Positions 1-64,000 of a DNA stretch of 64,000 nt are shown in pieces. The stretch spans positions 62,001-126,000 of the forward strand of contig NZ_VBTZ01000004.1 in NCBI RefSeq assembly GCF_005771425.1, written 5' to 3'. The notes beneath the pieces are model-generated. The model was not told where the DNA came from. It made no database searches and saw only the letters and a list, made by a program, of their open reading frames with translations. A program made the position numbers and the translations under genes. The DNA comes from Methylocystis sp. B8 (GTDB taxonomy: Bacteria > Pseudomonadota > Alphaproteobacteria > Rhizobiales > Beijerinckiaceae). Each line of letters opens with the position of its first letter. The first letter of the stretch is position 1.

Positions 1-270
1 ACGCCGCTTCGATCGATCGCCGTGGACCGTTCGATCTGGTGCTACGGCCTCCCTTTCTGGATTGATGCGCGAATTCCCTGGCAGGAAGAAACGGAAACGC
101 AATTTCGCCGCTTGATGATCGCGCAGGACACCGGATCTGCCATAATTGGGCCTGCGCGCGCCGATCTTTTCTTCGGCGCGGGCGAAGCGGCGGGTCGTCG
201 CGCTGGCGACGTGCGTCACGCCGCCCATATGATCGTGCTGCTGCCGAAGGACGTTGGGGACGGTCCGTGA
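1..270 (+). CDS. mltA: Membrane-bound lytic murein transglycosylase A, C-terminal fragment
   Basis: Only the last 89 codons lie in the window; the gene enters from the left edge in frame 1. The visible part is the C-terminal 3D domain of MltA-type lytic transglycosylases, with the signature DTGSAIIGPARADLFFGAG and the conserved tail running through AGDVRHAAHMIVLLP. Enzymes of this family cleave the glycan strand of peptidoglycan with formation of 1,6-anhydromuramic acid, normally as outer-membrane lipoproteins. The N-terminal signal and the double-psi barrel domain are outside the window. The stop codon overlaps the GTG start of the next gene by four bases (GTGA), which suggests translational coupling. 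Confidence 0.85.
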   Translation, partial: TPLRSIAVDRSIWCYGLPFWIDARIPWQEETETQFRRLMIAQDTGSAIIGPARADLFFGAGEAAGRRAGDVRHAAHMIVLLPKDVGDGP

Positions 271-812
271 GGGAGGAAAATACTCGCCGCTATGCGCGCC
301 GGCTTTCGCAGGCCGAAGCGGAGCTCTGGACGACGGTGACGGCCGACGTCCGGCCTTCGCGCGCGCGTCCGAAAAAGCCGGCGCCATCCTCGCCTTCCCT
401 CGAGACGGGCGCGCCGCCTCCGGCGGCCTCTATCGCTCACGATCGGCCGCCAGCGCCAAAGCCTCCGCCAGGGCCGGTCGACATCGACTCGCGCACCTTC
501 ACGAAGATCAAGCGCGGCCGACTCGAAGTCGACGCCAAGCTCGATCTTCACGGCATGCGACAGTCCGAGGCGCAGCGCGCCTTAACGGCGTTCCTGCGCA
601 GGTGCCAAGGGAATGGCGCGCGCATCGCTATTGTCGTGACGGGGAAGGGGCTGACGCGGGAAGAGGGCGGCGTGCTGCGCCGCGTGGTGCCGATGTGGCT
701 CGAAGCCCCGAATTTGCGCGACGTGGTCGTGGGCTTTGGCGAAGCCGCGCGCCATCATGGCGGCGAAGGCGCGCTTTATGTGCGCATCCGCCGCGCCGAT
801 CGCGCGCGATAG
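267..812 (+). CDS. Smr domain protein
   Basis: This 181-residue protein has a disordered, proline-rich N-terminal half (roughly residues 20-75) and a C-terminal Smr (small MutS-related) domain from about residue 90. The domain is recognised by LDLHGM, the central VTGKGL motif and the closing GALYVRIRR. Smr domains are nicking endonucleases or nucleic-acid binding modules; stand-alone forms in Alphaproteobacteria are widespread but their role is not settled. The GTG start at 267 is chosen because it overlaps the preceding mltA stop (GTGA) and keeps the natural length. Linkage to mltA looks like an operon, although the functional connection is unclear. Confidence 0.85.
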   Translation: MREENTRRYARRLSQAEAELWTTVTADVRPSRARPKKPAPSSPSLETGAPPPAASIAHDRPPAPKPPPGPVDIDSRTFTKIKRGRLEVDAKLDLHGMRQSEAQRALTAFLRRCQGNGARIAIVVTGKGLTREEGGVLRRVVPMWLEAPNLRDVVVGFGEAARHHGGEGALYVRIRRADRAR

Positions 813-818
813 AGCGCG

Positions 819-2219
819 CTAGCCCGCCGTCGCTTCCCCTGAGACATCGGACGAAGGCAAAGCGACAGGTTCGGCGGGGCGCGTCAAAAAGGCGGCCGGA
901 ATATTAGGCTTGCCTTCTTCGGTCAAATGTTGTGCGGAGTCCGGCGGCGGCTTCCATTCGAAGGCGTCGAGCCGGCCGGTGACGGGTGAAATCGGCAGCC
1001 AGCTTTTCGAAACGACTCCGTCGGCGATCCAGACCGGATCGCGCGGCGCGCGCGAGCCGCGGGCGAGCCATTCGCGCACCGGACCCGACGGCCCTTGCTC
1101 GGCGTCTTCGATCTCGGCCATCAACAGGCAGGTATGCGCAGTCGGATGTCGTCCGTCGGCGACAAGCGGCGCGAGCGAATCTCGCGCTTTGGCGAAATTG
1201 CGGGCCGACAGGGCGACCTCGGCGACAATATGCCGGCTCTCGGGCGCATTGGGCGCGGCCCGCGCCAGCTTTTCCACTCGGGCGAGTTTTGCCGCGTTCG
1301 ACTCGCCCGACAGCGCCTCAAGATAGGCCGCCGCGAGATCGGGATGCGGCTTCGTGGCCCACACCGTTTCGATGAGCTTCAATGCGCTCTTTCGGTCGCC
1401 ATGGCGAACAAGCACCCGCGCCGCGGCCACAGCGGCGGGCGCAAAGCCGGGCCGCCGCTTCAAGGCCTGGCGCGCGAGATGCAGCGCGTCGTGCGGATGG
1501 TCGCGCTCCTTCTCCATCGCCATGGCGGTTTCGACAACCGCGTGCATATTTTGCGCCGTTTGCGCGTCGATGGCCTTGGCCACGAGGCTTGCCTCGATCG
1601 CTTCGCGCGCCTTTTCCCAATCGCCCTGCGCGGCGAGATGCTCGAGCATCGCGGATCCCGCCCAGGGCAGCGGCGCGATGTCATGCGCCTCCTTGGCGAA
1701 ATGATGCGCGGCTTCAGTGTCCTCGCGCCGGCGTGCTTCGATATGCAGCCCGCGCAGCCCGAGAAGTTTCGTCTCGGGCTTCAAGGTCATCTTGTGGAAG
1801 GTTTCTTCCGCGACGCGCCGGTCGCCAGCGAGCTGTGCGGCCTGCGCCTTCAGAAACTGCGTAAGCGGCTCGTTCGGCAGTAGGCGTTCGGCGACGTAAG
1901 CGGCCTTGCGGGCGCGGGCCGCGTCCCCGGAGCCGACCGCGATGAGGCCCTGCGAAAGGGCGTCAAAGCCTTTATCGCGGCGCTTCATCCGCGAACCGCC
2001 GGTCCAGCGGCCCGGCAGACGCACCACTGCGGTGGCGATCGCCCAGAGCAGGATCGTCGCGGCGATGATCAGCAGCAGGCCCGCGACCGCGACCGGTATC
2101 GACGCCTCGAATTGATAGCCCGCGAAATCGAGCGTCAGCGAACCCGGCTGCTCGATCAGCCATTCGAGCCCGTAAGCGACGGCCGCAAGCGCAATGATGA
2201 AAAAGAGGAGAAACAGCAT
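819..2219 (-). CDS. hemY: HemY-like TPR membrane protein
   Basis: The 466-residue protein starts with two membrane segments (about residues 1-20 and 42-65) followed by a soluble tetratricopeptide-like region of repeated alanine-rich helices, the arrangement of the HemY N-terminal family. Proteins of this family are named for their place next to haem biosynthesis genes; they are inner-membrane proteins with the TPR part probably in the periplasm, and their molecular role is not firmly known. This is not the oxygen-dependent protoporphyrinogen oxidase HemY of Bacillus. The gene follows the mitofilin-like gene by 15 bases on the same strand, the usual alphaproteobacterial pairing. It converges with the Smr gene, whose stop is only six bases away. 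Confidence 0.85.
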   Translation of the reverse strand: MLFLLFFIIALAAVAYGLEWLIEQPGSLTLDFAGYQFEASIPVAVAGLLLIIAATILLWAIATAVVRLPGRWTGGSRMKRRDKGFDALSQGLIAVGSGDAARARKAAYVAERLLPNEPLTQFLKAQAAQLAGDRRVAEETFHKMTLKPETKLLGLRGLHIEARRREDTEAAHHFAKEAHDIAPLPWAGSAMLEHLAAQGDWEKAREAIEASLVAKAIDAQTAQNMHAVVETAMAMEKERDHPHDALHLARQALKRRPGFAPAAVAAARVLVRHGDRKSALKLIETVWATKPHPDLAAAYLEALSGESNAAKLARVEKLARAAPNAPESRHIVAEVALSARNFAKARDSLAPLVADGRHPTAHTCLLMAEIEDAEQGPSGPVREWLARGSRAPRDPVWIADGVVSKSWLPISPVTGRLDAFEWKPPPDSAQHLTEEGKPNIPAAFLTRPAEPVALPSSDVSGEATAG

Positions 2220-2234
2220 GGCGATTGGTCCTGC

Positions 2235-3551
2235 TTATTCCTTCGTTGCGCCGAGCGCGGCGATCGCGCCATGCAGCAGATCGTCGGCCGCCTTCCCCGC
2301 GTCTATGCGGGCGCGCAGCGTCGCGCCGAAGTCCTTGGCCTCGTTCTGGGCCGCTTCGGGGAGCGCCGAGAAGAGCGCGTTGGCCTGCGCCAAGTCGCCG
2401 TGGTCGAGCGCCGCTTCGATGTGAGCGACCTTTTCTTCGACGGTCTGCGCCTCCGTCGTCGGCGCCTGGCCGGAGGGCCGCACGCGCACGAGTTTGCTCG
2501 CGCCCTTCATGAGGTGTTGCGCGAGATCGCCGGAATCGCCGCTTTCCAACGCGCGAATGCGTTTGGCGGCCGGCGCGAAGTCAGCCTTTAGTTGCGTAGC
2601 GGTCGGCGCGCCTTTCTCGGCGAAGGGCGTAAGCGCGGCCAACGCCGCCTGGTCCCCGCCGAGCCGCGTTAGCGCCTTGATTTCCACGGCGTAGGGGCGC
2701 CCTGCCTCAAGCTCGCGCTGCAGCGCATAGGCGATGACGACGACCGACGCCGGCCCTTCCGCCGTCTTGGCCGCGGAGGCTTCCGGCGCCGCGCGGGTTT
2801 CGCTTTTGGGAGCCTCGAGCCGCTCGCGCAGCGCTTTAATTTCGTCGCCGAGTTCGTCGATGCGACCCTCAAGCGCCGTCACCTGCTCGCTGACGGTCAG
2901 CGCGCCTTCTTGGCCGCTTTCTGCGGGAGTGGTCGCCAGGCTCGTTTTCGTCGCCGCTTCGGCCGCCACGCGAGCGGCATTGGCGGCCGCCTCCGCCGCT
3001 TCCGCGGCGCGCAGCGCGCGTTGCGCCGTGTCTTCGGTTGAATCGACGCGGCCTTGCAACGCGACGACTGCCGCCTTCTGCGATTCTACCGCAGCGTTCG
3101 TCGTGGGCTCGGAGCGCGTCTCTTGCGGCAGGGGTTCAACCGCCCTGTCGGCGGGTTTCTGGGGCGCGACTTGCTGAGCCGCAGGCGGCGCGCTCGGCTG
3201 AGCCTCGGGCGCTATTTCCGTCGTGCGAGTGGGACCGGCCTCGCCGAAGAGCGAGCGGGCCCTTTCTTGCAGGTCGCCGAAGGCGCTGCTCGCCTGATCG
3301 ACGTAAGGCTCCGCATAATCGGCGACCGCCTTTAACCGCTCGTCCTTGTCCTTGAAGGCGATCGCCGCATAAAGAGCAGCCCCTGCAAGGAGGATGAGCA
3401 GCAGTAACGTCGACAGCAGCGGGAGGAGAACGGAGCGGCGGCGCTTGCGTATGACGGGCGCTGGCGGCGGTTCAGGAGGGATTTCCGCCGGTTCGAGCGG
3501 CGCTTCCGAATATTCGACGCGGTTCGGTTCTTCGTCGTCCGGCGAGACCAT
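2235..3551 (-). CDS. Mitofilin (Mic60)-like inner membrane protein
   Basis: The 438-residue product has an acidic, proline-rich cytoplasmic N-terminus, a basic stretch RKRRR, one membrane segment at about residues 41-65, and a long alanine/glutamate-rich coiled-coil region. The last third holds the conserved mitofilin signature domain around YALQRELEAGRPYAVEIKAL. Alphaproteobacterial homologues are the ancestors of mitochondrial Mic60 and help shape intracytoplasmic membranes or envelope contact sites. I start at the ATG at 3551 because AAGGA lies seven bases upstream; a TTG at 3620 would add 23 residues and overlap the upstream CitE-like stop but has a poor ribosome site. It is co-oriented with hemY and likely co-transcribed. 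Confidence 0.8.
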   Translation of the reverse strand: MVSPDDEEPNRVEYSEAPLEPAEIPPEPPPAPVIRKRRRSVLLPLLSTLLLLILLAGAALYAAIAFKDKDERLKAVADYAEPYVDQASSAFGDLQERARSLFGEAGPTRTTEIAPEAQPSAPPAAQQVAPQKPADRAVEPLPQETRSEPTTNAAVESQKAAVVALQGRVDSTEDTAQRALRAAEAAEAAANAARVAAEAATKTSLATTPAESGQEGALTVSEQVTALEGRIDELGDEIKALRERLEAPKSETRAAPEASAAKTAEGPASVVVIAYALQRELEAGRPYAVEIKALTRLGGDQAALAALTPFAEKGAPTATQLKADFAPAAKRIRALESGDSGDLAQHLMKGASKLVRVRPSGQAPTTEAQTVEEKVAHIEAALDHGDLAQANALFSALPEAAQNEAKDFGATLRARIDAGKAADDLLHGAIAALGATKE

Positions 3552-3616
3552 TGGCGAATCCTTGCTGTCCCGCACCTTTATAGTTGAAGCATCCGGCGCC
3601 CGCAAAATGGGCTGCG

Positions 3617-4486
3617 TCAACTCGCCGCTTCGACAAGCTGCAACGTGCGCCTGGCAATGTCGAGATGCAGACGTTCGACCATTTTGCCGTCGATCTGCAC
3701 CACGCCCTTGTCGGCGTTTTCCGGTTCGTCGAACACCGCGATGATCCGGCGCGCAAAATCGACCTCTTCATGACTTGGGGCGAAAATTTCGTTCACTGGG
3801 CCGATCTGGCTTGGATGAATGAGCATCTTGCCATCAAATCCGAAATCGCGTCCCTGCTCCGCCTCGCGACGCAGACCGTCGAGGTCGTTGAAGTCGTTGT
3901 AGATGCCGTCGATGATCTCGATGTTATGGACCCGCGCCGCAAGCACGCCGGCCGAAAGCCAAGAGAGCAGCGCTTGGCGTCCCGGCGTCAATCGCGCGCG
4001 GGTCGATTTGGCGATGTCGTTGGGGCCAAGCACCAGAACTTCGAGGCGCGCCGCGTGATCGTCGGCCGCGCTTGCGATCTTTTCGATGTCGAAGACGGCG
4101 CGCGGCGTTTCGATCATCGCCCAAAGTCGCGTCTTGTGCGGCGCGCCTGCGGCGACGAGATCAGCCGCCGCCTTCAGGACCTCATCACGCGAATTGACCT
4201 TCGGAATGACGATGGCGTCTGGGCCTAGTGGCGCGATTGCCGCGACGTCCGGCCGATACCACTCCGAGCCGCGGGCGTTGACGCGCACCACAAGTTGGCG
4301 CGCTCCGTAGCCGCCGCCCGCCACCGCCGCCGCGACCTGCTCGCGCGCCGTCGCCTTGGCGGATTCGGCGACCCCATCTTCGAGTTCGAACATCAGGACA
4401 TCGGCGGAAAGCGTCTTGCCTTTCTCCAGCGCGCGGGCGTTCGAGCCCGGCATGGCCAGCACGCTGCGCTTCAGTCGCGAAATCAT
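3617..4486 (-). CDS. CitE-like CoA-ester lyase (HpcH/HpaI family)
   Basis: At 289 residues this has the full length of citrate lyase beta subunit-like proteins. Family landmarks are SVLAMPGSNARALEK near the N-terminus, the metal-ligand motif FELEDGV, AMIETPRAVFDIEKI, GPNDIAKS, and the C-terminal GKMLIHPSQIGPVNE. Such TIM-barrel enzymes use Mg2+ to cleave or condense CoA thioesters (malyl-, methylmalyl-, citramalyl- or citryl-CoA). No citD, citF or malyl-CoA pathway gene is adjacent, so the substrate cannot be set. It lies just upstream of the mitofilin-like and hemY genes, on the same strand, where hemC and hemD are often found in relatives. It diverges from the carbonic anhydrase gene across 114 bases. 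Confidence 0.85.
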   Translation of the reverse strand: MISRLKRSVLAMPGSNARALEKGKTLSADVLMFELEDGVAESAKATAREQVAAAVAGGGYGARQLVVRVNARGSEWYRPDVAAIAPLGPDAIVIPKVNSRDEVLKAAADLVAAGAPHKTRLWAMIETPRAVFDIEKIASAADDHAARLEVLVLGPNDIAKSTRARLTPGRQALLSWLSAGVLAARVHNIEIIDGIYNDFNDLDGLRREAEQGRDFGFDGKMLIHPSQIGPVNEIFAPSHEEVDFARRIIAVFDEPENADKGVVQIDGKMVERLHLDIARRTLQLVEAAS

Positions 4487-4600
4487 TCAAAGCCCCAGTG
4501 TCGAAACGGTCCGGCCATCTCTTGACCCCGCCGCGTGATCTACACAATAACCGCAAGGTTCGCCATCCGCCTGGCATAAGGCGCACGAAGGGAGCGTTAA

Positions 4601-5317
4601 ATGGCAGATGACGAGGCGTCGCCCGGCGCGACCGGTCTGCCGCAAGCGCTCGTTGAGGGGTATGAGTCCTTCCTCAGCGGGCGTTTTCTTGCCGAGCATG
4701 ACCGGTTCGAAGAATTGGCGGTCAAGGGCCAGACGCCCAGAACCATGGTCATCAGCTGCTGCGACTCGCGCGTCGCGCCCGAAGCGATCTTCAACGCCGG
4801 TCCGGGCGAGCTTTTCGTCTTGCGCAATGTCGCGGCGCTGGTCCCGCCTTTTGAGCCCGACGATCATTATCACGGCGCTTCGGCGGCGCTCGAATACGCC
4901 GTCATGGCCCTGAAAGTTTCCGACGTCGTCGTGCTCGGCCATGGCCAATGCGGCGGCGTTCGCGCCTACGCGGAAATCGCCGCGGAGCCCGACGCGCCTC
5001 GGCTGAGCCACAGCGACTTCATCGGCGACTGGATCAAGATGCTTGGCCCTGCGGCGGATCGCCTTGGGGTTCCGCCCAATCCCAGGGACAGTCTCTACGT
5101 CGAGCGACTCGAATTCGAAGCGGTAAAGCAGACGCTGCGCAATCTGCGCTCCTTTCCCATGATCCAGGTGCTCGAACATCATAGGCATCTGCGGCTGCAC
5201 GGGGCCTTGTTCCGGATCACGGACGGCCGGCTGTTCGTGCTCGACGAATCGACCGGGGCTTTCAACCCCGTTTGCGAGAAGGCCTACGCCGCCGCTTTCG
5301 CCGAGGCGCGCTTTTGA
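4601..5317 (+). CDS. Beta-class carbonic anhydrase
   Basis: The enzyme interconverts CO2 and bicarbonate in the cytoplasm with a zinc ion. The zinc ligands of the beta class are visible: Cys53 with the Asp55/Arg57 dyad in SCCDSR, and His114 plus Cys117 in LGHGQCGG. Length (238 residues) is normal. The ATG at 4601 is preceded by an AAGGGAG element eight bases upstream (GAAGGGAGCGTTAAATG). The stop overlaps the TTG start of the following HAD gene, so the two are probably co-translated. Bicarbonate supply for carboxylases is the usual role; nothing nearby narrows it. Confidence 0.93.
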   Translation: MADDEASPGATGLPQALVEGYESFLSGRFLAEHDRFEELAVKGQTPRTMVISCCDSRVAPEAIFNAGPGELFVLRNVAALVPPFEPDDHYHGASAALEYAVMALKVSDVVVLGHGQCGGVRAYAEIAAEPDAPRLSHSDFIGDWIKMLGPAADRLGVPPNPRDSLYVERLEFEAVKQTLRNLRSFPMIQVLEHHRHLRLHGALFRITDGRLFVLDESTGAFNPVCEKAYAAAFAEARF

Positions 5318-6222
5318 CGCCGGGCGGCTCGTCTGACTCAAGCCACATTCCGTTCATCGCCGGTCTGCGCGAGATCGCCGGCGGCTATCACGCGATTCTC
5401 TGCGACGGCTGGGGGGTGCTGATCGACGGGCGCCGCCATTTCCCCGAAGCCGCCGAGGCGCTGAAGCGTTTCCGCGCGAAAGGCGGGACGGTCGTGCTGA
5501 TCACCAACGCCTCGCGGCCGGATGAAGAGGTGCGCCGACAGCTCCTTGGCCTTGGCGTCCCGCAAGACTGTTTCGACGATCTCGTTTCCGCGGGCGAGCT
5601 CGCGCTGCGCGAGATCGTGGCGCGCAATGGACAAGCGGTCTATCACCTTGGCCCGGCGCGCGACGATGGTCTCTTCCGCGAGGCGGCGCGCCGCGTCGGC
5701 GCGCCGATCATGCGCGTCGGGCCGGAAGCCGCCGATTACGTCGTTTGCACCGGACTCTTCGATGAGCGCAACGAAACGCCTGCGGACTATGACGAACAGC
5801 TGGCGACGCTGAAAGCGCGCGATCTGACGATGCTCTGCGCCAATCCCGACATCGTTGTCGCGATCGGCAATGATCTCGTTTACTGCGCCGGCGCCTTGGC
5901 GGAGCGCTATGCGGCGATCGGCGGCCGCGTCCTGACCTTCGGCAAGCCGCACGCGCCGATCTACGCCGCCGCCTTGGAGCGGCTCAAAAATCTGCATGGC
6001 GGCGAAATCGACAAATCGCGCACGCTGGCGATCGGCGACGGCGCCTTCACGGACCTCGCCGGAGCGGGCCGCGCCGGGCTCGATTGCCTTTTCATCATCC
6101 ATGGCGTGCATCGTGAGGAACTGCATCCCGAAGGGGGCGCGCTCGATGAAACGGCGCTTGAATCGCTCTTTACGCGCGCTGGCGCTCGTCCCAAGGCTTT
6201 GGCTCGCGAGCTTTTCTGGTAA
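5314..6222 (+). CDS. HAD superfamily hydrolase, class IIA (TIGR01459-like)
   Basis: A 302-residue class IIA haloacid dehalogenase fold phosphatase of the NagD/pyridoxal-phosphatase type. Motif I reads LCDGWGVLIDG, where the second aspartate of the usual DxD is a tryptophan, as in this subfamily. Motif II is VVLITNASRP, and the C-terminal motifs are TFGKPHAPIY and AIGDGAFTDLAGA. The natural substrate of this subfamily is unknown. I prefer the TTG at 5314, which overlaps the carbonic anhydrase stop (TTGA) and has GAGG seven bases upstream; a start at 5272 would overlap the upstream gene by 46 bases. Confidence 0.82.
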   Translation: MTPGGSSDSSHIPFIAGLREIAGGYHAILCDGWGVLIDGRRHFPEAAEALKRFRAKGGTVVLITNASRPDEEVRRQLLGLGVPQDCFDDLVSAGELALREIVARNGQAVYHLGPARDDGLFREAARRVGAPIMRVGPEAADYVVCTGLFDERNETPADYDEQLATLKARDLTMLCANPDIVVAIGNDLVYCAGALAERYAAIGGRVLTFGKPHAPIYAAALERLKNLHGGEIDKSRTLAIGDGAFTDLAGAGRAGLDCLFIIHGVHREELHPEGGALDETALESLFTRAGARPKALARELFW

Positions 6223-6281
6223 AAGGGGCTGCGCAGGCCTCTCCTGCGGTCACGTCCGCGACGCAACTCTCCGGTGCCTCC

Positions 6282-6767
6282 ATGTCGACGCCGTTCAAAA
6301 TCTACTATTTCGAAGATCTGAGCGTCGGCATGCGCGAGACGCTGATGAAGGCGGTGATGGACGACGACGTGATCGCCTTCGCCGATCTTTCCGGCGATCG
6401 CAATCCGATTCATCTCTCCGATCACTTCGCCTCGAAGACCCGCTTCGGCGAGCGCATCGTGCACGGCCTCTATACGGCCTCTCTCATCTCGACGGTCATC
6501 GGCATGTATCTGCCAGGTCCCGGCGCCGTCTATCTATCGCAGACCTTGAATTTCCGCGCGCCGGTGAAGATCGGCGACGTTATCACCGTCATTGTCGAGG
6601 TGGTGGAGCTCATTGAAAAAGGCCGGCGCGCCAAGCTCAAATGCGAATGTCTCGTCGACGGCAAGGTTGTGCTTGACGGCGAGGCCTTCGTCATGGTGCC
6701 GAGCCGCGAGCAGGCGATCCGCGCCCCAGCGCCAGCGCCGGTGGAGGCGAAGCCGGCCTCAGCTTAA
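6282..6767 (+). CDS. MaoC-family (R)-specific enoyl-CoA hydratase-like protein
   Basis: The 161-residue protein is a single hot-dog fold of the MaoC/PhaJ type. The hydratase catalytic pair is present in FADLSGDRNPIHLSD (Asp and His), followed by FGERIVHGLYTASLIS and a proline/alanine-rich tail. Members hydrate trans-2-enoyl-CoA to (R)-3-hydroxyacyl-CoA, feeding fatty-acid oxidation or polyhydroxyalkanoate synthesis. An acyl-CoA role fits the etfBA and hydroxyacyl-CoA dehydrogenase genes later in the window, but these are not linked. It sits 59 bases after the HAD gene and 14 bases before ribF, all on the plus strand. Confidence 0.85.
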   Translation: MSTPFKIYYFEDLSVGMRETLMKAVMDDDVIAFADLSGDRNPIHLSDHFASKTRFGERIVHGLYTASLISTVIGMYLPGPGAVYLSQTLNFRAPVKIGDVITVIVEVVELIEKGRRAKLKCECLVDGKVVLDGEAFVMVPSREQAIRAPAPAPVEAKPASA

Positions 6768-6781
6768 TTTTCGGGCCCGCC

Positions 6782-7753
6782 TTGTCCGCGTCCTTCATCG
6801 TCACGCGCGACCCTGACGCGCCGCCGCTCGGTCTCGAAGGCGCCGTCGCCGCAATCGGCAATTTCGACGGGCTGCACAGGGGCCACCGCGGCGTCATCGC
6901 CCGGGCCCAGGCGCTCGCCGCAAAACTTTCGCGCCCTTGCATTCTCTTGACCTTCGAGCCTCATCCGGCGGATTTCTTCGCCGGACAAACGGTAATTTTT
7001 CGCCTCACGCCCCCTGACGCGAAGGCGGCGCAAGCGGCGCGCCTCGGACTCGACGGCGTGATCGTTCTCACCTTTGACAAGGACTTTGCGCAAAGCCCGG
7101 CCCGCGTCTTCACCGAAGAGATCCTGCACAAGCGGTTACGGCTTTCGGCCGTTGTCGCCGGCTATGATTTTCGTTTCGGCGCGGGCCGCGAGGGCGGACC
7201 GGAGTTTTTGCGCGCAGAAGGGGAAAGACTCGGGATGATCGTCGAGATCGTCGACCGCATCACTCAGGACGAAGAGGGCAGCCTCGAAGCGGTGTCCTCG
7301 ACGGCGACTCGCGAAGCGCTCGAACGCGGCGACGTGGCGCTTGCGCGGCGGCTTCTTGGCCACCCCTATTTCGTCCGCGGGACCGTGTGTCACGGCGACA
7401 AGCGTGGGCGTGAATTGGGCTTTCCCACCGCCAATATCGCACTTGATCCGGCCAATCGGCTTAAGCACGGGATTTACGCCGTGACGATCGAAGTCGATGG
7501 CAAAATTCATCACGGCGTCGCGAGCTTCGGTCGTCGGCCCACCTTCGACAATGGCGCGCCGCTCCTTGAAGTCTTCGTCTTCGATTTCGACGGCGATCTT
7601 TACGGCAAAGAGGTCGAAGTCGCCTTCTATGGTTTCATCCGATCAGAAGCGAAATTCGACAGCGTCGAGGCGTTGGTCGAAAGGATGCGCCTCGACGCCA
7701 AAGAAGCGCGAAGAATAATGGCCGATGGCGGCGTGGCGGGCCAGAGCGCATAA
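6782..7753 (+). CDS. ribF: Bifunctional riboflavin kinase / FAD synthetase
   Basis: RibF phosphorylates riboflavin to FMN and adenylates FMN to FAD. The N-terminal nucleotidyltransferase domain carries AIGNFDGLHRGHRGVI, the family HxGH-type motif, and the adenylation core LTFEPHPADFF. The C-terminal flavokinase domain starts near residue 185 with YFVRGTVCHGDKRGRELGF and has the GFPTANI motif. Length 323 is typical. The start is a TTG at 6782, 14 bases after the MaoC stop; no better ATG is available before the conserved region. No FMN riboswitch can fit in the 14-base gap, so expression is probably from an upstream operon promoter. Confidence 0.93.
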   Translation: MSASFIVTRDPDAPPLGLEGAVAAIGNFDGLHRGHRGVIARAQALAAKLSRPCILLTFEPHPADFFAGQTVIFRLTPPDAKAAQAARLGLDGVIVLTFDKDFAQSPARVFTEEILHKRLRLSAVVAGYDFRFGAGREGGPEFLRAEGERLGMIVEIVDRITQDEEGSLEAVSSTATREALERGDVALARRLLGHPYFVRGTVCHGDKRGRELGFPTANIALDPANRLKHGIYAVTIEVDGKIHHGVASFGRRPTFDNGAPLLEVFVFDFDGDLYGKEVEVAFYGFIRSEAKFDSVEALVERMRLDAKEARRIMADGGVAGQSA

Positions 7754-7805
7754 TCTGTTGCCATAATCTGCGCGCGATCTAGCTTGGGGACAGGAGGAAA
7801 GCGCC

Positions 7806-8078
7806 ATGGACGAAGAGCCCAAGGGACGGGTCGAAATCATCTTGCCAGGCGAGGAGACCGAGGCCTCTCGGCTCTGGGTCGCGACCGGCGCCGGGCGGAT
7901 CAAGGTCGTCAAGCTATCGCCGTGGCAGAGCCTGATCGTCACCGCGGCGCTGCTGCTGTTTCTGTTCATAGGCTTTACGCTGCTTTCCGGCGCGTTTCTG
8001 GTGTTGCTGCTCATCGCTGTGGTCGTTGGCGGTTTCGCCTATCTGGCCGGCCTGCTGGGCCTGAGACGGCCGCGCTAG
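7806..8078 (+). CDS. Small two-segment membrane protein, function unknown
   Basis: A 90-residue protein with a charged cytoplasmic N-terminus (about 38 residues) and two hydrophobic segments, near residues 41-62 and 64-84, ending in basic residues. The ribosome site AGGAGGAAAG is very strong and places the ATG at 7806. I do not recognise a named family. It lies 52 bases downstream of ribF on the same strand and may be the last gene of that operon. A repeat element follows. Confidence 0.7.
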   Translation: MDEEPKGRVEIILPGEETEASRLWVATGAGRIKVVKLSPWQSLIVTAALLLFLFIGFTLLSGAFLVLLLIAVVVGGFAYLAGLLGLRRPR

Positions 8079-8170
8079 CTTGGTTCCCCTTTACAGTTTG
8101 GTTTGCGCTGATATTGAGGACCAGATGCCTTTCCTGATCGCCATTCGAATTACCGTCCCGGGCTGCGCGA

Positions 8171-8280
8171 GATCACGCTGCATTTGGGCGATAGCCCAAA
8201 TGCAGATGACGTGATCGATCCAGTAATTTGGCGCGCGCCCTATGCGAAAAACCGGGTTCCACTTTTTCGCGGCGCGCTCC
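8171..8280. repeat. Palindromic dispersed repeat, copy 1
   Basis: The element has a near-perfect hairpin: CTGCATTTGGGC (8178-8189), loop GATA, GCCCAAATGCAG (8194-8205), with an outer arm GATCACG (8171-8177) paired to CGTGATC (8210-8216). It is followed by a tail with GCGAAAAACCGG, CCACTTTTTCGC and GCGCGCTC. A second copy in the same orientation lies at 13016-13128. Such mosaic intergenic elements are typical of Hyphomicrobiales. The rest of the gap between the small membrane gene and ileS (8079-8170 and 8281-8404) shows no gene or clear promoter. Confidence 0.85.
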
Positions 8281-8404
8281 TTGAGCTGATCGCTCGCGCA
8301 AGTCCGGGTACGGCGCGGTTGGCGCTCTTTCCACAATTCCTCTAATCAGCGCGATGACAGCGGCGGTTATGGCGCGTCACGTCGCCCGAGCGGTTTTCAC
8401 GACA

Positions 8405-11400
8405 ATGAACGACGACAGCCCGAAAGGGCCGGACTATTCGAAGAGCCTCTATCTGCCGGTCACGGATTTTCCGATGCGCGCCGGCCTGCCGCAGCGCGAG
8501 CCGGAAATCCTCAAGCGCTGGGAGACGATCGGCCTAGAAAAGAAGATGCGCGAAGCCGGCGCAGGCCGACCAAAATTCACGCTTCACGACGGGCCGCCTT
8601 ACGCGAATGGCAATATTCATATCGGCCATGCGCTCAATAAGATCCTCAAGGATCTCGTGACGCGCAGCCAGCGCATGACGGGCAAGGACTGCGTCTATGT
8701 GCCGGGCTGGGATTGCCACGGCCTGCCGATCGAATGGAAGATCGAGGAAGAGAATTACCGCGCCAAGGGCAAGCAGAAGCCGGACTTCTCCCATCCCGAC
8801 GCGATGATCGCCTTCCGTCGCGAATGTCGCGCCTATGCGCAACATTGGCTCGACGTTCAGCGCGAGGAATTCAAGCGCTTAGGAGTAGCCGGCGAATGGG
8901 ATCATCCCTATTCGACGATGGCCTATCCGGCGGAAGCGACGATCGCGCGCGAGATCATGAAATTCGCGGCGAACGGCTTGCTCTATCGCGGCTCGAAGCC
9001 GGTGATGTGGAGCGTCGTCGAAAAAACGGCATTGGCTGAAGCTGAAGTCGAATATGAGGATTATACGAGCGATCAGGTATGGGTGGCGTTTCCAATCCCG
9101 CGCGGCGCCGAAGGGGAGCTGAGCGACGCGCGCATCATCATCTGGACGACGACGCCCTGGACGCTGCCCGGCAACCGCGCGATCTCCTTCTCGTCGAAAA
9201 TCGATTACGGACTTTATCGAGTCACTCATGCGCCGGATGGCAATTGGGCGCTGCCTGGAGCGAGTTTCGTCATCGCTGACAAGCTGGCGAGCGATGTGTT
9301 CAAGGCGGCCAAGGTCGACGGTTATGAGCGTTTGCACGACGTGCCCGCCGCGATGCTCGCCGAATTGATCTGCGCGCATCCGCTCGCGCATCTTGGCTAT
9401 GACTTCGACGTGCCGCTTTTCGATGGCGAACATGTCACTGACGATACGGGCACGGGCTTCGTGCATACGGCGCCGGGCCATGGCCGTGAGGACTTCGACA
9501 TCTGGATGGCGCATGCGCGCGCGCTGCAGTCGCGCGGCATCGATTCTCGGATTCCCTATGCGGTCGACGAGGACGGCTTCTATACGAAGGACGCGCCGGG
9601 CTTTGAAGGAAAGCGCGTCATCACCGAGAAGGGCGACAAGGGCGACGCCAATGAGGCGGTGATCGCCGCGCTGATTCAATCCGGCAATCTCATCGCGCGC
9701 GGAAAATTAAAGCACCAATATCCGCATTCATGGCGCTCGAAGAAGCCGGTGATCTTTCGCAACACGCCGCAATGGTTCATCGCAATGGATAAGCCGTTCG
9801 GCGCGCCGCCCTACCTCCCCCTTGCGGGGAGGTCGGCCGCCGAAGGCGGTCGGGTGGGGGGCCAAGATGTATCACCCCACCCCACATCGCTTCGCGATGC
9901 GACCCTCCCCGTCAAGGGGAGGGAGAAAGCATCCTTCGAGACGCGCGCTTCGCACGCTCCTCAGGATGAGGTTCCTGGGAATCTACCGACTCTGCGCGAG
10001 ATCGCGCTTGAAGAAATTGCGCGCACGACATGGACGCCGGCGGCGGGAGAGAACCGCATCCGCGGGATGATTCAAAATCGCCCCGACTGGGTCGTGTCCC
10101 GCCAGCGCGCCTGGGGCGTGCCGATCGCGGTCTTCGTCAAGAAGAATACCCATGCGCCGCTCGTCGACGCGCACGTCAACGCACGCATCATCGAGGCTTT
10201 CGAGAAGGAAGGCGCCGACGCCTGGTATGAAGCGAACGCCGCCGAACGTTTTCTCTCGCCCGAATATAGACCCGAAGATTACGAGAAGATCGCCGACGTT
10301 CTCGACGTCTGGTTCGATTCAGGCTCGACGCACGCGTTCACGCTCGAAGACCCCATTCATTTCCCGATGCTCGCCGGCATCCGCCGCAAGCGCGACGGCG
10401 GCGAGGACGAGATCATGTATCTCGAAGGCTCCGATCAGCATCGTGGCTGGTTTCATTCCTCTCTTCTCGAAAGCTGCGGCACGCGCGGCCGCGCGCCTTA
10501 CGACGCCGTGCTGACGCATGGCTTCGTGCTCGACGAGAAGGGACGCAAAATGTCGAAGTCGCTCGGCAATGTCGTCGCGCCGCAAAAAATCATCGCCGAT
10601 TCCGGCGCCGACATCATGCGTCTCTGGGTCGCGGCGTCGGACTATGCCGACGATCTGCGCGTCGGTCCCGAAATTCTCAAGACCTTCGTCGAGCTTTATC
10701 GCAAGCTGCGCAACACGCTGCGCTGGATGATCGGCGCGCTTGCGCATTATCAGCCAAACGATGATGCGGCGATCAGCGAGGCGGGAGAACTCGAACGCCT
10801 CATGCTCCATCGTGTGCATCAGCTCGACGAGTCGATCCGTGCGTCATATGCGACATACGACTATAAGCGCGTCGTCGCGCTGCTCACCCATTTCATGACG
10901 AGCGATCTTTCGGCCTTCTATTTCGACGTGCGCAAAGACGCGCTCTATTGTGATCCGCCATCAAGCGTCAAACGCAAGGCGGCGCTCGCGACCATCGATA
11001 GGATCTTCCGCGGCGTCACGACATGGCTTGCGCCAATTCTCGTCTTCACGGCCGAGGAGGCGTGGCTGTCGCGTTATCCGAATGGGCAGTCGGTGCATCT
11101 CGAACATTTTCCGACCGTTCCCGACGCATGGCGCGACGACGCGCTTGCGGCCAAATGGGAGAAGATCCGTAAGATCCGCTCCGTCGTCACCGGCGCGCTC
11201 GAAATCGAACGCGCGCAAAAACGCATCGGCTCTTCGTTAGAGGCGGCGCCGATCGTCTACATCTCGGACGATTCATTGCGCGCAGCGCTCGATGGCGTCG
11301 ATTTCGCCGAAATCTGCATCGCCTCGGACATCCGCGTTCTCCCGGGGGAAGGCCCGCCGGAGGCGTTCCGACTGCCGGAAGCGCCCGGCGTCGCCGTGGT

Positions 11401-11554
11401 TCCGCAACGCGCCGCCGGGGTCAAATGCGCGCGCTCGTGGAAATATTTCGACCCCGCGACGGCGGATCGAGATTTTCCCGACGTGACGCCGCGCGACGCG
11501 CAGGCGTTGCGCGAACTTGTCGCGCTTGGCCGCTGGAGCGGGGTAGGCTCTTAA
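8405..11554 (+). CDS. ileS: Isoleucyl-tRNA synthetase with an internal repeat-derived insertion
   Basis: The class I synthetase charges tRNA-Ile. The HIGH signature is at about residues 72-75 ([12 protein letters not shown]) and KMSKS at 715-719, separated by the CP1 editing domain. The C-terminal KCARSW motif replaces a full zinc finger, as I recall for rhizobial IleS proteins. I choose the ATG at 8405 ([18 protein letters not shown]) because family proteins start close to this motif; an ATG at 8354 would add 17 residues. The protein (1049 residues) is longer than usual because about 61 residues are encoded by repeat sequence at 9803-9985, between AMDKPFG and TLREIAL. The frame stays open throughout, so the gene is probably functional. 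Confidence 0.95.
9803..9985. repeat. Two intergenic palindromic elements inserted in frame within ileS
   Basis: The stretch combines two element types. The first (about 9811-9925) has CTCCCCCTTGCGGGGAG (9815-9831) at one end, CTCCCCGTCAAGGGGAG at the other, and GGTGGGG/CCCCACC arms between. The second (about 9929-9971) carries CTTCGAGACGCG and CTCCTCAGGATGAGG, the same motif as the elements at 21401-21508 and 51337-51452. The translation is low-complexity and unlike any synthetase segment. Length 183 bases is a multiple of three. Exact borders are estimates from where the conserved synthetase sequence stops and resumes. Confidence 0.8.
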
Positions 11555-12982
11555 GTGAACGTTCTTCTCGCTTTTCTCGCCAATACGATCGTCAATTTCA
11601 TCATCGGCCTGACGGTGGCGAAATTTCTCGGCCCCGAGGAATACGGCCGCTTCGCGCTCGCCTTCTCCATCGCCGTCGTCGTGCAGACGGCGCTCTATGA
11701 CTGGCTGCGTCTTTCGGCGACGCGTTTTTATTCGAAGCGCACGCGCGACAAGGAGCCAGTCGTACGCTCTACTCTCGATGCGTCCTTCATCGCGGTCACG
11801 CTTTTTCTCGGAACGGCGACGGGAATTTATGCGCTGATCGGCCCGCCGCTCGACTTCGAAACCAACCTCATACTGCTGGCGCTACTCACAGCGGTCGCTA
11901 ACGGACTGTTTGACTATTGCACGGCTCTGGTGCGCGCGCGCTTTCATGACCGCGCCTATGTGCGCCTGATGCTCGCCAAAAATGCGCTGGCGCTCGTGCT
12001 TATCGGCGGCGGCGCCTTTATCTTTCATTCGGCTGCCGTGGCCCTCGCGGGTGGAATTGCAAGCCTGTTCGGCACGGTCGTTCTTGGCCGTCGCGCGCTT
12101 CTCGACCCCGGCGCCGATATTTACGCAGCTTCGAGTCAGAATGCGCGCGCGCTCGCAGCATACAGCGCGCCGATTGTGGCGGCTCATCTTCTCTATCAGG
12201 CCATGCCGCTAGCGGCGCGTTCGATCGTCGCGAGCGTCTTCGGTTTCGCCGAGACCGGCCAGTTCGCGCTCGCCTATGATCTTGGCGTGCGCGCGGTGCA
12301 GGCGCTCGGTTCGGCCCTCGATGTTCTTCTCTTTCAGATCGCCGTCGCGGCGCATGAACTTCACGGCGTCGATCGCGCCAAGGAGCAGATCGCGCGCAAC
12401 ATGGGCATCGTCGTCGCCTTTCTGTTGCCAGCCTGCGCCGGACTCTGGTTTGTCATGCCGTCGATCGAAGCCTTGATCGTTCCGGCGCAATATCGTGGTC
12501 CGTTCGGCCATTACCTCGGCCTGCTCTTGCCCGGCCTCTTCGCAATGGGCGTCATTCTCTTTGGCGTCAATCCGGTGTTTCAGATCGAAAAGAAGACGAC
12601 GCCGCTCATTGTCGCGGCCCTTGCGGCGGTCGCCTTCGGATTGGCGTTGCTCTTCATTTTGCCCTGGGGCGAGGACGCCTCCAATCTCGCCATCGCGCAG
12701 GGCGGCGCCTATATTGCGGCGCTTGTCGCGACCGTCTATTTCGCGTTGCGCACGCAGCCCGTTTGGCCGTCGTTTTGGGACATCTTCGCGGCGCTTGTCG
12801 CGACGGGCGCGATGTCGCTTGCCCTTACCCCGCTTCGCGAGATGACGCCGGGCCTTCTCACGCTGATCGCGCAAATCCTTGTCGGCGTCGCCGTTTATGG
12901 GCTCCTGACCGTCGCTTTCAACATCGCAGGGCTCGGCGATCTCGTCGCGTCCTTGGTCGGCCGTCGGTTCGTCCGCCCGTGA
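11555..12982 (+). CDS. Polysaccharide flippase-like membrane protein (Wzx/MOP superfamily)
   Basis: The 475-residue protein has about 12-14 membrane segments and begins with NTIVNFIIGLTVAKFLGPEEYG, the usual opening of O-antigen or lipid-linked oligosaccharide flippases. Such proteins move undecaprenyl-linked sugar units across the inner membrane. The GTG start follows the ileS stop directly (TAA then GTG), so translation is probably coupled. No glycosyltransferase or Wzy gene lies next to it, so the polysaccharide it serves cannot be named; manC, a sugar-nucleotide gene, is 35 kb away. It is an odd operon partner for ileS. Confidence 0.8.
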   Translation: MNVLLAFLANTIVNFIIGLTVAKFLGPEEYGRFALAFSIAVVVQTALYDWLRLSATRFYSKRTRDKEPVVRSTLDASFIAVTLFLGTATGIYALIGPPLDFETNLILLALLTAVANGLFDYCTALVRARFHDRAYVRLMLAKNALALVLIGGGAFIFHSAAVALAGGIASLFGTVVLGRRALLDPGADIYAASSQNARALAAYSAPIVAAHLLYQAMPLAARSIVASVFGFAETGQFALAYDLGVRAVQALGSALDVLLFQIAVAAHELHGVDRAKEQIARNMGIVVAFLLPACAGLWFVMPSIEALIVPAQYRGPFGHYLGLLLPGLFAMGVILFGVNPVFQIEKKTTPLIVAALAAVAFGLALLFILPWGEDASNLAIAQGGAYIAALVATVYFALRTQPVWPSFWDIFAALVATGAMSLALTPLREMTPGLLTLIAQILVGVAVYGLLTVAFNIAGLGDLVASLVGRRFVRP

Positions 12983-13015
12983 CGTAACCCGTCGGCGTCG
13001 CCATATGTTAGGCTA

Positions 13016-13128
13016 GATCACGCTGCATTTGTGCGGAATCGCCCAAATGCAGATAACGTGATCGATTCCAAAAGTTGAGAGCGCGCTCCACGCGAAAAAC
13101 CGGTTCCCACTTTTTCGCAGCGCGCTCT
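13016..13128. repeat. Palindromic dispersed repeat, copy 2
   Basis: This copy matches 8171-8280 over its whole length with a few differences: GATCACG at 13016-13022, a partly decayed CTGCATTTG/CCAAATGCAG hairpin, then CGTGATCGATT, GCGAAAAACCGGTTCCCAC and GCGCGCTC. It fills the gap between the flippase and rhomboid genes and is in the same orientation as copy 1, so the ileS-flippase pair is flanked by direct repeats. Confidence 0.85.
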
Positions 13129-13150
13129 AACGGTCGAAAGGAGCGCGCCG

Positions 13151-13969
13151 ATGGTGATGCCGATCTATGACGACGCGCCGCTGCGTTATTTGCGCCGGCC
13201 GATCGTAACCTGGACGCTGATCGCCATTAACGTGGTCGTATTCCTCCTCGTGCAGAGCGAGCTTTTCGGCGATCCGCTGACGATCATCCGAGGCTTCGCG
13301 ATTATTCCCCGCGTGCTCTTTGGCGAAGCAGAGCTCGCCGACTGGATCGTCGGACCGCCGCCGGCGCTGACGCTCGTCACCGCGCTTTTCTTTCACTCCT
13401 CTCTGCTCCACCTCGGCTCGAACATGCTGTTCCTTTACGTCTTCGGCGACAATGTCGAAGACGCGATGGGTTCGCTTCACTTTCTGTTGTTTTATCTTTC
13501 CTGCGGCATTGCTTCCGGCGTGTTCTATATTTACGCCACGCCGCATTCGATCATGCCGCTTGTCGGCGCGTCCGGCGCGATCTCCGGAGTCTGCGCGGCC
13601 TTTCTGCTGCTCTATCCGCGCGTAACGGTCGCCGGAATTTTTCCGCCGCTTTCGCTGGCGCTCGCGCCGATCTGGCTCGGCGCCTGGCTTTCCGGGACGC
13701 GCCTCAAATCGGTCCTTGGGCTGCGCGCGCCGCTGTTCTCTTTTGTCGCCTCGGGCTGGGTTTTCGTCGGGGCCTGGATTTTGATGCAGCTCATCAACGC
13801 CTCTATGGGCGAGGGCGGCGCGATTGCCTGGATGGCGCATGTCGGCGGCATTGCCGCGGGTCTCGTGCTGACGCCGATCTTCAAGCGCCGCCGTCACAGG
13901 CTTTTTGACCGTGGCGGCCCGCTCACGCCCGCGCCAAGCGCGCAAGACGCGGGCGAGGATTCGCCCTGA
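13151..13969 (+). CDS. Rhomboid family intramembrane serine protease
   Basis: The 272-residue polytopic protein has the rhomboid catalytic dyad: Ser141 in GASGAISG and His230 in AHVGGIAAG, plus the supporting HLGSN motif at residues 87-91. Rhomboids cut substrates within or near transmembrane segments. Six membrane segments can be traced, with an extra-membrane insertion between the first and second. The ATG at 13151 has AAAGGAG seven bases upstream. The C-terminal 30 residues are polar and proline-rich. It stands alone behind a repeat element, so its substrate is unknown. Confidence 0.9.
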   Translation: MVMPIYDDAPLRYLRRPIVTWTLIAINVVVFLLVQSELFGDPLTIIRGFAIIPRVLFGEAELADWIVGPPPALTLVTALFFHSSLLHLGSNMLFLYVFGDNVEDAMGSLHFLLFYLSCGIASGVFYIYATPHSIMPLVGASGAISGVCAAFLLLYPRVTVAGIFPPLSLALAPIWLGAWLSGTRLKSVLGLRAPLFSFVASGWVFVGAWILMQLINASMGEGGAIAWMAHVGGIAAGLVLTPIFKRRRHRLFDRGGPLTPAPSAQDAGEDSP

Positions 13970-14118
13970 TTGCGCGGTTTGGCCACGATCGCTTGGTTTG
14001 ACTCGCGGGCGCGCCCCCGCTACCAGACCGCGCAACGGCTTTAGCCGACGTGGAGCGCGCGCAGGCGGCGCTCCCAACCGTCTCGCCAAAGGGTCAAGGG
14101 AGACCAAGGGGTCGCGCG

Positions 14119-14865
14119 ATGAAGATTCTCGTGCCCGTCAAACGGGTCGTCGATTATAACGTCAAAATCAGAGTCAAGGCGGATGGTTCGGGCGTCGATC
14201 TCGCCAACGTAAAAATGTCGATGAATCCCTTCGACGAAATCGCCGTCGAAGAGGCGCTGCGCTTAAAGGAAGCCGGCAAGGCGACGGAAGTGGTGCTGGT
14301 CACGATCGGCCCCGCCAAGGCGGAAGAGACCTTGCGCACCGGCCTCGCCATGGGCGCCGACCGGGGCATTCTGGTGAAGACCGACGAGACCGTCGAGCCG
14401 CTCGCCGTCGCCAAGATTCTCGCCAAAGTCGTCGCGGAAGAAAAGCCTCAGCTCGTCATCATGGGCAAACAGGCGATTGACGACGACTGCAATCAGACGG
14501 GCCAGATGCTTGCCGCGCTGCTCGGCTGGGGTCAGGGCACCTTCGCCTCGAAGGTCGAAATGGCCGCCGGCGCCGTCGATGTGACGCGCGAGATTGACGG
14601 CGGCCTGCAAACCGTCAGCCTGAAACTGCCGGCAGTCGTCACTACGGATTTGCGTTTGAACGAGCCGCGTTACGCCTCGCTCCCCAACATCATCAAGGCG
14701 AAGAAGAAAGAAGTTGCCGTAAAATCGCCCGCTGACTACGGCGTCGACGTCTCGCCCCGCCTTGAAGTTTTAAAGACCGCCGAGCCTGCGAAGCGCAAGG
14801 CGGGCGTCAAGGTCGGCTCGGTCGTCGAACTGGTTGGCAAGCTCAAGGAAGCGGGAGTGCTTTGA
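14119..14865 (+). CDS. etfB: Electron transfer flavoprotein beta subunit
   Basis: The 249-residue protein starts [19 protein letters not shown] and has the EtfB signature running through [18 protein letters not shown] and [16 protein letters not shown]. With EtfA it forms the heterodimer that takes electrons from acyl-CoA and other flavin dehydrogenases and passes them to ETF-ubiquinone oxidoreductase. The ATG at 14119 matches the family N-terminus; an upstream in-frame ATG at 14050 would add 23 non-conserved residues. The etfA start follows the stop by one base, so the pair is co-translated. Confidence 0.96.
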
Positions 14866-14866
14866 G

Positions 14867-15811
14867 ATGACGATTCTGCTTCTCGCCGAAACTAGCGGTA
14901 ATGCGCTTGCGCCAGCGACCGCAAAGGCGCTCGCCGCCGCCAAGGAGATCGGCGGCCCCATCCATGTTCTCGTCGTCGGGCCCGGATTGAAGAGCGCCGC
15001 AGAGCAGGCGGCGAAACTCGCCGGCGTCGACAAGGTTCTCTATGCCGAAGACGCTTCGCTCGATCATGTTCTGGCCGAGACCGTCGCTGCGCTGATCGTC
15101 TCGCTCGCCGGCGCCTATGACGTGATTATCGCGCCGTCGACCTCGGCGACGAAAAACGTGATGCCGCGCGTCGCTGCGCTGCTCGACGTCATGCAGGTAT
15201 CTGACATCATCAAAGTCGTGTCTGCCGACACATTCGAGCGGCCGATTTACGCCGGCAACGCGATCCAGACTGTTCGGGCGAAGGATGCAAAGAAAGTGAT
15301 CACCGTGCGCACGACCGCCTTTGCGGCTGCGCCCGAGGGCGGATCGGCGCCCATCGAGGCGATCGCCGCGCCGGCCAACCCAGGCGTTTCCGCCTTCAAG
15401 AGTGAAGAGCTGGCGAAGTCCGAGCGTCCCGAGCTCACCTCGGCGCGGGTCATTCTCTCCGGCGGGCGTGCGCTTGGCTCGGCGGAAAATTTCCAGAAAG
15501 TGCTCGACCCCGTCGCGACGCGGCTCAACGCCGCGATCGGCGCGTCCCGCGCCGCGGTCGACGCCGGCTACGCCCCCAATGACTTGCAGGTCGGCCAGAC
15601 CGGAAAAGCGGTGGCGCCGGACCTCTACATCGCCGCCGGAATTTCAGGCGCGATTCAGCATCTCGCGGGCATGAAGGATTCGAAGGTGATCGTCGCGATC
15701 AACAAGGACGAGGAGGCGCCAATTTTTCAGGTCGCCGACTATGGCCTTGTCGCCGACCTCTTCACCGCTTTGCCGGAGCTCGACGCGGAGTTGGCCAAGA
15801 TCGGCCGCTGA
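14867..15811 (+). CDS. etfA: Electron transfer flavoprotein alpha subunit
   Basis: The 314-residue alpha subunit has an N-terminal domain starting MTILLLAETSGNALAP and a C-terminal FAD-binding domain with SGGRALGS, GQTGKAVAPDLYIAAGISG and INKDEEAPIFQVADYGLV. It binds the FAD that carries electrons between dehydrogenases and the respiratory chain. The ATG at 14867 sits one base after the etfB stop. The next gene downstream, a 3-hydroxyacyl-CoA dehydrogenase on the same strand, supports a role in acyl-CoA metabolism. Confidence 0.96.
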   Translation: MTILLLAETSGNALAPATAKALAAAKEIGGPIHVLVVGPGLKSAAEQAAKLAGVDKVLYAEDASLDHVLAETVAALIVSLAGAYDVIIAPSTSATKNVMPRVAALLDVMQVSDIIKVVSADTFERPIYAGNAIQTVRAKDAKKVITVRTTAFAAAPEGGSAPIEAIAAPANPGVSAFKSEELAKSERPELTSARVILSGGRALGSAENFQKVLDPVATRLNAAIGASRAAVDAGYAPNDLQVGQTGKAVAPDLYIAAGISGAIQHLAGMKDSKVIVAINKDEEAPIFQVADYGLVADLFTALPELDAELAKIGR

Positions 15812-16009
15812 TGAGACAAACAGCCGCCCCTCCGGTCACGGCGGGCGCGACGGCTGCGAAATTGGCCGAGCGCTCGCTTCTAAGCGGTCCGCAGTTGCTT
15901 TTTCTTTGTTTTCCTTGCAGAGGATCGCAAGTTATATTGCACTGCGGCACGCCTCAGCGCGGCGGGCCGTTGCTGTCCCGGCGCTGGCTTGGCTGACGGT
16001 GGTCAAAAC

Positions 16010-16891
16010 ATGGGCTTCGAGATTCGCAAGATCGGCGTCATCGGCGCGGGCCAGATGGGTAAGGGGATCGCGCATGTGTGCGCGCTCGCCGGCTATGACG
16101 TCGCCCTTAACGATATTTCGCAGGAGCGCATAGACGCGAGCATGGCGGACGTCGCCGCCCAGATGCGTCGCGCCGCCGAGCGCGGCCAGCTCGACGCCGC
16201 TAAGATCGAGCCGGCGCTCGCGCGCATATCCGGTGCGCCGAAAATCGCCGATTTCGCCGATTCCGACCTCGTCATCGAGGCGGCGACCGAAGTCGAAGAC
16301 GTCAAGCGAAAGATCCTCGCCGATCTCGCCAAGGTCACCAAAGCGGACGCGATCATCAGCTCCAATACCTCGTCGATCTCGATCACGCGTCTCGCGTCGG
16401 TGACCGGCCGACCCGAGCGCTTCATCGGCATTCATTTCATGAATCCGGTGCCGCGCATGCAGCTCGTCGAACTCATTCGCGGCATCGCTACGGATGACGC
16501 GACATTCGAAGACGCCAAGGCGTTCATCGCCCATCTCGGCAAGACGGTCTCCGTTTCGGAGGATTTTCCCGCCTTCATTGTCAACCGCATTCTGCTGCCG
16601 ATGATCAACGAGGCGGTCTATACGCTCTACGAAGGCGTGGGTTCCGTCGAGGCGATCGACACGGCGATGAAGCTTGGCGCCAACCATCCGATGGGGCCGC
16701 TGCAGCTCGCCGATTTCATCGGGCTCGACACCTGTCTTTCGGTCATGCAGGTGCTGCATGAGGGCTTGGCGGATTCGAAATACCGCCCCTGTCCGCTGCT
16801 CGTGAAATATGTCGAAGCCGGCTGGCTTGGCAAAAAGACGCAGCGCGGCTTCTACGATTATCGCAGCGGCACGCCCGTGCCGACGCGCTAG
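16010..16891 (+). CDS. hbd: 3-hydroxybutyryl-CoA dehydrogenase
   Basis: The 293-residue enzyme oxidises 3-hydroxyacyl-CoA with NAD(P)+ or reduces acetoacetyl-CoA in the reverse direction. The dinucleotide fold motif GVIGAGQMGKGIAHV is at residues 8-22. The catalytic region has SSNTSSISIT and GIHFMNPVPRMQLVE, and the C-terminal domain ends with GWLGKKTQRGFYDYR. The ATG at 16010 gives the family N-terminus; a TTG at 15989 would add seven residues. It lies 198 bases after etfA on the same strand, a common alphaproteobacterial arrangement for butyrate or polyhydroxybutyrate metabolism. It converges with the dps gene. Confidence 0.93.
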   Translation: MGFEIRKIGVIGAGQMGKGIAHVCALAGYDVALNDISQERIDASMADVAAQMRRAAERGQLDAAKIEPALARISGAPKIADFADSDLVIEAATEVEDVKRKILADLAKVTKADAIISSNTSSISITRLASVTGRPERFIGIHFMNPVPRMQLVELIRGIATDDATFEDAKAFIAHLGKTVSVSEDFPAFIVNRILLPMINEAVYTLYEGVGSVEAIDTAMKLGANHPMGPLQLADFIGLDTCLSVMQVLHEGLADSKYRPCPLLVKYVEAGWLGKKTQRGFYDYRSGTPVPTR

Positions 16892-16913
16892 CGCTTCAAT
16901 CGGCCATCCTCAC

Positions 16914-17453
16914 TTAGTGGCCGCCTTGACCGGCGCCGCGCGCCGCCTCGAACAGAAACCAGGTCCGCTTCTCGGTTTCGTCGACATAGACTTCGAGCAG
17001 ACTGGCCGTTGCGATGTCGTCATTGTCGTCGCACAGCTTGTGTGCGTTGCGCATGGACTCGGCCATCGTCTTGTTGTCTTCGAGCAATTCGCAAAGCATG
17101 TCGTAGGGCGAAACGAAGTCTTCGTTATTATCCTTGATGCGCGACAGCTTTGAGACCTGTCCAATCGAACGCAGAGTCGGTTGACCGAGCTTACGCACCC
17201 GCTCCGCCAGCGGGTCGACCGTGGCGTAAATCTGCGTCGCCTGCTCATCCAGCAGCAGATGGTAATCGCGGAAATGCGGGCCGCTCATGTGCCAATGGAA
17301 ATTCTTCGTCTTGAGATAAAGCGCCAAGGCGTCGGCGACGAGCTTGTTGACTTCCGCGGCGACCTTCATTGTCGACTGCTTCTCAAGATCGGTCGGCGTA
17401 TTCAGCGCCGAACGTTCTGTGTCGGGGTGCATCTGCGTCTTTGCTTTCTGCAT
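16914..17453 (-). CDS. dps: Dps family ferritin-like DNA-protection protein
   Basis: Dps dodecamers oxidise and store iron and shield DNA from oxidative damage. The 179-residue sequence has the ferroxidase signature KNFHWHMSGPHFRDYH followed by HLLLDEQATQIYATVDPLAER, and a helix bundle to the end. The ATG at 17453 is fixed by an ideal AAGGAGG seven bases upstream; a longer reading from 17507 is not needed. It occupies the place downstream of trmD where rplS is often found in relatives. No OxyR or Fur box was recognised in the short upstream region. Confidence 0.92.
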   Translation of the reverse strand: MQKAKTQMHPDTERSALNTPTDLEKQSTMKVAAEVNKLVADALALYLKTKNFHWHMSGPHFRDYHLLLDEQATQIYATVDPLAERVRKLGQPTLRSIGQVSKLSRIKDNNEDFVSPYDMLCELLEDNKTMAESMRNAHKLCDDNDDIATASLLEVYVDETEKRTWFLFEAARGAGQGGH

Positions 17454-17564
17454 GTGCGGGCCTCCTTGCGCCCTGGCTCCAGGCTCAAGCTCGGGTGAGC
17501 TGCTCATTAGCTAGATCGCGCTCTTTGGCGGACCAGATGAAAAATAGAGCAGAGCGGGAGAGAT

Positions 17565-18269
17565 TCAGCGTCGGCGGGAAGCGCTGCTCGGCTGCGCCAA
17601 GAGGTCTGGACGGCGCGCGCGGGTGAGCGCTAGGGACTGCTCATGGCGCCATTTGGCGATTTTCGCGTGATCGCCGGAAAGCAGTACGTCCGGGATGTCG
17701 CGGCCCTCGAAGTCGCGCGGGCGCGTATAGTGCGGATATTCGAGCAGTCCTGCTTCAAAACTTTCTTCAACGCCCGACGCTTCTTCGCCCATCACGCCGG
17801 GGATCAGCCGAACGCAAGCGTCGATCACCGCCAGCGCCGCGATCTCGCCGCCCGAGAGCACAAAGTCGCCAATTGAAATTTCTTCGAGCGCGCGGGCTTC
17901 GATGATGCGCTCGTCGACTCCTTCAAAACGCGCGCAAAGGATGATCACGCCAGGACCCTGCGCGAGTTCGCGCGCGCGCGCCTGCGTCAGCGGCCTGCCG
18001 CGCGGCGTCATGAAGAGGCGCGGGCGCGGATCGTCGGCTGGCGCCGCCGCGTCAATGACCGCCGCCAGCACGTCGACCCGCATCACCATGCCGGGGCCGC
18101 CGCCGGCGGGCGTGTCGTCGACGGCGCGATGGCGTCCGAGCCCGTGCTCGCGAATCTGTTTCGTCTCCAGCGCCCAGACGCCGCGTGAAAGCGCATCGCC
18201 CGAGAGCGATAAGCCCAAGGGACCCGGGAACATTTCGGGGAAGAGGGTGAGAACCGTCGCGCGGAACAT
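17565..18269 (-). CDS. trmD: tRNA (guanine-N1)-methyltransferase
   Basis: TrmD methylates G37 of tRNAs with S-adenosylmethionine and prevents frameshifting. The 234-residue protein opens [18 protein letters not shown] and has the family motifs [13 protein letters not shown], the SPOUT-knot segment [15 protein letters not shown] and [11 protein letters not shown]. The ATG at 18269 gives the standard start; in-frame codons up to 18485 are not conserved and run into the opposing oxidase gene. In relatives trmD follows rimM directly, but here a 2.5 kb gene on the other strand separates them, so trmD must have its own promoter in the 114-base gap at 18270-18383. Confidence 0.95.
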
Positions 18270-18383
18270 GAGAGGGGTTATATGGCGCCGCGGCGACGGG
18301 CGCGAATTTGACGTTGCGCCTCCGTTGTATCGGCGTAACCTCGGCGGCGTTGCGGCGAGCCATTTTACCCAAGGGTCATTGCG

Positions 18384-20849
18384 ATGCTGAAACCTGTTCC
18401 CCTTATGCTTGCGTCGTGCGCTTATCTTTTCCACTCGGCCGCGCTTGCAAAACCCGCAGTCCCTTGGTGCCTGAATCCTGCGCAATTCTTTTCGGAAAAT
18501 CCCAGCCCGTATCGACCTCTTCCGACAATCGAACGCGATGAACGCATAGGCGCTAGCCGCCCCGGCGCGCCGGGGCCGCTTTCACTTGGGTTGGAAATGA
18601 AGCGCGCGACGCTTCGAATCGGCAATCATAAGGTTTCGGAGGTCCCATTTAACGAGCCGACTCTTGGGCGCGGCGCAAGCGCGTATCTCTTCGATCCTGG
18701 CGGGAAACAGTGCCGGATACGACCCTCAGACTTTCAGTCCGAAGCTTTCCAAACTGCATGGGGCTACGGAGGTTTTCGACTCGAGGTCCAACAAAAGGAT
18801 AGGCTGGCGATGACGCAGTCGACTGCGCTCGATTACGCGAAGCCAGCAAATGATGGCGGCGGCCCTTCAACGCCCGACCCTGCAGCTTTCTTCGGTTCGC
18901 CCTGCCAAATGACCAATTCGCATACCCACGGCTTGCTCGTCTCGCCGTACAAGACGGCGACGACGCTTGGCGACAATGTTTTGCCGCTCGCGGGCAAAAT
19001 GGGTGAAACGGACAAATGCGATCCGTTGTCAGGACATGACGTGGCGCACGGCGACGTGCGCACGAAGCTTCAATACGACATAAAGATTCCGTCCAAACCC
19101 GCGCCCGACCAACACGACGCGCTGGAGGACGGAAAACATCCTTCAGGCCTCTTCTGGCTTCACCCGCATATCCATGGATACAGCGCAAGTCAGCTTACGG
19201 GCGGCACAACGAGGCTCATCACGGTCGGATCGATCGGTGACTATGTCCGAGGACTTGGCGCTTATCGCGGGGCCGCAGGTCCCAACATGCGCTTTCTGAT
19301 GATCAAGGACGCGCAGATCAAAAAGAGCGCCGACGGCGGCGAGATCTTCGTCGCCTCTCCCGACGCGGGTCTGTGTGAGAAGACGCCCGCTGACGGCAAG
19401 AGCTTTTGGGCCGGAGGCGAATGCAAGAACGCAGACGGAAGCACCGTTTGGGCTTTTACGATCAACGGCGTCCAGAACCCACGAATCGACGATGATCTGA
19501 AAGCAGGCGACTGGGAGCTTTGGCGCATGGCCAACGCCTCGCCGACCGTAAGTTACCATCTGTCGATCATTCCGCTGAGCGAAGCGCAGGCCTCGGGGCC
19601 GGCCGCCACGCCGCTGCATCGTCGCAAATTCTACGTTCTGGCCAAGGATGGCGCAGGCGTGAAGGATGCGGGCGCGTTGGAGAAGGAAGTGCTGCTGATG
19701 CCCGGCGCGCGTTTTGAGATTCTGATTCCGCCGTTGCCCGCAGGCCAGGAATTTGCGTTCGTCTCAGAAGGATTAGAAACTGGCGGAGACGCTTGGCCGC
19801 GCGTGATCCTCGCCACGATCCGCGGTAAGGGCGCCGGCGCTGAGTCGAGCGTGGCCGGTGAGGAAATCGGCGCCGCGCCCTATGCTTCGAGTGGGCCGGA
19901 TATCAACGCGCTCACGCAGGCGGCTCCGAGTTCTATGACCTCCAAAATGGAAGCGGCGGCTCCCCTCGAAAGCGCACGTCCATGCGACAGGCTTGCAGGT
20001 CGCGAGAGGCTCATCCTTTTTGTAAAAAATCCATCTTATACGGATAGCCACGAATGGGGGCGGGGCGATCTGCTTGGATTGATTGCCGCTATTCGAGCTC
20101 CTGGCGAGACTGACGCTAAACTCGCGCACTATTTCAAACGCGGAGATCGCAGCAAGCCGATCGACGCGATGGATACCATTAGCTTTGATGATATGAGAGC
20201 GCTCTCTCGCAAGAAATATGACAAAAACGCAAGCGACAATTTCGTTCCCGCATTTAGCGGCAATCCTGTTCTCGCCGACGTTTGCGTCAACTTTGACCCG
20301 AACAACGGGCATTACGAGGATTGGGTGCTCGAAAACTGGACGAACGAAATACATAACTTTCACATGCACCAGACGCGCTTCACCGTCGCGCCAATAGAGA
20401 AAAGCGATAGTCGCTATTTCGACTTTCCTTGTCGCAAGGCTGCATATGTCGCTGACCCAGCGAGAAAAGACGACTACAGTCGGGACAAGCCCTGTTTGTT
20501 GGATGCGAAGGATACCGCGCCCCAAGTTAATTTCGGCGACGAGCTTATTTCTCAATTCTACAAAGGCCACCTCTCCACCGGCTATGATGCGCCCGGCGCG
20601 CGCGACGCCGCACATGACAGCGTGCCGGTGCCGCGAGGAACGACGGCCTGCGACGGGCATGTTTGGACGAAGCAGGAAATCGAGAACGCCACGAAAGACA
20701 AGAAAGAGGGTTGCATGCCCGGCCGCGTGACGGTGCGCGTCCGCTTCAATCGGCATCAACAGATCGGAACTTTCCCCTACCACTGCCATATACTCGAACA
20801 CGAGGATCGAGGAATGATGGCGCTCATCGAAGTGCGGGATCGGCGTTAA
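18384..20849 (+). CDS. Large periplasmic multicopper oxidase
   Basis: The 821-residue protein has a signal peptide (hydrophobic to about residue 22, ALAKP) and all four multicopper oxidase copper motifs: HTHG at 180-183, HPHIHG at 260-265, HNFHMH at 657-662, and [14 protein letters not shown] at 799-812. The last supplies the type 1 Cys801, His806 and probable axial Met811. It is much larger than CueO or CopA-type laccases (about 500-600) because of long insertions between motifs and a long N-terminal extension. It probably oxidises Cu(I), Fe(II), Mn(II) or a phenolic substrate in the periplasm. AAGG lies nine bases before the ATG. It is inserted between rimM and trmD on the opposite strand; its stop is eight bases from the rimM stop. 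Confidence 0.85.
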
Positions 20850-20857
20850 GGGAGCCT

Positions 20858-21394
20858 CTATTCCTGCTCCCCTTCAACCTCCGCAGGCGGAACGACGACA
20901 ACCCGCGACGCTTTGACATCGACGAGCGGCGTCGCCGCCTTGGTGAAAGGGACAAGCAGCGTTTCGCCATTGCCGGCTGGCGCAATCTCCAGCATGTCGC
21001 CTGCGCCGAAATTGCGCACGGCGACGATGACTCCGATTGTCTCGCCATCCGACGTTTCAGCGCGGAGCCCGACGAGATCGGCGATATAGAACTCGTCCTC
21101 TTCCGTCGCCGGGAGCAGTTCGCGGGGCAGGTAGAGCTCGACGCCGTTTAAGGCCTCGGCGTCGTTGCGGTCGTCCACGCCCTCGATCTTAGCGACGAGC
21201 ATGTCCTTGCCCTGGTGGCGTACGGAGCGCAGCTTGAAATTGCGCGCGCCGCTCTTGTCGACAAGGCCGTCGTAGGTTGCGATCGCCAGAGGATCGCTCG
21301 TGAAGCTCTGCAGACGGATGTCGCCGCGCACCCCATGCGGCGCGCCGAAGCGGCCGAGCAGGACGAGGCTCTTCTCCTTAGCGTAGTCCATCAT
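20858..21394 (-). CDS. rimM: Ribosome maturation factor RimM
   Basis: RimM binds ribosomal protein S19 and assists maturation of the 30S head. The 178-residue protein has the N-terminal RimM barrel (LLGRFGAPHGVRGDIRLQSF) and the C-terminal PRC-barrel (EFYIADLVGLRAETSDG and GAGDMLEI), ending in an acidic tail. It is on the minus strand after ffh and rpsP, the usual order. A palindromic repeat of about 108 bases lies between rpsP and rimM, and the next gene downstream is a foreign-looking oxidase instead of trmD. Confidence 0.94.
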   Translation of the reverse strand: MMDYAKEKSLVLLGRFGAPHGVRGDIRLQSFTSDPLAIATYDGLVDKSGARNFKLRSVRHQGKDMLVAKIEGVDDRNDAEALNGVELYLPRELLPATEEDEFYIADLVGLRAETSDGETIGVIVAVRNFGAGDMLEIAPAGNGETLLVPFTKAATPLVDVKASRVVVVPPAEVEGEQE

Positions 21395-21400
21395 TCGATT

Positions 21401-21508
21401 TCCTCATCCTGAGGAGCTCGCGTCTCGAAGGACGAGGAAATCGCCGCGCACGCTGTCCGCCCTCGCGCTTCGAGACGGCTCCTGCGGAGCCACCTCAGCA
21501 TGAGGGCG
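21401..21508. repeat. Inverted repeat element between rpsP and rimM
   Basis: The element has a left half CCTCATCCTGAGGAGCTCGC then GTCTCGAAGGACGAGG, and a right half CCTCGCGCTTCGAGACGG with GAGCCACCTCAGCATGAGGG, so the two ends are imperfect inverted copies. The same family occurs at 51337-51452 and, as one half, inside ileS at 9929-9971. Transcribed from the minus strand it would fold into a long hairpin between two genes of the translation operon. Confidence 0.8.
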
Positions 21509-21532
21509 AATGAAACGTCGCGCACAGAAGAC

Positions 21533-21898
21533 TTACGCCGCCGGCGCTTCCGCAGCGCCCGCTCCAGCGGCTTCCGCCGCCGCGGCGGCGCGCTCCTGCG
21601 CCTTCTTCTTCGGCCGCGCCTTCTGCGGATTGTTGCGCGCTTCGCGCTTCATCAGGCCGAGGCCGTCGAGCAGACGCGAGACGCGATCGGTCGGCTGAGC
21701 GCCCTTCGAGAGCCAGGCTTTCGCTTTTTCGACGTCGAGCACCAGTCGGTCCGCGGCGTCCTTTTCCTTCAAGGGATCGAAATAGCCGATCTTCTCGATG
21801 TAGCGGCCATCGCGCGGCGACCGGGAGTCGGCGATGACGACGCGATAGAAGGGACGCTTCTTGGCGCCGCCGCGGGCGAGACGAATTTTAAGCGACAT
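21533..21898 (-). CDS. rpsP: 30S ribosomal protein S16
   Basis: S16 is a primary-binding protein of the small subunit. The 121-residue product begins [20 protein letters not shown], the invariant opening, and has [21 protein letters not shown]. After residue 85 it carries the long alanine/lysine-rich extension common in Alphaproteobacteria. It follows ffh by 52 bases on the minus strand. Confidence 0.97.
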
Positions 21899-21950
21899 GT
21901 TTTCTTTCCTGCTTTGTTAAGGTGAGTGAGAGCCGGCGATAGCCGACGGG

Positions 21951-23483
21951 CTATTTTTTCTTTCCGAAGGGGTTCAATCCGCTCAGCAGTCCCCCACCGA
22001 GCCCTGGCAGACTCGGTTTGCTTAAGAGATCCGGCGGCGGCGCCGCCGGAATGCCGGGAGGCCCCTTGGGCTGTTGCACGCCGAGCTTTTCCTGAAGCTT
22101 CTGCAGCTCTTCTTGCGACGGCATCTGCATGCCGGGGCCGAGGCCCATCATCTGGGCGGCCTTGCCCATCATCCCGCCGCGTTTTCCCGTGCCGAAGGAT
22201 TTCATCAGATCGGCCATCTGCCGATGCTGCTTCAAAAGCTTATTGACCTCTTCGACCTTGGCGCCGGAGCCCGCGGCGATGCGCTTCTTGCGCGAGGCTT
22301 TCAGCAGGTCGGGATTGCGCCGTTCCTTGGGCGTCATCGAGAGAATAATGGCGCGCTGGCGCTTCACCATCCTGTCGTCGAAACCGGACGCGGCGATCTG
22401 ATCCTTCATTTTGCCGACGCCGGGCAGCAGGCCCATGATGCCGCCTAAGCCGCCGATCTTCTCGACCTGGGCGAGCTGATCGCAGAGGTCCTGCAGATCG
22501 AACTTGCCCTTGGCCATCCGCTCGGCGGCCTTGCGGGCCTGTTCGGCGTCGATCGCCGCGGCGGCCTTTTCGACCAGCGCGACGATGTCGCCCATGCCGA
22601 GAATGCGATTGGCGATGCGCGTCGGCGAGAATTCGTCGAGCGCGTCCATCTTTTCGCCGACGCCGATAAGCTTGATCGGCTTGCCGGTGACATAGCGCAT
22701 GGAGAGCGCCGCGCCGCCGCGGCCATCGCCGTCCATACGCGTCAATACAATGCCGGTCAGCCCGACCTGCTCGTCGAAATTGCTGGCGAGATTGACCGCG
22801 TCCTGTCCGGTCAGCGCATCGGCGACGAGCAGGATTTCATGCGGCTTGGCGGAGGTCTTGATCTCCGCCATCTCGGCCATCAGCGGCTCGTCGATATGCG
22901 TGCGGCCGGCGGTGTCGAGCAGCACAACGTCGAAGCCTTGCAGCCGCGCGGCCTCCATCGCCCGCTTGGCGATCTGCACCGGCGTCTGGCCGGCGACGAT
23001 CGGCAGCGTGTCGACCTCGACCTGCCGGCCAAGCACGGCGAGTTGCTCTTGGGCCGCTGGGCGCTTGACGTCGAGCGAGGCCATCAGCGTGCGCTTGCCG
23101 TGACGCTCCTTCAAGCGCTTGGCGATCTTGGCGGTGGTCGTGGTTTTGCCCGCGCCTTGCAGGCCGACCATCATGATCGCGACCGGCGGCGCGGCGGCGA
23201 GATCGATCGGCTGCGCCTCCTGGCCCAGCGTCTCGATCAGCACGTCATTGACGATCTTGACGACCATCTGGCCGGGCGTGACCGATTTGATGACGCCGGC
23301 GCCGATAGCCCTATCGCGGACCTTGTCGGTGAAGGAGCGCACGACATCGAGCGCGACATCGGCCTCGAGCAGCGCGCGGCGGATTTCCCGCAGCGCCTCG
23401 TTGACGTCGGCTTCGGAGAGCGCGCCGCGCTTTGTGAGCTTGTCGAAAATGCCGGAGAGCTTGTCGGAAAGGCTCTCGAACAT
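21951..23483 (-). CDS. ffh: Signal recognition particle GTPase Ffh
   Basis: Ffh with 4.5S RNA recognises signal sequences and brings ribosomes to FtsY at the membrane. The 510-residue protein has the N domain, the G domain with GLQGAGKTTTTAKIA (G1), DTAGRTHIDEPL (G3), TRMDGDGRGGAAL (G4 and insertion region) and GVGEKMDALDEF (G5), and the methionine-rich M domain with GGMMGKAAQMMGLGPGMQM. The C-terminal tail is rich in proline and glycine. The ATG at 23483 has CAGGAG six bases upstream. It is the first gene of the minus-strand translation block. The 4.5S RNA gene was not found in this window. Confidence 0.97.
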   Translation of the reverse strand: MFESLSDKLSGIFDKLTKRGALSEADVNEALREIRRALLEADVALDVVRSFTDKVRDRAIGAGVIKSVTPGQMVVKIVNDVLIETLGQEAQPIDLAAAPPVAIMMVGLQGAGKTTTTAKIAKRLKERHGKRTLMASLDVKRPAAQEQLAVLGRQVEVDTLPIVAGQTPVQIAKRAMEAARLQGFDVVLLDTAGRTHIDEPLMAEMAEIKTSAKPHEILLVADALTGQDAVNLASNFDEQVGLTGIVLTRMDGDGRGGAALSMRYVTGKPIKLIGVGEKMDALDEFSPTRIANRILGMGDIVALVEKAAAAIDAEQARKAAERMAKGKFDLQDLCDQLAQVEKIGGLGGIMGLLPGVGKMKDQIAASGFDDRMVKRQRAIILSMTPKERRNPDLLKASRKKRIAAGSGAKVEEVNKLLKQHRQMADLMKSFGTGKRGGMMGKAAQMMGLGPGMQMPSQEELQKLQEKLGVQQPKGPPGIPAAPPPDLLSKPSLPGLGGGLLSGLNPFGKKK

Positions 23484-23698
23484 GGTTTTCTCCTGAGGGA
23501 GCGGACGGCGCTCCAAAGCAAAACGCGCCCGGGGGCGCATCGCGCTGCCGGGCGTTGGCCTGCCGCCTCTCGGGCGGCTCGGCGGATTTAGGGTTCTCTT
23601 TCGAGATGTGCGGGGTTTTTATGCGCGGCGGGCGCCGGAGTCAACGTCCGGCCGCTTTGGCGCTAACATGGCTGCTCTAGACTCGTCGGCTGAACGTT

Positions 23699-23989
23699 AT
23701 GATCCTCGACGCTTTTCTCCAATCGCTTTCCGCACCCGACTGTCCAACGCTATCGCCGCCGCTGCGCGCGCTCTGGTTCGACGCCAAGGGCGATTGGAAC
23801 GCGGCGCATAAATGCGTCGACGACAAATCCGATCCAGACAGCATGTGGGTCCACGCCTACCTTCATCGCAAGGAAGGCGATCTTTCGAATGCGGGCTATT
23901 GGTATGGCCGTGCCCAGCGAGAGCCCCACAAAGGCGCGCTCGAGGAAGAATGGCGCGAGATCGTCGAAGCGCTGCTTGGAACGCCGTAA
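23699..23989 (+). CDS. Conserved small hypothetical protein
   Basis: A 96-residue soluble protein with a tryptophan-rich core: ALWFDAKGDWNAAHKCVDD, DPDSMWVHAYLHRKEGD and NAGYWYGRAQR. The helix pairs look like one and a half TPR-type repeats. I recall close relatives in many proteobacteria but no experimental function. It is nine bases upstream of an LprI-like gene, with AAGGAG between them, so they form an operon. The 215-base gap to ffh (divergent) holds no feature I can name. Confidence 0.75.
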   Translation: MILDAFLQSLSAPDCPTLSPPLRALWFDAKGDWNAAHKCVDDKSDPDSMWVHAYLHRKEGDLSNAGYWYGRAQREPHKGALEEEWREIVEALLGTP

Positions 23990-23998
23990 GGAGAGAAG

Positions 23999-24541
23999 AT
24001 GATCCGCGCCGCGCTTCTGGTTCTCGCCTGTCTCGTCGCCGTCCCGGCGTTCGCGGAGGAGCCCTCCAAGGAGGACCGCGCCGAGATCGACGCCTGTCTC
24101 GCGCTCGCCGCTGACAAAGCCAAGAAGGCGCCGCCGCCAAAAGACGAACTGGAAGAAGCGCCCGGCGCCGAAGCCCGTCTCGCGGCTGCCGTGGAAAAAG
24201 CGGGGCATGATCGGTCGAGCTGCATAGGCGCGCTCGCCAAGACCTGCATCCAGAAGGAAGGCAATACGTCCAACGCCGCGCTGAACGAGTGCTACAGCCG
24301 CGAGGCAGTAGTCTGGGACTTCCGTCTCAACGCCTCCTACCGCGCGGCGCTCGCCAAAATGGACAAGGACGCGGCCGATAATCTGCGCAAGACTCAGCGC
24401 GCCTGGATCGCCTGGCGCGACGCCACCTGCCGGCAGCCGGAAGTCGTGTTCAAAGGAACAATGGCCGGCCCGATGCAGGCGTGGTGCATGATGGACCTCA
24501 CCGCCCGTCAGGCGTTCTGGATGGCGGGCTGGGTGGAGTGA
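23999..24541 (+). CDS. Secreted DUF1311 / LprI-like protein
   Basis: The 180-residue protein has a clear signal peptide (IRAALLVLACLVAVPAFA, cleavage near residue 19) and a C-terminal DUF1311 domain with spaced cysteines and the motif LRKTQRAWIAWRDATC. This domain occurs in LprI-type lysozyme inhibitors and many uncharacterised periplasmic proteins. AAGGAGAG lies just before the ATG. The stop overlaps the GTG start of the RecQ-like gene (GTGA), an unexpected partner for a secreted protein. Confidence 0.8.
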   Translation: MIRAALLVLACLVAVPAFAEEPSKEDRAEIDACLALAADKAKKAPPPKDELEEAPGAEARLAAAVEKAGHDRSSCIGALAKTCIQKEGNTSNAALNECYSREAVVWDFRLNASYRAALAKMDKDAADNLRKTQRAWIAWRDATCRQPEVVFKGTMAGPMQAWCMMDLTARQAFWMAGWVE

Positions 24542-26121
24542 CCTCGTCGTCCCTGGCCGAAGCGCGGGAGTTGCTGCGCAGCAATTTCGGCTTTGCGGAC
24601 TTTCTGCCGGGGCAGGCGGAGGTCGTCGAGGCCGTGCTCGCCGGCCGAGACGCCATCGCCATCATGCCGACGGGCTCCGGCAAATCCCTCCTCTACCAAT
24701 TGCCGGCCGCCGCCCCGGGGCCCGGGCTCGTCCTCGTCTGCTCGCCGCTCATCGCGCTGATGCGCGACCAGCTTCGAACCCTCGCCGATAAGGGCCTCAG
24801 CGCCGTGGCGCTGCATTCGATGCAGGCGGATGAGGAAGCGGCGGCGTCGATCGACGCGGTCGCGTCGGGCCGGGCAAAGCTCCTCTATGCGGCGCCGGAG
24901 CGTCTCGCCCAGGAGGGAACGCAGCATTTATTGCGCAGCATTCGCATCAAACTGTTCGCCGTCGATGAGGCCCACTGCGTCTCGCATTGGGGCCATGAAT
25001 TTCGCCCCGACTATCGCGCGCTCGGCGAGATTGCGCGAAAGCTCGGCGCGCCGCCGATGCTCGCGGTCACCGCGACGGCCAGCCCGCGCACGCGCGACGA
25101 TATCGCCAGCACGCTGTTTTCGCGCCCGCCCGAGATCTTTCAGCGCTCCTTCGCGCGGCCGAACTTGTCGCTCGATTTTGCCCGGAAGCGCGCCGGCCTG
25201 CGGCAGATCACCGATTTTCCGCGTAAGGGCTGCGAGAAGGAAAGCGGAATCATCTATTGCAACTCGCGCAACAAGACCGACGCGCTCGCGCGCGAGCTTT
25301 CGCGGCTCGGTTTCGACGCGCTCCCCTATCACGCGGGGCTCGACGCCCATACGCGATCAGAAAGTCAGGACGCCTTCTTCACGCGCAAAAGCGCGGTGAT
25401 GGTCGCGACCATCGCCTTCGGCATGGGCGTCGACAAGCCGGATGTGCGCTTCATCCTTCACGCCGATCTGCCGACCTCGGTCGAGGGCTATTATCAGGAG
25501 ATCGGCCGCGCCGGCCGCGATGGCGCCCCCGCCCGCGCGCTGACGCTGTTCTCGCCTGCGGACTTGGCATTGCGCTGGCGAACCCCAGAAGAGGCGCAGG
25601 AAAATGAAGCGGCCGCCGGCGATTACTTTAGACGCCACGCGATGGCGCGCCTCGCGGCCACGCCCGGTTGTCGCTTCATGCGGCTCCTCGCCGAATTCGG
25701 CGAAGAGAGCGGACCTTGCGGTAAATGCGACCACTGCCGTGGCGGACCGCTCGCCTGGCCGCGCCGGCTTTCATCATTGGCGCTCGGCTGGCGCTCGGCG
25801 CTCACGAGCGGCGTCGCGACGCGAGGCGACATTCCGGAAGTCGAGCAAGATATTCCCCAAGTTGTGCCCGTGCCGGCTGAGGCACCGATAGAACGACGAG
25901 AGGAACCCCCGCTCACCGTTGACGAGGCGCGCCTCCTGCGCGCGCTCGAAGCCGAGCGCCTCGCCATTGCAAAAAGGCGCGGCGTGGCGCCACGCGCCGT
26001 CGCTTCCGAACAAGCGCTGCGCGCCATCGCGCGCGAGAGGCCCAAAAGCGCCGGCGATCCGCTGCTGCACGAGATCGCCGATGCGGCGGCGCTGCTGCGC
26101 GTGATCGACCAAGCGCGCTGA
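24538..26121 (+). CDS. RecQ-family ATP-dependent DNA helicase, short form
   Basis: A 3'-5' superfamily 2 helicase of 527 residues. Walker A is MPTGSGKSLLYQLPA, the DEAH box is VDEAHCVSHWGHEFRPDYRAL, and motif VI is EIGRAGRDG. A RecQ zinc site with four cysteines follows (GCRFMRLL and GPCGKCDHC). After it the usual winged-helix RQC part is short; the last 70 residues resemble a small helical HRDC-like segment without clear motifs. Start: GTG at 24538 overlaps the upstream stop; an ATG at 24481 would lie inside the DUF1311 gene. Canonical RecQ is about 600 residues, so this may be an accessory RecQ rather than the main one. Confidence 0.85.
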   Translation: MTSSSLAEARELLRSNFGFADFLPGQAEVVEAVLAGRDAIAIMPTGSGKSLLYQLPAAAPGPGLVLVCSPLIALMRDQLRTLADKGLSAVALHSMQADEEAAASIDAVASGRAKLLYAAPERLAQEGTQHLLRSIRIKLFAVDEAHCVSHWGHEFRPDYRALGEIARKLGAPPMLAVTATASPRTRDDIASTLFSRPPEIFQRSFARPNLSLDFARKRAGLRQITDFPRKGCEKESGIIYCNSRNKTDALARELSRLGFDALPYHAGLDAHTRSESQDAFFTRKSAVMVATIAFGMGVDKPDVRFILHADLPTSVEGYYQEIGRAGRDGAPARALTLFSPADLALRWRTPEEAQENEAAAGDYFRRHAMARLAATPGCRFMRLLAEFGEESGPCGKCDHCRGGPLAWPRRLSSLALGWRSALTSGVATRGDIPEVEQDIPQVVPVPAEAPIERREEPPLTVDEARLLRALEAERLAIAKRRGVAPRAVASEQALRAIARERPKSAGDPLLHEIADAAALLRVIDQAR

Positions 26122-26189
26122 GCTCGGCCAGGGTATCGTTTCGCGCCGCAACATTGTATAGGCTCGGCGTCTTGTTCCCGCCCGAGGTC

Positions 26190-27626
26190 ATGTCCGCTCA
26201 TCCGCCGCCAAATGCCGCCGAACTGCGACAAGTCATGTTCGGGCTCGGCCTCGCCATGCTGCTCTCGGCCCTCGACCAGACGATTGTGGTCACCGCCATG
26301 CCGACCATCGCAGTGGATCTCGGCGACCCCCAGGACCTGCCTTGGATCGTGACGGCCTACCTCATCGCCGCGACGGTGGTGACGCCGCTCTACGGAAAAT
26401 TCGCCGACGTCTATGGGCGGCGCATCGTCATCCTTGTCGGCGTCGCCACCTTCATGATCGGGTCAGTCGCCTGCGCTTTGGCGCCGAGCATGGCGGCGCT
26501 CGCGGGCGCGAGGGTCATTCAGGGGCTTGGCGGCGGCGGCCTGATCTCGCTCGGCCAGACGATCGTCGCCGATCTTGTCTCGCCCCGAGAGCGCGGCCGC
26601 TACCAATCCTATTTCGCCGCCGTGTTTATCACCTCGAGCATCGCCGGCCCGGCGCTCGGCGGTTTTTTTGCGCAATATTGGCATTGGTCGCTGATCTTCT
26701 GGATCAATCTGCCGCTTGGACTCGCGGCCTTCATCATCGTCAATGCGCGCTTGAAGCGCCTGCCCGAGCAGCGCCATCCGCACAGCGTCGACTATCTCGG
26801 CGCAATTTTGCTGATCGCGGCCTCCGGCGTTCTTGTCCTGGCGCTTGGCTGGGGCGGCGTTCGCTATCCTTGGCGCTCGGCGCCGATTGTCGGCCTGCTC
26901 GCCGTCTCGACCCTGGCCTGGGCCCTCTTCGCCTGGCGCACCGCGCGCGCCGAGGAGCCGCTCATTCCCTTGCGCATTCTCGGACTTGCAATTGTGCGCG
27001 ACGCCATTTTCTCGAGCGCGTTTGGGATTGGCGCCTTCGTCGGACTTTCAGTCGTGATGCCGATCTATTTCGAAATCTGCAGCGGCATGAATGCGAGCGA
27101 TTCGGGGCTGACGCTTATCCCGCTAATGGTCGGCACAGTCGCCGGCGCCACACTGTCCGGATGGTTGATGGCGCATGTGACGCATTATAAGGCGCCGCCG
27201 CTCCTGGGGCTTGGCGCGGGCTTCCTCGCCGCGCTCGGCGCGGCGGCGATGATGGGTACGGGTCGCTCGCTTCTTTTGCTCAACGCTTTGCTCACCGTCA
27301 CGACTTTCGGGATTGGGGCGATGCTGCCGGTTGCGACAGTCTCGGTGCAGAACGTGGTCGATACGCGCGATCTCGGCACGGCGACCGCGTCGATGCAATT
27401 CTTCCGGCAGCTTGCGGCCGGCGCGATCGTCGCGCTTTTCGCTGCGCTGGCGATTGGCGGCGGCCGAGCGCAACTGCTCGAACAGCTGAAGACGGATGCC
27501 GACGGCGCCGCTTTGTTTTCGAGCTTCCGTCTCGTTTTCCTCGCGCTTGCCGTTTGCCTCGGTCTTTCCTTTATCTTCCTGGCGCGAATGGAGGAACGGC
27601 CGTTGCGCGGCGAACGACGCGCTTAG
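26190..27626 (+). CDS. DHA2-family MFS drug exporter
   Basis: The 478-residue protein has about 14 membrane segments, as in the drug:H+ antiporter-2 family (EmrB/QacA type). Diagnostic parts are ALDQTIVVTAMPTIAVDLG in the first segment (motif D1), GKFADVYGRRIVIL (motif A) and GGGGLISLGQTIVADL with PRERGRYQ. The ATG at 26190 gives the normal N-terminus. It is 68 bases after the helicase gene on the same strand. No adjacent EmrA-type adaptor or TetR regulator is present, so substrate and control are unknown. Confidence 0.88.
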   Translation: MSAHPPPNAAELRQVMFGLGLAMLLSALDQTIVVTAMPTIAVDLGDPQDLPWIVTAYLIAATVVTPLYGKFADVYGRRIVILVGVATFMIGSVACALAPSMAALAGARVIQGLGGGGLISLGQTIVADLVSPRERGRYQSYFAAVFITSSIAGPALGGFFAQYWHWSLIFWINLPLGLAAFIIVNARLKRLPEQRHPHSVDYLGAILLIAASGVLVLALGWGGVRYPWRSAPIVGLLAVSTLAWALFAWRTARAEEPLIPLRILGLAIVRDAIFSSAFGIGAFVGLSVVMPIYFEICSGMNASDSGLTLIPLMVGTVAGATLSGWLMAHVTHYKAPPLLGLGAGFLAALGAAAMMGTGRSLLLLNALLTVTTFGIGAMLPVATVSVQNVVDTRDLGTATASMQFFRQLAAGAIVALFAALAIGGGRAQLLEQLKTDADGAALFSSFRLVFLALAVCLGLSFIFLARMEERPLRGERRA

Positions 27627-27715
27627 CTCGATTTTCGGCGCGGCTTTTCTATTTGCCCCCACGGCATGGAATTTTCTAGAAAGGTCGCGCCTTTCCACGC
27701 CGTAAGGACCCTTCC

Positions 27716-30427
27716 ATGGCTTCTCTCAATAGTTTCAAGGCATGCCAGACGCTCGTCGTCGGAGACCGGTCCTATCAATATTTCTCGTTGAAAGCGGCGG
27801 AGGAAGACGGGCTTCGAGGCGTCTCCCGCCTGCCCTATTCGCTCAAGGTCGTCCTCGAAAATTTGCTGCGCAACGAAGACGGCCGTTCGGTCACCAAGGA
27901 GTCGATCGAAACCCTCGCCAAATGGCTTGAGGAAAAGGGCAAGACTGAACGCGAAATCGCCTTTCGGCCTGCGCGCGTGCTGATGCAGGATTTCACCGGC
28001 GTGCCGGCGGTCGTCGACCTCGCGGCGATGCGCGACGCGGTCGTCGCGCTCGGCGGGACCGCGCAGAAGATCAATCCCCTCGTGCCGGTCGATCTCGTCA
28101 TCGATCATTCGGTGATCGTCGACAGCTTCGGAACGCCGCAGGCTTTCGCCCGTAACGTCGAGCTCGAATATGAGCGCAATGGCGAGCGCTACCGCTTTCT
28201 AAAATGGGGCCAGTCGGCTTTCGACAATTTCCGCGTCGTGCCGCCCGGCACCGGCATCTGCCATCAGGTCAATCTTGAATATCTCGGGCAGACCGTTTGG
28301 ACGCGCACCGAGCGGATCGACGGCAAGACGGTCGAACTCGCTTATCCCGACACGCTGGTCGGCACCGATTCGCACACCACCATGATCAACGGCCTTGCCG
28401 TTCTCGGCTGGGGCGTCGGCGGCATCGAAGCGGAAGCCGCCATGCTCGGCCAACCGCTGTCAATGCTCGCGCCGGAAGTGATCGGCTTTAAGCTGACCGG
28501 CGCGCCCAAGGAAGGGGTGACGGCGACGGACCTCGTTCTGACCGTCACGCAGATGCTGCGCAAAAAAGGCGTGGTTGGAAAATTCGTGGAGTTCTTCGGC
28601 GACGGCCTCGATCATATGAGCCTCGCCGATCGCGCGACGATCGCCAATATGGCGCCTGAATATGGCGCGACCTGCGGCTTCTTTCCGATCGATCAGGAGA
28701 CGCTTGCTTACTTGCGCATGTCGGGTCGGGCTGACGATCGGATCGCATTGATCGAAGCCTATGCGCGCGCGCAAGGAATGATGCGCGAAGCCGGCGCGGA
28801 GGATCCGGTATTCACCGATACGCTGACCCTGGACCTTGCGGAAGTGACTCCCTCGCTCGCCGGTCCGAAACGTCCTGAGAGCCGCGCATCGCTCGCTGAA
28901 GTCGGGTCGGCGTTCGTCAGCGCCCTTGCAACTGAATATAAAAAGGAGGATGGGCTCGGGCAGCGCTACGGCGTCGAAGATGAAAGCTTCGACCTCGGCC
29001 ATGGCGACGTGGTCATCGCCGCCATCACCTCCTGCACCAACACTTCCAACCCGAGCGTGCTCATCGGCGCCGGACTGCTGGCGCGCAACGCGATCGCGCG
29101 CGGATTAAAGACGAAGCCTTGGGTGAAGACGTCGCTCGCGCCGGGCAGTCAGGTCGTGGCGCAATATCTCGCCAAGTCAGGACTGCAGAAATATCTCGAC
29201 GATCTCGGCTTCAATCTCGTCGGCTTCGGCTGCACGACCTGTATCGGCAATTCAGGACCGCTGCCGCCGGCGATCTCAAAAACCATCAATGCGCATGACC
29301 TCGTCGCGGCGTCGGTGCTATCGGGCAATCGCAATTTTGAAGGTCGCGTCAATCCTGACGTCCAGGCGAATTACCTCGCCTCGCCGCCGCTCGTCGTCGC
29401 TTATGCGCTCGCCGGAACCATCGCCATCGATTTGACGAAAGAGCCGCTCGGACATGACAGCGCCGGCGCGCCCGTCTATCTGAGCGACATCTGGCCGGCG
29501 AATACGGAGATCGCGACCTTTGTCCGCGATCAGGTGACGCGCAATCTGTTTCGCGAAACTTACGCGAATGTCTTTTCGGGCGATGAGCATTGGCGCGGGG
29601 TCGAAGCGCCAAGCAGCGAGACTTATGGGTGGGACGATCAGTCCACCTATGTGCGCAACCCGCCTTATTTCGTTGGCTTGAAGCGCGAACCCAAGCCCAT
29701 CGAAGACATTGTCGGCGCGCGTATCCTCGCGCTCTTTGGCGATAAGATCACCACCGATCACATCTCGCCCGCAGGTTCGATAAAGGCGGCTTCTCCCGCC
29801 GGCAAATGGCTCATCGAGCATGGCGTCGCGCCCGCCGACTTCAATCAGTACGGCACGCGCCGCGGCAATCACGAAGTGATGATGCGGGGCACGTTCGCCA
29901 ACATCCGCATCAAGAACCACATCATGCGCGACGAGAATGGCCTCACGCCGGAAGGCGGATTGACCCGCCATTATCCGGGCGGCGAGATCATGTCGATCTA
30001 TGACGCCGCCATGCGTTACGGAGCCGAGGGCGCGCCGCTCGTCGTTTTCGCCGGCGCCGAATATGGCAATGGCTCGTCTCGCGACTGGGCGGCGAAGGGC
30101 GCCATGCTGCTTGGCGTTCGCGCCGTGATCGCGAAGAGTTTCGAGCGCATCCACCGCTCCAATCTTGTAGGCATGGGCGTGTTGCCGCTCACCTTTGCCG
30201 AAGGGACAGGCTGGGACACGCTCGCCTTAAAGGGCGATGAGACCGTCACGATTCATGGCTTGCGCGAGGGACTTACGCCACGCAAGACATTGGTCGCTTC
30301 GATCTCCTTCCCGGATGGGTCCACCAAAACCGCGCCGCTACTCGCGCGCATCGATACGCTCGACGAATTAGAATACTTCAAGAACGGCGGCATTCTTCCA
30401 TACGTGTTGCGACAACTCGCCCCTTAA
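27716..30427 (+). CDS. acnA: Aconitate hydratase A
   Basis: Aconitase converts citrate to isocitrate in the TCA cycle. The 903-residue protein is a full AcnA/IRP-type enzyme: GTDSHTTMINGLAVLGWGVGG at about 220, the [4Fe-4S] cysteines in ITSCTNTSNPS and GFGCTTCIGNSGPL, and the C-terminal swivel domain with EYGNGSSRDWAAKG. The ATG at 27716 has AAGGA eight bases upstream. It stands as a single gene between the exporter and the small cysteine-rich proteins. Confidence 0.97.
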   Translation: MASLNSFKACQTLVVGDRSYQYFSLKAAEEDGLRGVSRLPYSLKVVLENLLRNEDGRSVTKESIETLAKWLEEKGKTEREIAFRPARVLMQDFTGVPAVVDLAAMRDAVVALGGTAQKINPLVPVDLVIDHSVIVDSFGTPQAFARNVELEYERNGERYRFLKWGQSAFDNFRVVPPGTGICHQVNLEYLGQTVWTRTERIDGKTVELAYPDTLVGTDSHTTMINGLAVLGWGVGGIEAEAAMLGQPLSMLAPEVIGFKLTGAPKEGVTATDLVLTVTQMLRKKGVVGKFVEFFGDGLDHMSLADRATIANMAPEYGATCGFFPIDQETLAYLRMSGRADDRIALIEAYARAQGMMREAGAEDPVFTDTLTLDLAEVTPSLAGPKRPESRASLAEVGSAFVSALATEYKKEDGLGQRYGVEDESFDLGHGDVVIAAITSCTNTSNPSVLIGAGLLARNAIARGLKTKPWVKTSLAPGSQVVAQYLAKSGLQKYLDDLGFNLVGFGCTTCIGNSGPLPPAISKTINAHDLVAASVLSGNRNFEGRVNPDVQANYLASPPLVVAYALAGTIAIDLTKEPLGHDSAGAPVYLSDIWPANTEIATFVRDQVTRNLFRETYANVFSGDEHWRGVEAPSSETYGWDDQSTYVRNPPYFVGLKREPKPIEDIVGARILALFGDKITTDHISPAGSIKAASPAGKWLIEHGVAPADFNQYGTRRGNHEVMMRGTFANIRIKNHIMRDENGLTPEGGLTRHYPGGEIMSIYDAAMRYGAEGAPLVVFAGAEYGNGSSRDWAAKGAMLLGVRAVIAKSFERIHRSNLVGMGVLPLTFAEGTGWDTLALKGDETVTIHGLREGLTPRKTLVASISFPDGSTKTAPLLARIDTLDELEYFKNGGILPYVLRQLAP

Positions 30428-30575
30428 AACTCGCAAAAAACGATTGACTCGCTTAAGGTCATCCGACAGCGTTGACGCGCTTTGCGTTGAATTCGGGCCG
30501 TTGCGGTTGGAATGCGTTCAACGCAACGCTCTAAAAAAAGAAAAAGTCACGACGCGAAGAAGAGGAAATCAACAT

Positions 30576-30857
30576 ATGACCAAATACGCCTTGGCGGCGG
30601 CCGCCGCCTTGTTTCTGACGATGACTGCGCCGTCGTTCGCTTTCGACGCCGCCGTCGGTCAGCGCGCGCCGAGCCAGGCGACCCGCATCAGCTGCGATAC
30701 GCATGGCGAAGACGACCAGGCGGTTTGCGCCAGCAAGTGCGAGGACGCCTACCTTAAGGACCAGCAGGGCTGGACGGCGGACATGAGCAAGATCAAGTCG
30801 GCTAAAAAGGCTTGCGACGATAAGTGCGGCTGCCCGCAGAACTCGAAGAACCTCTAA
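30576..30857 (+). CDS. Small secreted twin-CX3C protein, paralogue 1
   Basis: A 93-residue protein with a signal peptide (ALAAAAALFLTMTAPSFAF, cleavage near residue 22). The mature part has six cysteines: Cys40, CX3C at 51-55, CX3C at 80-84 and Cys86, ending GCPQNSKNL. The two CX3C pairs are separated by 24 residues, identical to the paralogue at 31145-31384. The pattern resembles helical hairpins held by two disulfides. I know no characterised family. GAGGAAA precedes the ATG at 30576. A strong terminator follows. Its own promoter should lie in 30428-30575, which has an inverted GCGTTGAA/TTCAACGC pair. A metal or redox role is only a guess from cysteine content and the nearby metal efflux operon. 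Confidence 0.8.
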   Translation: MTKYALAAAAALFLTMTAPSFAFDAAVGQRAPSQATRISCDTHGEDDQAVCASKCEDAYLKDQQGWTADMSKIKSAKKACDDKCGCPQNSKNL

Positions 30858-30882
30858 AAGTCTCTTCAGTTTGAGCCCAAGC

Positions 30883-30912
30883 GGGCGCGCGAACATTCGC
30901 GCGCCCTTTTTT
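30883..30912 (+). terminator. Rho-independent terminator of the first twin-CX3C gene
   Basis: A perfect 11-base inverted repeat, GGGCGCGCGAA (30883-30893) and TTCGCGCGCCC (30896-30906), is followed by six T residues. It lies 26 bases after the stop codon and would end the transcript before the second paralogue, which must then have its own promoter. Confidence 0.88.
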
Positions 30913-31012
30913 GTGATGCGCCAATCAAGTCGTTAGAATCATAATGTTATTTCGTTACCCAGCGTCCACTGTAACATGCGGCGGCGCGAACCGTCGTGGA
31001 AGTGACGCGCAA

Positions 31013-31041
31013 TTGACATGAACGGCCACATACGACATCGT
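31013..31041 (+). promoter_or_regulatory. Possible sigma-70 type promoter for the second twin-CX3C gene
   Basis: TTGACA at 31013-31018 is a consensus -35 box; 17 bases on, CATCGT (31036-31041) is a weak -10. A promoter is needed here because a strong terminator ends the upstream transcript. The call rests mainly on the -35 box and position. Confidence 0.3.
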
Positions 31042-31144
31042 CCCGCCGCTTATTGCGTGAGGTGAGGCCGTTGCTGTTCAGGCGGGAGGGGTCAAGCGCA
31101 AGCGCAGGCTGGACGCCCAAAGGGCAAGTGAAGGAACCGACCAA

Positions 31145-31384
31145 ATGAACAAATACGCCATTGTGACGGCGGCGGCTCTCGTCGTCGGCATGATCAGCCC
31201 GGCTTTCGCGGATTGCGACGTCCGCAACGCGGACGAGGACAAGCAGGCCAAATGCGCGCAGAAGTGCGACGATGAGTTCATCTCGCGCAAGATGAATTAT
31301 GGCGCCAATCAAGCTGAGGTCGCCGCCAATAAGAAGGCTTGCGACGAGAAGTGCGGCTGCCCGCAGAACTCCAAGGGTCTCTGA
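31145..31384 (+). CDS. Small secreted twin-CX3C protein, paralogue 2
   Basis: A 79-residue protein with a signal peptide (AIVTAAALVVGMISPAFA, cleavage after residue 22). The mature part, about 57 residues, has Cys24, CX3C at 37-41, CX3C at 66-70 and Cys72, and ends KKACDEKCGCPQNSKGL. This C-terminal block is almost identical to paralogue 1, whereas the middle segment differs. The 24-residue spacing between the CX3C pairs is conserved. The ATG at 31145 has GAAGGAA nearby. It has its own terminator and faces a convergent secreted-protein gene. Function unknown; periplasmic location follows from the signal peptide. Confidence 0.8.
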   Translation: MNKYAIVTAAALVVGMISPAFADCDVRNADEDKQAKCAQKCDDEFISRKMNYGANQAEVAANKKACDEKCGCPQNSKGL

Positions 31385-31421
31385 GCCGAAGTTTTCGGAC
31401 TGGAAAACGATATAAACCATT

Positions 31422-31454
31422 GGGCGCGCATTCATTGCGCGCCCACAATTTTTT
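31422..31454 (+). terminator. Rho-independent terminator of the second twin-CX3C gene
   Basis: GGGCGCGCA (31422-31430) and TGCGCGCCC (31436-31444) form a nine-base stem with loop TTCAT, followed after four bases by six T residues. It may also serve the convergent gene whose stop is at 31466. Confidence 0.8.
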
Positions 31455-31465
31455 AAGGACGCGTC

Positions 31466-31945
31466 TTACTGCGAGTAGACGTTGCCGTCCGGACCCTTCC
31501 ACCCTTTAGGGTCCGCGTAGAAGCGATATTCCTCGTCAAAGCTCACCGTCGCGCCCGGCGGCACATATTGCTTCCCCTTGGGATCGACGCTGCGCGGCGC
31601 CGTCACATAATGTTTTCCGGCCGAGCAGCCTTCCGAATACTCTCCCGCGTCATTGGGCTTGCATTCGAGATTGGCGCCTTCGGGAAATTCGACCCGCGCA
31701 TTGAAGAAAATCTCAAAGCCCTTTTCGCCCGTCGCATGCATTTCGAGAGCCTCGCTCATCGTCTGCTTGAATTCGATGATCTTGCCCGGCTTGTCGAATC
31801 GCTCCTTAAGCAGGTTTTCGAAGATCTGCCGCGCATGCGCCTCGGTCGGATCGCAGTTGCCGAACATGCAGAAAGCGTTGGCGGAATTTACGGATAGCGA
31901 CGTTAGCGCCACCGCGACAATGAGCGTGATTAAAGCGCCTCGCAT
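31466..31945 (-). CDS. Secreted hypothetical protein
   Basis: A 159-residue protein with a signal peptide (ALITLIVAVALTSLSVNSANA, cleavage near residue 24) directly followed by FCMFGNCDP. The mature domain has two further cysteines (LECKPND and EGCSAGK) and many aromatic residues towards the C-terminus (FDEEYRFYADPKGWKGP). I do not recognise a family. It converges on the twin-CX3C gene and lies 98 bases downstream of the efflux operon on the same strand; the intervening gap shows no terminator I can call, so read-through from that operon is possible. Confidence 0.7.
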   Translation of the reverse strand: MRGALITLIVAVALTSLSVNSANAFCMFGNCDPTEAHARQIFENLLKERFDKPGKIIEFKQTMSEALEMHATGEKGFEIFFNARVEFPEGANLECKPNDAGEYSEGCSAGKHYVTAPRSVDPKGKQYVPPGATVSFDEEYRFYADPKGWKGPDGNVYSQ

Positions 31946-32043
31946 GATTTTCCTTCCCCTTCGTTTTATTGTTCGTCGCGTGAATGCGCCGCGTCGTTCT
32001 TAAGCTTATAGCATCTTATCGCGTCGCCGCTGCGCGTCTTCAC

Positions 32044-33450
32044 TTAACGGTTGGGCGTCGTCGGATCGCCCCAGAGATCCTTCACCTGATCGAAGTGAAT
32101 TGCAGGATCGTAGCCATCGGGCGTCAGGCCGAGCCATGCCGAAGAGAGGCGCCCCAAGGAGGAGAGCACGGCGTAGGACGCGACGACGCGGTCGCGTTGC
32201 GCCGCGACAAGGGCAATGCGCGCATAGAGCAATTCCTGCTGCGCGTTCAAGATTTCCAGCGTCGTGCGCTGACCGGCCTTGGCTTCTTCTCTAACGCCAT
32301 AGAGCGCGCGCTCGGCGGCGGCAATCTGCGTTTGCGCCGCGGCGATTTGCGTCTTGGCGGCCTGCAGCGCGCCCCAATAGGCGCGCACCAGCGAGACTAC
32401 TTCAGCGCGCGCAACGTCGACGTCGAAGCGGCGCTGGCCGGCGGTCTCCTTGGCCTGCCGCACGCGAGAGGACGTCAGGCCGCCCTCGTAAATCGGCACG
32501 TTGAGATGTCCGAGGATTTTGGCGCCCACGTTACGATTGCCGATACCGCTGAGGTCTGTCTGCGAAAAGACATCGCCGACAATCGAAAATTTCGGCATGA
32601 ATTCCGATTCGAGCGCCTTAATGTCGAGCTCGGCGACATCGGCGTCGTGAAGAGCTGCGAGTATGAAGGGATGTTCGGTCTGCGCGATGTGCTCGGCTTC
32701 TTCGCGAGACTTCGGCAGCAATCGGTCGATCGGCGCGCCCGGCGCAAGCTTCGTCGGTTCGACTCCGACGGTCTTGCGATAGACGCCTATGCTGGCGTCC
32801 AGCGTCGCGCGCGCCGCGCTTGCCAGGGATTTTCCCGCCGCGAGCCGCGCTTCGGCCTGGGCGACGTCGGTCGGCGTGATCTGCCCATATTCATAGCGTT
32901 CGCGCGTCTGGCGCAATTGTTCCTTCAGGACCGCGACATTGCTTTCCTGAAGTTTGAGCGCCGCCGTGTCGCGCAAAACGTTCATATAGGCGGTGACGGC
33001 GTCGAATAAAACGCGCTGCTCGGTCAACCGCAGACGCTCGCGCCCGGCGAAGACGCCAGATTCCGCCGCGCGCGTTTCGTTTTGCGCCTTGAAGCCGTCG
33101 AATATCGGTTGTTCGACGGTCAAATGCGCGGACCGGGGAACGCTGGCGCCGTTCTGAATGTTCTTCGTGATCGAAGTATTGGTTGGATCGTTTACGTCGA
33201 CGTCGCGCTGCTTCGTGACCAGGCGATTGCGTTGCACGCCGAGATAGGCGTCGCCCGTAACGCGTGGCCTCATGCCCGCCTGCGCCTGCGGCACTCTTTC
33301 GTCGATCGCGCGCAACTCCGCTCTGCTGGCGTTGAGCTGCGGATTGGCGTTATAGGCGCGGCACATCGCGCCCGTCAGGGTTTCGGCCTGCGCCGCGCCG
33401 CCGGTCGCCAAGAGGCAGATCACGATCGAGGCGACGCCGCGCATGCTCAC
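32044..33450 (-). CDS. TolC-family outer membrane efflux protein
   Basis: The 468-residue protein has a signal peptide ending AAQAE and two TolC-type repeats of long alpha-hairpins and beta strands (QAQAGMRPRVTGDAYLG and LTVEQPIFDGFKAQNE; later GHLNVPIYEGGLTSSR and RTTLEILNAQQELLYARI). It is closer to TolC of type I secretion than to short CzcC proteins. As the last gene of the operon with an RND pump and adaptor, it should provide the outer membrane channel. GTG at 33450 is three bases past the pump stop; an ATG two codons later is equally possible. Confidence 0.88.
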   Translation of the reverse strand: MSMRGVASIVICLLATGGAAQAETLTGAMCRAYNANPQLNASRAELRAIDERVPQAQAGMRPRVTGDAYLGVQRNRLVTKQRDVDVNDPTNTSITKNIQNGASVPRSAHLTVEQPIFDGFKAQNETRAAESGVFAGRERLRLTEQRVLFDAVTAYMNVLRDTAALKLQESNVAVLKEQLRQTRERYEYGQITPTDVAQAEARLAAGKSLASAARATLDASIGVYRKTVGVEPTKLAPGAPIDRLLPKSREEAEHIAQTEHPFILAALHDADVAELDIKALESEFMPKFSIVGDVFSQTDLSGIGNRNVGAKILGHLNVPIYEGGLTSSRVRQAKETAGQRRFDVDVARAEVVSLVRAYWGALQAAKTQIAAAQTQIAAAERALYGVREEAKAGQRTTLEILNAQQELLYARIALVAAQRDRVVASYAVLSSLGRLSSAWLGLTPDGYDPAIHFDQVKDLWGDPTTPNR

Positions 33451-33453
33451 CGG

Positions 33454-36400
33454 TCAGCCCCCGCTGGATTGCGAGGAAGTCGACTCCGGCGAACGACAAA
33501 AGAACGCGTATAGGGCCGGCAACACAACCAGCGTGAGGAGCGTCGCGCTGATCAGGCCGCCGATAACAACTGTCGCAATGGGTTTTTGCACTTCGGCGCC
33601 CGTGCCGGTCGCGAGCGCCATTGGCAGAAAGCCGAGCGACGCGACCAGCGCCGTCATGGCGACGGGACGCAGTCGCGTCATTGCGCCTTTGAAGATCGCT
33701 GGGCGCTCGGGCATGCCGCCGGCGATCAATTGCGAAATATAGGTGCGCATGACAAGGCCATTCAGCACCGCGACGCCTGATAGCGCAATGAAGCCCACGG
33801 CCGCCGAGACGGACATCGGCATGCCGCGCAGGAATAATGCGGCGACGCCGCCGGAAAGCGCCAGCGGCACCGCGGTGAACACCAGCAGCGCGTCGCGCAC
33901 TGAGCCGAGGGCCGAATAGAGCAATATGAAAATCAGGAAAAAACAGATCGGCACGACGATCATCAAGCGTGCGCGCGCAGCGGCGAGATTTTCGAACTGG
34001 CCGCCCCAGGCGATCCAATAACCAGGCGGCAGAGTCACCTTCGATTCGATTTTCGCTCGCGCCTCGTCGACGACTGAGGCGATGTCGCGTCCGCGCACAT
34101 TGGCGGTGACCACAACCCGGCGATGGCCGTTCTCGCGCGAAATCTGGTTCTGTCCGTCGACGATCGAAAATTTCGCCACTTGCTTGAGCAGCACGACAGG
34201 CGCGGCGCCGGCCGCCGAAGGAAGCGCGACGGGAATGGATTCTAGCGCCTGCGCGTCTTCGCGCAAATTATCCTGCAGACGAACAACAATGGGAAAGCGG
34301 CGGTCGCCTTCGAACACTACGCCTGCTCTCTGTCCGCCAATCGCTGCGCCGATCACGTCCTGCACCGCAGCGACGCTGAGGCCGAGGCGCGCGATCGCGG
34401 CCTTGTCGACTGCGACGTCGAGGATCGGCAATCCGACCACCTGTTCGACTTTCACGTCGGTCGCGCCCTTGACTGTATTGAGAATGCCGGCGATCTGATT
34501 GGCGGCTTTCAGCATGACGTCGAAATTATCGCCGAACACTTTCACGGCGATGTCGCCGCGCACGCCGGCGAGCAATTCATTGAAGCGCAGTTGAATGGGC
34601 TGCGTGAACTCATAAGCATTGCCTGGCAGTTGCGCGAGCCGCTTCTGCATCTTCTCAATAAGCGCCGTTTTATCGAGGCTGGGGTCAGGCCACTTCTCAT
34701 GCGGCTTCAGCATAATGAAAGTGTCGGTCAGGTTCGGCGGCATCGGATCGGTTGCGATCTCCGCCGTGCCGGTCTTCGAGAAGACATAGTCGACCTCAGG
34801 GAAACTGCGCAACGCGCGTTCAATCTCGAACTGCATCGTCTGCGCCTGAGTGAGCGACGCGCTCGGGATTCGATTCGCCTGCATGGCGAGATTCTTTTCG
34901 TCGAGCGTTGGAACGAACTCTTCACCCAGCGTCAGATAGAGAAGCGCCGCGAGAACGAAGGCGCCGGCGCCGATAGCGATGGGCTTGAAAGGCGCCGCCA
35001 TTGCCCATTGCAAGATCGGCTCATAGGCGCGTTTGAGCGCGCTGACGACGAAATTTTCAGATTCGCGCACGCGTCCTGAAAGCGCAATGGCGATCATCGC
35101 CGGAAAGAACGTCAGCGACAGAATGAATTCGGAAGCGAGCGCCATGATGACGGTCATCGCCATCGGATGGAACATCTTTCCTTCGACGCCCGAAAAGGTC
35201 AGGATCGGCACATAAACGAGAATGATGATCGCCTGTCCGTAGACGGTTGGACGCCGCATCTCGACCGCCGAGTCGATGACCGTCGTCAGCCGTTCCTCGA
35301 GCGTGAGGGCGCGGCCTAAGGCGTTCTGGCGCTGCGTCAGACGACGCAAGCAGTTCTCGGTGACGATAATCGCGCCGTCCGCGATCAATCCGAAATCGAG
35401 CGCGCCAAGGCTCATCAGATTGGCGCTGATCTTTCCGGCGTACATGCCAACGCCAAGCAGCAGCATCGTCAGCGGAATGACCATCGCCGTCACGAGCGCC
35501 GCTCGGAAATTGTCGAGCATCACGAAGAGCACGAGGATGACGAGCGCCGCGCCCTCGACGAGATTCAAAGCGACCGTCTTGATCGTGGCGTTGACGAGAA
35601 GCGTGCGGTTCAGAATCGTGCGCACTTCAATGCCGGGCGGCAGCAATCGCCGAATCTCGTTCATTTTGGCGTCGACCGCGCTCGACACTTCGCGGCTGTT
35701 GGCGCCGATCAGCATCAGCGCAGTGCCGATCACGACCTCTTCGCCATTCATGCTGGCGCTGCCCATGCGCAATTCGCGTCCGACGCCCACCTGTGCGATG
35801 TCCTCGACTCGGACTGGCGTGCCGCCGCGCGTCGAGACGACGACTTTAGCGATGTCATCCATCGACTCGAGGCGACCAGGGCTGCGCACGACGAGACCCT
35901 CGCCATTGCGTTCGACATAGCCGGCGCCGCGGCTGATGTTGTTGCGCTCGATAATGCCGGCGAGATCGGCGAAAGAGAGTCCGAGAGCGAAGATTTTCGC
36001 GGGGTCGGGCTGAACGTGATATTCCTTGATATAGCCGCCAAGCGAGTCGACGCCGGCGACTCCCGGAACAGTGCGCAGTTGCGGCCTGATGATCCAATCC
36101 TGCACGGTTCGCAGATAGGCAGTCCTTTCAAGCAGGGTCCGCAGCCTTTGCCCTTCCGGCGTCAGATAATCGCCATTGCGCTGCCAGCCCGGCTCCCCGT
36201 CGCGCGCCGGCTTCTCGTTGGCGTGCGGCGCATAGTCAACCGACCACATGTAAATTTCAGAAAGGCCAGTCGCGACCGGACCCATACGCGACTCGACGCC
36301 GGGAGGGAAATTCTCCTTGGCAACTGCGAGGCGTTCGCCGACCTGTTGGCGCGCGAAATAGATGTCCACGCCGTCGGCGAACACCGCAGTGACCTGACCG

Positions 36401-36669
36401 AAGCCGTTGCGCGAAAGCGAGCGGGTGTATTCGAGCCCGGGTATCCCCGCGATCGCGTTCTCGATCGGATAGGTGACTTGCTTTTCGATCTCAAAGGCGG
36501 AAAGCGCCGGCGCAAAGGCGTTGATCTGCACCTGATTGTTGGTGATGTCCGGCACGGCGTCGATCGGCAATCGCATAAGCGACCATACGCCAAGCGGTGC
36601 GGCGAGCGCCGTCAACAAAACGATAAGCCAACGGCTTCGGACCGAGAAGGCGATGAGATTCTTGAGCAT
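33454..36669 (-). CDS. czcA: Heavy-metal efflux RND permease, CzcA type
   Basis: The 1071-residue inner membrane pump has the RND layout of 12 membrane segments and two large periplasmic loops; it opens FSVRSRWLIVLLTALAAPLG. The fourth segment reads DFGLIADGAIIVTEN, with Asp425, Asp431 and Glu438 in the spacing of the proton-relay residues of CzcA (D402, D408, E415). Monovalent copper/silver pumps of the CusA type have a different motif here, so divalent cations such as Zn, Co, Cd or Ni are the likelier cargo. It lies between the adaptor and the TolC-like gene and is translated from the same transcript. Confidence 0.9.
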   Translation of the reverse strand: MLKNLIAFSVRSRWLIVLLTALAAPLGVWSLMRLPIDAVPDITNNQVQINAFAPALSAFEIEKQVTYPIENAIAGIPGLEYTRSLSRNGFGQVTAVFADGVDIYFARQQVGERLAVAKENFPPGVESRMGPVATGLSEIYMWSVDYAPHANEKPARDGEPGWQRNGDYLTPEGQRLRTLLERTAYLRTVQDWIIRPQLRTVPGVAGVDSLGGYIKEYHVQPDPAKIFALGLSFADLAGIIERNNISRGAGYVERNGEGLVVRSPGRLESMDDIAKVVVSTRGGTPVRVEDIAQVGVGRELRMGSASMNGEEVVIGTALMLIGANSREVSSAVDAKMNEIRRLLPPGIEVRTILNRTLLVNATIKTVALNLVEGAALVILVLFVMLDNFRAALVTAMVIPLTMLLLGVGMYAGKISANLMSLGALDFGLIADGAIIVTENCLRRLTQRQNALGRALTLEERLTTVIDSAVEMRRPTVYGQAIIILVYVPILTFSGVEGKMFHPMAMTVIMALASEFILSLTFFPAMIAIALSGRVRESENFVVSALKRAYEPILQWAMAAPFKPIAIGAGAFVLAALLYLTLGEEFVPTLDEKNLAMQANRIPSASLTQAQTMQFEIERALRSFPEVDYVFSKTGTAEIATDPMPPNLTDTFIMLKPHEKWPDPSLDKTALIEKMQKRLAQLPGNAYEFTQPIQLRFNELLAGVRGDIAVKVFGDNFDVMLKAANQIAGILNTVKGATDVKVEQVVGLPILDVAVDKAAIARLGLSVAAVQDVIGAAIGGQRAGVVFEGDRRFPIVVRLQDNLREDAQALESIPVALPSAAGAAPVVLLKQVAKFSIVDGQNQISRENGHRRVVVTANVRGRDIASVVDEARAKIESKVTLPPGYWIAWGGQFENLAAARARLMIVVPICFFLIFILLYSALGSVRDALLVFTAVPLALSGGVAALFLRGMPMSVSAAVGFIALSGVAVLNGLVMRTYISQLIAGGMPERPAIFKGAMTRLRPVAMTALVASLGFLPMALATGTGAEVQKPIATVVIGGLISATLLTLVVLPALYAFFCRSPESTSSQSSGG

Positions 36670-36754
36670 CAGCCGCCGCCAGCGACAAGACTGTTCCTGG
36701 CGGCCTGTTGAAGCGCCGTCCAGAGAGTCGAGGAAGGATGGCTTTCGATCCGCA

Positions 36755-37954
36755 TCATTCCGCCGGAATGTTCTGCTTGCCGAGCTCCGCCTTTAACAGA
36801 AAGACATTGGAGACGGCGATCTCCTCGCCTTGCTTCAGGCCGGAGACGACCTCAACCGAATCATCGTCGCCCCGTCCAAGTTCAACTTCGCGCTTTATAA
36901 ATCCATCAGGCGTGCGCACGAAGACATTGGGATTCCCGTCAATCATCATCAGCGCCGCGCGTGGAATTTTCAGCTTCACCCGCACTTCCTTAAGGGAGAC
37001 CTCGGCTTCAAGCAGGCTGCCAGGGCGCAGCGAGAAGTCTGGATTGGGAAAGCGCGCGAGAACATTTCCGGAGCGCGTCTCGCGCGTGATCATCGCGTTC
37101 ACGTAGGTAATTTTGCCCTCGAAGGTTTTTCCTTCGGCGTTTTGGACGCGAACGTCCTGCCCCTCGCGCAACAGCCCGAGATCTGCGGCCGGGACCGCCA
37201 GTTCAACTTCGACGACGGAGAGGTCGGAGACGACGTAGAGTTCCTTCGCCTGGCCTTCGCCGCCGACCGGCTGTCCGACGCTGACCAGACGCTCGATAAC
37301 GCGGCCCGCGATTGGCGAACGAATCTCCTTGCGGCGAAGATCGGCGATCGGCTGAGTCGGCAGAGCGGCGATTTCCTGCTCGCTCATGTCCAGCGCCGCG
37401 AGCTTTTGCCGCGCCAGATCGAGCTTCACTTTGGATTCCGTAAAGGCCGCCTTAGCCTTCAGAAAGAGTTGCTCTGCGGTGATCTTCTTTTCAAAGAGGC
37501 CCTTCTCGCGCTGATAAAGGATATTCTGCAGATCGAAGTTCGCCATCGCCGCGAGATATTCGCTTTTCGCCTCGGCGACTTCCCGCGAATCGATGATCGC
37601 GATGGTTTCGCCGCGCGCGACGCTGTCGCCGAGGCGCTTACGAAGTTCTTCGACGACGCCTGCGACTTTGGCGGCGACCCGCGCGACTCGGTCAGGATCG
37701 GGCTTGACGGCGCCGGGGGCGGTGAGCTGACGCGCGATAACGCCAGGACCAACCGCTTTTAGAGAGATTTTCGATGTCTCGATCTGAGCGGCCGAAAGCC
37801 GGATTTCGCCGTCGGGGCGTTCGGGCGCGGTCGCTTCGCTTTGGCGGTCGGGCGCGACGCGGTTACGCACGGCGCTTAAGAGCGACGGCAGCGCGGCGCC
37901 GATCGCAACGCTCGCGAGGAGAGCGAGAACGAGAACGGACCTTTTCCGGATCAT
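36755..37954 (-). CDS. czcB: RND periplasmic adaptor subunit, CzcB type
   Basis: The 399-residue membrane fusion protein has an N-terminal signal-anchor (SVLVLALLASVAIGAALP), a lipoyl half-motif region (VAAKVAGVVEELRKRLGDSVARGE), a coiled-coil hairpin around residues 130-190, the second half-motif with IRSPIAGRVIERLVSVGQPV, and a beta-barrel/proximal domain. It bridges the RND pump and the outer membrane channel. The ATG at 37954 is preferred; codons up to 38020 are not conserved. There is no histidine- or methionine-rich N-terminal metal-binding tail. It is the first gene of the three-gene operon; no metal-responsive regulator gene is adjacent. Confidence 0.88.
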   Translation of the reverse strand: MIRKRSVLVLALLASVAIGAALPSLLSAVRNRVAPDRQSEATAPERPDGEIRLSAAQIETSKISLKAVGPGVIARQLTAPGAVKPDPDRVARVAAKVAGVVEELRKRLGDSVARGETIAIIDSREVAEAKSEYLAAMANFDLQNILYQREKGLFEKKITAEQLFLKAKAAFTESKVKLDLARQKLAALDMSEQEIAALPTQPIADLRRKEIRSPIAGRVIERLVSVGQPVGGEGQAKELYVVSDLSVVEVELAVPAADLGLLREGQDVRVQNAEGKTFEGKITYVNAMITRETRSGNVLARFPNPDFSLRPGSLLEAEVSLKEVRVKLKIPRAALMMIDGNPNVFVRTPDGFIKREVELGRGDDDSVEVVSGLKQGEEIAVSNVFLLKAELGKQNIPAE

Positions 37955-38141
37955 GGTTGCTAAGTCGGCTCCGTCACGAGCGGTCTGGAAGGCGTAGCAT
38001 TGGCGCGCCGCTCGAGCCATTGTCCGCCGCCGTGAAAGTGGGGATATCGAACGTCGGCGTGATTCTCTTTTTCCCTTAAAGGAGTTGGTCGCGCCGGTCC
38101 ATGCGCGCCGACGCGGCCCTTTTTCGCATATGCTTTGGTTT

Positions 38142-38174
38142 AAAAAAAGGAAAGCCCGGCCGAGGGACCGAGCT
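38142..38174 (-). terminator. Probable terminator of the outer membrane barrel gene
   Basis: Read on the minus strand, GCTCGG and CCGGGC form a short GC-rich stem downstream of the stop at 38207, followed by TTTCC and a run of seven T residues (38148-38142). The stem has one G-U pair, so the call is moderate. Confidence 0.5.
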
Positions 38175-38206
38175 TCGTTCGCGAGCGCCTTTCTGAGCGT
38201 CAGGAC

Positions 38207-39052
38207 TCAGTATTTGGCGAGCACTGGCCCAACAGAGAAGGGATTGAAACGCCAGTTCACGCCGGCGCGCACTGTTTGCCAGCGAACCGGCGAGACATGG
38301 CTCGCGACGAAGACAGTGTCGGCTAAGGAGGGCGTGAAGCTCGCTAAGTTCTGCGTGGCGGAGCCAAGGTCAGTGTAGAGGTATTCGACTTTAAGCGACC
38401 ATGACGGAAAGGAGAGTGGGGACCACTCGACGCCGCCGCCGGCCGTCCAGCCGGTCCTGACCTCGTTTAACAGCGAGCGGCCAAACTGCACGCCGCCAGG
38501 AGGAAGAGGCGAATTGGCGACGCTGACGGCGTTGTTGACTCCGCCATAGGCGAAGCCGCCGGCGCCATAGACCAGCACGTTCGGCCATGACGGCAAAACC
38601 AAACCGGCGCGGCCGCGAATAGAGCCGAACCAGTCGACGGCGTTCACGGAGTTGATGGAGGAAAAGTCTCCCAGGAACAGTCCTTTGACCGGAACATTGC
38701 GCTGCGCATGGAGGTCCGTCCCTTGTATGTCGGCCTCTCCGCCGAGCACAAGCCAAGGCGAAACTTGCCAGTTAAAGCCGATTTGGCCGCCGCCAAGGAC
38801 GCCGTTCAGATTTTGACCGAAACTCCAAAACGCGGCGCTCGGGGGATCGCCGATGAATGGGTCCAAAAGTGCGCCCGTCTCGGCGCCGCCGGCGCCAAAG
38901 CCATAGCCGATGTTCACGCCCCCATAAAAACCTGTCCAGGTGAAAGCCAGCGGAGGCGTCGGCGCAGGCGCCTTATAGCTTGGGAGGTCGGCGCCGAAGC
39001 ATGATCCTGCGATCGCCAAGGAGAGGCCTATGCCGAGAGGCAATTTGATCAT
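38207..39052 (-). CDS. Outer membrane beta-barrel protein (Omp25/RopB-like)
   Basis: The 281-residue protein has a signal peptide ending CFGADLP and then the typical porin-family opening FTWTGFYGGVNIGYGFG of alphaproteobacterial Omp25/Omp31 proteins. Alternating aromatic strands continue to the end (SLKVEYLYTDLG and VRAGVNWRF), predicting an eight-stranded barrel. Such proteins are structural surface antigens, not classical pores. The ATG at 39052 is chosen; in-frame codons up to 39115 precede the signal peptide and are not typical. The 252-base gap to czcB contains only the proposed terminator. Confidence 0.85.
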   Translation of the reverse strand: MIKLPLGIGLSLAIAGSCFGADLPSYKAPAPTPPLAFTWTGFYGGVNIGYGFGAGGAETGALLDPFIGDPPSAAFWSFGQNLNGVLGGGQIGFNWQVSPWLVLGGEADIQGTDLHAQRNVPVKGLFLGDFSSINSVNAVDWFGSIRGRAGLVLPSWPNVLVYGAGGFAYGGVNNAVSVANSPLPPGGVQFGRSLLNEVRTGWTAGGGVEWSPLSFPSWSLKVEYLYTDLGSATQNLASFTPSLADTVFVASHVSPVRWQTVRAGVNWRFNPFSVGPVLAKY

Positions 39053-39227
39053 GGTGACTCTTTCAAAACAGTTTCCTGACAGTCGCCGCCGCTTGTGCGG
39101 TGATAAAATCTGCAAACAGTGGTTTGCAACGAAAACGCGCTCGTTCCATCATGCTCGAGAGGATTTTGTGGTCAGCGTGGCAATTCCGCATCAGTTGAAT
39201 TTTGCGGCGACGGATGAGCGATCGAGA

Positions 39228-40538
39228 TCATGAATCGCCGCGCTCTTTGCGCAGTCGCTCCCAATATTCGAGGCGCTTGGCGATCTCACGCTCGAATCCG
39301 CGCTCGACCGGCCTGTAGAACTTTTGTGGCGAAAGCGCATCGGGCCAGTAGTTTTGTCCCGAGAAGGCGTCGGGCGAATCGTGATCATATTCGTAGCCCG
39401 CGCCATAGCCCTCTTCGCGCATCAGGTTCGTCGGCGCGTTGAGGATGATTTTGGGTGGCATGAGCGAGCCCTTTTCCTCCGCGACGCGTTGCGCGCGCTT
39501 GAAGGCGACATAGGTGGCGTTGGATTTGGGAGCGGTCGCCACATAGATGACCGCCTGCGCCAGCGCGAGTTCGCCCTCGGGACTGCCGAGAAAATCGTAA
39601 GCCTCCTTGGCGGCGTTGGCGACGACGAGCGCTTGCGGATCGGCAAGACCAATGTCTTCGACGGCCATGCGCACGACGCGCCTTGCGAGAAACAGCGGAT
39701 CTTCGCCGGCGGCGAGCATGCGCGCGAGATAGTACAGCGCGGCGTCTGGGTCCGAGCCGCGGACGCATTTATGCAGCGCGCTGATAAGATTGTAGTGGCC
39801 TTCCTGCGCCTTGTCGTAGATTGGCGCGCGGCGCTGGACGATTTCGACGAGTCCCGTTCGATCGAAGATTTCGCTGGGCTTCGCCGCGCGCCAGATCTCC
39901 TCGGCGAGCGTCAACGCAGCGCGGCCGTCGCCATCCGCCATGCCGACGAGCGCTGCGCGCGCGTCGGAGTCGAGCGGCAAGGGTTTGCCTTCGGCGTGTT
40001 CCGCGCGTTTGAGAAGTTGTTCGATCGCAGCCTCGTCAAGCGCCTTGAAGGTCATCACGCGCGCGCGGGAAAGCAGCGCCGCGTTGAGTTCGAAGGAGGG
40101 GTTTTCCGTCGTCGCGCCGACGAGCGTGATCGTGCCGTCCTCCATCACCGGCAGAAAGGAATCCTGTTGCGCGCGATTGAAACGGTGAATCTCGTCGACG
40201 AAGAGCAGAGTCCCCTGGCCGGCGGCGCGTCGGGCGCGCGCCGTCTCAAAGGTTTTTTTCAAATCCGCGACGCCGGAGAAGATCGCCGAAATCTGCACGA
40301 AGGCGAGTTTGGTGTCGTGCGCGAGCAGCCGCGCGACCGTGGTCTTGCCGGTGCCTGGCGGCCCCCAGAAAATGAGCGAACCAAGTGAGCCCGAGCGAAT
40401 GAGCCGCGTCAGCGCGCCATCGGGTCCAAGCAGGTGATCCTGGCCTGCGACCTCCTCGAGACGCGTCGGCCGCAATCGATCCGCAAGCGGACGCGGCGCG
40501 TCGTCTTCGAGCTTTGCGGCTTGGAACAGGTCAGACAT
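39228..40538 (-). CDS. rarA: Replication-associated recombination protein A (RarA/MgsA)
   Basis: RarA is a clamp-loader-like AAA+ ATPase that acts at stalled forks and single-strand gaps. The 436-residue protein has the start PLADRLRPTRLEEVAGQDHL, Walker A WGPPGTGKTTVARLLA, Walker B LFVDEIHRFN, sensor 1 GATTENPSFELN, and the C-terminal MgsA tetramerisation domain with AALYYLARMLAAGEDP. ATG at 40538 is used; a GTG two codons earlier is possible. It is on the minus strand, convergent with nothing and preceded by a repeat region. Confidence 0.94.
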   Translation of the reverse strand: MSDLFQAAKLEDDAPRPLADRLRPTRLEEVAGQDHLLGPDGALTRLIRSGSLGSLIFWGPPGTGKTTVARLLAHDTKLAFVQISAIFSGVADLKKTFETARARRAAGQGTLLFVDEIHRFNRAQQDSFLPVMEDGTITLVGATTENPSFELNAALLSRARVMTFKALDEAAIEQLLKRAEHAEGKPLPLDSDARAALVGMADGDGRAALTLAEEIWRAAKPSEIFDRTGLVEIVQRRAPIYDKAQEGHYNLISALHKCVRGSDPDAALYYLARMLAAGEDPLFLARRVVRMAVEDIGLADPQALVVANAAKEAYDFLGSPEGELALAQAVIYVATAPKSNATYVAFKRAQRVAEEKGSLMPPKIILNAPTNLMREEGYGAGYEYDHDSPDAFSGQNYWPDALSPQKFYRPVERGFEREIAKRLEYWERLRKERGDS

Positions 40539-40634
40539 CGCCACTGATTAACATAGCGACGCGGCTCGCTTGTGAGAATCTCGGAAAAGCGCGATCTCGC
40601 GCGGCAACCGAATTCTTAATCGGCGTAGCGGATT

Positions 40635-40751
40635 CTTTTCCAGGTCATGCCCGCGCTTGTCGCGGTTATGACGTCTTATGGCGCGCCGCCAACGGCGCCA
40701 AATGCGCGCGGTGGATGGCCGGGTCAAGCCCGGCCGTGACGGTTGGAAAAG
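40635..40751. repeat. Palindromic repeat of the GGATGGCCGGG family
   Basis: The element is bounded by CTTTTCCA (40635-40642) and TGGAAAAG (40744-40751). Inside are CATGCCCGCGCTTGTCGCGG, a GGCGCG/CGCGCC-rich middle and GTGGATGGCCGGGTCAAGCC followed by CGGCCGTGACGG. The same core occurs inverted at 49301-49330. It fills most of the 267-base gap between rarA and the GreA/GreB-type gene. Confidence 0.8.
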
Positions 40752-40805
40752 ATTTAGGAGTCGACGACCATCCCGGCAACGCTGAGGCGCAGCCGCTAAT
40801 GCAGG

Positions 40806-41273
40806 CTAGCTGATCTCGACGATCCGCGCGCTGTGGTGGATCACCTCCGCCTTATCGCCGACGGACTTGCCCATCAGCGCCTTGGCGAGTGGCGCGACGT
40901 AGGGAATCAGTCCTTTTGTCGGATCGGCTTCATCTTCGCCGACGAGGCGGAAGCTGCGGCGCTCGCCGCCCTCGAGTTCGACGATGACGTGGTGGCCGAA
41001 TCGGACCGCCGAATGATCGGCGATCGGGCGGATGACCTCGGCGCTCGCCCGGCGCGCCGTCCAATAGCGCAGATCGCGCTGCGCGAGCGCCAGCGCATGA
41101 TTGTCTTCGCTCGCGGTCGCGCGTTCGATCTCCTTTTGCAGGCGCGCAAGTTCGCCTTCAATCTGTTCAAGGCCCTCGGGCGTCACAAGGTTGCGATGCG
41201 GGCTGATCGGCCGGTCTGGCAGATCCTCGCGCGGATTGTCGTCGTCCTGTTCCTTGGTGAAAGCCGAACTCAT
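40806..41273 (-). CDS. GreA/GreB family transcript cleavage factor
   Basis: The 155-residue protein has a polar N-terminal extension of about 28 residues, a GreA/GreB coiled coil (TPEGLEQIEGELARLQKEIE to RYWTARRASAE), and a C-terminal FKBP-like domain (GHHVIVELEGGERRSFRLVG and SPMA-like APLAKALMGKSVGDKAEV). These factors enter the secondary channel of RNA polymerase and stimulate cleavage of backtracked RNA. At the coiled-coil tip the usual GDxSEN motif is replaced by TASEDN; the glutamate remains but the first aspartate is absent, so catalytic help may be weaker or the protein may be a Gfh/Rnk-like regulator. ATG at 41273 follows AAGGG. Confidence 0.82.
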   Translation of the reverse strand: MSSAFTKEQDDDNPREDLPDRPISPHRNLVTPEGLEQIEGELARLQKEIERATASEDNHALALAQRDLRYWTARRASAEVIRPIADHSAVRFGHHVIVELEGGERRSFRLVGEDEADPTKGLIPYVAPLAKALMGKSVGDKAEVIHHSARIVEIS

Positions 41274-41397
41274 GCGTATCTAACCCTTGGTTCGCCGCGC
41301 CGACGCGGGCGAGCATCCTCAACAAAAATAAATCGGCCCAAGTGGGCCGTTCGCCGGCATTAGAGCCGAGACGGGCGCGCTTGTCGAGAAATCGACG

Positions 41398-41499
41398 TCA
41401 CGATGCGACGATTTGCGCTCTTTTGAAGGAGCTTAGCTTCGTCCCCTCACAGGCCAAGCTCGGAAAGACCCGGATAATCGGCAGCGGCGGTCGCGACAT
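41398..41499 (-). CDS. Possible 33-residue leader or small protein
   Basis: A short frame starts at an ATG (41499) with an ideal AAGGAGGA site nine bases upstream and ends at TGA (41398). The peptide begins MSRPPLPIIRVFPSLACEG and ends RAQIVAS. The region is enclosed by an inverted repeat TTCGTCCC/GGGACGAA (about 41439-41521), so RNA structure could cover the start. It lies 30 bases after the acrylyl-CoA reductase gene and 124 bases before the GreA/GreB-type gene, both on the same strand. I know no homologue. The strong ribosome site is the main support. Confidence 0.3.
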   Translation of the reverse strand: MSRPPLPIIRVFPSLACEGTKLSSFKRAQIVAS

Positions 41500-41529
41500 G
41501 GGAGTGGTCCTCCTTGGGACGAAATCCTA

Positions 41530-42543
41530 TCAACCTGCGTTCTGCGCCTGAAGGTTCAGGCCCATGTCGATCACGACGCGGCCGCGAATCTTGCCATTCA
41601 CGATCGAGCGGGCGCGCGCCAACGCCTCGTCGAAAGGGATGGTCTCGCTCATGGCGTCGATCACGGCTGGATCGAGATCCTCCGCGATTCGCGCCCAGGC
41701 CGCTCGTCGCAAGGCAATGCGCGGGCGAACGCTCTCGACGCCGAGCAGCGAAACGCCGCGCAGAATGAAAGGCGCGAGATTCGCTGGCAGCTCCATGCCG
41801 CCGACGTTGCCGCAGGCGGCGATTGCGCCGTCGAAGCGCGTCTGCGCCAGAAGATTGGCGAGCGTGACGCCGCCAACGGTGTCAATTCCAACCGCGAAGC
41901 GCTGCGTCTGCAGCGGTTTTCCCGGCGCGGCAAGTTCTTCGCGGGCGATGATTTCGGCTGCCCCGAGGCGTTTCAAATAATCGCCTTCGCTGGCGCGTCC
42001 GGTGACCGCGGCGACGCGCCAGCCGGCCTTGGCGAGCAGGGCGACGGCGAAAGAGCCGACGCCGCCCGCCGCGCCCGTTACAACGGCAAGTCCGTCCTGC
42101 GGGCGGGCCCCATGACGCTCTAGAGCAAGCGCGCAGAACATCGCTGTCAATCCCGCGGTGCCGACCGCCATCGCGCGCGCGGGCGTCAGCGGCGGGGGAA
42201 GTTTCGCAAGCCAATCTCCCGAAAGGCGCGCCTTCTGAGCAAAGCCTCCGTAATGGGCTTCGCCGAGGCCGCATCCCGTCGCAACCACGATGTCTCCCCT
42301 CGCAAATTCAGGATGGGCGGAGCGCGACACGCGGCCAGCAAAGTCGACGCCGGGGATCATGGGGAAGCGGCGCACGACCGGTCCATTGCCGGTCACGGCG
42401 AGACCGTCCTTATAGTTGATCGCCGAGAAAGCGACATCCACGTCGACGTCGCCATCCATCAGGTCGCGCTGATGCATGACGACGTATTCGGCGTGTTGGC
42501 CGTCATTGTTCTTGTCGATGCGAATGGCCCGGAATTCGGTCAC
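41530..42543 (-). CDS. Acrylyl-CoA reductase family oxidoreductase (AcuI/YhdH)
   Basis: The 337-residue medium-chain reductase reduces acryloyl-CoA to propionyl-CoA with NADPH in the AcuI/YhdH subfamily. Landmarks are INYKDGLAVTGNGPVVR, IPGVDFAGRV, TAGLTAMFCALALERHG and the cofactor-binding VVTGAAGGVGSFAVALLAK; the end RGRVVIDM is also typical. The GTG at 42543 (TEFRAIRI) matches the family N-terminus and has GAGGAGG 11 bases upstream; a longer ATG start at 42612 adds an unlikely phenylalanine-rich stretch. Possible role: detoxifying acryloyl-CoA from 3-hydroxypropionate or DMSP-type metabolism; neighbours do not help. Confidence 0.88.
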   Translation of the reverse strand: MTEFRAIRIDKNNDGQHAEYVVMHQRDLMDGDVDVDVAFSAINYKDGLAVTGNGPVVRRFPMIPGVDFAGRVSRSAHPEFARGDIVVATGCGLGEAHYGGFAQKARLSGDWLAKLPPPLTPARAMAVGTAGLTAMFCALALERHGARPQDGLAVVTGAAGGVGSFAVALLAKAGWRVAAVTGRASEGDYLKRLGAAEIIAREELAAPGKPLQTQRFAVGIDTVGGVTLANLLAQTRFDGAIAACGNVGGMELPANLAPFILRGVSLLGVESVRPRIALRRAAWARIAEDLDPAVIDAMSETIPFDEALARARSIVNGKIRGRVVIDMGLNLQAQNAG

Positions 42544-42642
42544 GTCGTTTGCCGCCTCCTCGAGAAGCGCCAAACAGCGCCTCCATCGAATAAAGTTAAA
42601 AAAAGAAAACATTGCGCGGTCACGGCCGTAAAGGCGAAAATG

Positions 42643-42715
42643 GCCTCGGATCAACTATGCAGAATAATGCTGACTCAATAGTGCACAATATTCCTTGATG
42701 AAATGGTGCCAGTCT
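42643..42715. promoter_or_regulatory. AT-rich upstream region of mucR, possible MucR operator
   Basis: The stretch contains AT-rich runs such as GCAGAATAATGCTGACTCAA and GCACAATATTCCTTGATG, unusual in this GC-rich window. MucR/Ros proteins bind AT-rich sites with TpA steps and commonly repress their own genes, so self-control is plausible. The divergent acrylyl-CoA reductase gene shares the gap, which also has an A-rich run near 42585-42612. Confidence 0.35.
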
Positions 42716-42822
42716 GTTAGGCACATCGCAAGTAACGGTGGGGGCGCGATTCTATGCAGCGAAGCATTGATCGTGGGCGTTGGGGGCAGCGCCCATCTCA
42801 AAAGGAAGTGGTGAGCAATCCG

Positions 42823-43230
42823 ATGAATCAGACCAACAACATTGAGCTCGCAGCCGACATCGTCTCCGCCTATGTGAGCAACAACTCAGTCCCCGCCGGA
42901 GATTTGCCCGGACTTATCAACGAGGTTTACAACGCATTGCTGCGCGTTGGCGTCGGCTCCGCGGTTACGCCGACCGAGCCGCCAAAGCCCGCCGTTCCCG
43001 TCAAGCGGTCGGTGAGCAACGATTACATCATCTGCCTTGAGGACGGAAAGAAGTTCAAGTCGCTCAAGCGCCATCTGCGCACGCAATATAGTCTCTCGCC
43101 TGAAGACTATCGTGAAAAGTGGGGCCTTCCCGCGGACTATCCGATGGTTGCGCCCAATTACGCAAAAGCGCGGTCTAACCTCGCCAAGCAAATGGGACTC
43201 GGCCAGCAGCGCCGGCGGCGCGGGAAGTAA
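42823..43230 (+). CDS. MucR/Ros family transcriptional regulator, variant zinc finger
   Basis: The 135-residue protein starts with the oligomerisation region [16 protein letters not shown] and ends with the DNA-binding zinc-finger-like domain [18 protein letters not shown] and [20 protein letters not shown]. MucR proteins are H-NS-like global regulators of surface polysaccharide, motility and virulence genes in Hyphomicrobiales. At the Ros metal positions this protein has Cys71, Asp74, His84 and then Gln88-Tyr89 instead of histidine, so zinc may not be bound. GTG codons at 42808/42811 with AAGGAA just upstream could give a slightly longer N-terminus; ATG 42823 matches the family start. A perfect terminator follows directly. 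Confidence 0.9.
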
Positions 43231-43258
43231 AAAAGGCGGCCAATTGGCCGCCTTTTTT
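43231..43258. terminator. Bidirectional rho-independent terminator after mucR
   Basis: A 26-base perfect palindrome, AAAAGGCGGCCAA (43231-43243) and TTGGCCGCCTTTT, with further T residues to 43258, begins right after the mucR stop. The A-tract on one side and T-tract on the other let it work on both strands, which suits the convergent mucR and FYDLN genes. Confidence 0.92.
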
Positions 43259-43320
43259 CTAATTGACCTAAAATCGGCGCCGTTCGCCCGACGGCGGCGT
43301 GCTGCACGCGAGAAGCGAGA

Positions 43321-43686
43321 TCAGCTCTCCTCGTCGCTCTCGATGTCGCCGTCGATCAATCCGGAAACGTCGTCGTCGCCTTCTTCCTCTTCGAGGAAAG
43401 TGTCGTCTTCGGACTCGCCGGCCTCAATCTCGACATCGTCCTCGACATCGATCGTTTCCGCTGCGGTCTCCGTTTCCTCGACTTCTTCAAGCGACACGGT
43501 TTCAGCGTTCTCTTTTTCGACTTCGCCTTCTTCTTCTTCCACGACGCGCGCCGTCGAGCGCGTCAGCGCTGCGACTTGGTAGATCGCGCCGCATTTGGGA
43601 CAGGCGATCGGGTCCTTGTTCAAGTCGTAAAATTTCGTCCCGCAGGACTGACATTGGCGTTTGGCGCCGAGTTCCGGTTTTGCCAC
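43321..43686 (-). CDS. FYDLN acid-domain zinc-ribbon protein (TIGR02300)
   Basis: The 121-residue protein has a small zinc ribbon with Cys12, Cys15, Cys29 and Cys32 around the hallmark GTKFYDLNKDPIACPKCG, and an extremely acidic C-terminal tail rich in Glu and Asp. The family is confined mainly to Alphaproteobacteria and has no assigned function. The GTG at 43686 (AKPELGAKRQC) matches the conserved start; codons up to 43782 are upstream of the conserved region. It is convergent with mucR and divergent from tRNA-Gly. Confidence 0.88.
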   Translation of the reverse strand: MAKPELGAKRQCQSCGTKFYDLNKDPIACPKCGAIYQVAALTRSTARVVEEEEGEVEKENAETVSLEEVEETETAAETIDVEDDVEIEAGESEDDTFLEEEEGDDDVSGLIDGDIESDEES

Positions 43687-43849
43687 GGTCGATTGGTCCT
43701 CGAGAAACAGCGTGGGAACGCCCCGCCTACAGTGAGAGACTGTGTGGGCGCTCCGGTTAGTGGCGTCCTGCGTCGCTGTCAAATGGGAAATGCAATGTCT
43801 TCGCGCCCATTGCCAATCGGGGCGCGGATTGGCATAGAATCGAGCCTAT

Positions 43850-43923
43850 GCGGGTGTAGCTCAATGGTAGAGCAGCAGCCTTCCAAGCTGAATACGAGGG
43901 TTCGATTCCCTTCACCCGCTCCA
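43850..43923 (+). tRNA. tRNA-Gly (anticodon TCC)
   Basis: The acceptor stem GCGGGTG (43850-43856) pairs with CACCCGC (43913-43919); the D loop has AGCTCAATGGTAGAGC, the anticodon loop is CTTCCAA with anticodon TCC, and the T arm is GGGTTCGATTCCC. The CCA end is encoded (43921-43923). Length is 74 bases. Confidence 0.97.
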
Positions 43924-44614
43924 GCCTGTTTCTGAGCGTTTCTTCGACCAGCGAGATCAGTCTGTCGAATGGCGGCGGGTGGCCGCCTACCGCGACGGTT
44001 CTGGACGAAGTCCCCAAATACTTCCGCCGCACGCTAGCGAATCGGCGCTCGCCGTTAACCAGTCTTACGCGCTTCGGCAGGGGGACGACTAATCGATACG
44101 GCAGCCGGTCGCGTCTGCGTCCTTGCGGCGCGATCCCGTAATCGTCCCAGAGAAGGACGGCGCGTTAATCTGAAGGGCGGGTTTCGCACCGCACGGGTCA
44201 CGTCAACGCCAAGGCGCAAATCTTCCACAGCGCGGAAACCGCGCCGGAACGCAATATCAACTCGAATGAATAGCTGATTCGTGCCTGCTGCGTTCCCGGT
44301 TGATCCCAAAGCTTAACAGCAGCACCCGCAAAAGGGCCAATCTTCGCCGTTGACAGAACCGGCGAAAAGAGTCCGAGGGCGACCTTCCCGAGACGCGCTT
44401 CCGCCGCGACCATGGCGAGGCCAATCTGCAATTTGTGGTGTTTCGGTTTTGCCCAGCGTCCATATATTGTTGGAACAGAGCGTGACTCGCCGAGAGTCAG
44501 CGATTCGGGCGCGATTCGTTCGCAGGCTGTTCAGAAGGTAAAGTCGCGCCTTGCTCTGAGTTTCGATATGAAACGAGGGCGCGCCGCAGCGCGCGGCAGG
44601 CAGCAAAGAAGAAT
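43924..44614. other. 691-base gap without a confident gene
   Basis: This is the largest non-coding stretch in the window. No strand has a frame with a good start, ribosome site and recognisable product. On the minus strand a reading frame from about 44540 down to 44198 has coding-like codon use and gives LQIGLAMVAAEARLGKVALG and ARISYSFELILRSG, but lacks a convincing start before a TTG at 44431. It may be a gene remnant. The first part, after the tRNA, shows nothing I can name, and the promoter of the SUV3-like gene should lie near the right end. Confidence 0.5.
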
Positions 44615-47600
44615 ATGACCGTCGCGCCGTCTTACCCGGCGACCCGCGCCGCCCCTCGCGCGAGGCCGTTCGACAGGGGCGTCGCAGCGGTTCTCGGCCC
44701 AACCAACACGGGAAAGACGCATCACGCCATCGAGCGGATGCTGTCCTTTTCTTCCGGCGTGATCGGCCTGCCTCTCCGCCTGCTGGCGCGCGAAGTTTAT
44801 AATCGTGTGGCCGAGCGCATTGGCGCCGACAATGTCGCGCTCGTCACTGGCGAGGAAAAAATCAAACCGCGCGCGCCAGCCTATTGGGTGGCGACCGTCG
44901 AAGCGATGCCGCGCGACGTCGAGCCGGATTTCCTCGCCATCGACGAAATTCAGCTCGCCGCAGATCTCGATCGCGGCCACATTTTCACCGACCGGCTGCT
45001 GAACTGGCGTGGACGCCAGGAAACTCTCCTCATTGGCGCCGCCACGATGGCCCCGCTTATTACAGACCTCTTTCCTGGCGCGCCGATCTTCACGCGCCCC
45101 AGGCTTTCGGAGCTTTCCTTCGCCGGCGTCAAGAAAATCTCAAGACTGCCGCCGCGCACGGCCATCGTCGCCTTTTCGGCTGAAGAGGTCTATGCGGTCG
45201 CGGAGCTGATCAAGCGTCAGCGCGGCGGGGCGGCGGTCGTGCTCGGCGCGCTGTCGCCGCGCACGCGCAATGCGCAGGTCGAGCTCTATCAAAGCGGCGA
45301 CATCGACTATATTGTCGCGACCGACGCCATCGGCATGGGCCTCAACCTCGATGTCGATCATGTCGCCTTCGCGTCCGATCGCAAATTCGACGGACTTCGC
45401 CACAGGCGGCTGACGCCGGCGGAATTCGGACAGATTGCCGGCAGAGCGGGTCGCCATATGAGCGACGGCTTTTTCGGCGCGACGGGCCGCTGCCCGCCTT
45501 TCGAAGAGGATTTGGTCGAGGCTTTGGAGGATCACCGCTTCGATCCGGTAAAGACATTGCAATGGCGCAACAGCGTTCTCGATTTTTCGTCAATTGACGC
45601 GCTGGTCCATTCGCTCGACAAGGCGCCATCGCATCCCGATCTCATTCGCGCGCGCGTCGCGGACGATCAAAGGGCGCTGGAAGCTGTGAGCCGCGATGAG
45701 ATCGCACGCCGCAACGCAAAGACGGCAGCTGATGTCGCGCGGCTTTGGGAGGCCTGCCAGATCCCCGACTACCGAAAGACTTCGCCCGCCGCTCACGCCG
45801 AGCTGGCGCTTGCCGTCTTCGCTTTCATCGCGCGGCGTGGAAAGATTCCGGAAGACTGGATGGCGCGGCAGATCGAGGCGGTCGACCGCATCGACGGCGA
45901 CATTGCGACTCTTTCAAACCGCCTCGCGCAAGTGCGCACCACAAGTTTCATCGCCAACCGTTCTGGCTGGCTTGACGACTCCGAGCATTGGCAGAGCGTC
46001 GCGCGTCGGGTAGAGGACAGCATATCCGACGCGTTGCACGATCGACTGACGCAGCGTTTCGTCGATCGCCGCACCAGCGTGCTGGTGCGCCGCTTAAGAG
46101 AGAACGCGATGCTTGAAGCCGAAATCAACGCCGCCGGCGACGTCATGGTCGAAGGCCAGCACGTCGGAAGCCTTCAGGGATTTCGCTTCACGCCCGATCC
46201 TGGCGCGGTCGGCGAAGCGGCGAAGACGCTGAACGCCGCGGCGCAGAAGGCGCTCGCTGGAGAATTCGAGGCTCGAGCGACGCGCGTGTTCGACGCGGTC
46301 GACGACGCATTTGCGCTCGGCAATGACGGGCTCATTCGCTGGCTCGGGGAGCCCGTGGCGAAGATCGCCGCCGGCGCCGGCGCGCTGTCGCCGACGACGC
46401 GCATTCTCGCCGACGAACAGGTCACCGGGCCGGCTCTGGAGAAGGTCAAGCAGCGCCTCGATCTCTGGCTCGCGCAACACGTCAAGAAACTGCTCGGCCC
46501 TCTCGAACAGCTCGAAAAAGGCGGGGGTCTGGAAGGGGTGACGCGCGGCGTCGCCTTTCAGCTTGCGGAAGAACTGGGCGTGCTGGACCGCGCACGCGTC
46601 GCAAAGGAAGTGAAGGGCTTCTCACAGGAGGACCGCGGCGCGTTGCGCAAGCTCGGCGTGCGTTTCGGGGCCTATCACATTTACCTGCCAGCGCTTCTTA
46701 AGCCGGCGCCGCGAGCGCTTTCTGCGTTGCTGTGGGCGTTGCATCACGGCGGGCTCGAAAATGTGAAGGGTCTTGAAGAGGTGCCGCATCTTGCCGCCTC
46801 CGGACGCACGTCTTTCGCCGCCGACGCGTCTATCCCCAAAGGATTCTATCGCGCGGCTGGCTTTCGGGCGTGCGGCGAGCGCGTCGTGCGAGTCGATATT
46901 CTGGAGCGCCTCGCCGATCTCATTCGGCCGGCGGTCGCCTACCGTCCTGGGCTCACGGCGGGGGCGCCGCCGCCCGGCGCGGCCGACGCCGACGGCTTCG
47001 TCGTCACCGTCGCGATGACCTCGCTGACCGGCTGCTCCGGCGAGGCTTTCTCCTCGATCCTCAAATCTCTGGGCTATGCGTCGATGCAACGTCCCGGACC
47101 CGCGATCACCGTGGCTCTTGTGCCGGCGGCTCCGATGGAGCCGGTGACGCCAAAAACTGGAACTTGCGAGCAGGAAGCGCCAAGCGAGCAAATCCAGGCG
47201 GAAAGCGCGGCGCAGGCGCCTGCGCCCGCTGAAGCGGAGCCCGAGGTCGAGGAGGAGCCGGCGGCGTCAACTGAAGAAGCCCCGGTTGAGACGTCTGCGA
47301 CCGCCGAAGCGCCAATAACGGAAGCGCCAACGTCGCTCTTCCTTGAAGAAGCAGCGGTTGCGGCAGACGACCCACAGGAATCCGCCGCGCCGGCTGAAGC
47401 GCAGGGAGAGACCGCGCCGACCGCGCCCGAAATGATTGAGGTCTGGCGTCCTCAGCGCCACGCCCATTCCGGCCCCCGGAGTCGCGAAGCCGGCGCGCCT
47501 CACACGCGAGGCCAGGGCGCCGATGAGAAACGTCCGCCGCGCCGCGACTATCGTCCGCGGACTGAAGCGCCGAGCAAAGAGGCGCGCCCCGCCGGAAAGC

Positions 47601-47755
47601 CGCGCCCCGAGGGCCGTCCGCCGCGCGAGGATGCTCGAGCCCGGAGACCTGGAGGCTTCGGCCCGTCGGAGCGGCGCGAGCGTCAGCCAGATCCGGATTC
47701 GCCTTTCGCCAAGCTTGCCGCGCTCAAGGCCGAGCTTGAAAAAAAGGGCAAATAG
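44615..47755 (+). CDS. SUV3-like DExH RNA helicase with long disordered tail
   Basis: The 1046-residue protein resembles mitochondrial SUV3 helicases. Motif I is LGPTNTGKTHHAIERML, motif II is DEIQLAADLDRGH, and motif VI is FGQIAGRAGRH. In mitochondria SUV3 unwinds RNA for degradation by polynucleotide phosphorylase; the bacterial homologues are less studied. From about residue 850 the protein is a low-complexity Ala/Glu/Pro-rich segment, then an Arg/Pro-rich basic tail (about 950-1035), likely disordered and RNA-binding. The ATG at 44615 gives the usual N-terminus but has only a weak AAAGAAG ribosome site. manC follows 111 bases downstream. Confidence 0.88.
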   Translation: MTVAPSYPATRAAPRARPFDRGVAAVLGPTNTGKTHHAIERMLSFSSGVIGLPLRLLAREVYNRVAERIGADNVALVTGEEKIKPRAPAYWVATVEAMPRDVEPDFLAIDEIQLAADLDRGHIFTDRLLNWRGRQETLLIGAATMAPLITDLFPGAPIFTRPRLSELSFAGVKKISRLPPRTAIVAFSAEEVYAVAELIKRQRGGAAVVLGALSPRTRNAQVELYQSGDIDYIVATDAIGMGLNLDVDHVAFASDRKFDGLRHRRLTPAEFGQIAGRAGRHMSDGFFGATGRCPPFEEDLVEALEDHRFDPVKTLQWRNSVLDFSSIDALVHSLDKAPSHPDLIRARVADDQRALEAVSRDEIARRNAKTAADVARLWEACQIPDYRKTSPAAHAELALAVFAFIARRGKIPEDWMARQIEAVDRIDGDIATLSNRLAQVRTTSFIANRSGWLDDSEHWQSVARRVEDSISDALHDRLTQRFVDRRTSVLVRRLRENAMLEAEINAAGDVMVEGQHVGSLQGFRFTPDPGAVGEAAKTLNAAAQKALAGEFEARATRVFDAVDDAFALGNDGLIRWLGEPVAKIAAGAGALSPTTRILADEQVTGPALEKVKQRLDLWLAQHVKKLLGPLEQLEKGGGLEGVTRGVAFQLAEELGVLDRARVAKEVKGFSQEDRGALRKLGVRFGAYHIYLPALLKPAPRALSALLWALHHGGLENVKGLEEVPHLAASGRTSFAADASIPKGFYRAAGFRACGERVVRVDILERLADLIRPAVAYRPGLTAGAPPPGAADADGFVVTVAMTSLTGCSGEAFSSILKSLGYASMQRPGPAITVALVPAAPMEPVTPKTGTCEQEAPSEQIQAESAAQAPAPAEAEPEVEEEPAASTEEAPVETSATAEAPITEAPTSLFLEEAAVAADDPQESAAPAEAQGETAPTAPEMIEVWRPQRHAHSGPRSREAGAPHTRGQGADEKRPPRRDYRPRTEAPSKEARPAGKPRPEGRPPREDARARRPGGFGPSERRERQPDPDSPFAKLAALKAELEKKGK

Positions 47756-47866
47756 CGGCGCCTACGCATGTGGCGCCAGCTTCGCCATTGTATTGCCAAT
47801 AGTCGCGTGGACAACTATCGCAGCCCGGGGGCGGGCGTGGCCAAGGCCAAGTTGTTAGAGGGGCTT

Positions 47867-49279
47867 ATGACAAAAATTTTGCCCGTGATCATGTGCGGAG
47901 GATCTGGGACGCGGGTTTGGCCCGAGTCGCGCGAGACCCTGCCGAAGCAATTCATCCCACTCGTGGGCGAACGCTCGACCTTCCAGACGACTCTCGCCAT
48001 GCTCGACGACCCTGCCTTCGAACGACCGGTCGTCATCTCCAACTTCGACTATCGCTTTCTTGTCGCCGACCAGCTGCGCGAGATTGGCGCGCAAGCCGAC
48101 GTCGTGCTCGAGCCGTCGCGCCGGGACTCGGGGCCCGCAGTGGCTGTGGCGGCGGGCCTTGCCGCACGCCGGTCGCCCGACACCGTGGTCGTCGTGCTCG
48201 CCGCAGATCATGTGGTGCGCGATCCCGAGGGCCTCGTCGATCTCTGCAAACGCGCAAGCGCCGCGGCGGCCGAGGGCTATATCGTGACGCTTGGCGTCAA
48301 GCCTGACGGCCCGGCGACGGGATATGGCTATCTGCGCCCCGGCGCGCCGCTCGAGTCTTGTTGCGACGTCTACAAGCTCGACGCCTTTGTCGAAAAGCCG
48401 GATCGCGAAACCGCGCAGGACTATATCGACGCCGGCTATTACTGGAACAGCGGCAACTTCATCTTCCGCGCCGACGTGATGCAGTCGGAAATCGCGCAAT
48501 TCGAGCCGGGCATTTTCGCCGCCGCCGAAGCCGCGATCGAAACGGCGCGCCAGGACCTCGGCTTCATGATTCTGAACGCCGAAGCCTTCGCGCATGCGCC
48601 GAAGAAATCCATCGATTACGCCGTGATGGAGAAGACCGAAAAGGCGGCGCTTATTCCCGCCGACATCGGCTGGTCCGACGTCGGCACCTGGCGCGCGGTA
48701 TGGGAATTGTCGGAGCGCGATGAATTCGGCAATTCGGTGCGCGGGCACGGCGTCGTCATGGATGCGCGCAACGTCCATGTGCGCTCGGAGGACACGCTGA
48801 CCACGGTCGTCGGCGTCGATGACATCATCGTCGTGACGACGCAGGACGCGGTGCTGGTGCTCAGCCATGAGCACGGCGATCAGGTCAAACAGCTTGTCGA
48901 CGAGCTGCGCAGCAAGAACCGGCGCGAGGCCGGCGAACATAAGCGCATCTTCCGGCCCTGGGGCTATTATCAAGGCATTGACGAAGGCCAGCGCTATCAG
49001 GTGAAGCGCATCGTGGTGAAGCCGGGCCAGCGCCTGTCGCTGCAAAAGCATTTCCACCGCGCCGAACATTGGATCGTGGTGCGCGGCACGGCGGAAGTGG
49101 GCCGCGACGAGGAGACCCATCTCGTTCACGAGAATGAGTCGATCTATCTGCCGATCGGTTGCCGGCATCGTCTGATCAACCCCGGCAAGATCGATTTGGA
49201 GCTTATCGAAGTGCAGACTGGCTCCTATCTTGGCGAAGACGACATCGTCCGCTTCGAGGACGCCTATAATCGGGGTTAA
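47867..49279 (+). CDS. manC: Mannose-1-phosphate guanylyltransferase / mannose-6-phosphate isomerase
   Basis: The bifunctional type II enzyme makes GDP-mannose and isomerises fructose-6-phosphate to mannose-6-phosphate. The N-terminal transferase domain has the nucleotide-binding MCGGSGTRVWPESRETLPKQF-type start (residues 8-28) and FVEKPDRETAQDYI; the C-terminal cupin isomerase domain has FRPWGYY, KRIVVKPGQRLSLQKHFHRA and EHWIVVRGTAEV. Length 470 is normal. The ATG at 47867 has AGAGGGG just upstream; an in-frame ATG at 47768 would add 33 non-conserved residues. GDP-mannose would feed exopolysaccharide or lipopolysaccharide; no other sugar genes are adjacent. Confidence 0.93.
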   Translation: MTKILPVIMCGGSGTRVWPESRETLPKQFIPLVGERSTFQTTLAMLDDPAFERPVVISNFDYRFLVADQLREIGAQADVVLEPSRRDSGPAVAVAAGLAARRSPDTVVVVLAADHVVRDPEGLVDLCKRASAAAAEGYIVTLGVKPDGPATGYGYLRPGAPLESCCDVYKLDAFVEKPDRETAQDYIDAGYYWNSGNFIFRADVMQSEIAQFEPGIFAAAEAAIETARQDLGFMILNAEAFAHAPKKSIDYAVMEKTEKAALIPADIGWSDVGTWRAVWELSERDEFGNSVRGHGVVMDARNVHVRSEDTLTTVVGVDDIIVVTTQDAVLVLSHEHGDQVKQLVDELRSKNRREAGEHKRIFRPWGYYQGIDEGQRYQVKRIVVKPGQRLSLQKHFHRAEHWIVVRGTAEVGRDEETHLVHENESIYLPIGCRHRLINPGKIDLELIEVQTGSYLGEDDIVRFEDAYNRG

Positions 49280-49294
49280 GTTTTTTGCAGTTTA

Positions 49295-49407
49295 GCCGCG
49301 TCATGGCCGGCTTTGAGCCGGCCATCCACGTTTGGGGTGCGCTAATTCTGCAAATTGCAGCAGCGGCTCGGCGTGGGTGGCCGCGACAAGCGCGGCCATG
49401 ACGCGGC
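49295..49407. repeat. Inverted repeat element overlapping the trpF start
   Basis: The outer arms GCCGCGTCATGGCC (49295-49308) and GGCCATGACGCGGC (49394-49407) are perfect inverted copies. Each arm belongs to a smaller palindrome, GGCCGGCTTTGAGCCGGCC on the left and CCGCGACAAGCGCGG on the right. The left half is an inverted copy of the core at 40711-40742. The right arm contains the ATG of trpF at 49398. Confidence 0.85.
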
Positions 49408-50042
49408 AAACGATCGTAAAAATCTGTGGTCTTTCCTCGCCGGAGACGCTTCTCGCGTCGATCGACGCTGGGGCCGATATGGCCGGCTTCGTTTTTTTCG
49501 AGAAAAGCCCGCGCCACATCGATCTTGAGACCGCCCGCACGCTCGGTCTTCTCGCGCAAGGGCGCATCGGCAAAGTGGCGCTGACCGTCGATGCCGACGA
49601 CGCGGCGCTTCAAGAAATCATCAACGCGCTCGCGCCCGACTATCTGCAGCTTCATGGCAAGGAAACGCCAGCGCGCGTCGCTGAGGTGAAGGCGCATTTT
49701 GGTCTGCCTGTGATCAAGGCGGCAGGCGTGGCGACGGCCCCTGACGTCGAGGCGGCGCGCGCCTACGAAGGCGTCGCGGACGTCATCCTATTCGACGCCA
49801 AGCCTGCGCCGAATGCAGCCGTGCCCGGCGGCGCCGGCGTCGCTTTCGACTGGGACCTGCTGAGCGACGTTACGGCGAAGCGCTGGATGCTGTCGGGCGG
49901 GCTCGATCCCGACAATATCGCTGAGGCGATGCGCATCAGCGGCGCGCGCGCCGTCGACGTCTCCTCCGGCGTCGAGCGCGAACGTGGCGTGAAGGACGCG
50001 GGGAAGATCAGGGCTTTTGTGAAGGCCGCTCGGCTTTCATAG
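49398..50042 (+). CDS. trpF: Phosphoribosylanthranilate isomerase
   Basis: TrpF carries out the third step of tryptophan synthesis. The 214-residue TIM-barrel has [22 protein letters not shown] with catalytic Cys11, the [11 protein letters not shown] motif, DVILFDAKP with the catalytic aspartate, and [13 protein letters not shown]. The ATG at 49398 is inside a repeat arm, so the first codons (MTR) are repeat-derived; there is no good ribosome site in the expected place. trpB follows 47 bases downstream, the normal trpF-trpB order; trpA would be next but is replaced here by an unrelated gene on the other strand. Confidence 0.94.
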
Positions 50043-50089
50043 GGGCGCATGACGGTTTAAGACTGCGCCGACGCAGACCGAGGACACCC

Positions 50090-51328
50090 GTGAACAAGCC
50101 GCTTCCCAATTCCTTCCGCGCCGGTCCCGATGAAAACGGCCGCTTCGGCATTTTCGGCGGGCGTTTCGTCGCCGAGACGCTCATGCCGCTCGTGCTCGAC
50201 CTCGAAACGGCCTACGAGAAGGCCAAGAACGATCCGGCCTTTCATGAAGAGCTGCAAGGGCTCCATAAACATTATGTCGGGCGCCCGTCGCCGCTCTATT
50301 TCGCCGAGCGCATCACCGAACATGTTCGCGAGAAGGCGGAAGAGGGCAAAGGCGCCAAGGTCTATTTCAAGCGCGACGAGCTCAATCACACCGGCGCGCA
50401 TAAGATCAACAATGTGCTTGGGCAGATTCTGCTCGCGCGGCGCATGGGCAAGAAGCGCATCATCGCCGAGACGGGCGCCGGCCAGCATGGCGTCGCGACC
50501 GCCACCGCCTGCGCGCGTTTCGGACTCGACTGCGTCGTCTACATGGGCGCGGTCGACGTCGAGCGGCAGAAGCCGAATGTCTTCCGCATGAAGATGCTCG
50601 GCGCTGAAGTCATTCCCGTTCAGTCGGGCGCGCGCACGCTGAAGGACGCGATGAACGAAGCGCTGCGCGACTGGGTGACCAATGTCGCCAACACTTTCTA
50701 TTGCATCGGCACGGTAGCGGGACCGCATCCCTATCCGGCGATGGTGCGCGACTTTCAGTCGATCATCGGCAACGAGACGCGCGTCCAGATACAGGAAGCG
50801 GAAGGGCGCCTGCCGGATTCACTCGTCGCCTGCATCGGCGGCGGCTCCAACGCCATGGGCCTGTTTCATCCTTTCCTCGACGACGCCAGCGTCGAGATTT
50901 ACGGAGTGGAGGCGGGCGGCCATGGGATCGACGTGCCGAACGGCCATGCCGCCTCGCTCACCGGCGGGCGTCCGGGCGTTCTTCACGGCAACCGCACTTA
51001 TCTTTTGATGGACGACGACGGCCAGATTCTCGAGGGCCATTCGATTTCGGCGGGATTGGATTACCCTGGCATCGGGCCTGAACATTCGTGGCTGCATGAG
51101 ATCGGCCGCGTAAAATATCTGAACGCGACCGACAAGGAAGCGCTCAACGCCTTTCAACTCTGCTCGAAGCTCGAAGGCATTATCCCGGCGCTCGAGCCCT
51201 CGCATGCGCTCGCCAAAGTGTTCGAACTCGCGGCGCAGAAGCCGCGCGATCATCTGATGGTGATGAATATGTGCGGCCGCGGCGACAAGGACATTTTCAC
51301 GGTCGCCGAGCATCTCGGCGGAATGTGA
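50090..51328 (+). CDS. trpB: Tryptophan synthase beta chain
   Basis: TrpB condenses indole and serine to tryptophan with pyridoxal phosphate. The 412-residue protein has the PLP lysine in [15 protein letters not shown], the substrate loop [14 protein letters not shown] and the phosphate-binding GGGSNAMG. The GTG at 50090 has GAGGA six bases upstream and starts [19 protein letters not shown], the family N-terminus. trpA does not follow; a repeat and a convergent gene do. Confidence 0.97.
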
Positions 51329-51336
51329 CTCAAGCG

Positions 51337-51452
51337 CCCTCATCCTGAGGAGGCGGCAGAGCCGCCGTCTCGAAGGAAGAGGGCGCGTGCCCATTTTCCT
51401 TGCCCTTCGAGACGCGAGTTTCGATCGCTCCTCGGGATGAGGAAAATGGCGT
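51337..51452. repeat. Inverted repeat element after trpB
   Basis: The left part CCTCATCCTGAGGAGGCGGC with GCCGTCTCGAAGGAAGAGGG and the right part CCTTCGAGACGCGAGTTTCG with GCTCCTCGGGATGAGG form imperfect inverted ends. It belongs to the family at 21401-21508. It fills the space between trpB and the convergent acyltransferase gene and could act as a transcription-stopping hairpin. Confidence 0.8.
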
Positions 51453-51482
51453 CTCCCGTCGCTGCGTACAGCAGCGAAATCG

Positions 51483-52421
51483 CTAAAGTTTGCCCTTCCC
51501 CACGCATCTTTGCGCGATCTCGTTGAGCCGACGGCCGCGTTCAGCTTCGTCGGTGACGCCGACGAGCGCCTTGCTGCTCACCGCCTCTTGCGCCGTGCAC
51601 TGGCAGGCGTCGTGGCAGATCTTGCCTTCTCCGCCCTCTTCAAAACAGCGCGCTTCACATGAGGCGACGAATTCCGTCGTGTCGACGGCTGGCGGCGCGA
51701 GATAGGCGAGTCCGAGCAGCAGCGCGAAAAGCGCCGGCTGATGCGCAAGATAGATGAGAAGGCTGTGGCGGCCGAGAAAGCCAAGGTTCTTCCCAAAAGG
51801 AAGGGCGCGCCCCTCAACCGGACGCTTCACATCCACTTTCTCTTTCTGGGAAAGGGTTCCGCGCCCCACGGCCACCCCAAGCAGCAGCGGGCCCGCCCAT
51901 GGAAAGAGCGGCCGCCAGTCCTGGGTCAAGGGCTCGCTCGTCGAAAGGCCGAGCCATTGCAGCCAATCGGCGTTGAAGGAAGGAGACGCGAGAAACTCCG
52001 CGCCGGCGAGAAAGAAGACGCCGCCAACGAGCGCGATGGGCCAGGGCGCAAGCAGAAACGGGATTGCGATGAGGCTTGCGACGGCGATGCAATGCAGAAT
52101 GCCGAAGAACACATAGGCGCTGGGAAAGAGGACATAGGTGCCCGCCGTCACCAGCGCGGCCGCCGCGACGATGATCGCGAAACGGCGCCAAAACGCCGGC
52201 CAGCGGATAGCGCTTCGATGCGCGAGCACCAGAGCGACGCCGGCGATGAAGAGGAAGGCGAAAGCGATCGAGTGCCCGAATATTTTCACAGGCGCCGACC
52301 AGGGAAGATTCGCCGGCGCGTAGCCGAAATGGGAAAGATCCCAGATCGAATGGAAGACGATCATCGCCAGAACGGCGACGCCGCGCGCGGCGTCGAGCGC
52401 CAGCCAACGGTTTTGCGTCAT
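51483..52421 (-). CDS. DUF1624 / heparan-alpha-glucosaminide acetyltransferase-like membrane protein with Cys-rich tail
   Basis: The 312-residue protein has eight or so membrane segments and opens RWLALDAARGVAVLAMIVFH, the HGSNAT/DUF1624 signature of acyltransferase-3-like proteins. The substrate is unknown. After the last clear membrane helix (about residue 242) there is a soluble tail with C255-x3-C259-x9-C269-x3-C273-x-C275 and Cys306. This CX3C/CX3CXC order also occurs in the two small secreted proteins at 30576 and 31145. The start overlaps the stop of the upstream Tat-protein gene (ATGA), so the two are co-translated. Confidence 0.8.
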   Translation of the reverse strand: MTQNRWLALDAARGVAVLAMIVFHSIWDLSHFGYAPANLPWSAPVKIFGHSIAFAFLFIAGVALVLAHRSAIRWPAFWRRFAIIVAAAALVTAGTYVLFPSAYVFFGILHCIAVASLIAIPFLLAPWPIALVGGVFFLAGAEFLASPSFNADWLQWLGLSTSEPLTQDWRPLFPWAGPLLLGVAVGRGTLSQKEKVDVKRPVEGRALPFGKNLGFLGRHSLLIYLAHQPALFALLLGLAYLAPPAVDTTEFVASCEARCFEEGGEGKICHDACQCTAQEAVSSKALVGVTDEAERGRRLNEIAQRCVGKGKL

Positions 52422-53398
52422 CGGCGCGCGGCGGCGGGAGCGCCCTGAAACTTGCTGAACGCCATGTCCGGCGCCGAGAGATTATGGCGCGACGGCAGAT
52501 GGCGGCCGACCCATACTTCCGTCGCGCTGGCGCCAGGAAAGCGAATGACCGGCGCTTCCTCCCAGCCTTTGCCGCGCTTGTTGCGCCAGGCGACGATGGC
52601 GGCGTCGCTCATCGTCTCCATCGCGTACATCGACCGCAGCGCCGCGAAGGGCAGTCCGTTCGGCATGGCCTGGCTGAAAGACACGTCGAGCGTCAGGCGA
52701 TCCTGGTCGACGTTTTTGAGCGTGACGCGGCCTTCGCCGCCGCGCTGGAATTTGAGGACGAAGGCGCGAGTTTCCGGTTCGAAGACGATTTCCTCGAGAT
52801 CGACGATGGGCCGCTCCTGTTTTTCGACCGGCCCAACAAGAAAGGACGAACCGTAAGCCGTCCAACGCATGTCTTCGAAGGGCAGCGGCCGCGCCCGCCA
52901 ATAGCCGTCTGGCGGGTAAAGCACCATGATCTCTTCGGCCCGCTCGCGATACCACATCCAGAGCTGGATGAGATGGAAGCCCCTCTCCACCGAATCGCCG
53001 ACTCGGATCGGCACGTCGTTTGGCCGCCAGAAGGAGGGGAAGGTGTAGCCTGTCAGCCAGAATTCCGGCGTCTCCCAAAAGGTCTTGCGGCGCGCCTGCG
53101 AAAAGGCCTTGGGGTCCACGGTGAGATCGCAGCTCGACCAGTCCGGCGCCCAGCGGTCGGAGGCGATCGTGTTGATGTAAGAGGGATGCACCGCCTGGAT
53201 TTGCAGGCTGCGCACGCGCGGGGAGATGAAGTCGAGCTCGATATTGTCCTTCTCGGCGCAGAGCTCCGGCGCCGAATTGTTCTCGACGCGCACTTGCAGC
53301 TCGTCGGGCGCCTCGGAAGGCTGCGCCAAGCCTGAGCTGGCGAAGGCCAAGCCCCCTGCTCCGAGGAGAAAGCGGCGGCGATCAAATGGCGTCGTCAA
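52418..53398 (-). CDS. Tat-exported hypothetical protein
   Basis: The 326-residue protein begins TTPFDRRRFLLGAGGLAFASSGLA, with a twin-arginine signal (residues about 7-26). The mature part is rich in tryptophan and aromatic residues (FWETPEFWLTGYTFPSFWR and LIQLWMWYRERAEEIM) and looks like an all-beta domain. I do not recognise a named family. The TTG start at 53398 is supported by AAGGAA eight bases upstream and by the twin-arginine motif at the expected distance; no ATG alternative exists. It is translationally coupled to the DUF1624 gene, so the pair may modify an envelope polymer together; this is inference. Confidence 0.75.
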   Translation of the reverse strand: MTTPFDRRRFLLGAGGLAFASSGLAQPSEAPDELQVRVENNSAPELCAEKDNIELDFISPRVRSLQIQAVHPSYINTIASDRWAPDWSSCDLTVDPKAFSQARRKTFWETPEFWLTGYTFPSFWRPNDVPIRVGDSVERGFHLIQLWMWYRERAEEIMVLYPPDGYWRARPLPFEDMRWTAYGSSFLVGPVEKQERPIVDLEEIVFEPETRAFVLKFQRGGEGRVTLKNVDQDRLTLDVSFSQAMPNGLPFAALRSMYAMETMSDAAIVAWRNKRGKGWEEAPVIRFPGASATEVWVGRHLPSRHNLSAPDMAFSKFQGAPAAARR

Positions 53399-53537
53399 GC
53401 GGAAGATTCCTTGTTGCTTTTGAGGTCCTATCCCGCACAGCGCACGCGCGGCAAGCGTCGCGTGATTGGACGGACCGCAAAAGGCGAAAACAAGGAAGGC
53501 CGGCTCGGCGCGCTAAGCCAAGCCTCTGCTGTAGCCT

Positions 53538-54086
53538 TTAGAACGGGCCTCCGCCAAAGAGGAGCGCGAAGGGATTAGCTACTGCGTAGCCGCGGCCATA
53601 AGTCGAGCGCCCGCGCGACGCCGCATAGGCGCCGCCGCCTTCATGCCGAGCGCTGGCGTAGTAATGGCCGCGTGGCGGCGCGCCGGTGATGGAAATGCTG
53701 CCGCCTTCGCTCTGCACCATCTGATAGAGCATCGCGGCATGGCCGGGCGACAGGCGCACGCAGCCGTGCGACGCTGGCCGGCCCAGCATTCCCGTCTCAT
53801 AGGACCCGTGGATCGCATAGCCGCCACGGAAGAAAATCGAGTGGGGCATTGGCGACATATGATATTTTCGCGAATAATGCATGGCCTGCATGCCTGTCGG
53901 CGCGAAGGAGCCGCGTGGCGTGGAATAGCCAGAACGGGCCGTCGACACCGGCCATGAATAGCTGCCCGACGAAGACTGGACATGCATGGTCTGCGTAGAA
54001 AGGTTGATGTGAATGTGGGTGGTGGCGTTCGCCGCGCCCACAGAGGCAAGAACAAGGATTGCTGGAGCGATGACCGGAAAACGCAT
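53538..54086 (-). CDS. L,D-transpeptidase (YkuD)
   Basis: The 182-residue secreted enzyme has a signal peptide (FPVIAPAILVLASVGAANA) and a YkuD domain with AIHGSYETGMLGRPASHGCVR, the HxnSHGC active-site motif. L,D-transpeptidases form 3-3 cross-links in peptidoglycan or anchor proteins to it. The C-terminal 35 residues are rich in Gly, Tyr, Arg and Ser. The ATG at 54086 has GAGGAG six bases upstream. It diverges from mepA across about 150 bases. Confidence 0.9.
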   Translation of the reverse strand: MRFPVIAPAILVLASVGAANATTHIHINLSTQTMHVQSSSGSYSWPVSTARSGYSTPRGSFAPTGMQAMHYSRKYHMSPMPHSIFFRGGYAIHGSYETGMLGRPASHGCVRLSPGHAAMLYQMVQSEGGSISITGAPPRGHYYASARHEGGGAYAASRGRSTYGRGYAVANPFALLFGGGPF

Positions 54087-54239
54087 GACGGACTCCTCAC
54101 TCGACGCGCTAGCGACTTGGCCGGCGTTCATGCGCTGGCTTGGCGCTGCTTCAAACTAAATGAAGCGGTAAGCTTTGCCGGCAAGGCTCAATCGCGACAC
54201 TTTGCGCAAACGCGCTTGGAGACCGGTGGCGAGACGCCC

Positions 54240-55172
54240 ATGACGAGAGATTCGATATCGCGTATGCTTCGCGCAGCGCTATTCGCCTTCGCCGCGCCGG
54301 CGATGGTTAACGGCGCGCTGGCTCAGGACAAGGGCACGCTCGATCCAAAGCCCTTGCCGCCGCTCGCAAATCCTTCCAGTCCTGCGACGCCGGCGCGGGA
54401 ATTGTTCGGCAGGGCGCAGGAGGCGGCGCCGCTGCGTCCAAATCCGATCGGGTTCTATTCGCGCGGCTGTCTCGCTGGCGGCGAGCCGCTGCCGATCAAC
54501 GGTCCCAATTGGCAGGTGATGCGCCTGTCGCGCAACCGCAATTGGGGCCATCCCAATCTGATCGCCTTTTTGAAGCAGTTCTCGTCGAAAGCGTCGCGCG
54601 AGTCAGGCTGGCCGGGCCTGCTCATCGGCGATCTGTCGCAGCCGCGCGGCGGGCCGATGCTGACCGGTCACGCGTCGCATCAGATCGGCCTCGACGCCGA
54701 CATATGGCTTACGCCGATGCCCAATCGCGAACTGACGCGAGAAGAGCGCGAAGACCTCATGGCGACGGACGTCGTGCGCGACGATGGTCTCGACGTTCGT
54801 TCCGACGTCTGGAGCCAGGGCCACATCGCTCTGATCCGCACGGCGGCGATGGACCCCGCCGTGCAGCGCATCTTCGTGAACGCCGCGATCAAACGCGCCC
54901 TATGCCGCGTGGCGCAGGGCGAAAGCTGGATGCGCAAGGTGCGGCCGATGTGGGGGCATAATTACCACTTCCATGTCCGGCTCTACTGTCCCGACGGCTC
55001 GAATTGCCGCGACCAGGACCCGACGCCGGCTGGCGATGGCTGCGACGCCTCGCTTGCCTGGTGGTTTTCGCAAGAGGCGCTTCGCCCGAGAACGCCGGGC
55101 GGCAAGAGCTGGCCGCCGATGACCATGGCGGGCCTGCCGGCCGCCTGCCGCGAGGTTTTGCGCGCGGAGTAG
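54240..55172 (+). CDS. mepA: Penicillin-insensitive murein endopeptidase
   Basis: MepA is a LAS-type zinc endopeptidase that cleaves D,D- and L,D-cross-links in the periplasm. The 310-residue protein has a signal peptide (MLRAALFAFAAPAMVNGALAQ, residues 9-29) and the M74 zinc motifs in TGHASHQIGLDADIWL and WGHNYHFHVRLYC. Conserved cysteines near the C-terminus (CPDGSNC and GDGCDASL) likely form disulfides. The ATG at 54240 is used; in-frame codons back to 53982 are unlikely since they overlap the divergent gene. Confidence 0.93.
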   Translation: MTRDSISRMLRAALFAFAAPAMVNGALAQDKGTLDPKPLPPLANPSSPATPARELFGRAQEAAPLRPNPIGFYSRGCLAGGEPLPINGPNWQVMRLSRNRNWGHPNLIAFLKQFSSKASRESGWPGLLIGDLSQPRGGPMLTGHASHQIGLDADIWLTPMPNRELTREEREDLMATDVVRDDGLDVRSDVWSQGHIALIRTAAMDPAVQRIFVNAAIKRALCRVAQGESWMRKVRPMWGHNYHFHVRLYCPDGSNCRDQDPTPAGDGCDASLAWWFSQEALRPRTPGGKSWPPMTMAGLPAACREVLRAE

Positions 55173-55180
55173 GCCTTCAG

Positions 55181-55262
55181 AGCAGGTTTTCGAAAAAGTT
55201 GACAGACTTTCTCGATGAGAACCTGCGCCAAACCTGATTCCATGTGATCGGGAAGCGCTCTA
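55181..55262. repeat. Palindromic repeat between mepA and msrA
   Basis: GCAGGTTTTC (55182-55191) and GAGAACCTGC (55217-55226) form an imperfect stem; a tail with AACCTGATTCCATGTGATCG and GCGCTCTAG follows. The style and the GCGCTC end resemble the elements at 8171 and 13016. Its right end contains the msrA stop codon (TAG read from 55262). Confidence 0.7.
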
Positions 55263-55907
55263 GTCGCAAGAGCCGAGCGGGCAAGCGATGCCCGTTCCGC
55301 CGAGGCCGCAGTAGCCGCCGGGGTTCTTGGCGAGATATTGCTGGTGATATTCCTCGGCGTAATAGAACGGCCGGCCCTCGGTGATCTCGGTGGTGATGTC
55401 GCCCAGATGAGCGCCGGTCAATACGCGTTGATACATGGCGCGCGACTCATTCGCGGCGGCGAGCTGCTCGGGCGTCGAAACATAAATCGCCGAGCGATAT
55501 TGCGTGCCGAAGTCATTGCCCTGGCGCATGCCCTGGGTCGGATCATGGCCCTCCCAGAAGATGCGCAAGAGGTCGTCGAAGGCGATGGCCGGCGGCTGGT
55601 AGACGACGAGGACGACCTCCGCATGGCCGGTGCGGCCGCTGCAGACGTCGTCATAGGTCGGATTTTTCGTCACGCCGCCGGCATAGCCGACCGCCGTCAC
55701 ATAGACGCCTTCGCCGGCCTGCCAGAATTTGCGCTCTGCGCCCCAGAAACAGCCCATGCCGAAGAGGACCTGTTCCGACCCCAGCGGGAACGGCGGGTCA
55801 AGCGGATGGCCGTTGACGAAATGGCGCTTACCATGCGCGACAGGCGTGGCGTGGTCGGGAATGGGCCCGAGCAGCTTGGAGAGACCGAGTTCGTCGAAGA
55901 TCGTCAT
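55260..55907 (-). CDS. msrA: Peptide-methionine (S)-S-oxide reductase
   Basis: MsrA repairs S-methionine sulfoxide. The 215-residue protein has the catalytic [13 protein letters not shown] motif, [20 protein letters not shown], the [23 protein letters not shown] core (split over residues about 125-147) and resolving cysteines in the C-terminal [16 protein letters not shown]. The ATG at 55907 gives the family start; codons to 56063 are not conserved. No MsrB gene is adjacent. Confidence 0.95.
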
Positions 55908-55939
55908 GGCGCCGATATAGTGCTCGGCGTGAAAGGAAA

Positions 55940-56257
55940 CTAGCGGCGGGCGTAATAGAGCGGCGCCTGGCGCCGGTGGCTGAGCAGGATCAAGAGAGCG
56001 CCGACGGCCCCAAAAGCGACGCTGACCGGGGCCAGCATCAGGGTGGTCAGGACGGGGTCCCACAGAAAGCCCGAGACATGTTCGACGCTCGACTGCATCG
56101 ACTGGTAGAGGTTAGGAAAGACCGACGCCGTTCCCCTGTTGAGGCTCGTCACCATCACGCGTCCGGCGGCGATTGAGCGCGTGCCGTCGACGATGAGGGC
56201 GATGAAGCCGCCCGCGAGCAAGAGAAGGCCGATCAGTCTTGTGAGGAGTCGCAGCAT
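55940..56257 (-). CDS. Small two-segment membrane protein, conserved hypothetical
   Basis: The 105-residue protein has a first membrane segment (about residues 4-25, [21 protein letters not shown]), a periplasmic loop with [22 protein letters not shown], a second segment (about 68-92) and a basic end. I recall similar proteins in other Hyphomicrobiales with no known role. It sits 32 bases upstream of msrA on the same strand and could be in its operon. Confidence 0.75.
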
Positions 56258-56384
56258 GGTCTCTTCGTCGGATGGTCGAAGGTGGCGATCGTCGGAAAAC
56301 GTGAGGAGAATAGGCGCCGCAGACGCGCCTGTCCATGCGCGGCGTTGCGTTTGAGGCGCGCGTGAATATATTGCGCGCTTCGCC

Positions 56385-56474
56385 GGAGGGGTGGCCGAGT
56401 GGTTGAAGGCGCACGCCTGGAAAGTGTGTATACGGGAAACCGTATCGCGGGTTCGAATCCCGCCCCCTCCGCCA
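56385..56474 (+). tRNA. tRNA-Ser (anticodon GGA)
   Basis: A class II tRNA of 90 bases. The acceptor stem GGAGGGG (56385-56391) pairs with CCCCTCC (56464-56470); the anticodon loop CTGGAAA holds anticodon GGA; the long variable arm is visible as TATACGGGAAACCGTATCG; the T arm is CGGGTTCGAATCCCG. CCA is encoded at 56472-56474. The following 280 bases to the ABC gene contain no feature I can support. Confidence 0.97.
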
Positions 56475-56754
56475 GGGCCGCCGATTCCGCGCTATTCTGC
56501 GACGTAATCGCCGATTCGCCGGATGGGCGAAACAACGTTTGTTCGCCAGCCGCGGGACCGACTGCTTCGACCTCGCGCCAATCTGGTTAGCTCGTCTGAG
56601 ACCACAGCGCCGGGCGCGGCCCGCCGCGCACATTTCCTACTGCGCCGAGAGTGGCTACAAAGTGAAGCATGAAGGCGTCTTTTGTCGCGCGAATGCGGCC
56701 CGCGAATAATCGCCAGTTAGGTCGATCTCCAAAATCTAGTTCAAAGGGAATGGC

Positions 56755-57870
56755 GTGATTCAGCGGTTCATATGGCTTGCTGTTGGCTATTGGAAAGGCC
56801 AAACGCGACGCACCGCGTGGTTTCTGTCGGTTGGATTTCTAATATGCCTCGTCGTCAACACTTACATGGCTCTGGCAGTGACCCGTTGGAGCAAGGGCTT
56901 TTTCGACGCGCTTCAAACTCATGAAGTCGATGAAGTGATTCAGGGGATTCTACGACTCGCAATCTTGGCCGTCGGCGTCGGTCTTGCTTCAATAGCTACA
57001 ACTCAGTTTCGGATGAGACTTCAGGTCGGGTGGCGACTATGGCTTGCAGCATCCCTCATCGAGAAATGGCTGGCGAACGAGTCTCGCCAAGCATGCGCCA
57101 TATCCCCAGCGATAGATAATCCTGAAGCGCGCATTGCCGACGACGGTCGGCTGGCCATCGAGCTTTTTGTCGATCTTGCGGGAGGCGTCATCAATATCTT
57201 TTTGGTATCGGCCGCCTTCATCATCGTTCTGTGGCAAGTCGGGGGATCATATAAGCTTATGGGCGTCGTCATACCCGGTTATCTGGTGCTCGCGGTCTTT
57301 ATCTATTCTGTTATCACCTCGCTCGGCATGTGGGCGCTGGGACGGCCACTCGTGGCAAGCGTCGAAGAAAAGGCTGCGGCGGAGGGGAACTTCCGCTATG
57401 CGCTAACCCGCGCGCGTCACGAGTTCGAATCCAAAGCGACAGGGGAAGTCGACGAAGACACAGATCGGGATGTCGGCGATTACCTGCGTCACCCTGTCGT
57501 TAAGCAGGTTTCGATAATTCCAAATCGACTCCCCGAGATCGACGCCAAGGGCGGGAATCCCTTCGATAGATTTCTTCTTTTGCTCGCAAAGACTTGGGGA
57601 CTCGTTATCCAGGGGCAGACAAAAATTGTTTTTTTAACGCATGCGAACAATCTTTTGGCTCCTGCGGTCCCCCTATTGCTGGGCGCCCCGAAATATCTTG
57701 CAGGTGATTTAACGCTCGGCGATCTGATGCAGGCCGCGGCCGCCTTTTTGCAGGTGCAGCTTTCCCTCAATTGGCTCGCCGACAACGCCCTCAGCATAGC
57801 GAACTGGTCGGCTTCGGCGCGACGCGTAGCGGCTCTTGACTTAGCGATCGACACGCCAACGGGCGAATAG
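56755..57870 (+). CDS. ABC transporter transmembrane domain protein (SbmA/BacA/YddA-like), no ATPase domain
   Basis: The 371-residue protein matches the ABC_membrane_2 fold: AVTRWSKGFFDALQTHEVDE near residue 42, FRMRLQVGWRLWLAASLIEKW, NPEARIADDGRLAIELFVDL and NFRYALTRARHEFES. It ends soon after LADNALSIANWSASARRVAAL, exactly where YddA-type proteins continue into an ATP-binding domain. SbmA/BacA proteins lack that domain naturally and import peptides with proton motive force, so this may be a functional half or a truncated exporter. Base composition appears less GC-rich than neighbours, and it lies next to a tRNA, which suggests transfer. Confidence 0.8.
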   Translation: MIQRFIWLAVGYWKGQTRRTAWFLSVGFLICLVVNTYMALAVTRWSKGFFDALQTHEVDEVIQGILRLAILAVGVGLASIATTQFRMRLQVGWRLWLAASLIEKWLANESRQACAISPAIDNPEARIADDGRLAIELFVDLAGGVINIFLVSAAFIIVLWQVGGSYKLMGVVIPGYLVLAVFIYSVITSLGMWALGRPLVASVEEKAAAEGNFRYALTRARHEFESKATGEVDEDTDRDVGDYLRHPVVKQVSIIPNRLPEIDAKGGNPFDRFLLLLAKTWGLVIQGQTKIVFLTHANNLLAPAVPLLLGAPKYLAGDLTLGDLMQAAAAFLQVQLSLNWLADNALSIANWSASARRVAALDLAIDTPTGE

Positions 57871-57947
57871 CGCGAGCGCGCCGCGCAGTCACAATAGCGA
57901 GATGTGCTAACGTCCATAGTGCCGCGCAGCCATGAGGAGCGACGCAC

Positions 57948-59483
57948 GTGGAACAGAGCGTCTCGAATTCCGGCGCTGAAAGACTCGCGCGTAAAACAAC
58001 AGTCCAGGGTTATATCGACGAGCAGCCGCTGTGGGCCGACGGGACCGGCGCTCCCCCTTCGCCTTTGACGGGGATGCAGCTGCGCATCTGGTGGTTGTCG
58101 GTCGCCGGCAAGTTTTTCGAAGGGCTGGTCGTGTTCATGACCGGCGTCGCCCTGCCTCTGATCGTCAAGGAGTTCGGCCTCGGCGCCGCAGAACACGGCA
58201 TGGTCGGCGCGGCGACATTGTTCGGCATTCTGATCGGCGCAAGCGCCTTAGGGGGACTGTCCGATCATTTCGGCCGCAAGCCGCTCTTCATTTTCGAAAT
58301 GATATTGTTCGCCGTTTTTCTGGCGTTGATTGTCTTCACGCCCAACTTCCCATGGCTGATCATGTGCTTGTTCGGCATGGGACTGGCGCTCGGATGCGAC
58401 TATCCGACCGCCCACCTCGTTATCTCCGAAAGCACGCCGACGCACAGCCGCGGCGCTTTGGTGCTTGCGGCGTTCGGATTCCAGGCGGCAGGCGCGCTGA
58501 TCGGCACCGCCGTTGGCTACCTCATCCTGTCCGCTGATCCTGATCTGGAATCCTGGCGTTGGATGTACGCCACCGCCATCGTCCCGGCGGCGCTGGTCAT
58601 CCTGGGACGGTTGTTCATCACCGAAAGCCCGCATTGGCTCGCCGTTCGCGGACGTCTGCGCGACGCCGAAACGACGCTCGGCCGGCTGTTGCAGCGCAAG
58701 CCGCGCTATCCGAACGACGTGCGGCTCTCCGCCGCCGCCGACATCACTAAGGCCAAGCGTTCGAGCGGCGGCTACGCCGATCTCTTTCGCGGCAAAAATC
58801 TGCGCGCGACCGTGCTCGCCTCCGTTCCCTGGTTCCTGCAGGACCTTGGAACCTATGGCATCGGCATTTTCACGCCGACCATTCTCGCCGCCGCCGTCGG
58901 CCACAAGCGCGAACATGCGCAAAGCGTGGCCGATCTCGTTTCCAACGATCTCATCGCCGCCAAGGGCGCGGCGTTCATCGACATCCTGTTGCTCGTCGGC
59001 GTCCTGGCGGCCGTGCTGCTCGCCGACCGTCTCGGCCGCATTCGGCTGCAGATCACGGGCTTCATTGGCTGCGCGATCGGCCTGTTCATTGCGGCTCAAT
59101 CCGTCAACTTTGACGGCGCCGCGCGCATGACGCTCATCTTCGTCGGCTTCATGCTGTTCAATTTCATGATCAATCTCGGTCCCAACGCGCAGACCTATTT
59201 GATTGCCGGCGAGGTATTTCCGACCGCCATTCGCGGCAAGGGCGCGGGCTTCGCCGCGTCCTTCGCGAAGATCGGCGCCTGTTTGACAGCGTTCCTGTTC
59301 CCCATCCTGCTCGCTGATCTTGGCGCGTCGAGGCTTCTCTACATCCTGGTCGGGACGTCGCTCCTGGGCGCCCTCGTCACCTGGCTGTTCCGCATTGAGA
59401 CGGCCGGCCTCAGTCTCGAAACGGTGGGCGCAGAAGCCGCGCAACAAACGTCCGTCGAGGAGCCGCGACAGGCGGCGGAGTAG
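57948..59483 (+). CDS. MFS transporter, sugar/aromatic-acid porter type
   Basis: The 511-residue protein has 12 membrane segments. GGLSDHFGRKPLFIFEMIL is the MFS motif between segments 2 and 3, and AGEVFPTAIRGKGAGFAASFAKIG is the sugar-porter type repeat in the second half. A charged loop of about 60 residues joins the halves. The GTG at 57948 has GAGGAG eight bases upstream. Substrate cannot be read from the sequence. Confidence 0.88.
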   Translation: MEQSVSNSGAERLARKTTVQGYIDEQPLWADGTGAPPSPLTGMQLRIWWLSVAGKFFEGLVVFMTGVALPLIVKEFGLGAAEHGMVGAATLFGILIGASALGGLSDHFGRKPLFIFEMILFAVFLALIVFTPNFPWLIMCLFGMGLALGCDYPTAHLVISESTPTHSRGALVLAAFGFQAAGALIGTAVGYLILSADPDLESWRWMYATAIVPAALVILGRLFITESPHWLAVRGRLRDAETTLGRLLQRKPRYPNDVRLSAAADITKAKRSSGGYADLFRGKNLRATVLASVPWFLQDLGTYGIGIFTPTILAAAVGHKREHAQSVADLVSNDLIAAKGAAFIDILLLVGVLAAVLLADRLGRIRLQITGFIGCAIGLFIAAQSVNFDGAARMTLIFVGFMLFNFMINLGPNAQTYLIAGEVFPTAIRGKGAGFAASFAKIGACLTAFLFPILLADLGASRLLYILVGTSLLGALVTWLFRIETAGLSLETVGAEAAQQTSVEEPRQAAE

Positions 59484-59512
59484 CCGGCTGCTGATCGGGG
59501 GCGCCCGACACA

Positions 59513-59935
59513 TCAGTCCGGCGGGAGTTGGCGCATGATCGAAGCGAGATCGATCCACACGTTCTCTCGGCTGATATTCTCAGCGTCAGTGAACTCAACG
59601 ACGTGAAGCAATCGGAATTCAAGGGTACGGTTGCGGCCCTCCAGTCCGAACGGCCTGCCGGGCGCCCTGCCGGCCCAGATCGACTCGTCGACCATGAAGT
59701 TCTGGCCGTAGAGCCGCCTTACGCGCCGAACGCTGCCGTCGGCGAGATCGCGGAACGTGGCCTCGTAGAATTTGCGCGCTTCGTCGCGGCCACGTGATGG
59801 CCCGAGCGGCCAACCGACGATGTCATGCTCGACGTCGTCTGTGAGCGTCGCCAGCACGCCTTCGACGTCGTCGGAACTTTCGAAGGCGAAGTGCTCGTCC
59901 ATTTTCTGGTCCATCTGCTGCGGAGTCAGCGGCAT
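59513..59935 (-). CDS. SnoaL-like / NTF2-fold protein
   Basis: The 140-residue protein is a single cone-shaped alpha+beta domain of the SnoaL/NTF2 superfamily, with ESSDDVEGVLATLTDDVEHD at the start and GRDEARKFYEATFRD, typical of ketosteroid-isomerase-like proteins. Enzyme activity cannot be claimed. The ATG at 59935 has GGAG seven bases upstream; an ATG at 59989 would add 18 residues. It is convergent with the MFS gene and divergent from the VIT-family gene. Confidence 0.78.
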   Translation of the reverse strand: MPLTPQQMDQKMDEHFAFESSDDVEGVLATLTDDVEHDIVGWPLGPSRGRDEARKFYEATFRDLADGSVRRVRRLYGQNFMVDESIWAGRAPGRPFGLEGRNRTLEFRLLHVVEFTDAENISRENVWIDLASIMRQLPPD

Positions 59936-60075
59936 CCAACGTCTCCACAAGGTTGCGAGGTTGTGCTCGTAGAGAGACAAATTTCTCATATCAATATAAG
60001 CCTCTGCCCTAGCGTGCGCGCCACGCCCTTCGTTTGCCAGGCGCGGGGTCACGAACGCACTGTCCATGAGGCAAC

Positions 60076-60777
60076 ATGACCCGGCTTCGTTTGCACCGAG
60101 AGAGCCACCTCGTTCAACGCATCGGCTGGCTGCGCGCTGCGGTGCTCGGCGCCAATGACGGCATCGTCTCGACCGCAAGCCTGATCGTCGGCGTCGCCGC
60201 CGCGCAGGCGACGCGCAATGACGTGCTTCTCGCCGGCGCGGCCGGTTTGGTCGCCGGCGCCATGTCGATGGCTGCGGGCGAATATGTTTCGGTGAGCTCC
60301 CAATCCGATACCGAAAAGGCTGACCTCGCGCGCGAACGTAAGGAGTTGAGCGAGCAGATCGAACTCGAACGGGAGGAGCTTGCGCAGATTTACGTCGAGC
60401 GCGGCGTCGACCTTGAACTCGCGCGGCAAGTCGCTCAGCAGTTGATGGAGAAAGACGCGCTGACCGCGCATGCGCGCGACGAATTGGGAATGTCCGAGAT
60501 TGTCGCTGCAAGGCCAGTGCAGGCGGCGGTGACGTCGGCCGTCACTTTCGCGGCGGGCGCCGCGTTGCCGCTCCTTATCGTATGGATCGCGCCGCGCGAC
60601 GCCATCATCCCTCTCGTTTCGGTCGCGTCCTTAGGGTGCCTCGCGCTGCTTGGCGCAATCGGCGCGAGAACCGGCGGCGCCGCTGTTTTGCGCGCGACGG
60701 TCCGCGTGACATTTTGGGGCGCGTTGGCGCTCGCGCTGACGGCAGGCGTCGGCAAGATTTTCGGCATGGCCGTCTGA
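60076..60777 (+). CDS. VIT1/CCC1 family membrane protein
   Basis: The 233-residue protein has the VIT/CCC1 start GWLRAAVLGANDGIVSTASL and a second segment ending AGAMSMAAGEYVSVSSQSD, then a soluble charged segment (about 72-140) and three C-terminal membrane helices. Family members move Fe2+ or Mn2+ across membranes, in yeast and plants into the vacuole; bacterial forms are thought to export or store metal. The linker is shorter than in Er-VIT fusions and lacks a rubrerythrin domain. A secreted cupin gene follows 32 bases downstream. Confidence 0.88.
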   Translation: MTRLRLHRESHLVQRIGWLRAAVLGANDGIVSTASLIVGVAAAQATRNDVLLAGAAGLVAGAMSMAAGEYVSVSSQSDTEKADLARERKELSEQIELEREELAQIYVERGVDLELARQVAQQLMEKDALTAHARDELGMSEIVAARPVQAAVTSAVTFAAGAALPLLIVWIAPRDAIIPLVSVASLGCLALLGAIGARTGGAAVLRATVRVTFWGALALALTAGVGKIFGMAV

Positions 60778-60809
60778 AGCGCGCGTTTGGCTTTTCACTG
60801 GAGCAAAAC

Positions 60810-61244
60810 ATGACTCGCTTGGCGGTTGCCGCAATCATTTGTCTGATGTTCATCGCAAGCAGCGCGGCCGTTGCGGAGGAACGCGCGCCTGCCGAAGTCG
60901 TGGCGGAAATCGCGCGAGCGACGAAAACCGCCGCGGGACAGCCGATCAACCTTCCACAAGGGCCTTTGGAGGTTGTGGCGTCGATTTACACTCTCACGCC
61001 TGGGGCGAGACTACCCGAACACAAGCATCCGTTTCAGCGATACGCCTATGTTCTTGAGGGCGCGCTGAGGGTCCAGCAGGCGGATTCCTCGTCACGCATC
61101 TACCGCGCCGGCGAATTCATCATCGAAAGCGTCGAACATTGGCATTACGGCGCGACGGTCGGCGACGCTGTGGTTAAACTGCTGGTGATCGACCAGGCGC
61201 CGCAAGGCGGCGAAGCCACGATCGAGCGGCCTCCAGCGCCCTAA
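60810..61244 (+). CDS. Secreted cupin-domain protein
   Basis: The 144-residue protein has a signal peptide (LAVAAIICLMFIASSAAVAEE) and a single cupin barrel with LTPGARLPEHKHPFQRYAYVLEG, motif 1 containing the metal-binding HxH, and motif 2 around GEFIIESVEHWHYG. Its substrate is unknown. The ATG at 60810 has TGGAG six bases upstream. It probably shares a transcript with the VIT-family gene. Confidence 0.85.
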   Translation: MTRLAVAAIICLMFIASSAAVAEERAPAEVVAEIARATKTAAGQPINLPQGPLEVVASIYTLTPGARLPEHKHPFQRYAYVLEGALRVQQADSSSRIYRAGEFIIESVEHWHYGATVGDAVVKLLVIDQAPQGGEATIERPPAP

Positions 61245-61294
61245 GCGCTGCGAGGGCGGCTTGCCTCTCGTCACGGCAATGAGGCGAATGACGG

Positions 61295-63379
61295 CTAATG
61301 CACTTTTATCGTCAGATCCGTGCCGACGTTTCCGGTCTCGCCGCTCACTGGCTGGTCCGAGATGATGAGCGAACCGCCGGTCCATAGCCGCTCTGCGATC
61401 TTGTCTCGGACGTCCTTGGGAATATTGACGCGCTCCAAAGCCTCAGTGGCGCTCGCGCCAGAATTCCGCAAGTCCCACGACGCGCCGGTCTCCGCCGAGG
61501 CGGTCTTTCTGCGTTCGCTCGGTTCGTCGCCGAAACGAACCGGCATCGAAATGACCGACCATTTGAGAGAGGATCCATCCTCCTTCGGCGCCGTCGCAAT
61601 GAAAAGATGCGATCCAAGCGGCGTGTCCGGATCGCGGATTTCAATCGGCGCGTCAAAAAGCGGCGACAGTCCCTGGCGAACATAGATTCGCCGCTCCTTC
61701 TTGCTGATGAGAATTGAGATCGGCATCACGCGCCGCTCGGCTTCTCTCTGCGCGGTTGTGGCGAGCGCGGAGGCGGCTCTCGCCTCATCCAAACGCTGCT
61801 CGGCGTCCTTCAGCTCGGCGCTCTTGGGAGCAAAAACGGTTCTTGCTTCTTTGAGCCTCGCTGTGGCCTCGTCGAACGCCGAGTGAGCGTTCGTCTTCGC
61901 CAACAGGGCTGCGTCCTCGGCGAGAAGCGCTTTTCCATAGGCTATCGTCAGGCGGTCGGCTTTGGCTTTGGCCTGCCCAGCGCCTGCCGGCGCTTCGCGC
62001 TCCGCAACCTCGGCGGGTTCACGTTGCCTGGCGGCTGACGCCGCCGCAGCCTCGTATGACTCATCGGCCGTATATGCCTTCCGCCACGCGGACGTTTGGG
62101 CGGCTTCGGCGGCGCTAAGCTCCGCCACGGAGCGCTTGGCTTCTTGTTGCTTGATCGCGACTTCGGCGGTCAAAGTCTTAACCGCCTTGCTCGTCGCAGC
62201 CGCCTCGGCCGCAGCTCTAGCCCTGAGTTGCTGAGCGTATTGGAGCGGATTTACGCCTGGTCGATTTGGGGCGATGGTCTTCGAGTCGACGGCCGCTGTA
62301 TCGACTTTGGCTCCAGCGGCGTCAACTTTCGGCTGCTCGGTCTCTTGTTTGGCGACCCCGGCCGCTTCGACGATGGTTTCAGCTTTTGGCCGCTCCGCTT
62401 GTTCTTGCGGACTGACGGCGGTGGCGTCGGCCGTTGCGATCCGCAACGGATCGTCATCGGATACAGCTTTATTAGTGTCGGGCGCCTCGTCGCCAGCGCC
62501 GGCTTTGGACGCTTGTTCTTTGGGATCCGCGGCGCGCTCGTCAGCCGCAATGTCGGACGTCGGAACAGAATCTGCAGCCGGCGCCGCTTTGGCGGCGTTA
62601 GATGCTTCGCCGCCGGTTTCGGCCTTCGCTTGCTGTTGCTGTTGCGGGGCGACGGGAATCTGGTTTGCGGCTGGCGGATCGGTTTTCTCCGACTCGGCCG
62701 AAGCGTGCATTATTGGCTTGGGCAGCTGTGGGTGCTCGAATTCAACCGGACTCACTTCATGCGGCGAGATGACGACGCGCTCGCCGATCCTGGTCATGCC
62801 CCACAGCTTTGCGGCGAATGCCGCGGGCAGCCGTATGCAGCCGTGCGAGGCCGGATGTCCGGGCACGACTCCAAGATGCATCGCGATGCCCGACCATGTA
62901 ACGCGCTGCATGAAGGGCATCGGCGCGCCAGAATAAATGTTCGATCGATGGTACCGTTCGCGGCCGATGATGGTGAAAATGCCCTTGGGCGTCGGATGTC
63001 CGGCAATGCCCGTGGAAATCGCCGAACGCGCGACGAGGCCGCGGTGGTTGTAAACGGATACGTGCTGGTCGGCGATCGACGCAACCATGAAGAGCGGCCG
63101 ATCAAGCGTAGCCGCTTCAGGCTTGGCTTCGAGCGGAGATTTTGCGCCGACCGTTTCCGCGCCTTCGCCACGGGATTTTATTCGCGCCGCTGGATGGTGA
63201 GGTTCAGAATGGCGTCTCCAGTCGCGCGCTGGCTCGCGACGAGGCGCGCTGAATAATTCCCAGAAAGAGAAACCCTGCGCTGAGGCCGGCGCTGGCCCCA
63301 GGGCAAAGGCCGCTAGAGCGGCGGAGGCTGCTAGCGCCGATGAAAAAATTTTGGCGCGAGAGCGCCGTTGCAATTTCAT
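61295..63379 (-). CDS. Large L,D-transpeptidase with coiled-coil linker and degenerate second domain
   Basis: The 694-residue secreted protein has a signal sequence (FSSALAASAALAAFALGPAPASAQ), an active YkuD domain at about residues 97-208 with GHPASHGCIRLP (catalytic Cys181), a long Ala/Pro/Glu-rich linker and an alanine-rich coiled coil at about 400-550. The last 143 residues resemble the framework of another YkuD domain (ISILISKKERRIYVRQG, DTPLGSHLFIATA and TGGSLIISDQPVSGETG) but lack the HGC motif. The enzyme should form L,D-cross-links or attach proteins to peptidoglycan; the coiled coil could bridge envelope partners. The ATG at 63379 has GGAG six bases upstream. Confidence 0.85.
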   Translation of the reverse strand: MKLQRRSRAKIFSSALAASAALAAFALGPAPASAQGFSFWELFSAPRREPARDWRRHSEPHHPAARIKSRGEGAETVGAKSPLEAKPEAATLDRPLFMVASIADQHVSVYNHRGLVARSAISTGIAGHPTPKGIFTIIGRERYHRSNIYSGAPMPFMQRVTWSGIAMHLGVVPGHPASHGCIRLPAAFAAKLWGMTRIGERVVISPHEVSPVEFEHPQLPKPIMHASAESEKTDPPAANQIPVAPQQQQQAKAETGGEASNAAKAAPAADSVPTSDIAADERAADPKEQASKAGAGDEAPDTNKAVSDDDPLRIATADATAVSPQEQAERPKAETIVEAAGVAKQETEQPKVDAAGAKVDTAAVDSKTIAPNRPGVNPLQYAQQLRARAAAEAAATSKAVKTLTAEVAIKQQEAKRSVAELSAAEAAQTSAWRKAYTADESYEAAAASAARQREPAEVAEREAPAGAGQAKAKADRLTIAYGKALLAEDAALLAKTNAHSAFDEATARLKEARTVFAPKSAELKDAEQRLDEARAASALATTAQREAERRVMPISILISKKERRIYVRQGLSPLFDAPIEIRDPDTPLGSHLFIATAPKEDGSSLKWSVISMPVRFGDEPSERRKTASAETGASWDLRNSGASATEALERVNIPKDVRDKIAERLWTGGSLIISDQPVSGETGNVGTDLTIKVH

Positions 63380-63512
63380 GGCCCGCTCCAAACTGCGGTT
63401 GTGCGCCTTCAGTTTAAGGCTCATTTCTTATTCAAACCATAATAAGTGGCTAATGCGAGGCCATGGAAATTCAAGGGCTAAGCTTGAACTTTACTGAACA
63501 ATCGGAAAAGTT

Positions 63513-64000
63513 CTAGCTTTGTAATGCATTGGCGACAACTCCCGCGACGGCAGCGAAAGCGGCGTCCGTCTCGTTCAACAGGCCCGGAAAGAAGCAGAAG
63601 CCGTGCGGCATGGCGTCCCCGATAAAATGCTCGACGCTGACGCCCGCCGCCTTCAATTTCACCGCAAAAGCGCGATTCTCGTCGATAAGCGGATCGCCCG
63701 TTCCGCTGACGATCAAGGTGCGCGGATAGCCGTTCAAATCAGCGAGCGCCGGACTTGCCCAGGGATGTCGCCAGTTTTCAAACTTCGTGAGATAGGCGGC
63801 GCGAACAAATCCCATGAAGGCTGCGTCGATCACGACGCCCGTCGGCGCCAGTCGTTCGAACGATTGAAATTTCTCGAAGTGAAAATCGGTCAGCGGACAG
63901 AAAAGCACGGCGGCGAGAATCGAAATTCGCTCCTGGCGAACTCTTAGCGGCAAGGCGGCTGCGAGATTGCCGCCTGCGGAATCTCCGCTGACCATTATGC
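63513..64000 (-). CDS. Alpha/beta hydrolase, HSL (hormone-sensitive lipase) family, C-terminal part
   Basis: The gene enters from the right edge; 161 codons are visible. VSGDSAGGNLAAAL is the GDSAGG nucleophile elbow of HSL-type esterases. The catalytic aspartate is in SGTGDPLIDENRAFA and the histidine in DAMPHGFCFFPG. The oxyanion HGGG motif lies outside the window. Substrates are probably short-chain esters. Confidence 0.85.
   Translation of the reverse strand, partial: IMVSGDSAGGNLAAALPLRVRQERISILAAVLFCPLTDFHFEKFQSFERLAPTGVVIDAAFMGFVRAAYLTKFENWRHPWASPALADLNGYPRTLIVSGTGDPLIDENRAFAVKLKAAGVSVEHFIGDAMPHGFCFFPGLLNETDAAFAAVAGVVANALQS

Follow-up and report, generated by a model that had tools for sequence, protein, structure and literature searches.

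The window, a 64,000-nucleotide stretch of the genome of Methylocystis sp. B8, contains ileS, the gene for isoleucyl-tRNA synthetase (Table 1). The first in-frame ATG, at 8354, gives an open frame of 1066 aa, and relatives start at the site equivalent to the ATG at 8405. Counted from the latter, the frame is open over the whole 1049-residue protein, as a sequence-only reading of this DNA had stated, and the product scored as IleS (TIGR00392, 764.9 bits; cut-off 621.4). The genome gave six IleS-type matches, and no second full-length IleS was found among the two listed, which were ileS itself and a weak match (E 4e-19). In bacteria, lspA commonly follows ileS; in the window its place, directly after the ileS stop, is taken by a membrane protein. 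In a Hyphomicrobiales MAG (L086, 3793-7407) the ileS frame continues without a stop into lspA-like sequence, giving 1205 aa, either a fusion or a sequencing error.

Table 1. Features of the window, A-type copies elsewhere in the same genome, and loci with long IleS loops other than the 36 Methylocystis genomes.
Feature	Position or locus	Strand	Basis or remark
ileS, isoleucyl-tRNA synthetase, 1049 aa from ATG 8405	8405..11554	+	Open frame and family profile
In-frame insert, about 61 codons (residues about 467-527), 5' of TLREIAL	9803..9985	+	Alignment of relatives
Full A-type palindromic element, mirrored hairpins	9811..9925	+	Inverted repeats and own-genome copies
Half B-type palindromic element	9929..9971	+	Many own-genome copies, several as inverted pairs
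Membrane protein reading like a polysaccharide flippase	11555..12982		Directly after ileS stop
Weak B-related match	21402..21437	-	81% identity, E 4e-4
B-type element pair	51337..51442		Match elsewhere in window
A-type copies in own genome	C1:23173, C1:206414, C12:226681, C26:88952		Own-genome search
Long loop, Methylocystis MAG	L070		Loop reading
Long loop, Methylosinus Sm6, B-like	L067		Loop reading
Long loops, Rhodoplanes, GTCATTCCGGG palindrome	L089, L097		Loop reading
Long loop, Pseudorhodoplanes MAG	L085		Loop reading
Long loop, Rhodopseudomonas palustris MAG	L137		Loop reading
Long loops, other loci	L056, L075, L086, L091		Loop reading

The ileS insert is a multicopy palindromic element of its own genome, lying in frame in a conserved gene and missing from some orthologues. 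The proposal that intergenic-type palindromic repeats lie in frame inside ileS was borne out: the 183-nt insert matched at least 44 places in the 3.41-Mb genome, ileS itself counted (best 40 of 71 candidates scored), and its RNA folded better than all of 200 dinucleotide shuffles (z -4.1). The related elements announced at 21401 and 51337 were also recovered, the first as a weak match; no frame with coding-like codons on both sides is open across the second. A simple scan of the insert for a terminator or promoter found none. Own-genome matches to the B, C and D elements defined below numbered at least 38, at least 10 and 11, respectively, overlapping those of the insert (for B and C, 40 candidates were scored and ileS itself was among the matches). 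Counting copies within coding regions had been suggested, and here the outcome was divided: none of 45 other repeat sites sampled in this genome was mid-gene, and further host genes were found in congeners. Four of the 45 were at most 36 codons away from where an open frame ends. The idea of repeats scattered through this genome's coding genes was accordingly rejected, as were two candidate coding sites (L148 and L177), both outside better-scoring frames on the opposite strand.

We then read the same loop in 36 of 37 genus genomes (G028 had no ileS-type match), in 14 of 24 order-mates and at 80 named loci, of which 10 duplicated others and were dropped, leaving 120 IleS rows. From MDK to TLR the loop had 30 or more residues in 25 of the 36 Methylocystis genomes, exactly 6 residues in five (G003, G008, G013, G015 and G020) and fewer than 30 in the remaining six. 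The frame was open in all 36, with no stop flagged. By reading, without clustering, six palindromic families appear to occupy the 25 long loops: A or A plus half-B (9), B (6), C (5), D (2), E (1) and F (2). The sequence-only reading had asked whether close relatives lack residues about 467-527 and had regarded a homologous segment in most of them as evidence against insertion. The former was true of relatives with a short loop and failed for those with a homologous or different element; the latter came half true by our reading, with an A-type segment in 9 of 36 genomes, another family of at least 30 residues in 16 and a shorter loop in 11. Similarly, the setting had been described correctly as an essential synthetase of a rhizobial-type genome, and the event is not a lone one, many families being present in the same loop. 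Among the remaining 84 loci, 10 had loops of at least 30 residues (Table 1). Long loops were found in isolates (L060, L063, L065, L067 and L089) as well as in MAGs.

Assemblers can be misled by repeats, and an intergenic repeat might have been joined to ileS in this way. This is hardly credible, since the same A plus half-B composite is present in G027, where the insert is 90.6% identical, and isolates assembled in long contigs have A or another element in frame as well. Once ileS was masked, matches to DNA outside the gene were obtained for 34 of 35 long loops at E 1e-4, compared with 1 of 35 ileS control pieces of the same length; the database (175 loci, 1.27 Mb) includes own-genome stretches chosen for their copies of A-D, so that matches for these families are partly by construction. 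For L027 (family E), L067 (B-like) and L056, copies of the loop were found within their own flanking DNA. Support for family F as a repeat is weak (one match at 8e-5 for L028, none for L029).

The variation is concentrated at one place. At a single alignment position, 59 of the 120 rows had 8 or more extra residues, and the next internal length-variable site, near residue 235, had far fewer such rows. Elements begin 0 to 9 residues past MDK (by eye), which argues that the loop, rather than one nucleotide sequence, is the target. Class-wide, the flanking matches on both sides were listed for 34 of 288 other genomes, spaced at most 24 nt apart, and the Staphylococcus aureus enzyme (1FFY) aligned without extra residues at the loop. 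Two observations concern other parts of the protein: IleS of L031 (G016) has about 28 extra residues at about 235-263 in the editing domain, a second and milder length-variable site, and that of L056 (G037) has two more internal insertions, one of which is a repeated palindrome resembling its main-loop element.

Element family and loop length vary freely among close relatives. On a quickly built tree of 45 IleS rows from which the loop had been removed, element type required at least 22 changes (mean of shuffled assignments, 30.6), a figure that is not a count of insertions because recombination of ileS is likely; the number of unrelated families is a firmer floor. For example, the sister of the window gene (L015/G036; 99% support, 93.2% nucleotide identity outside the loop) carries a D element. 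In G030 (L032) a second palindrome is nested inside a B element, and a copy of this composite is present in the window genome (C24, about 149.5 kb; 80% over 180 nt). A tandem duplication, KSIASGFIAMDK, accounts for part of some loop lengths and was found alike with A, B, C and D alleles. A shorter palindrome occurs in the same loop in two genera, Methylocystis (L035 and L036) and Methylosinus (L077, with ends GGACCGCG...CGCGGTCC).

Could a single ancient insertion have diverged into the present families, or been converted into them by related ectopic copies, with no repeated capture? A mirrored two-hairpin layout is common to A, C, D, E and F, and junctions are shared within A, within B and within C, which suggests one origin for each of these three families. 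Nevertheless, A, C and D have no sequence relationship with B or the Rhodoplanes element, the families begin at different places in the loop, and short loops occur in several lineages. We therefore regard a single ancient insertion as unlikely.

Codon-position patterns were used to examine the insert as protein-coding sequence; the p-values given ignore uncertainty in alignment, tree and recombination. Among nine A alleles, changes at codon positions 1, 2 and 3 numbered 32, 33 and 54 (p 0.004), or 0.58, 0.60 and 0.98 per column compared with 0.24, 0.14 and 1.05 in the flanks. Six B alleles gave 11, 14 and 27 (p 0.004). Three C alleles gave 7, 2 and 7, which was not significant and showed no third-position excess. 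In four ectopic A copies read in the same phase the counts were 23, 29 and 13, a third-position deficit. Pairwise dN/dS for eight A alleles was 0.41 in the insert and 0.10 in the flanks. These patterns suggest that families A and B, but not C, are translated under weak purifying selection, and the insert in the window ileS is probably translated. B and C inserts were less diverged than flanking third positions, which suggests recent spread or else constraint.

Elements that ribosomes bypass exist in other systems, and the strong hairpins within an essential gene might point to bypass or to removal from the RNA. That the element escapes translation is very improbable, given the open frame in all 36 genus loops and a third-position excess in A and B that is absent from ectopic A copies. 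The same hairpins, together with the weak purifying selection on A and B, might instead reflect a selected role, in which RNA structure sets the pace of the ribosome at a domain border or the peptide modulates IleS. Against such a role, the loop is only 6 residues long in five congeners, hairpin excess is lacking in several of the shorter loops (e.g., L034 and L037), and close relatives differ freely in both family and length; we find it quite unlikely.

The explanation that we favor, and consider likely, is that palindromic repeats of the bacterium's own genome lodged in ileS, are translated as a tolerant disordered loop, and have been replaced over time. Non-autonomous repeats of mostly intergenic families would have come to lie in the gene, and the loop would tolerate both length and sequence, such that any element keeping the frame survives. 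Later events would include renewed occupation by unrelated elements, shortening, tandem duplication and reshuffling between species, the A plus half-B composite of the window being an apparent mosaic of such reshuffling. Once translated, an element would evolve as codons under weak purifying selection. An AlphaFold2 model (48 sequences, mean pLDDT 76.9) predicts no structure in the loop: residues 468-525 had pLDDT <50, lower than any other stretch, and lacked secondary structure, although low confidence alone is weak proof of disorder because other segments, including 195-219 and 437-457, were also <50. We take the loop to be the point at which the chain leaves the CP1 editing domain and re-enters the catalytic core. 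Entry may have occurred by transposition by some enzyme, or by copying and recombination. The REP-type transposase Y1_Tnp (PF01797) was found in 14 of 61 genomes (12 over cut-off) and had no match in the window genome, and was rejected as a mobiliser there. Mirrored hairpins were seen in the elements, and in the short-loop alleles inspected no target-site duplication was identified.

Genus-wide peptide searches of 39 genomes, after which 20 places chosen for their long frames were examined, revealed further host genes, and the idea that ileS is the sole host in the genus was rejected. Among the matches listed, A- or B-type elements lie in frame inside CobN (L262, L263, L264 and L267), DnaE2 (L265, L266 and L281), LigD (L268-L270) and PBP1C (L271-L274) of congeners. 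One protein per set was scanned against families and the rest were grouped by eye through matching flanks; PBP1C scored 460.7, below its NCBIfam cut-off of 494.2, with three Pfam domains over theirs. Compared with the mean of 60 shuffles, folding was stronger in all 14 host-gene stretches (z -2.1 to -7.6). In ileS the left half of A has a reading phase different from that in the other host genes. At L275, L276, L278 and L280 the element lies upstream of the recognised domain and not within it, and L277, another of the 20 places, had no family match.

These observations raise the possibility, which we offer tentatively, that palindromic repeats act as a permanent reservoir of new protein segments in Methylocystis and, in part, across Hyphomicrobiales, with the IleS loop a docking site re-occupied by unrelated families, at least four more host proteins (CobN, DnaE2, LigD and PBP1C), and some segments under protein-level selection and being domesticated. 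It is the re-occupied loop and the multiple hosts that are of interest, and not the single insertion. Because sequence-unrelated families, most with copies elsewhere, share one loop in a genus where short-loop alleles persist, the question of hotspot versus old insertion becomes testable in culturable free-living bacteria. The alleles also amount to a naturally occurring set of loop variants of a single essential enzyme, suited to measuring the cost of a translated repeat.

This kind of event is already known from Rickettsia palindromic elements and from intragenic REPs. According to one report, R. japonica isoleucyl-tRNA synthetase (RJP_0691) carries a 144-nt RPE-7, and different RPE groups occupy one site in different Rickettsia species, with hotspot versus common origin left open (PMC3767692). 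Both systems place palindromic repeats in frame within conserved genes and share PBP1C as a host; the Methylocystis hosts differ in being free-living methanotrophs, and the comparison is by description, not by element sequence. Rickettsia had been cited as the known case and is not the only one: another paper describes GTAG/CGTC REPs inside ORFs of several free-living bacteria, with DnaE2 and tRNA synthetases (in X. oryzae, E. litoralis and S. alaskensis) among the hosts, and two Xanthomonas species that have different REPs at nearly the same position in recB (PMC3733652). These REPs resemble our elements, by description, in lying within ORFs and in their tRNA synthetase and DnaE2 hosts, and the Rhodoplanes insert L089 contains CGTCATTCCGGG, resembling a CGTC-type REP. 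In further reports, Wolbachia palindromic elements, Neisseria Correia, enterobacterial ERIC and Coxiella QMITE also form in-frame fusions (PMC2229807, PMC5896051). They are likewise short inverted-repeat elements supplying protein residues, a likeness of description and not of sequence; several, as described there, have terminal inverted repeats and target duplications, whereas none were found at the Methylocystis loop. In the literature searched, with supplements and many subscription papers outside its scope, no report was found of this IleS loop or of coding palindromes in Methylocystis. Relative to that literature, two features appear new: the genus in which the repeats occur, and the presence of unrelated repeat families in a single IleS loop.

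No long insert was found at the Methylocystis loop in other type-2 IleS genomes among the rows listed. Four genomes, taken as Rickettsia-like from their size, GC and insert peptides, had inserts of roughly 30-50 residues, differing from one another, in another loop of type-2 IleS (EAIYLGL...SVHL), and for these genomes identity of the Rickettsia loop with ours was rejected. There, L241, L242, L244 and L246 carry different repeat-derived inserts in one loop of the C-terminal part. In some Rickettsiales-like genomes (e.g., G356, G377 and G415) about 560-670 nt separate the IleS matches near residue 380, which suggests a large insertion at that position.
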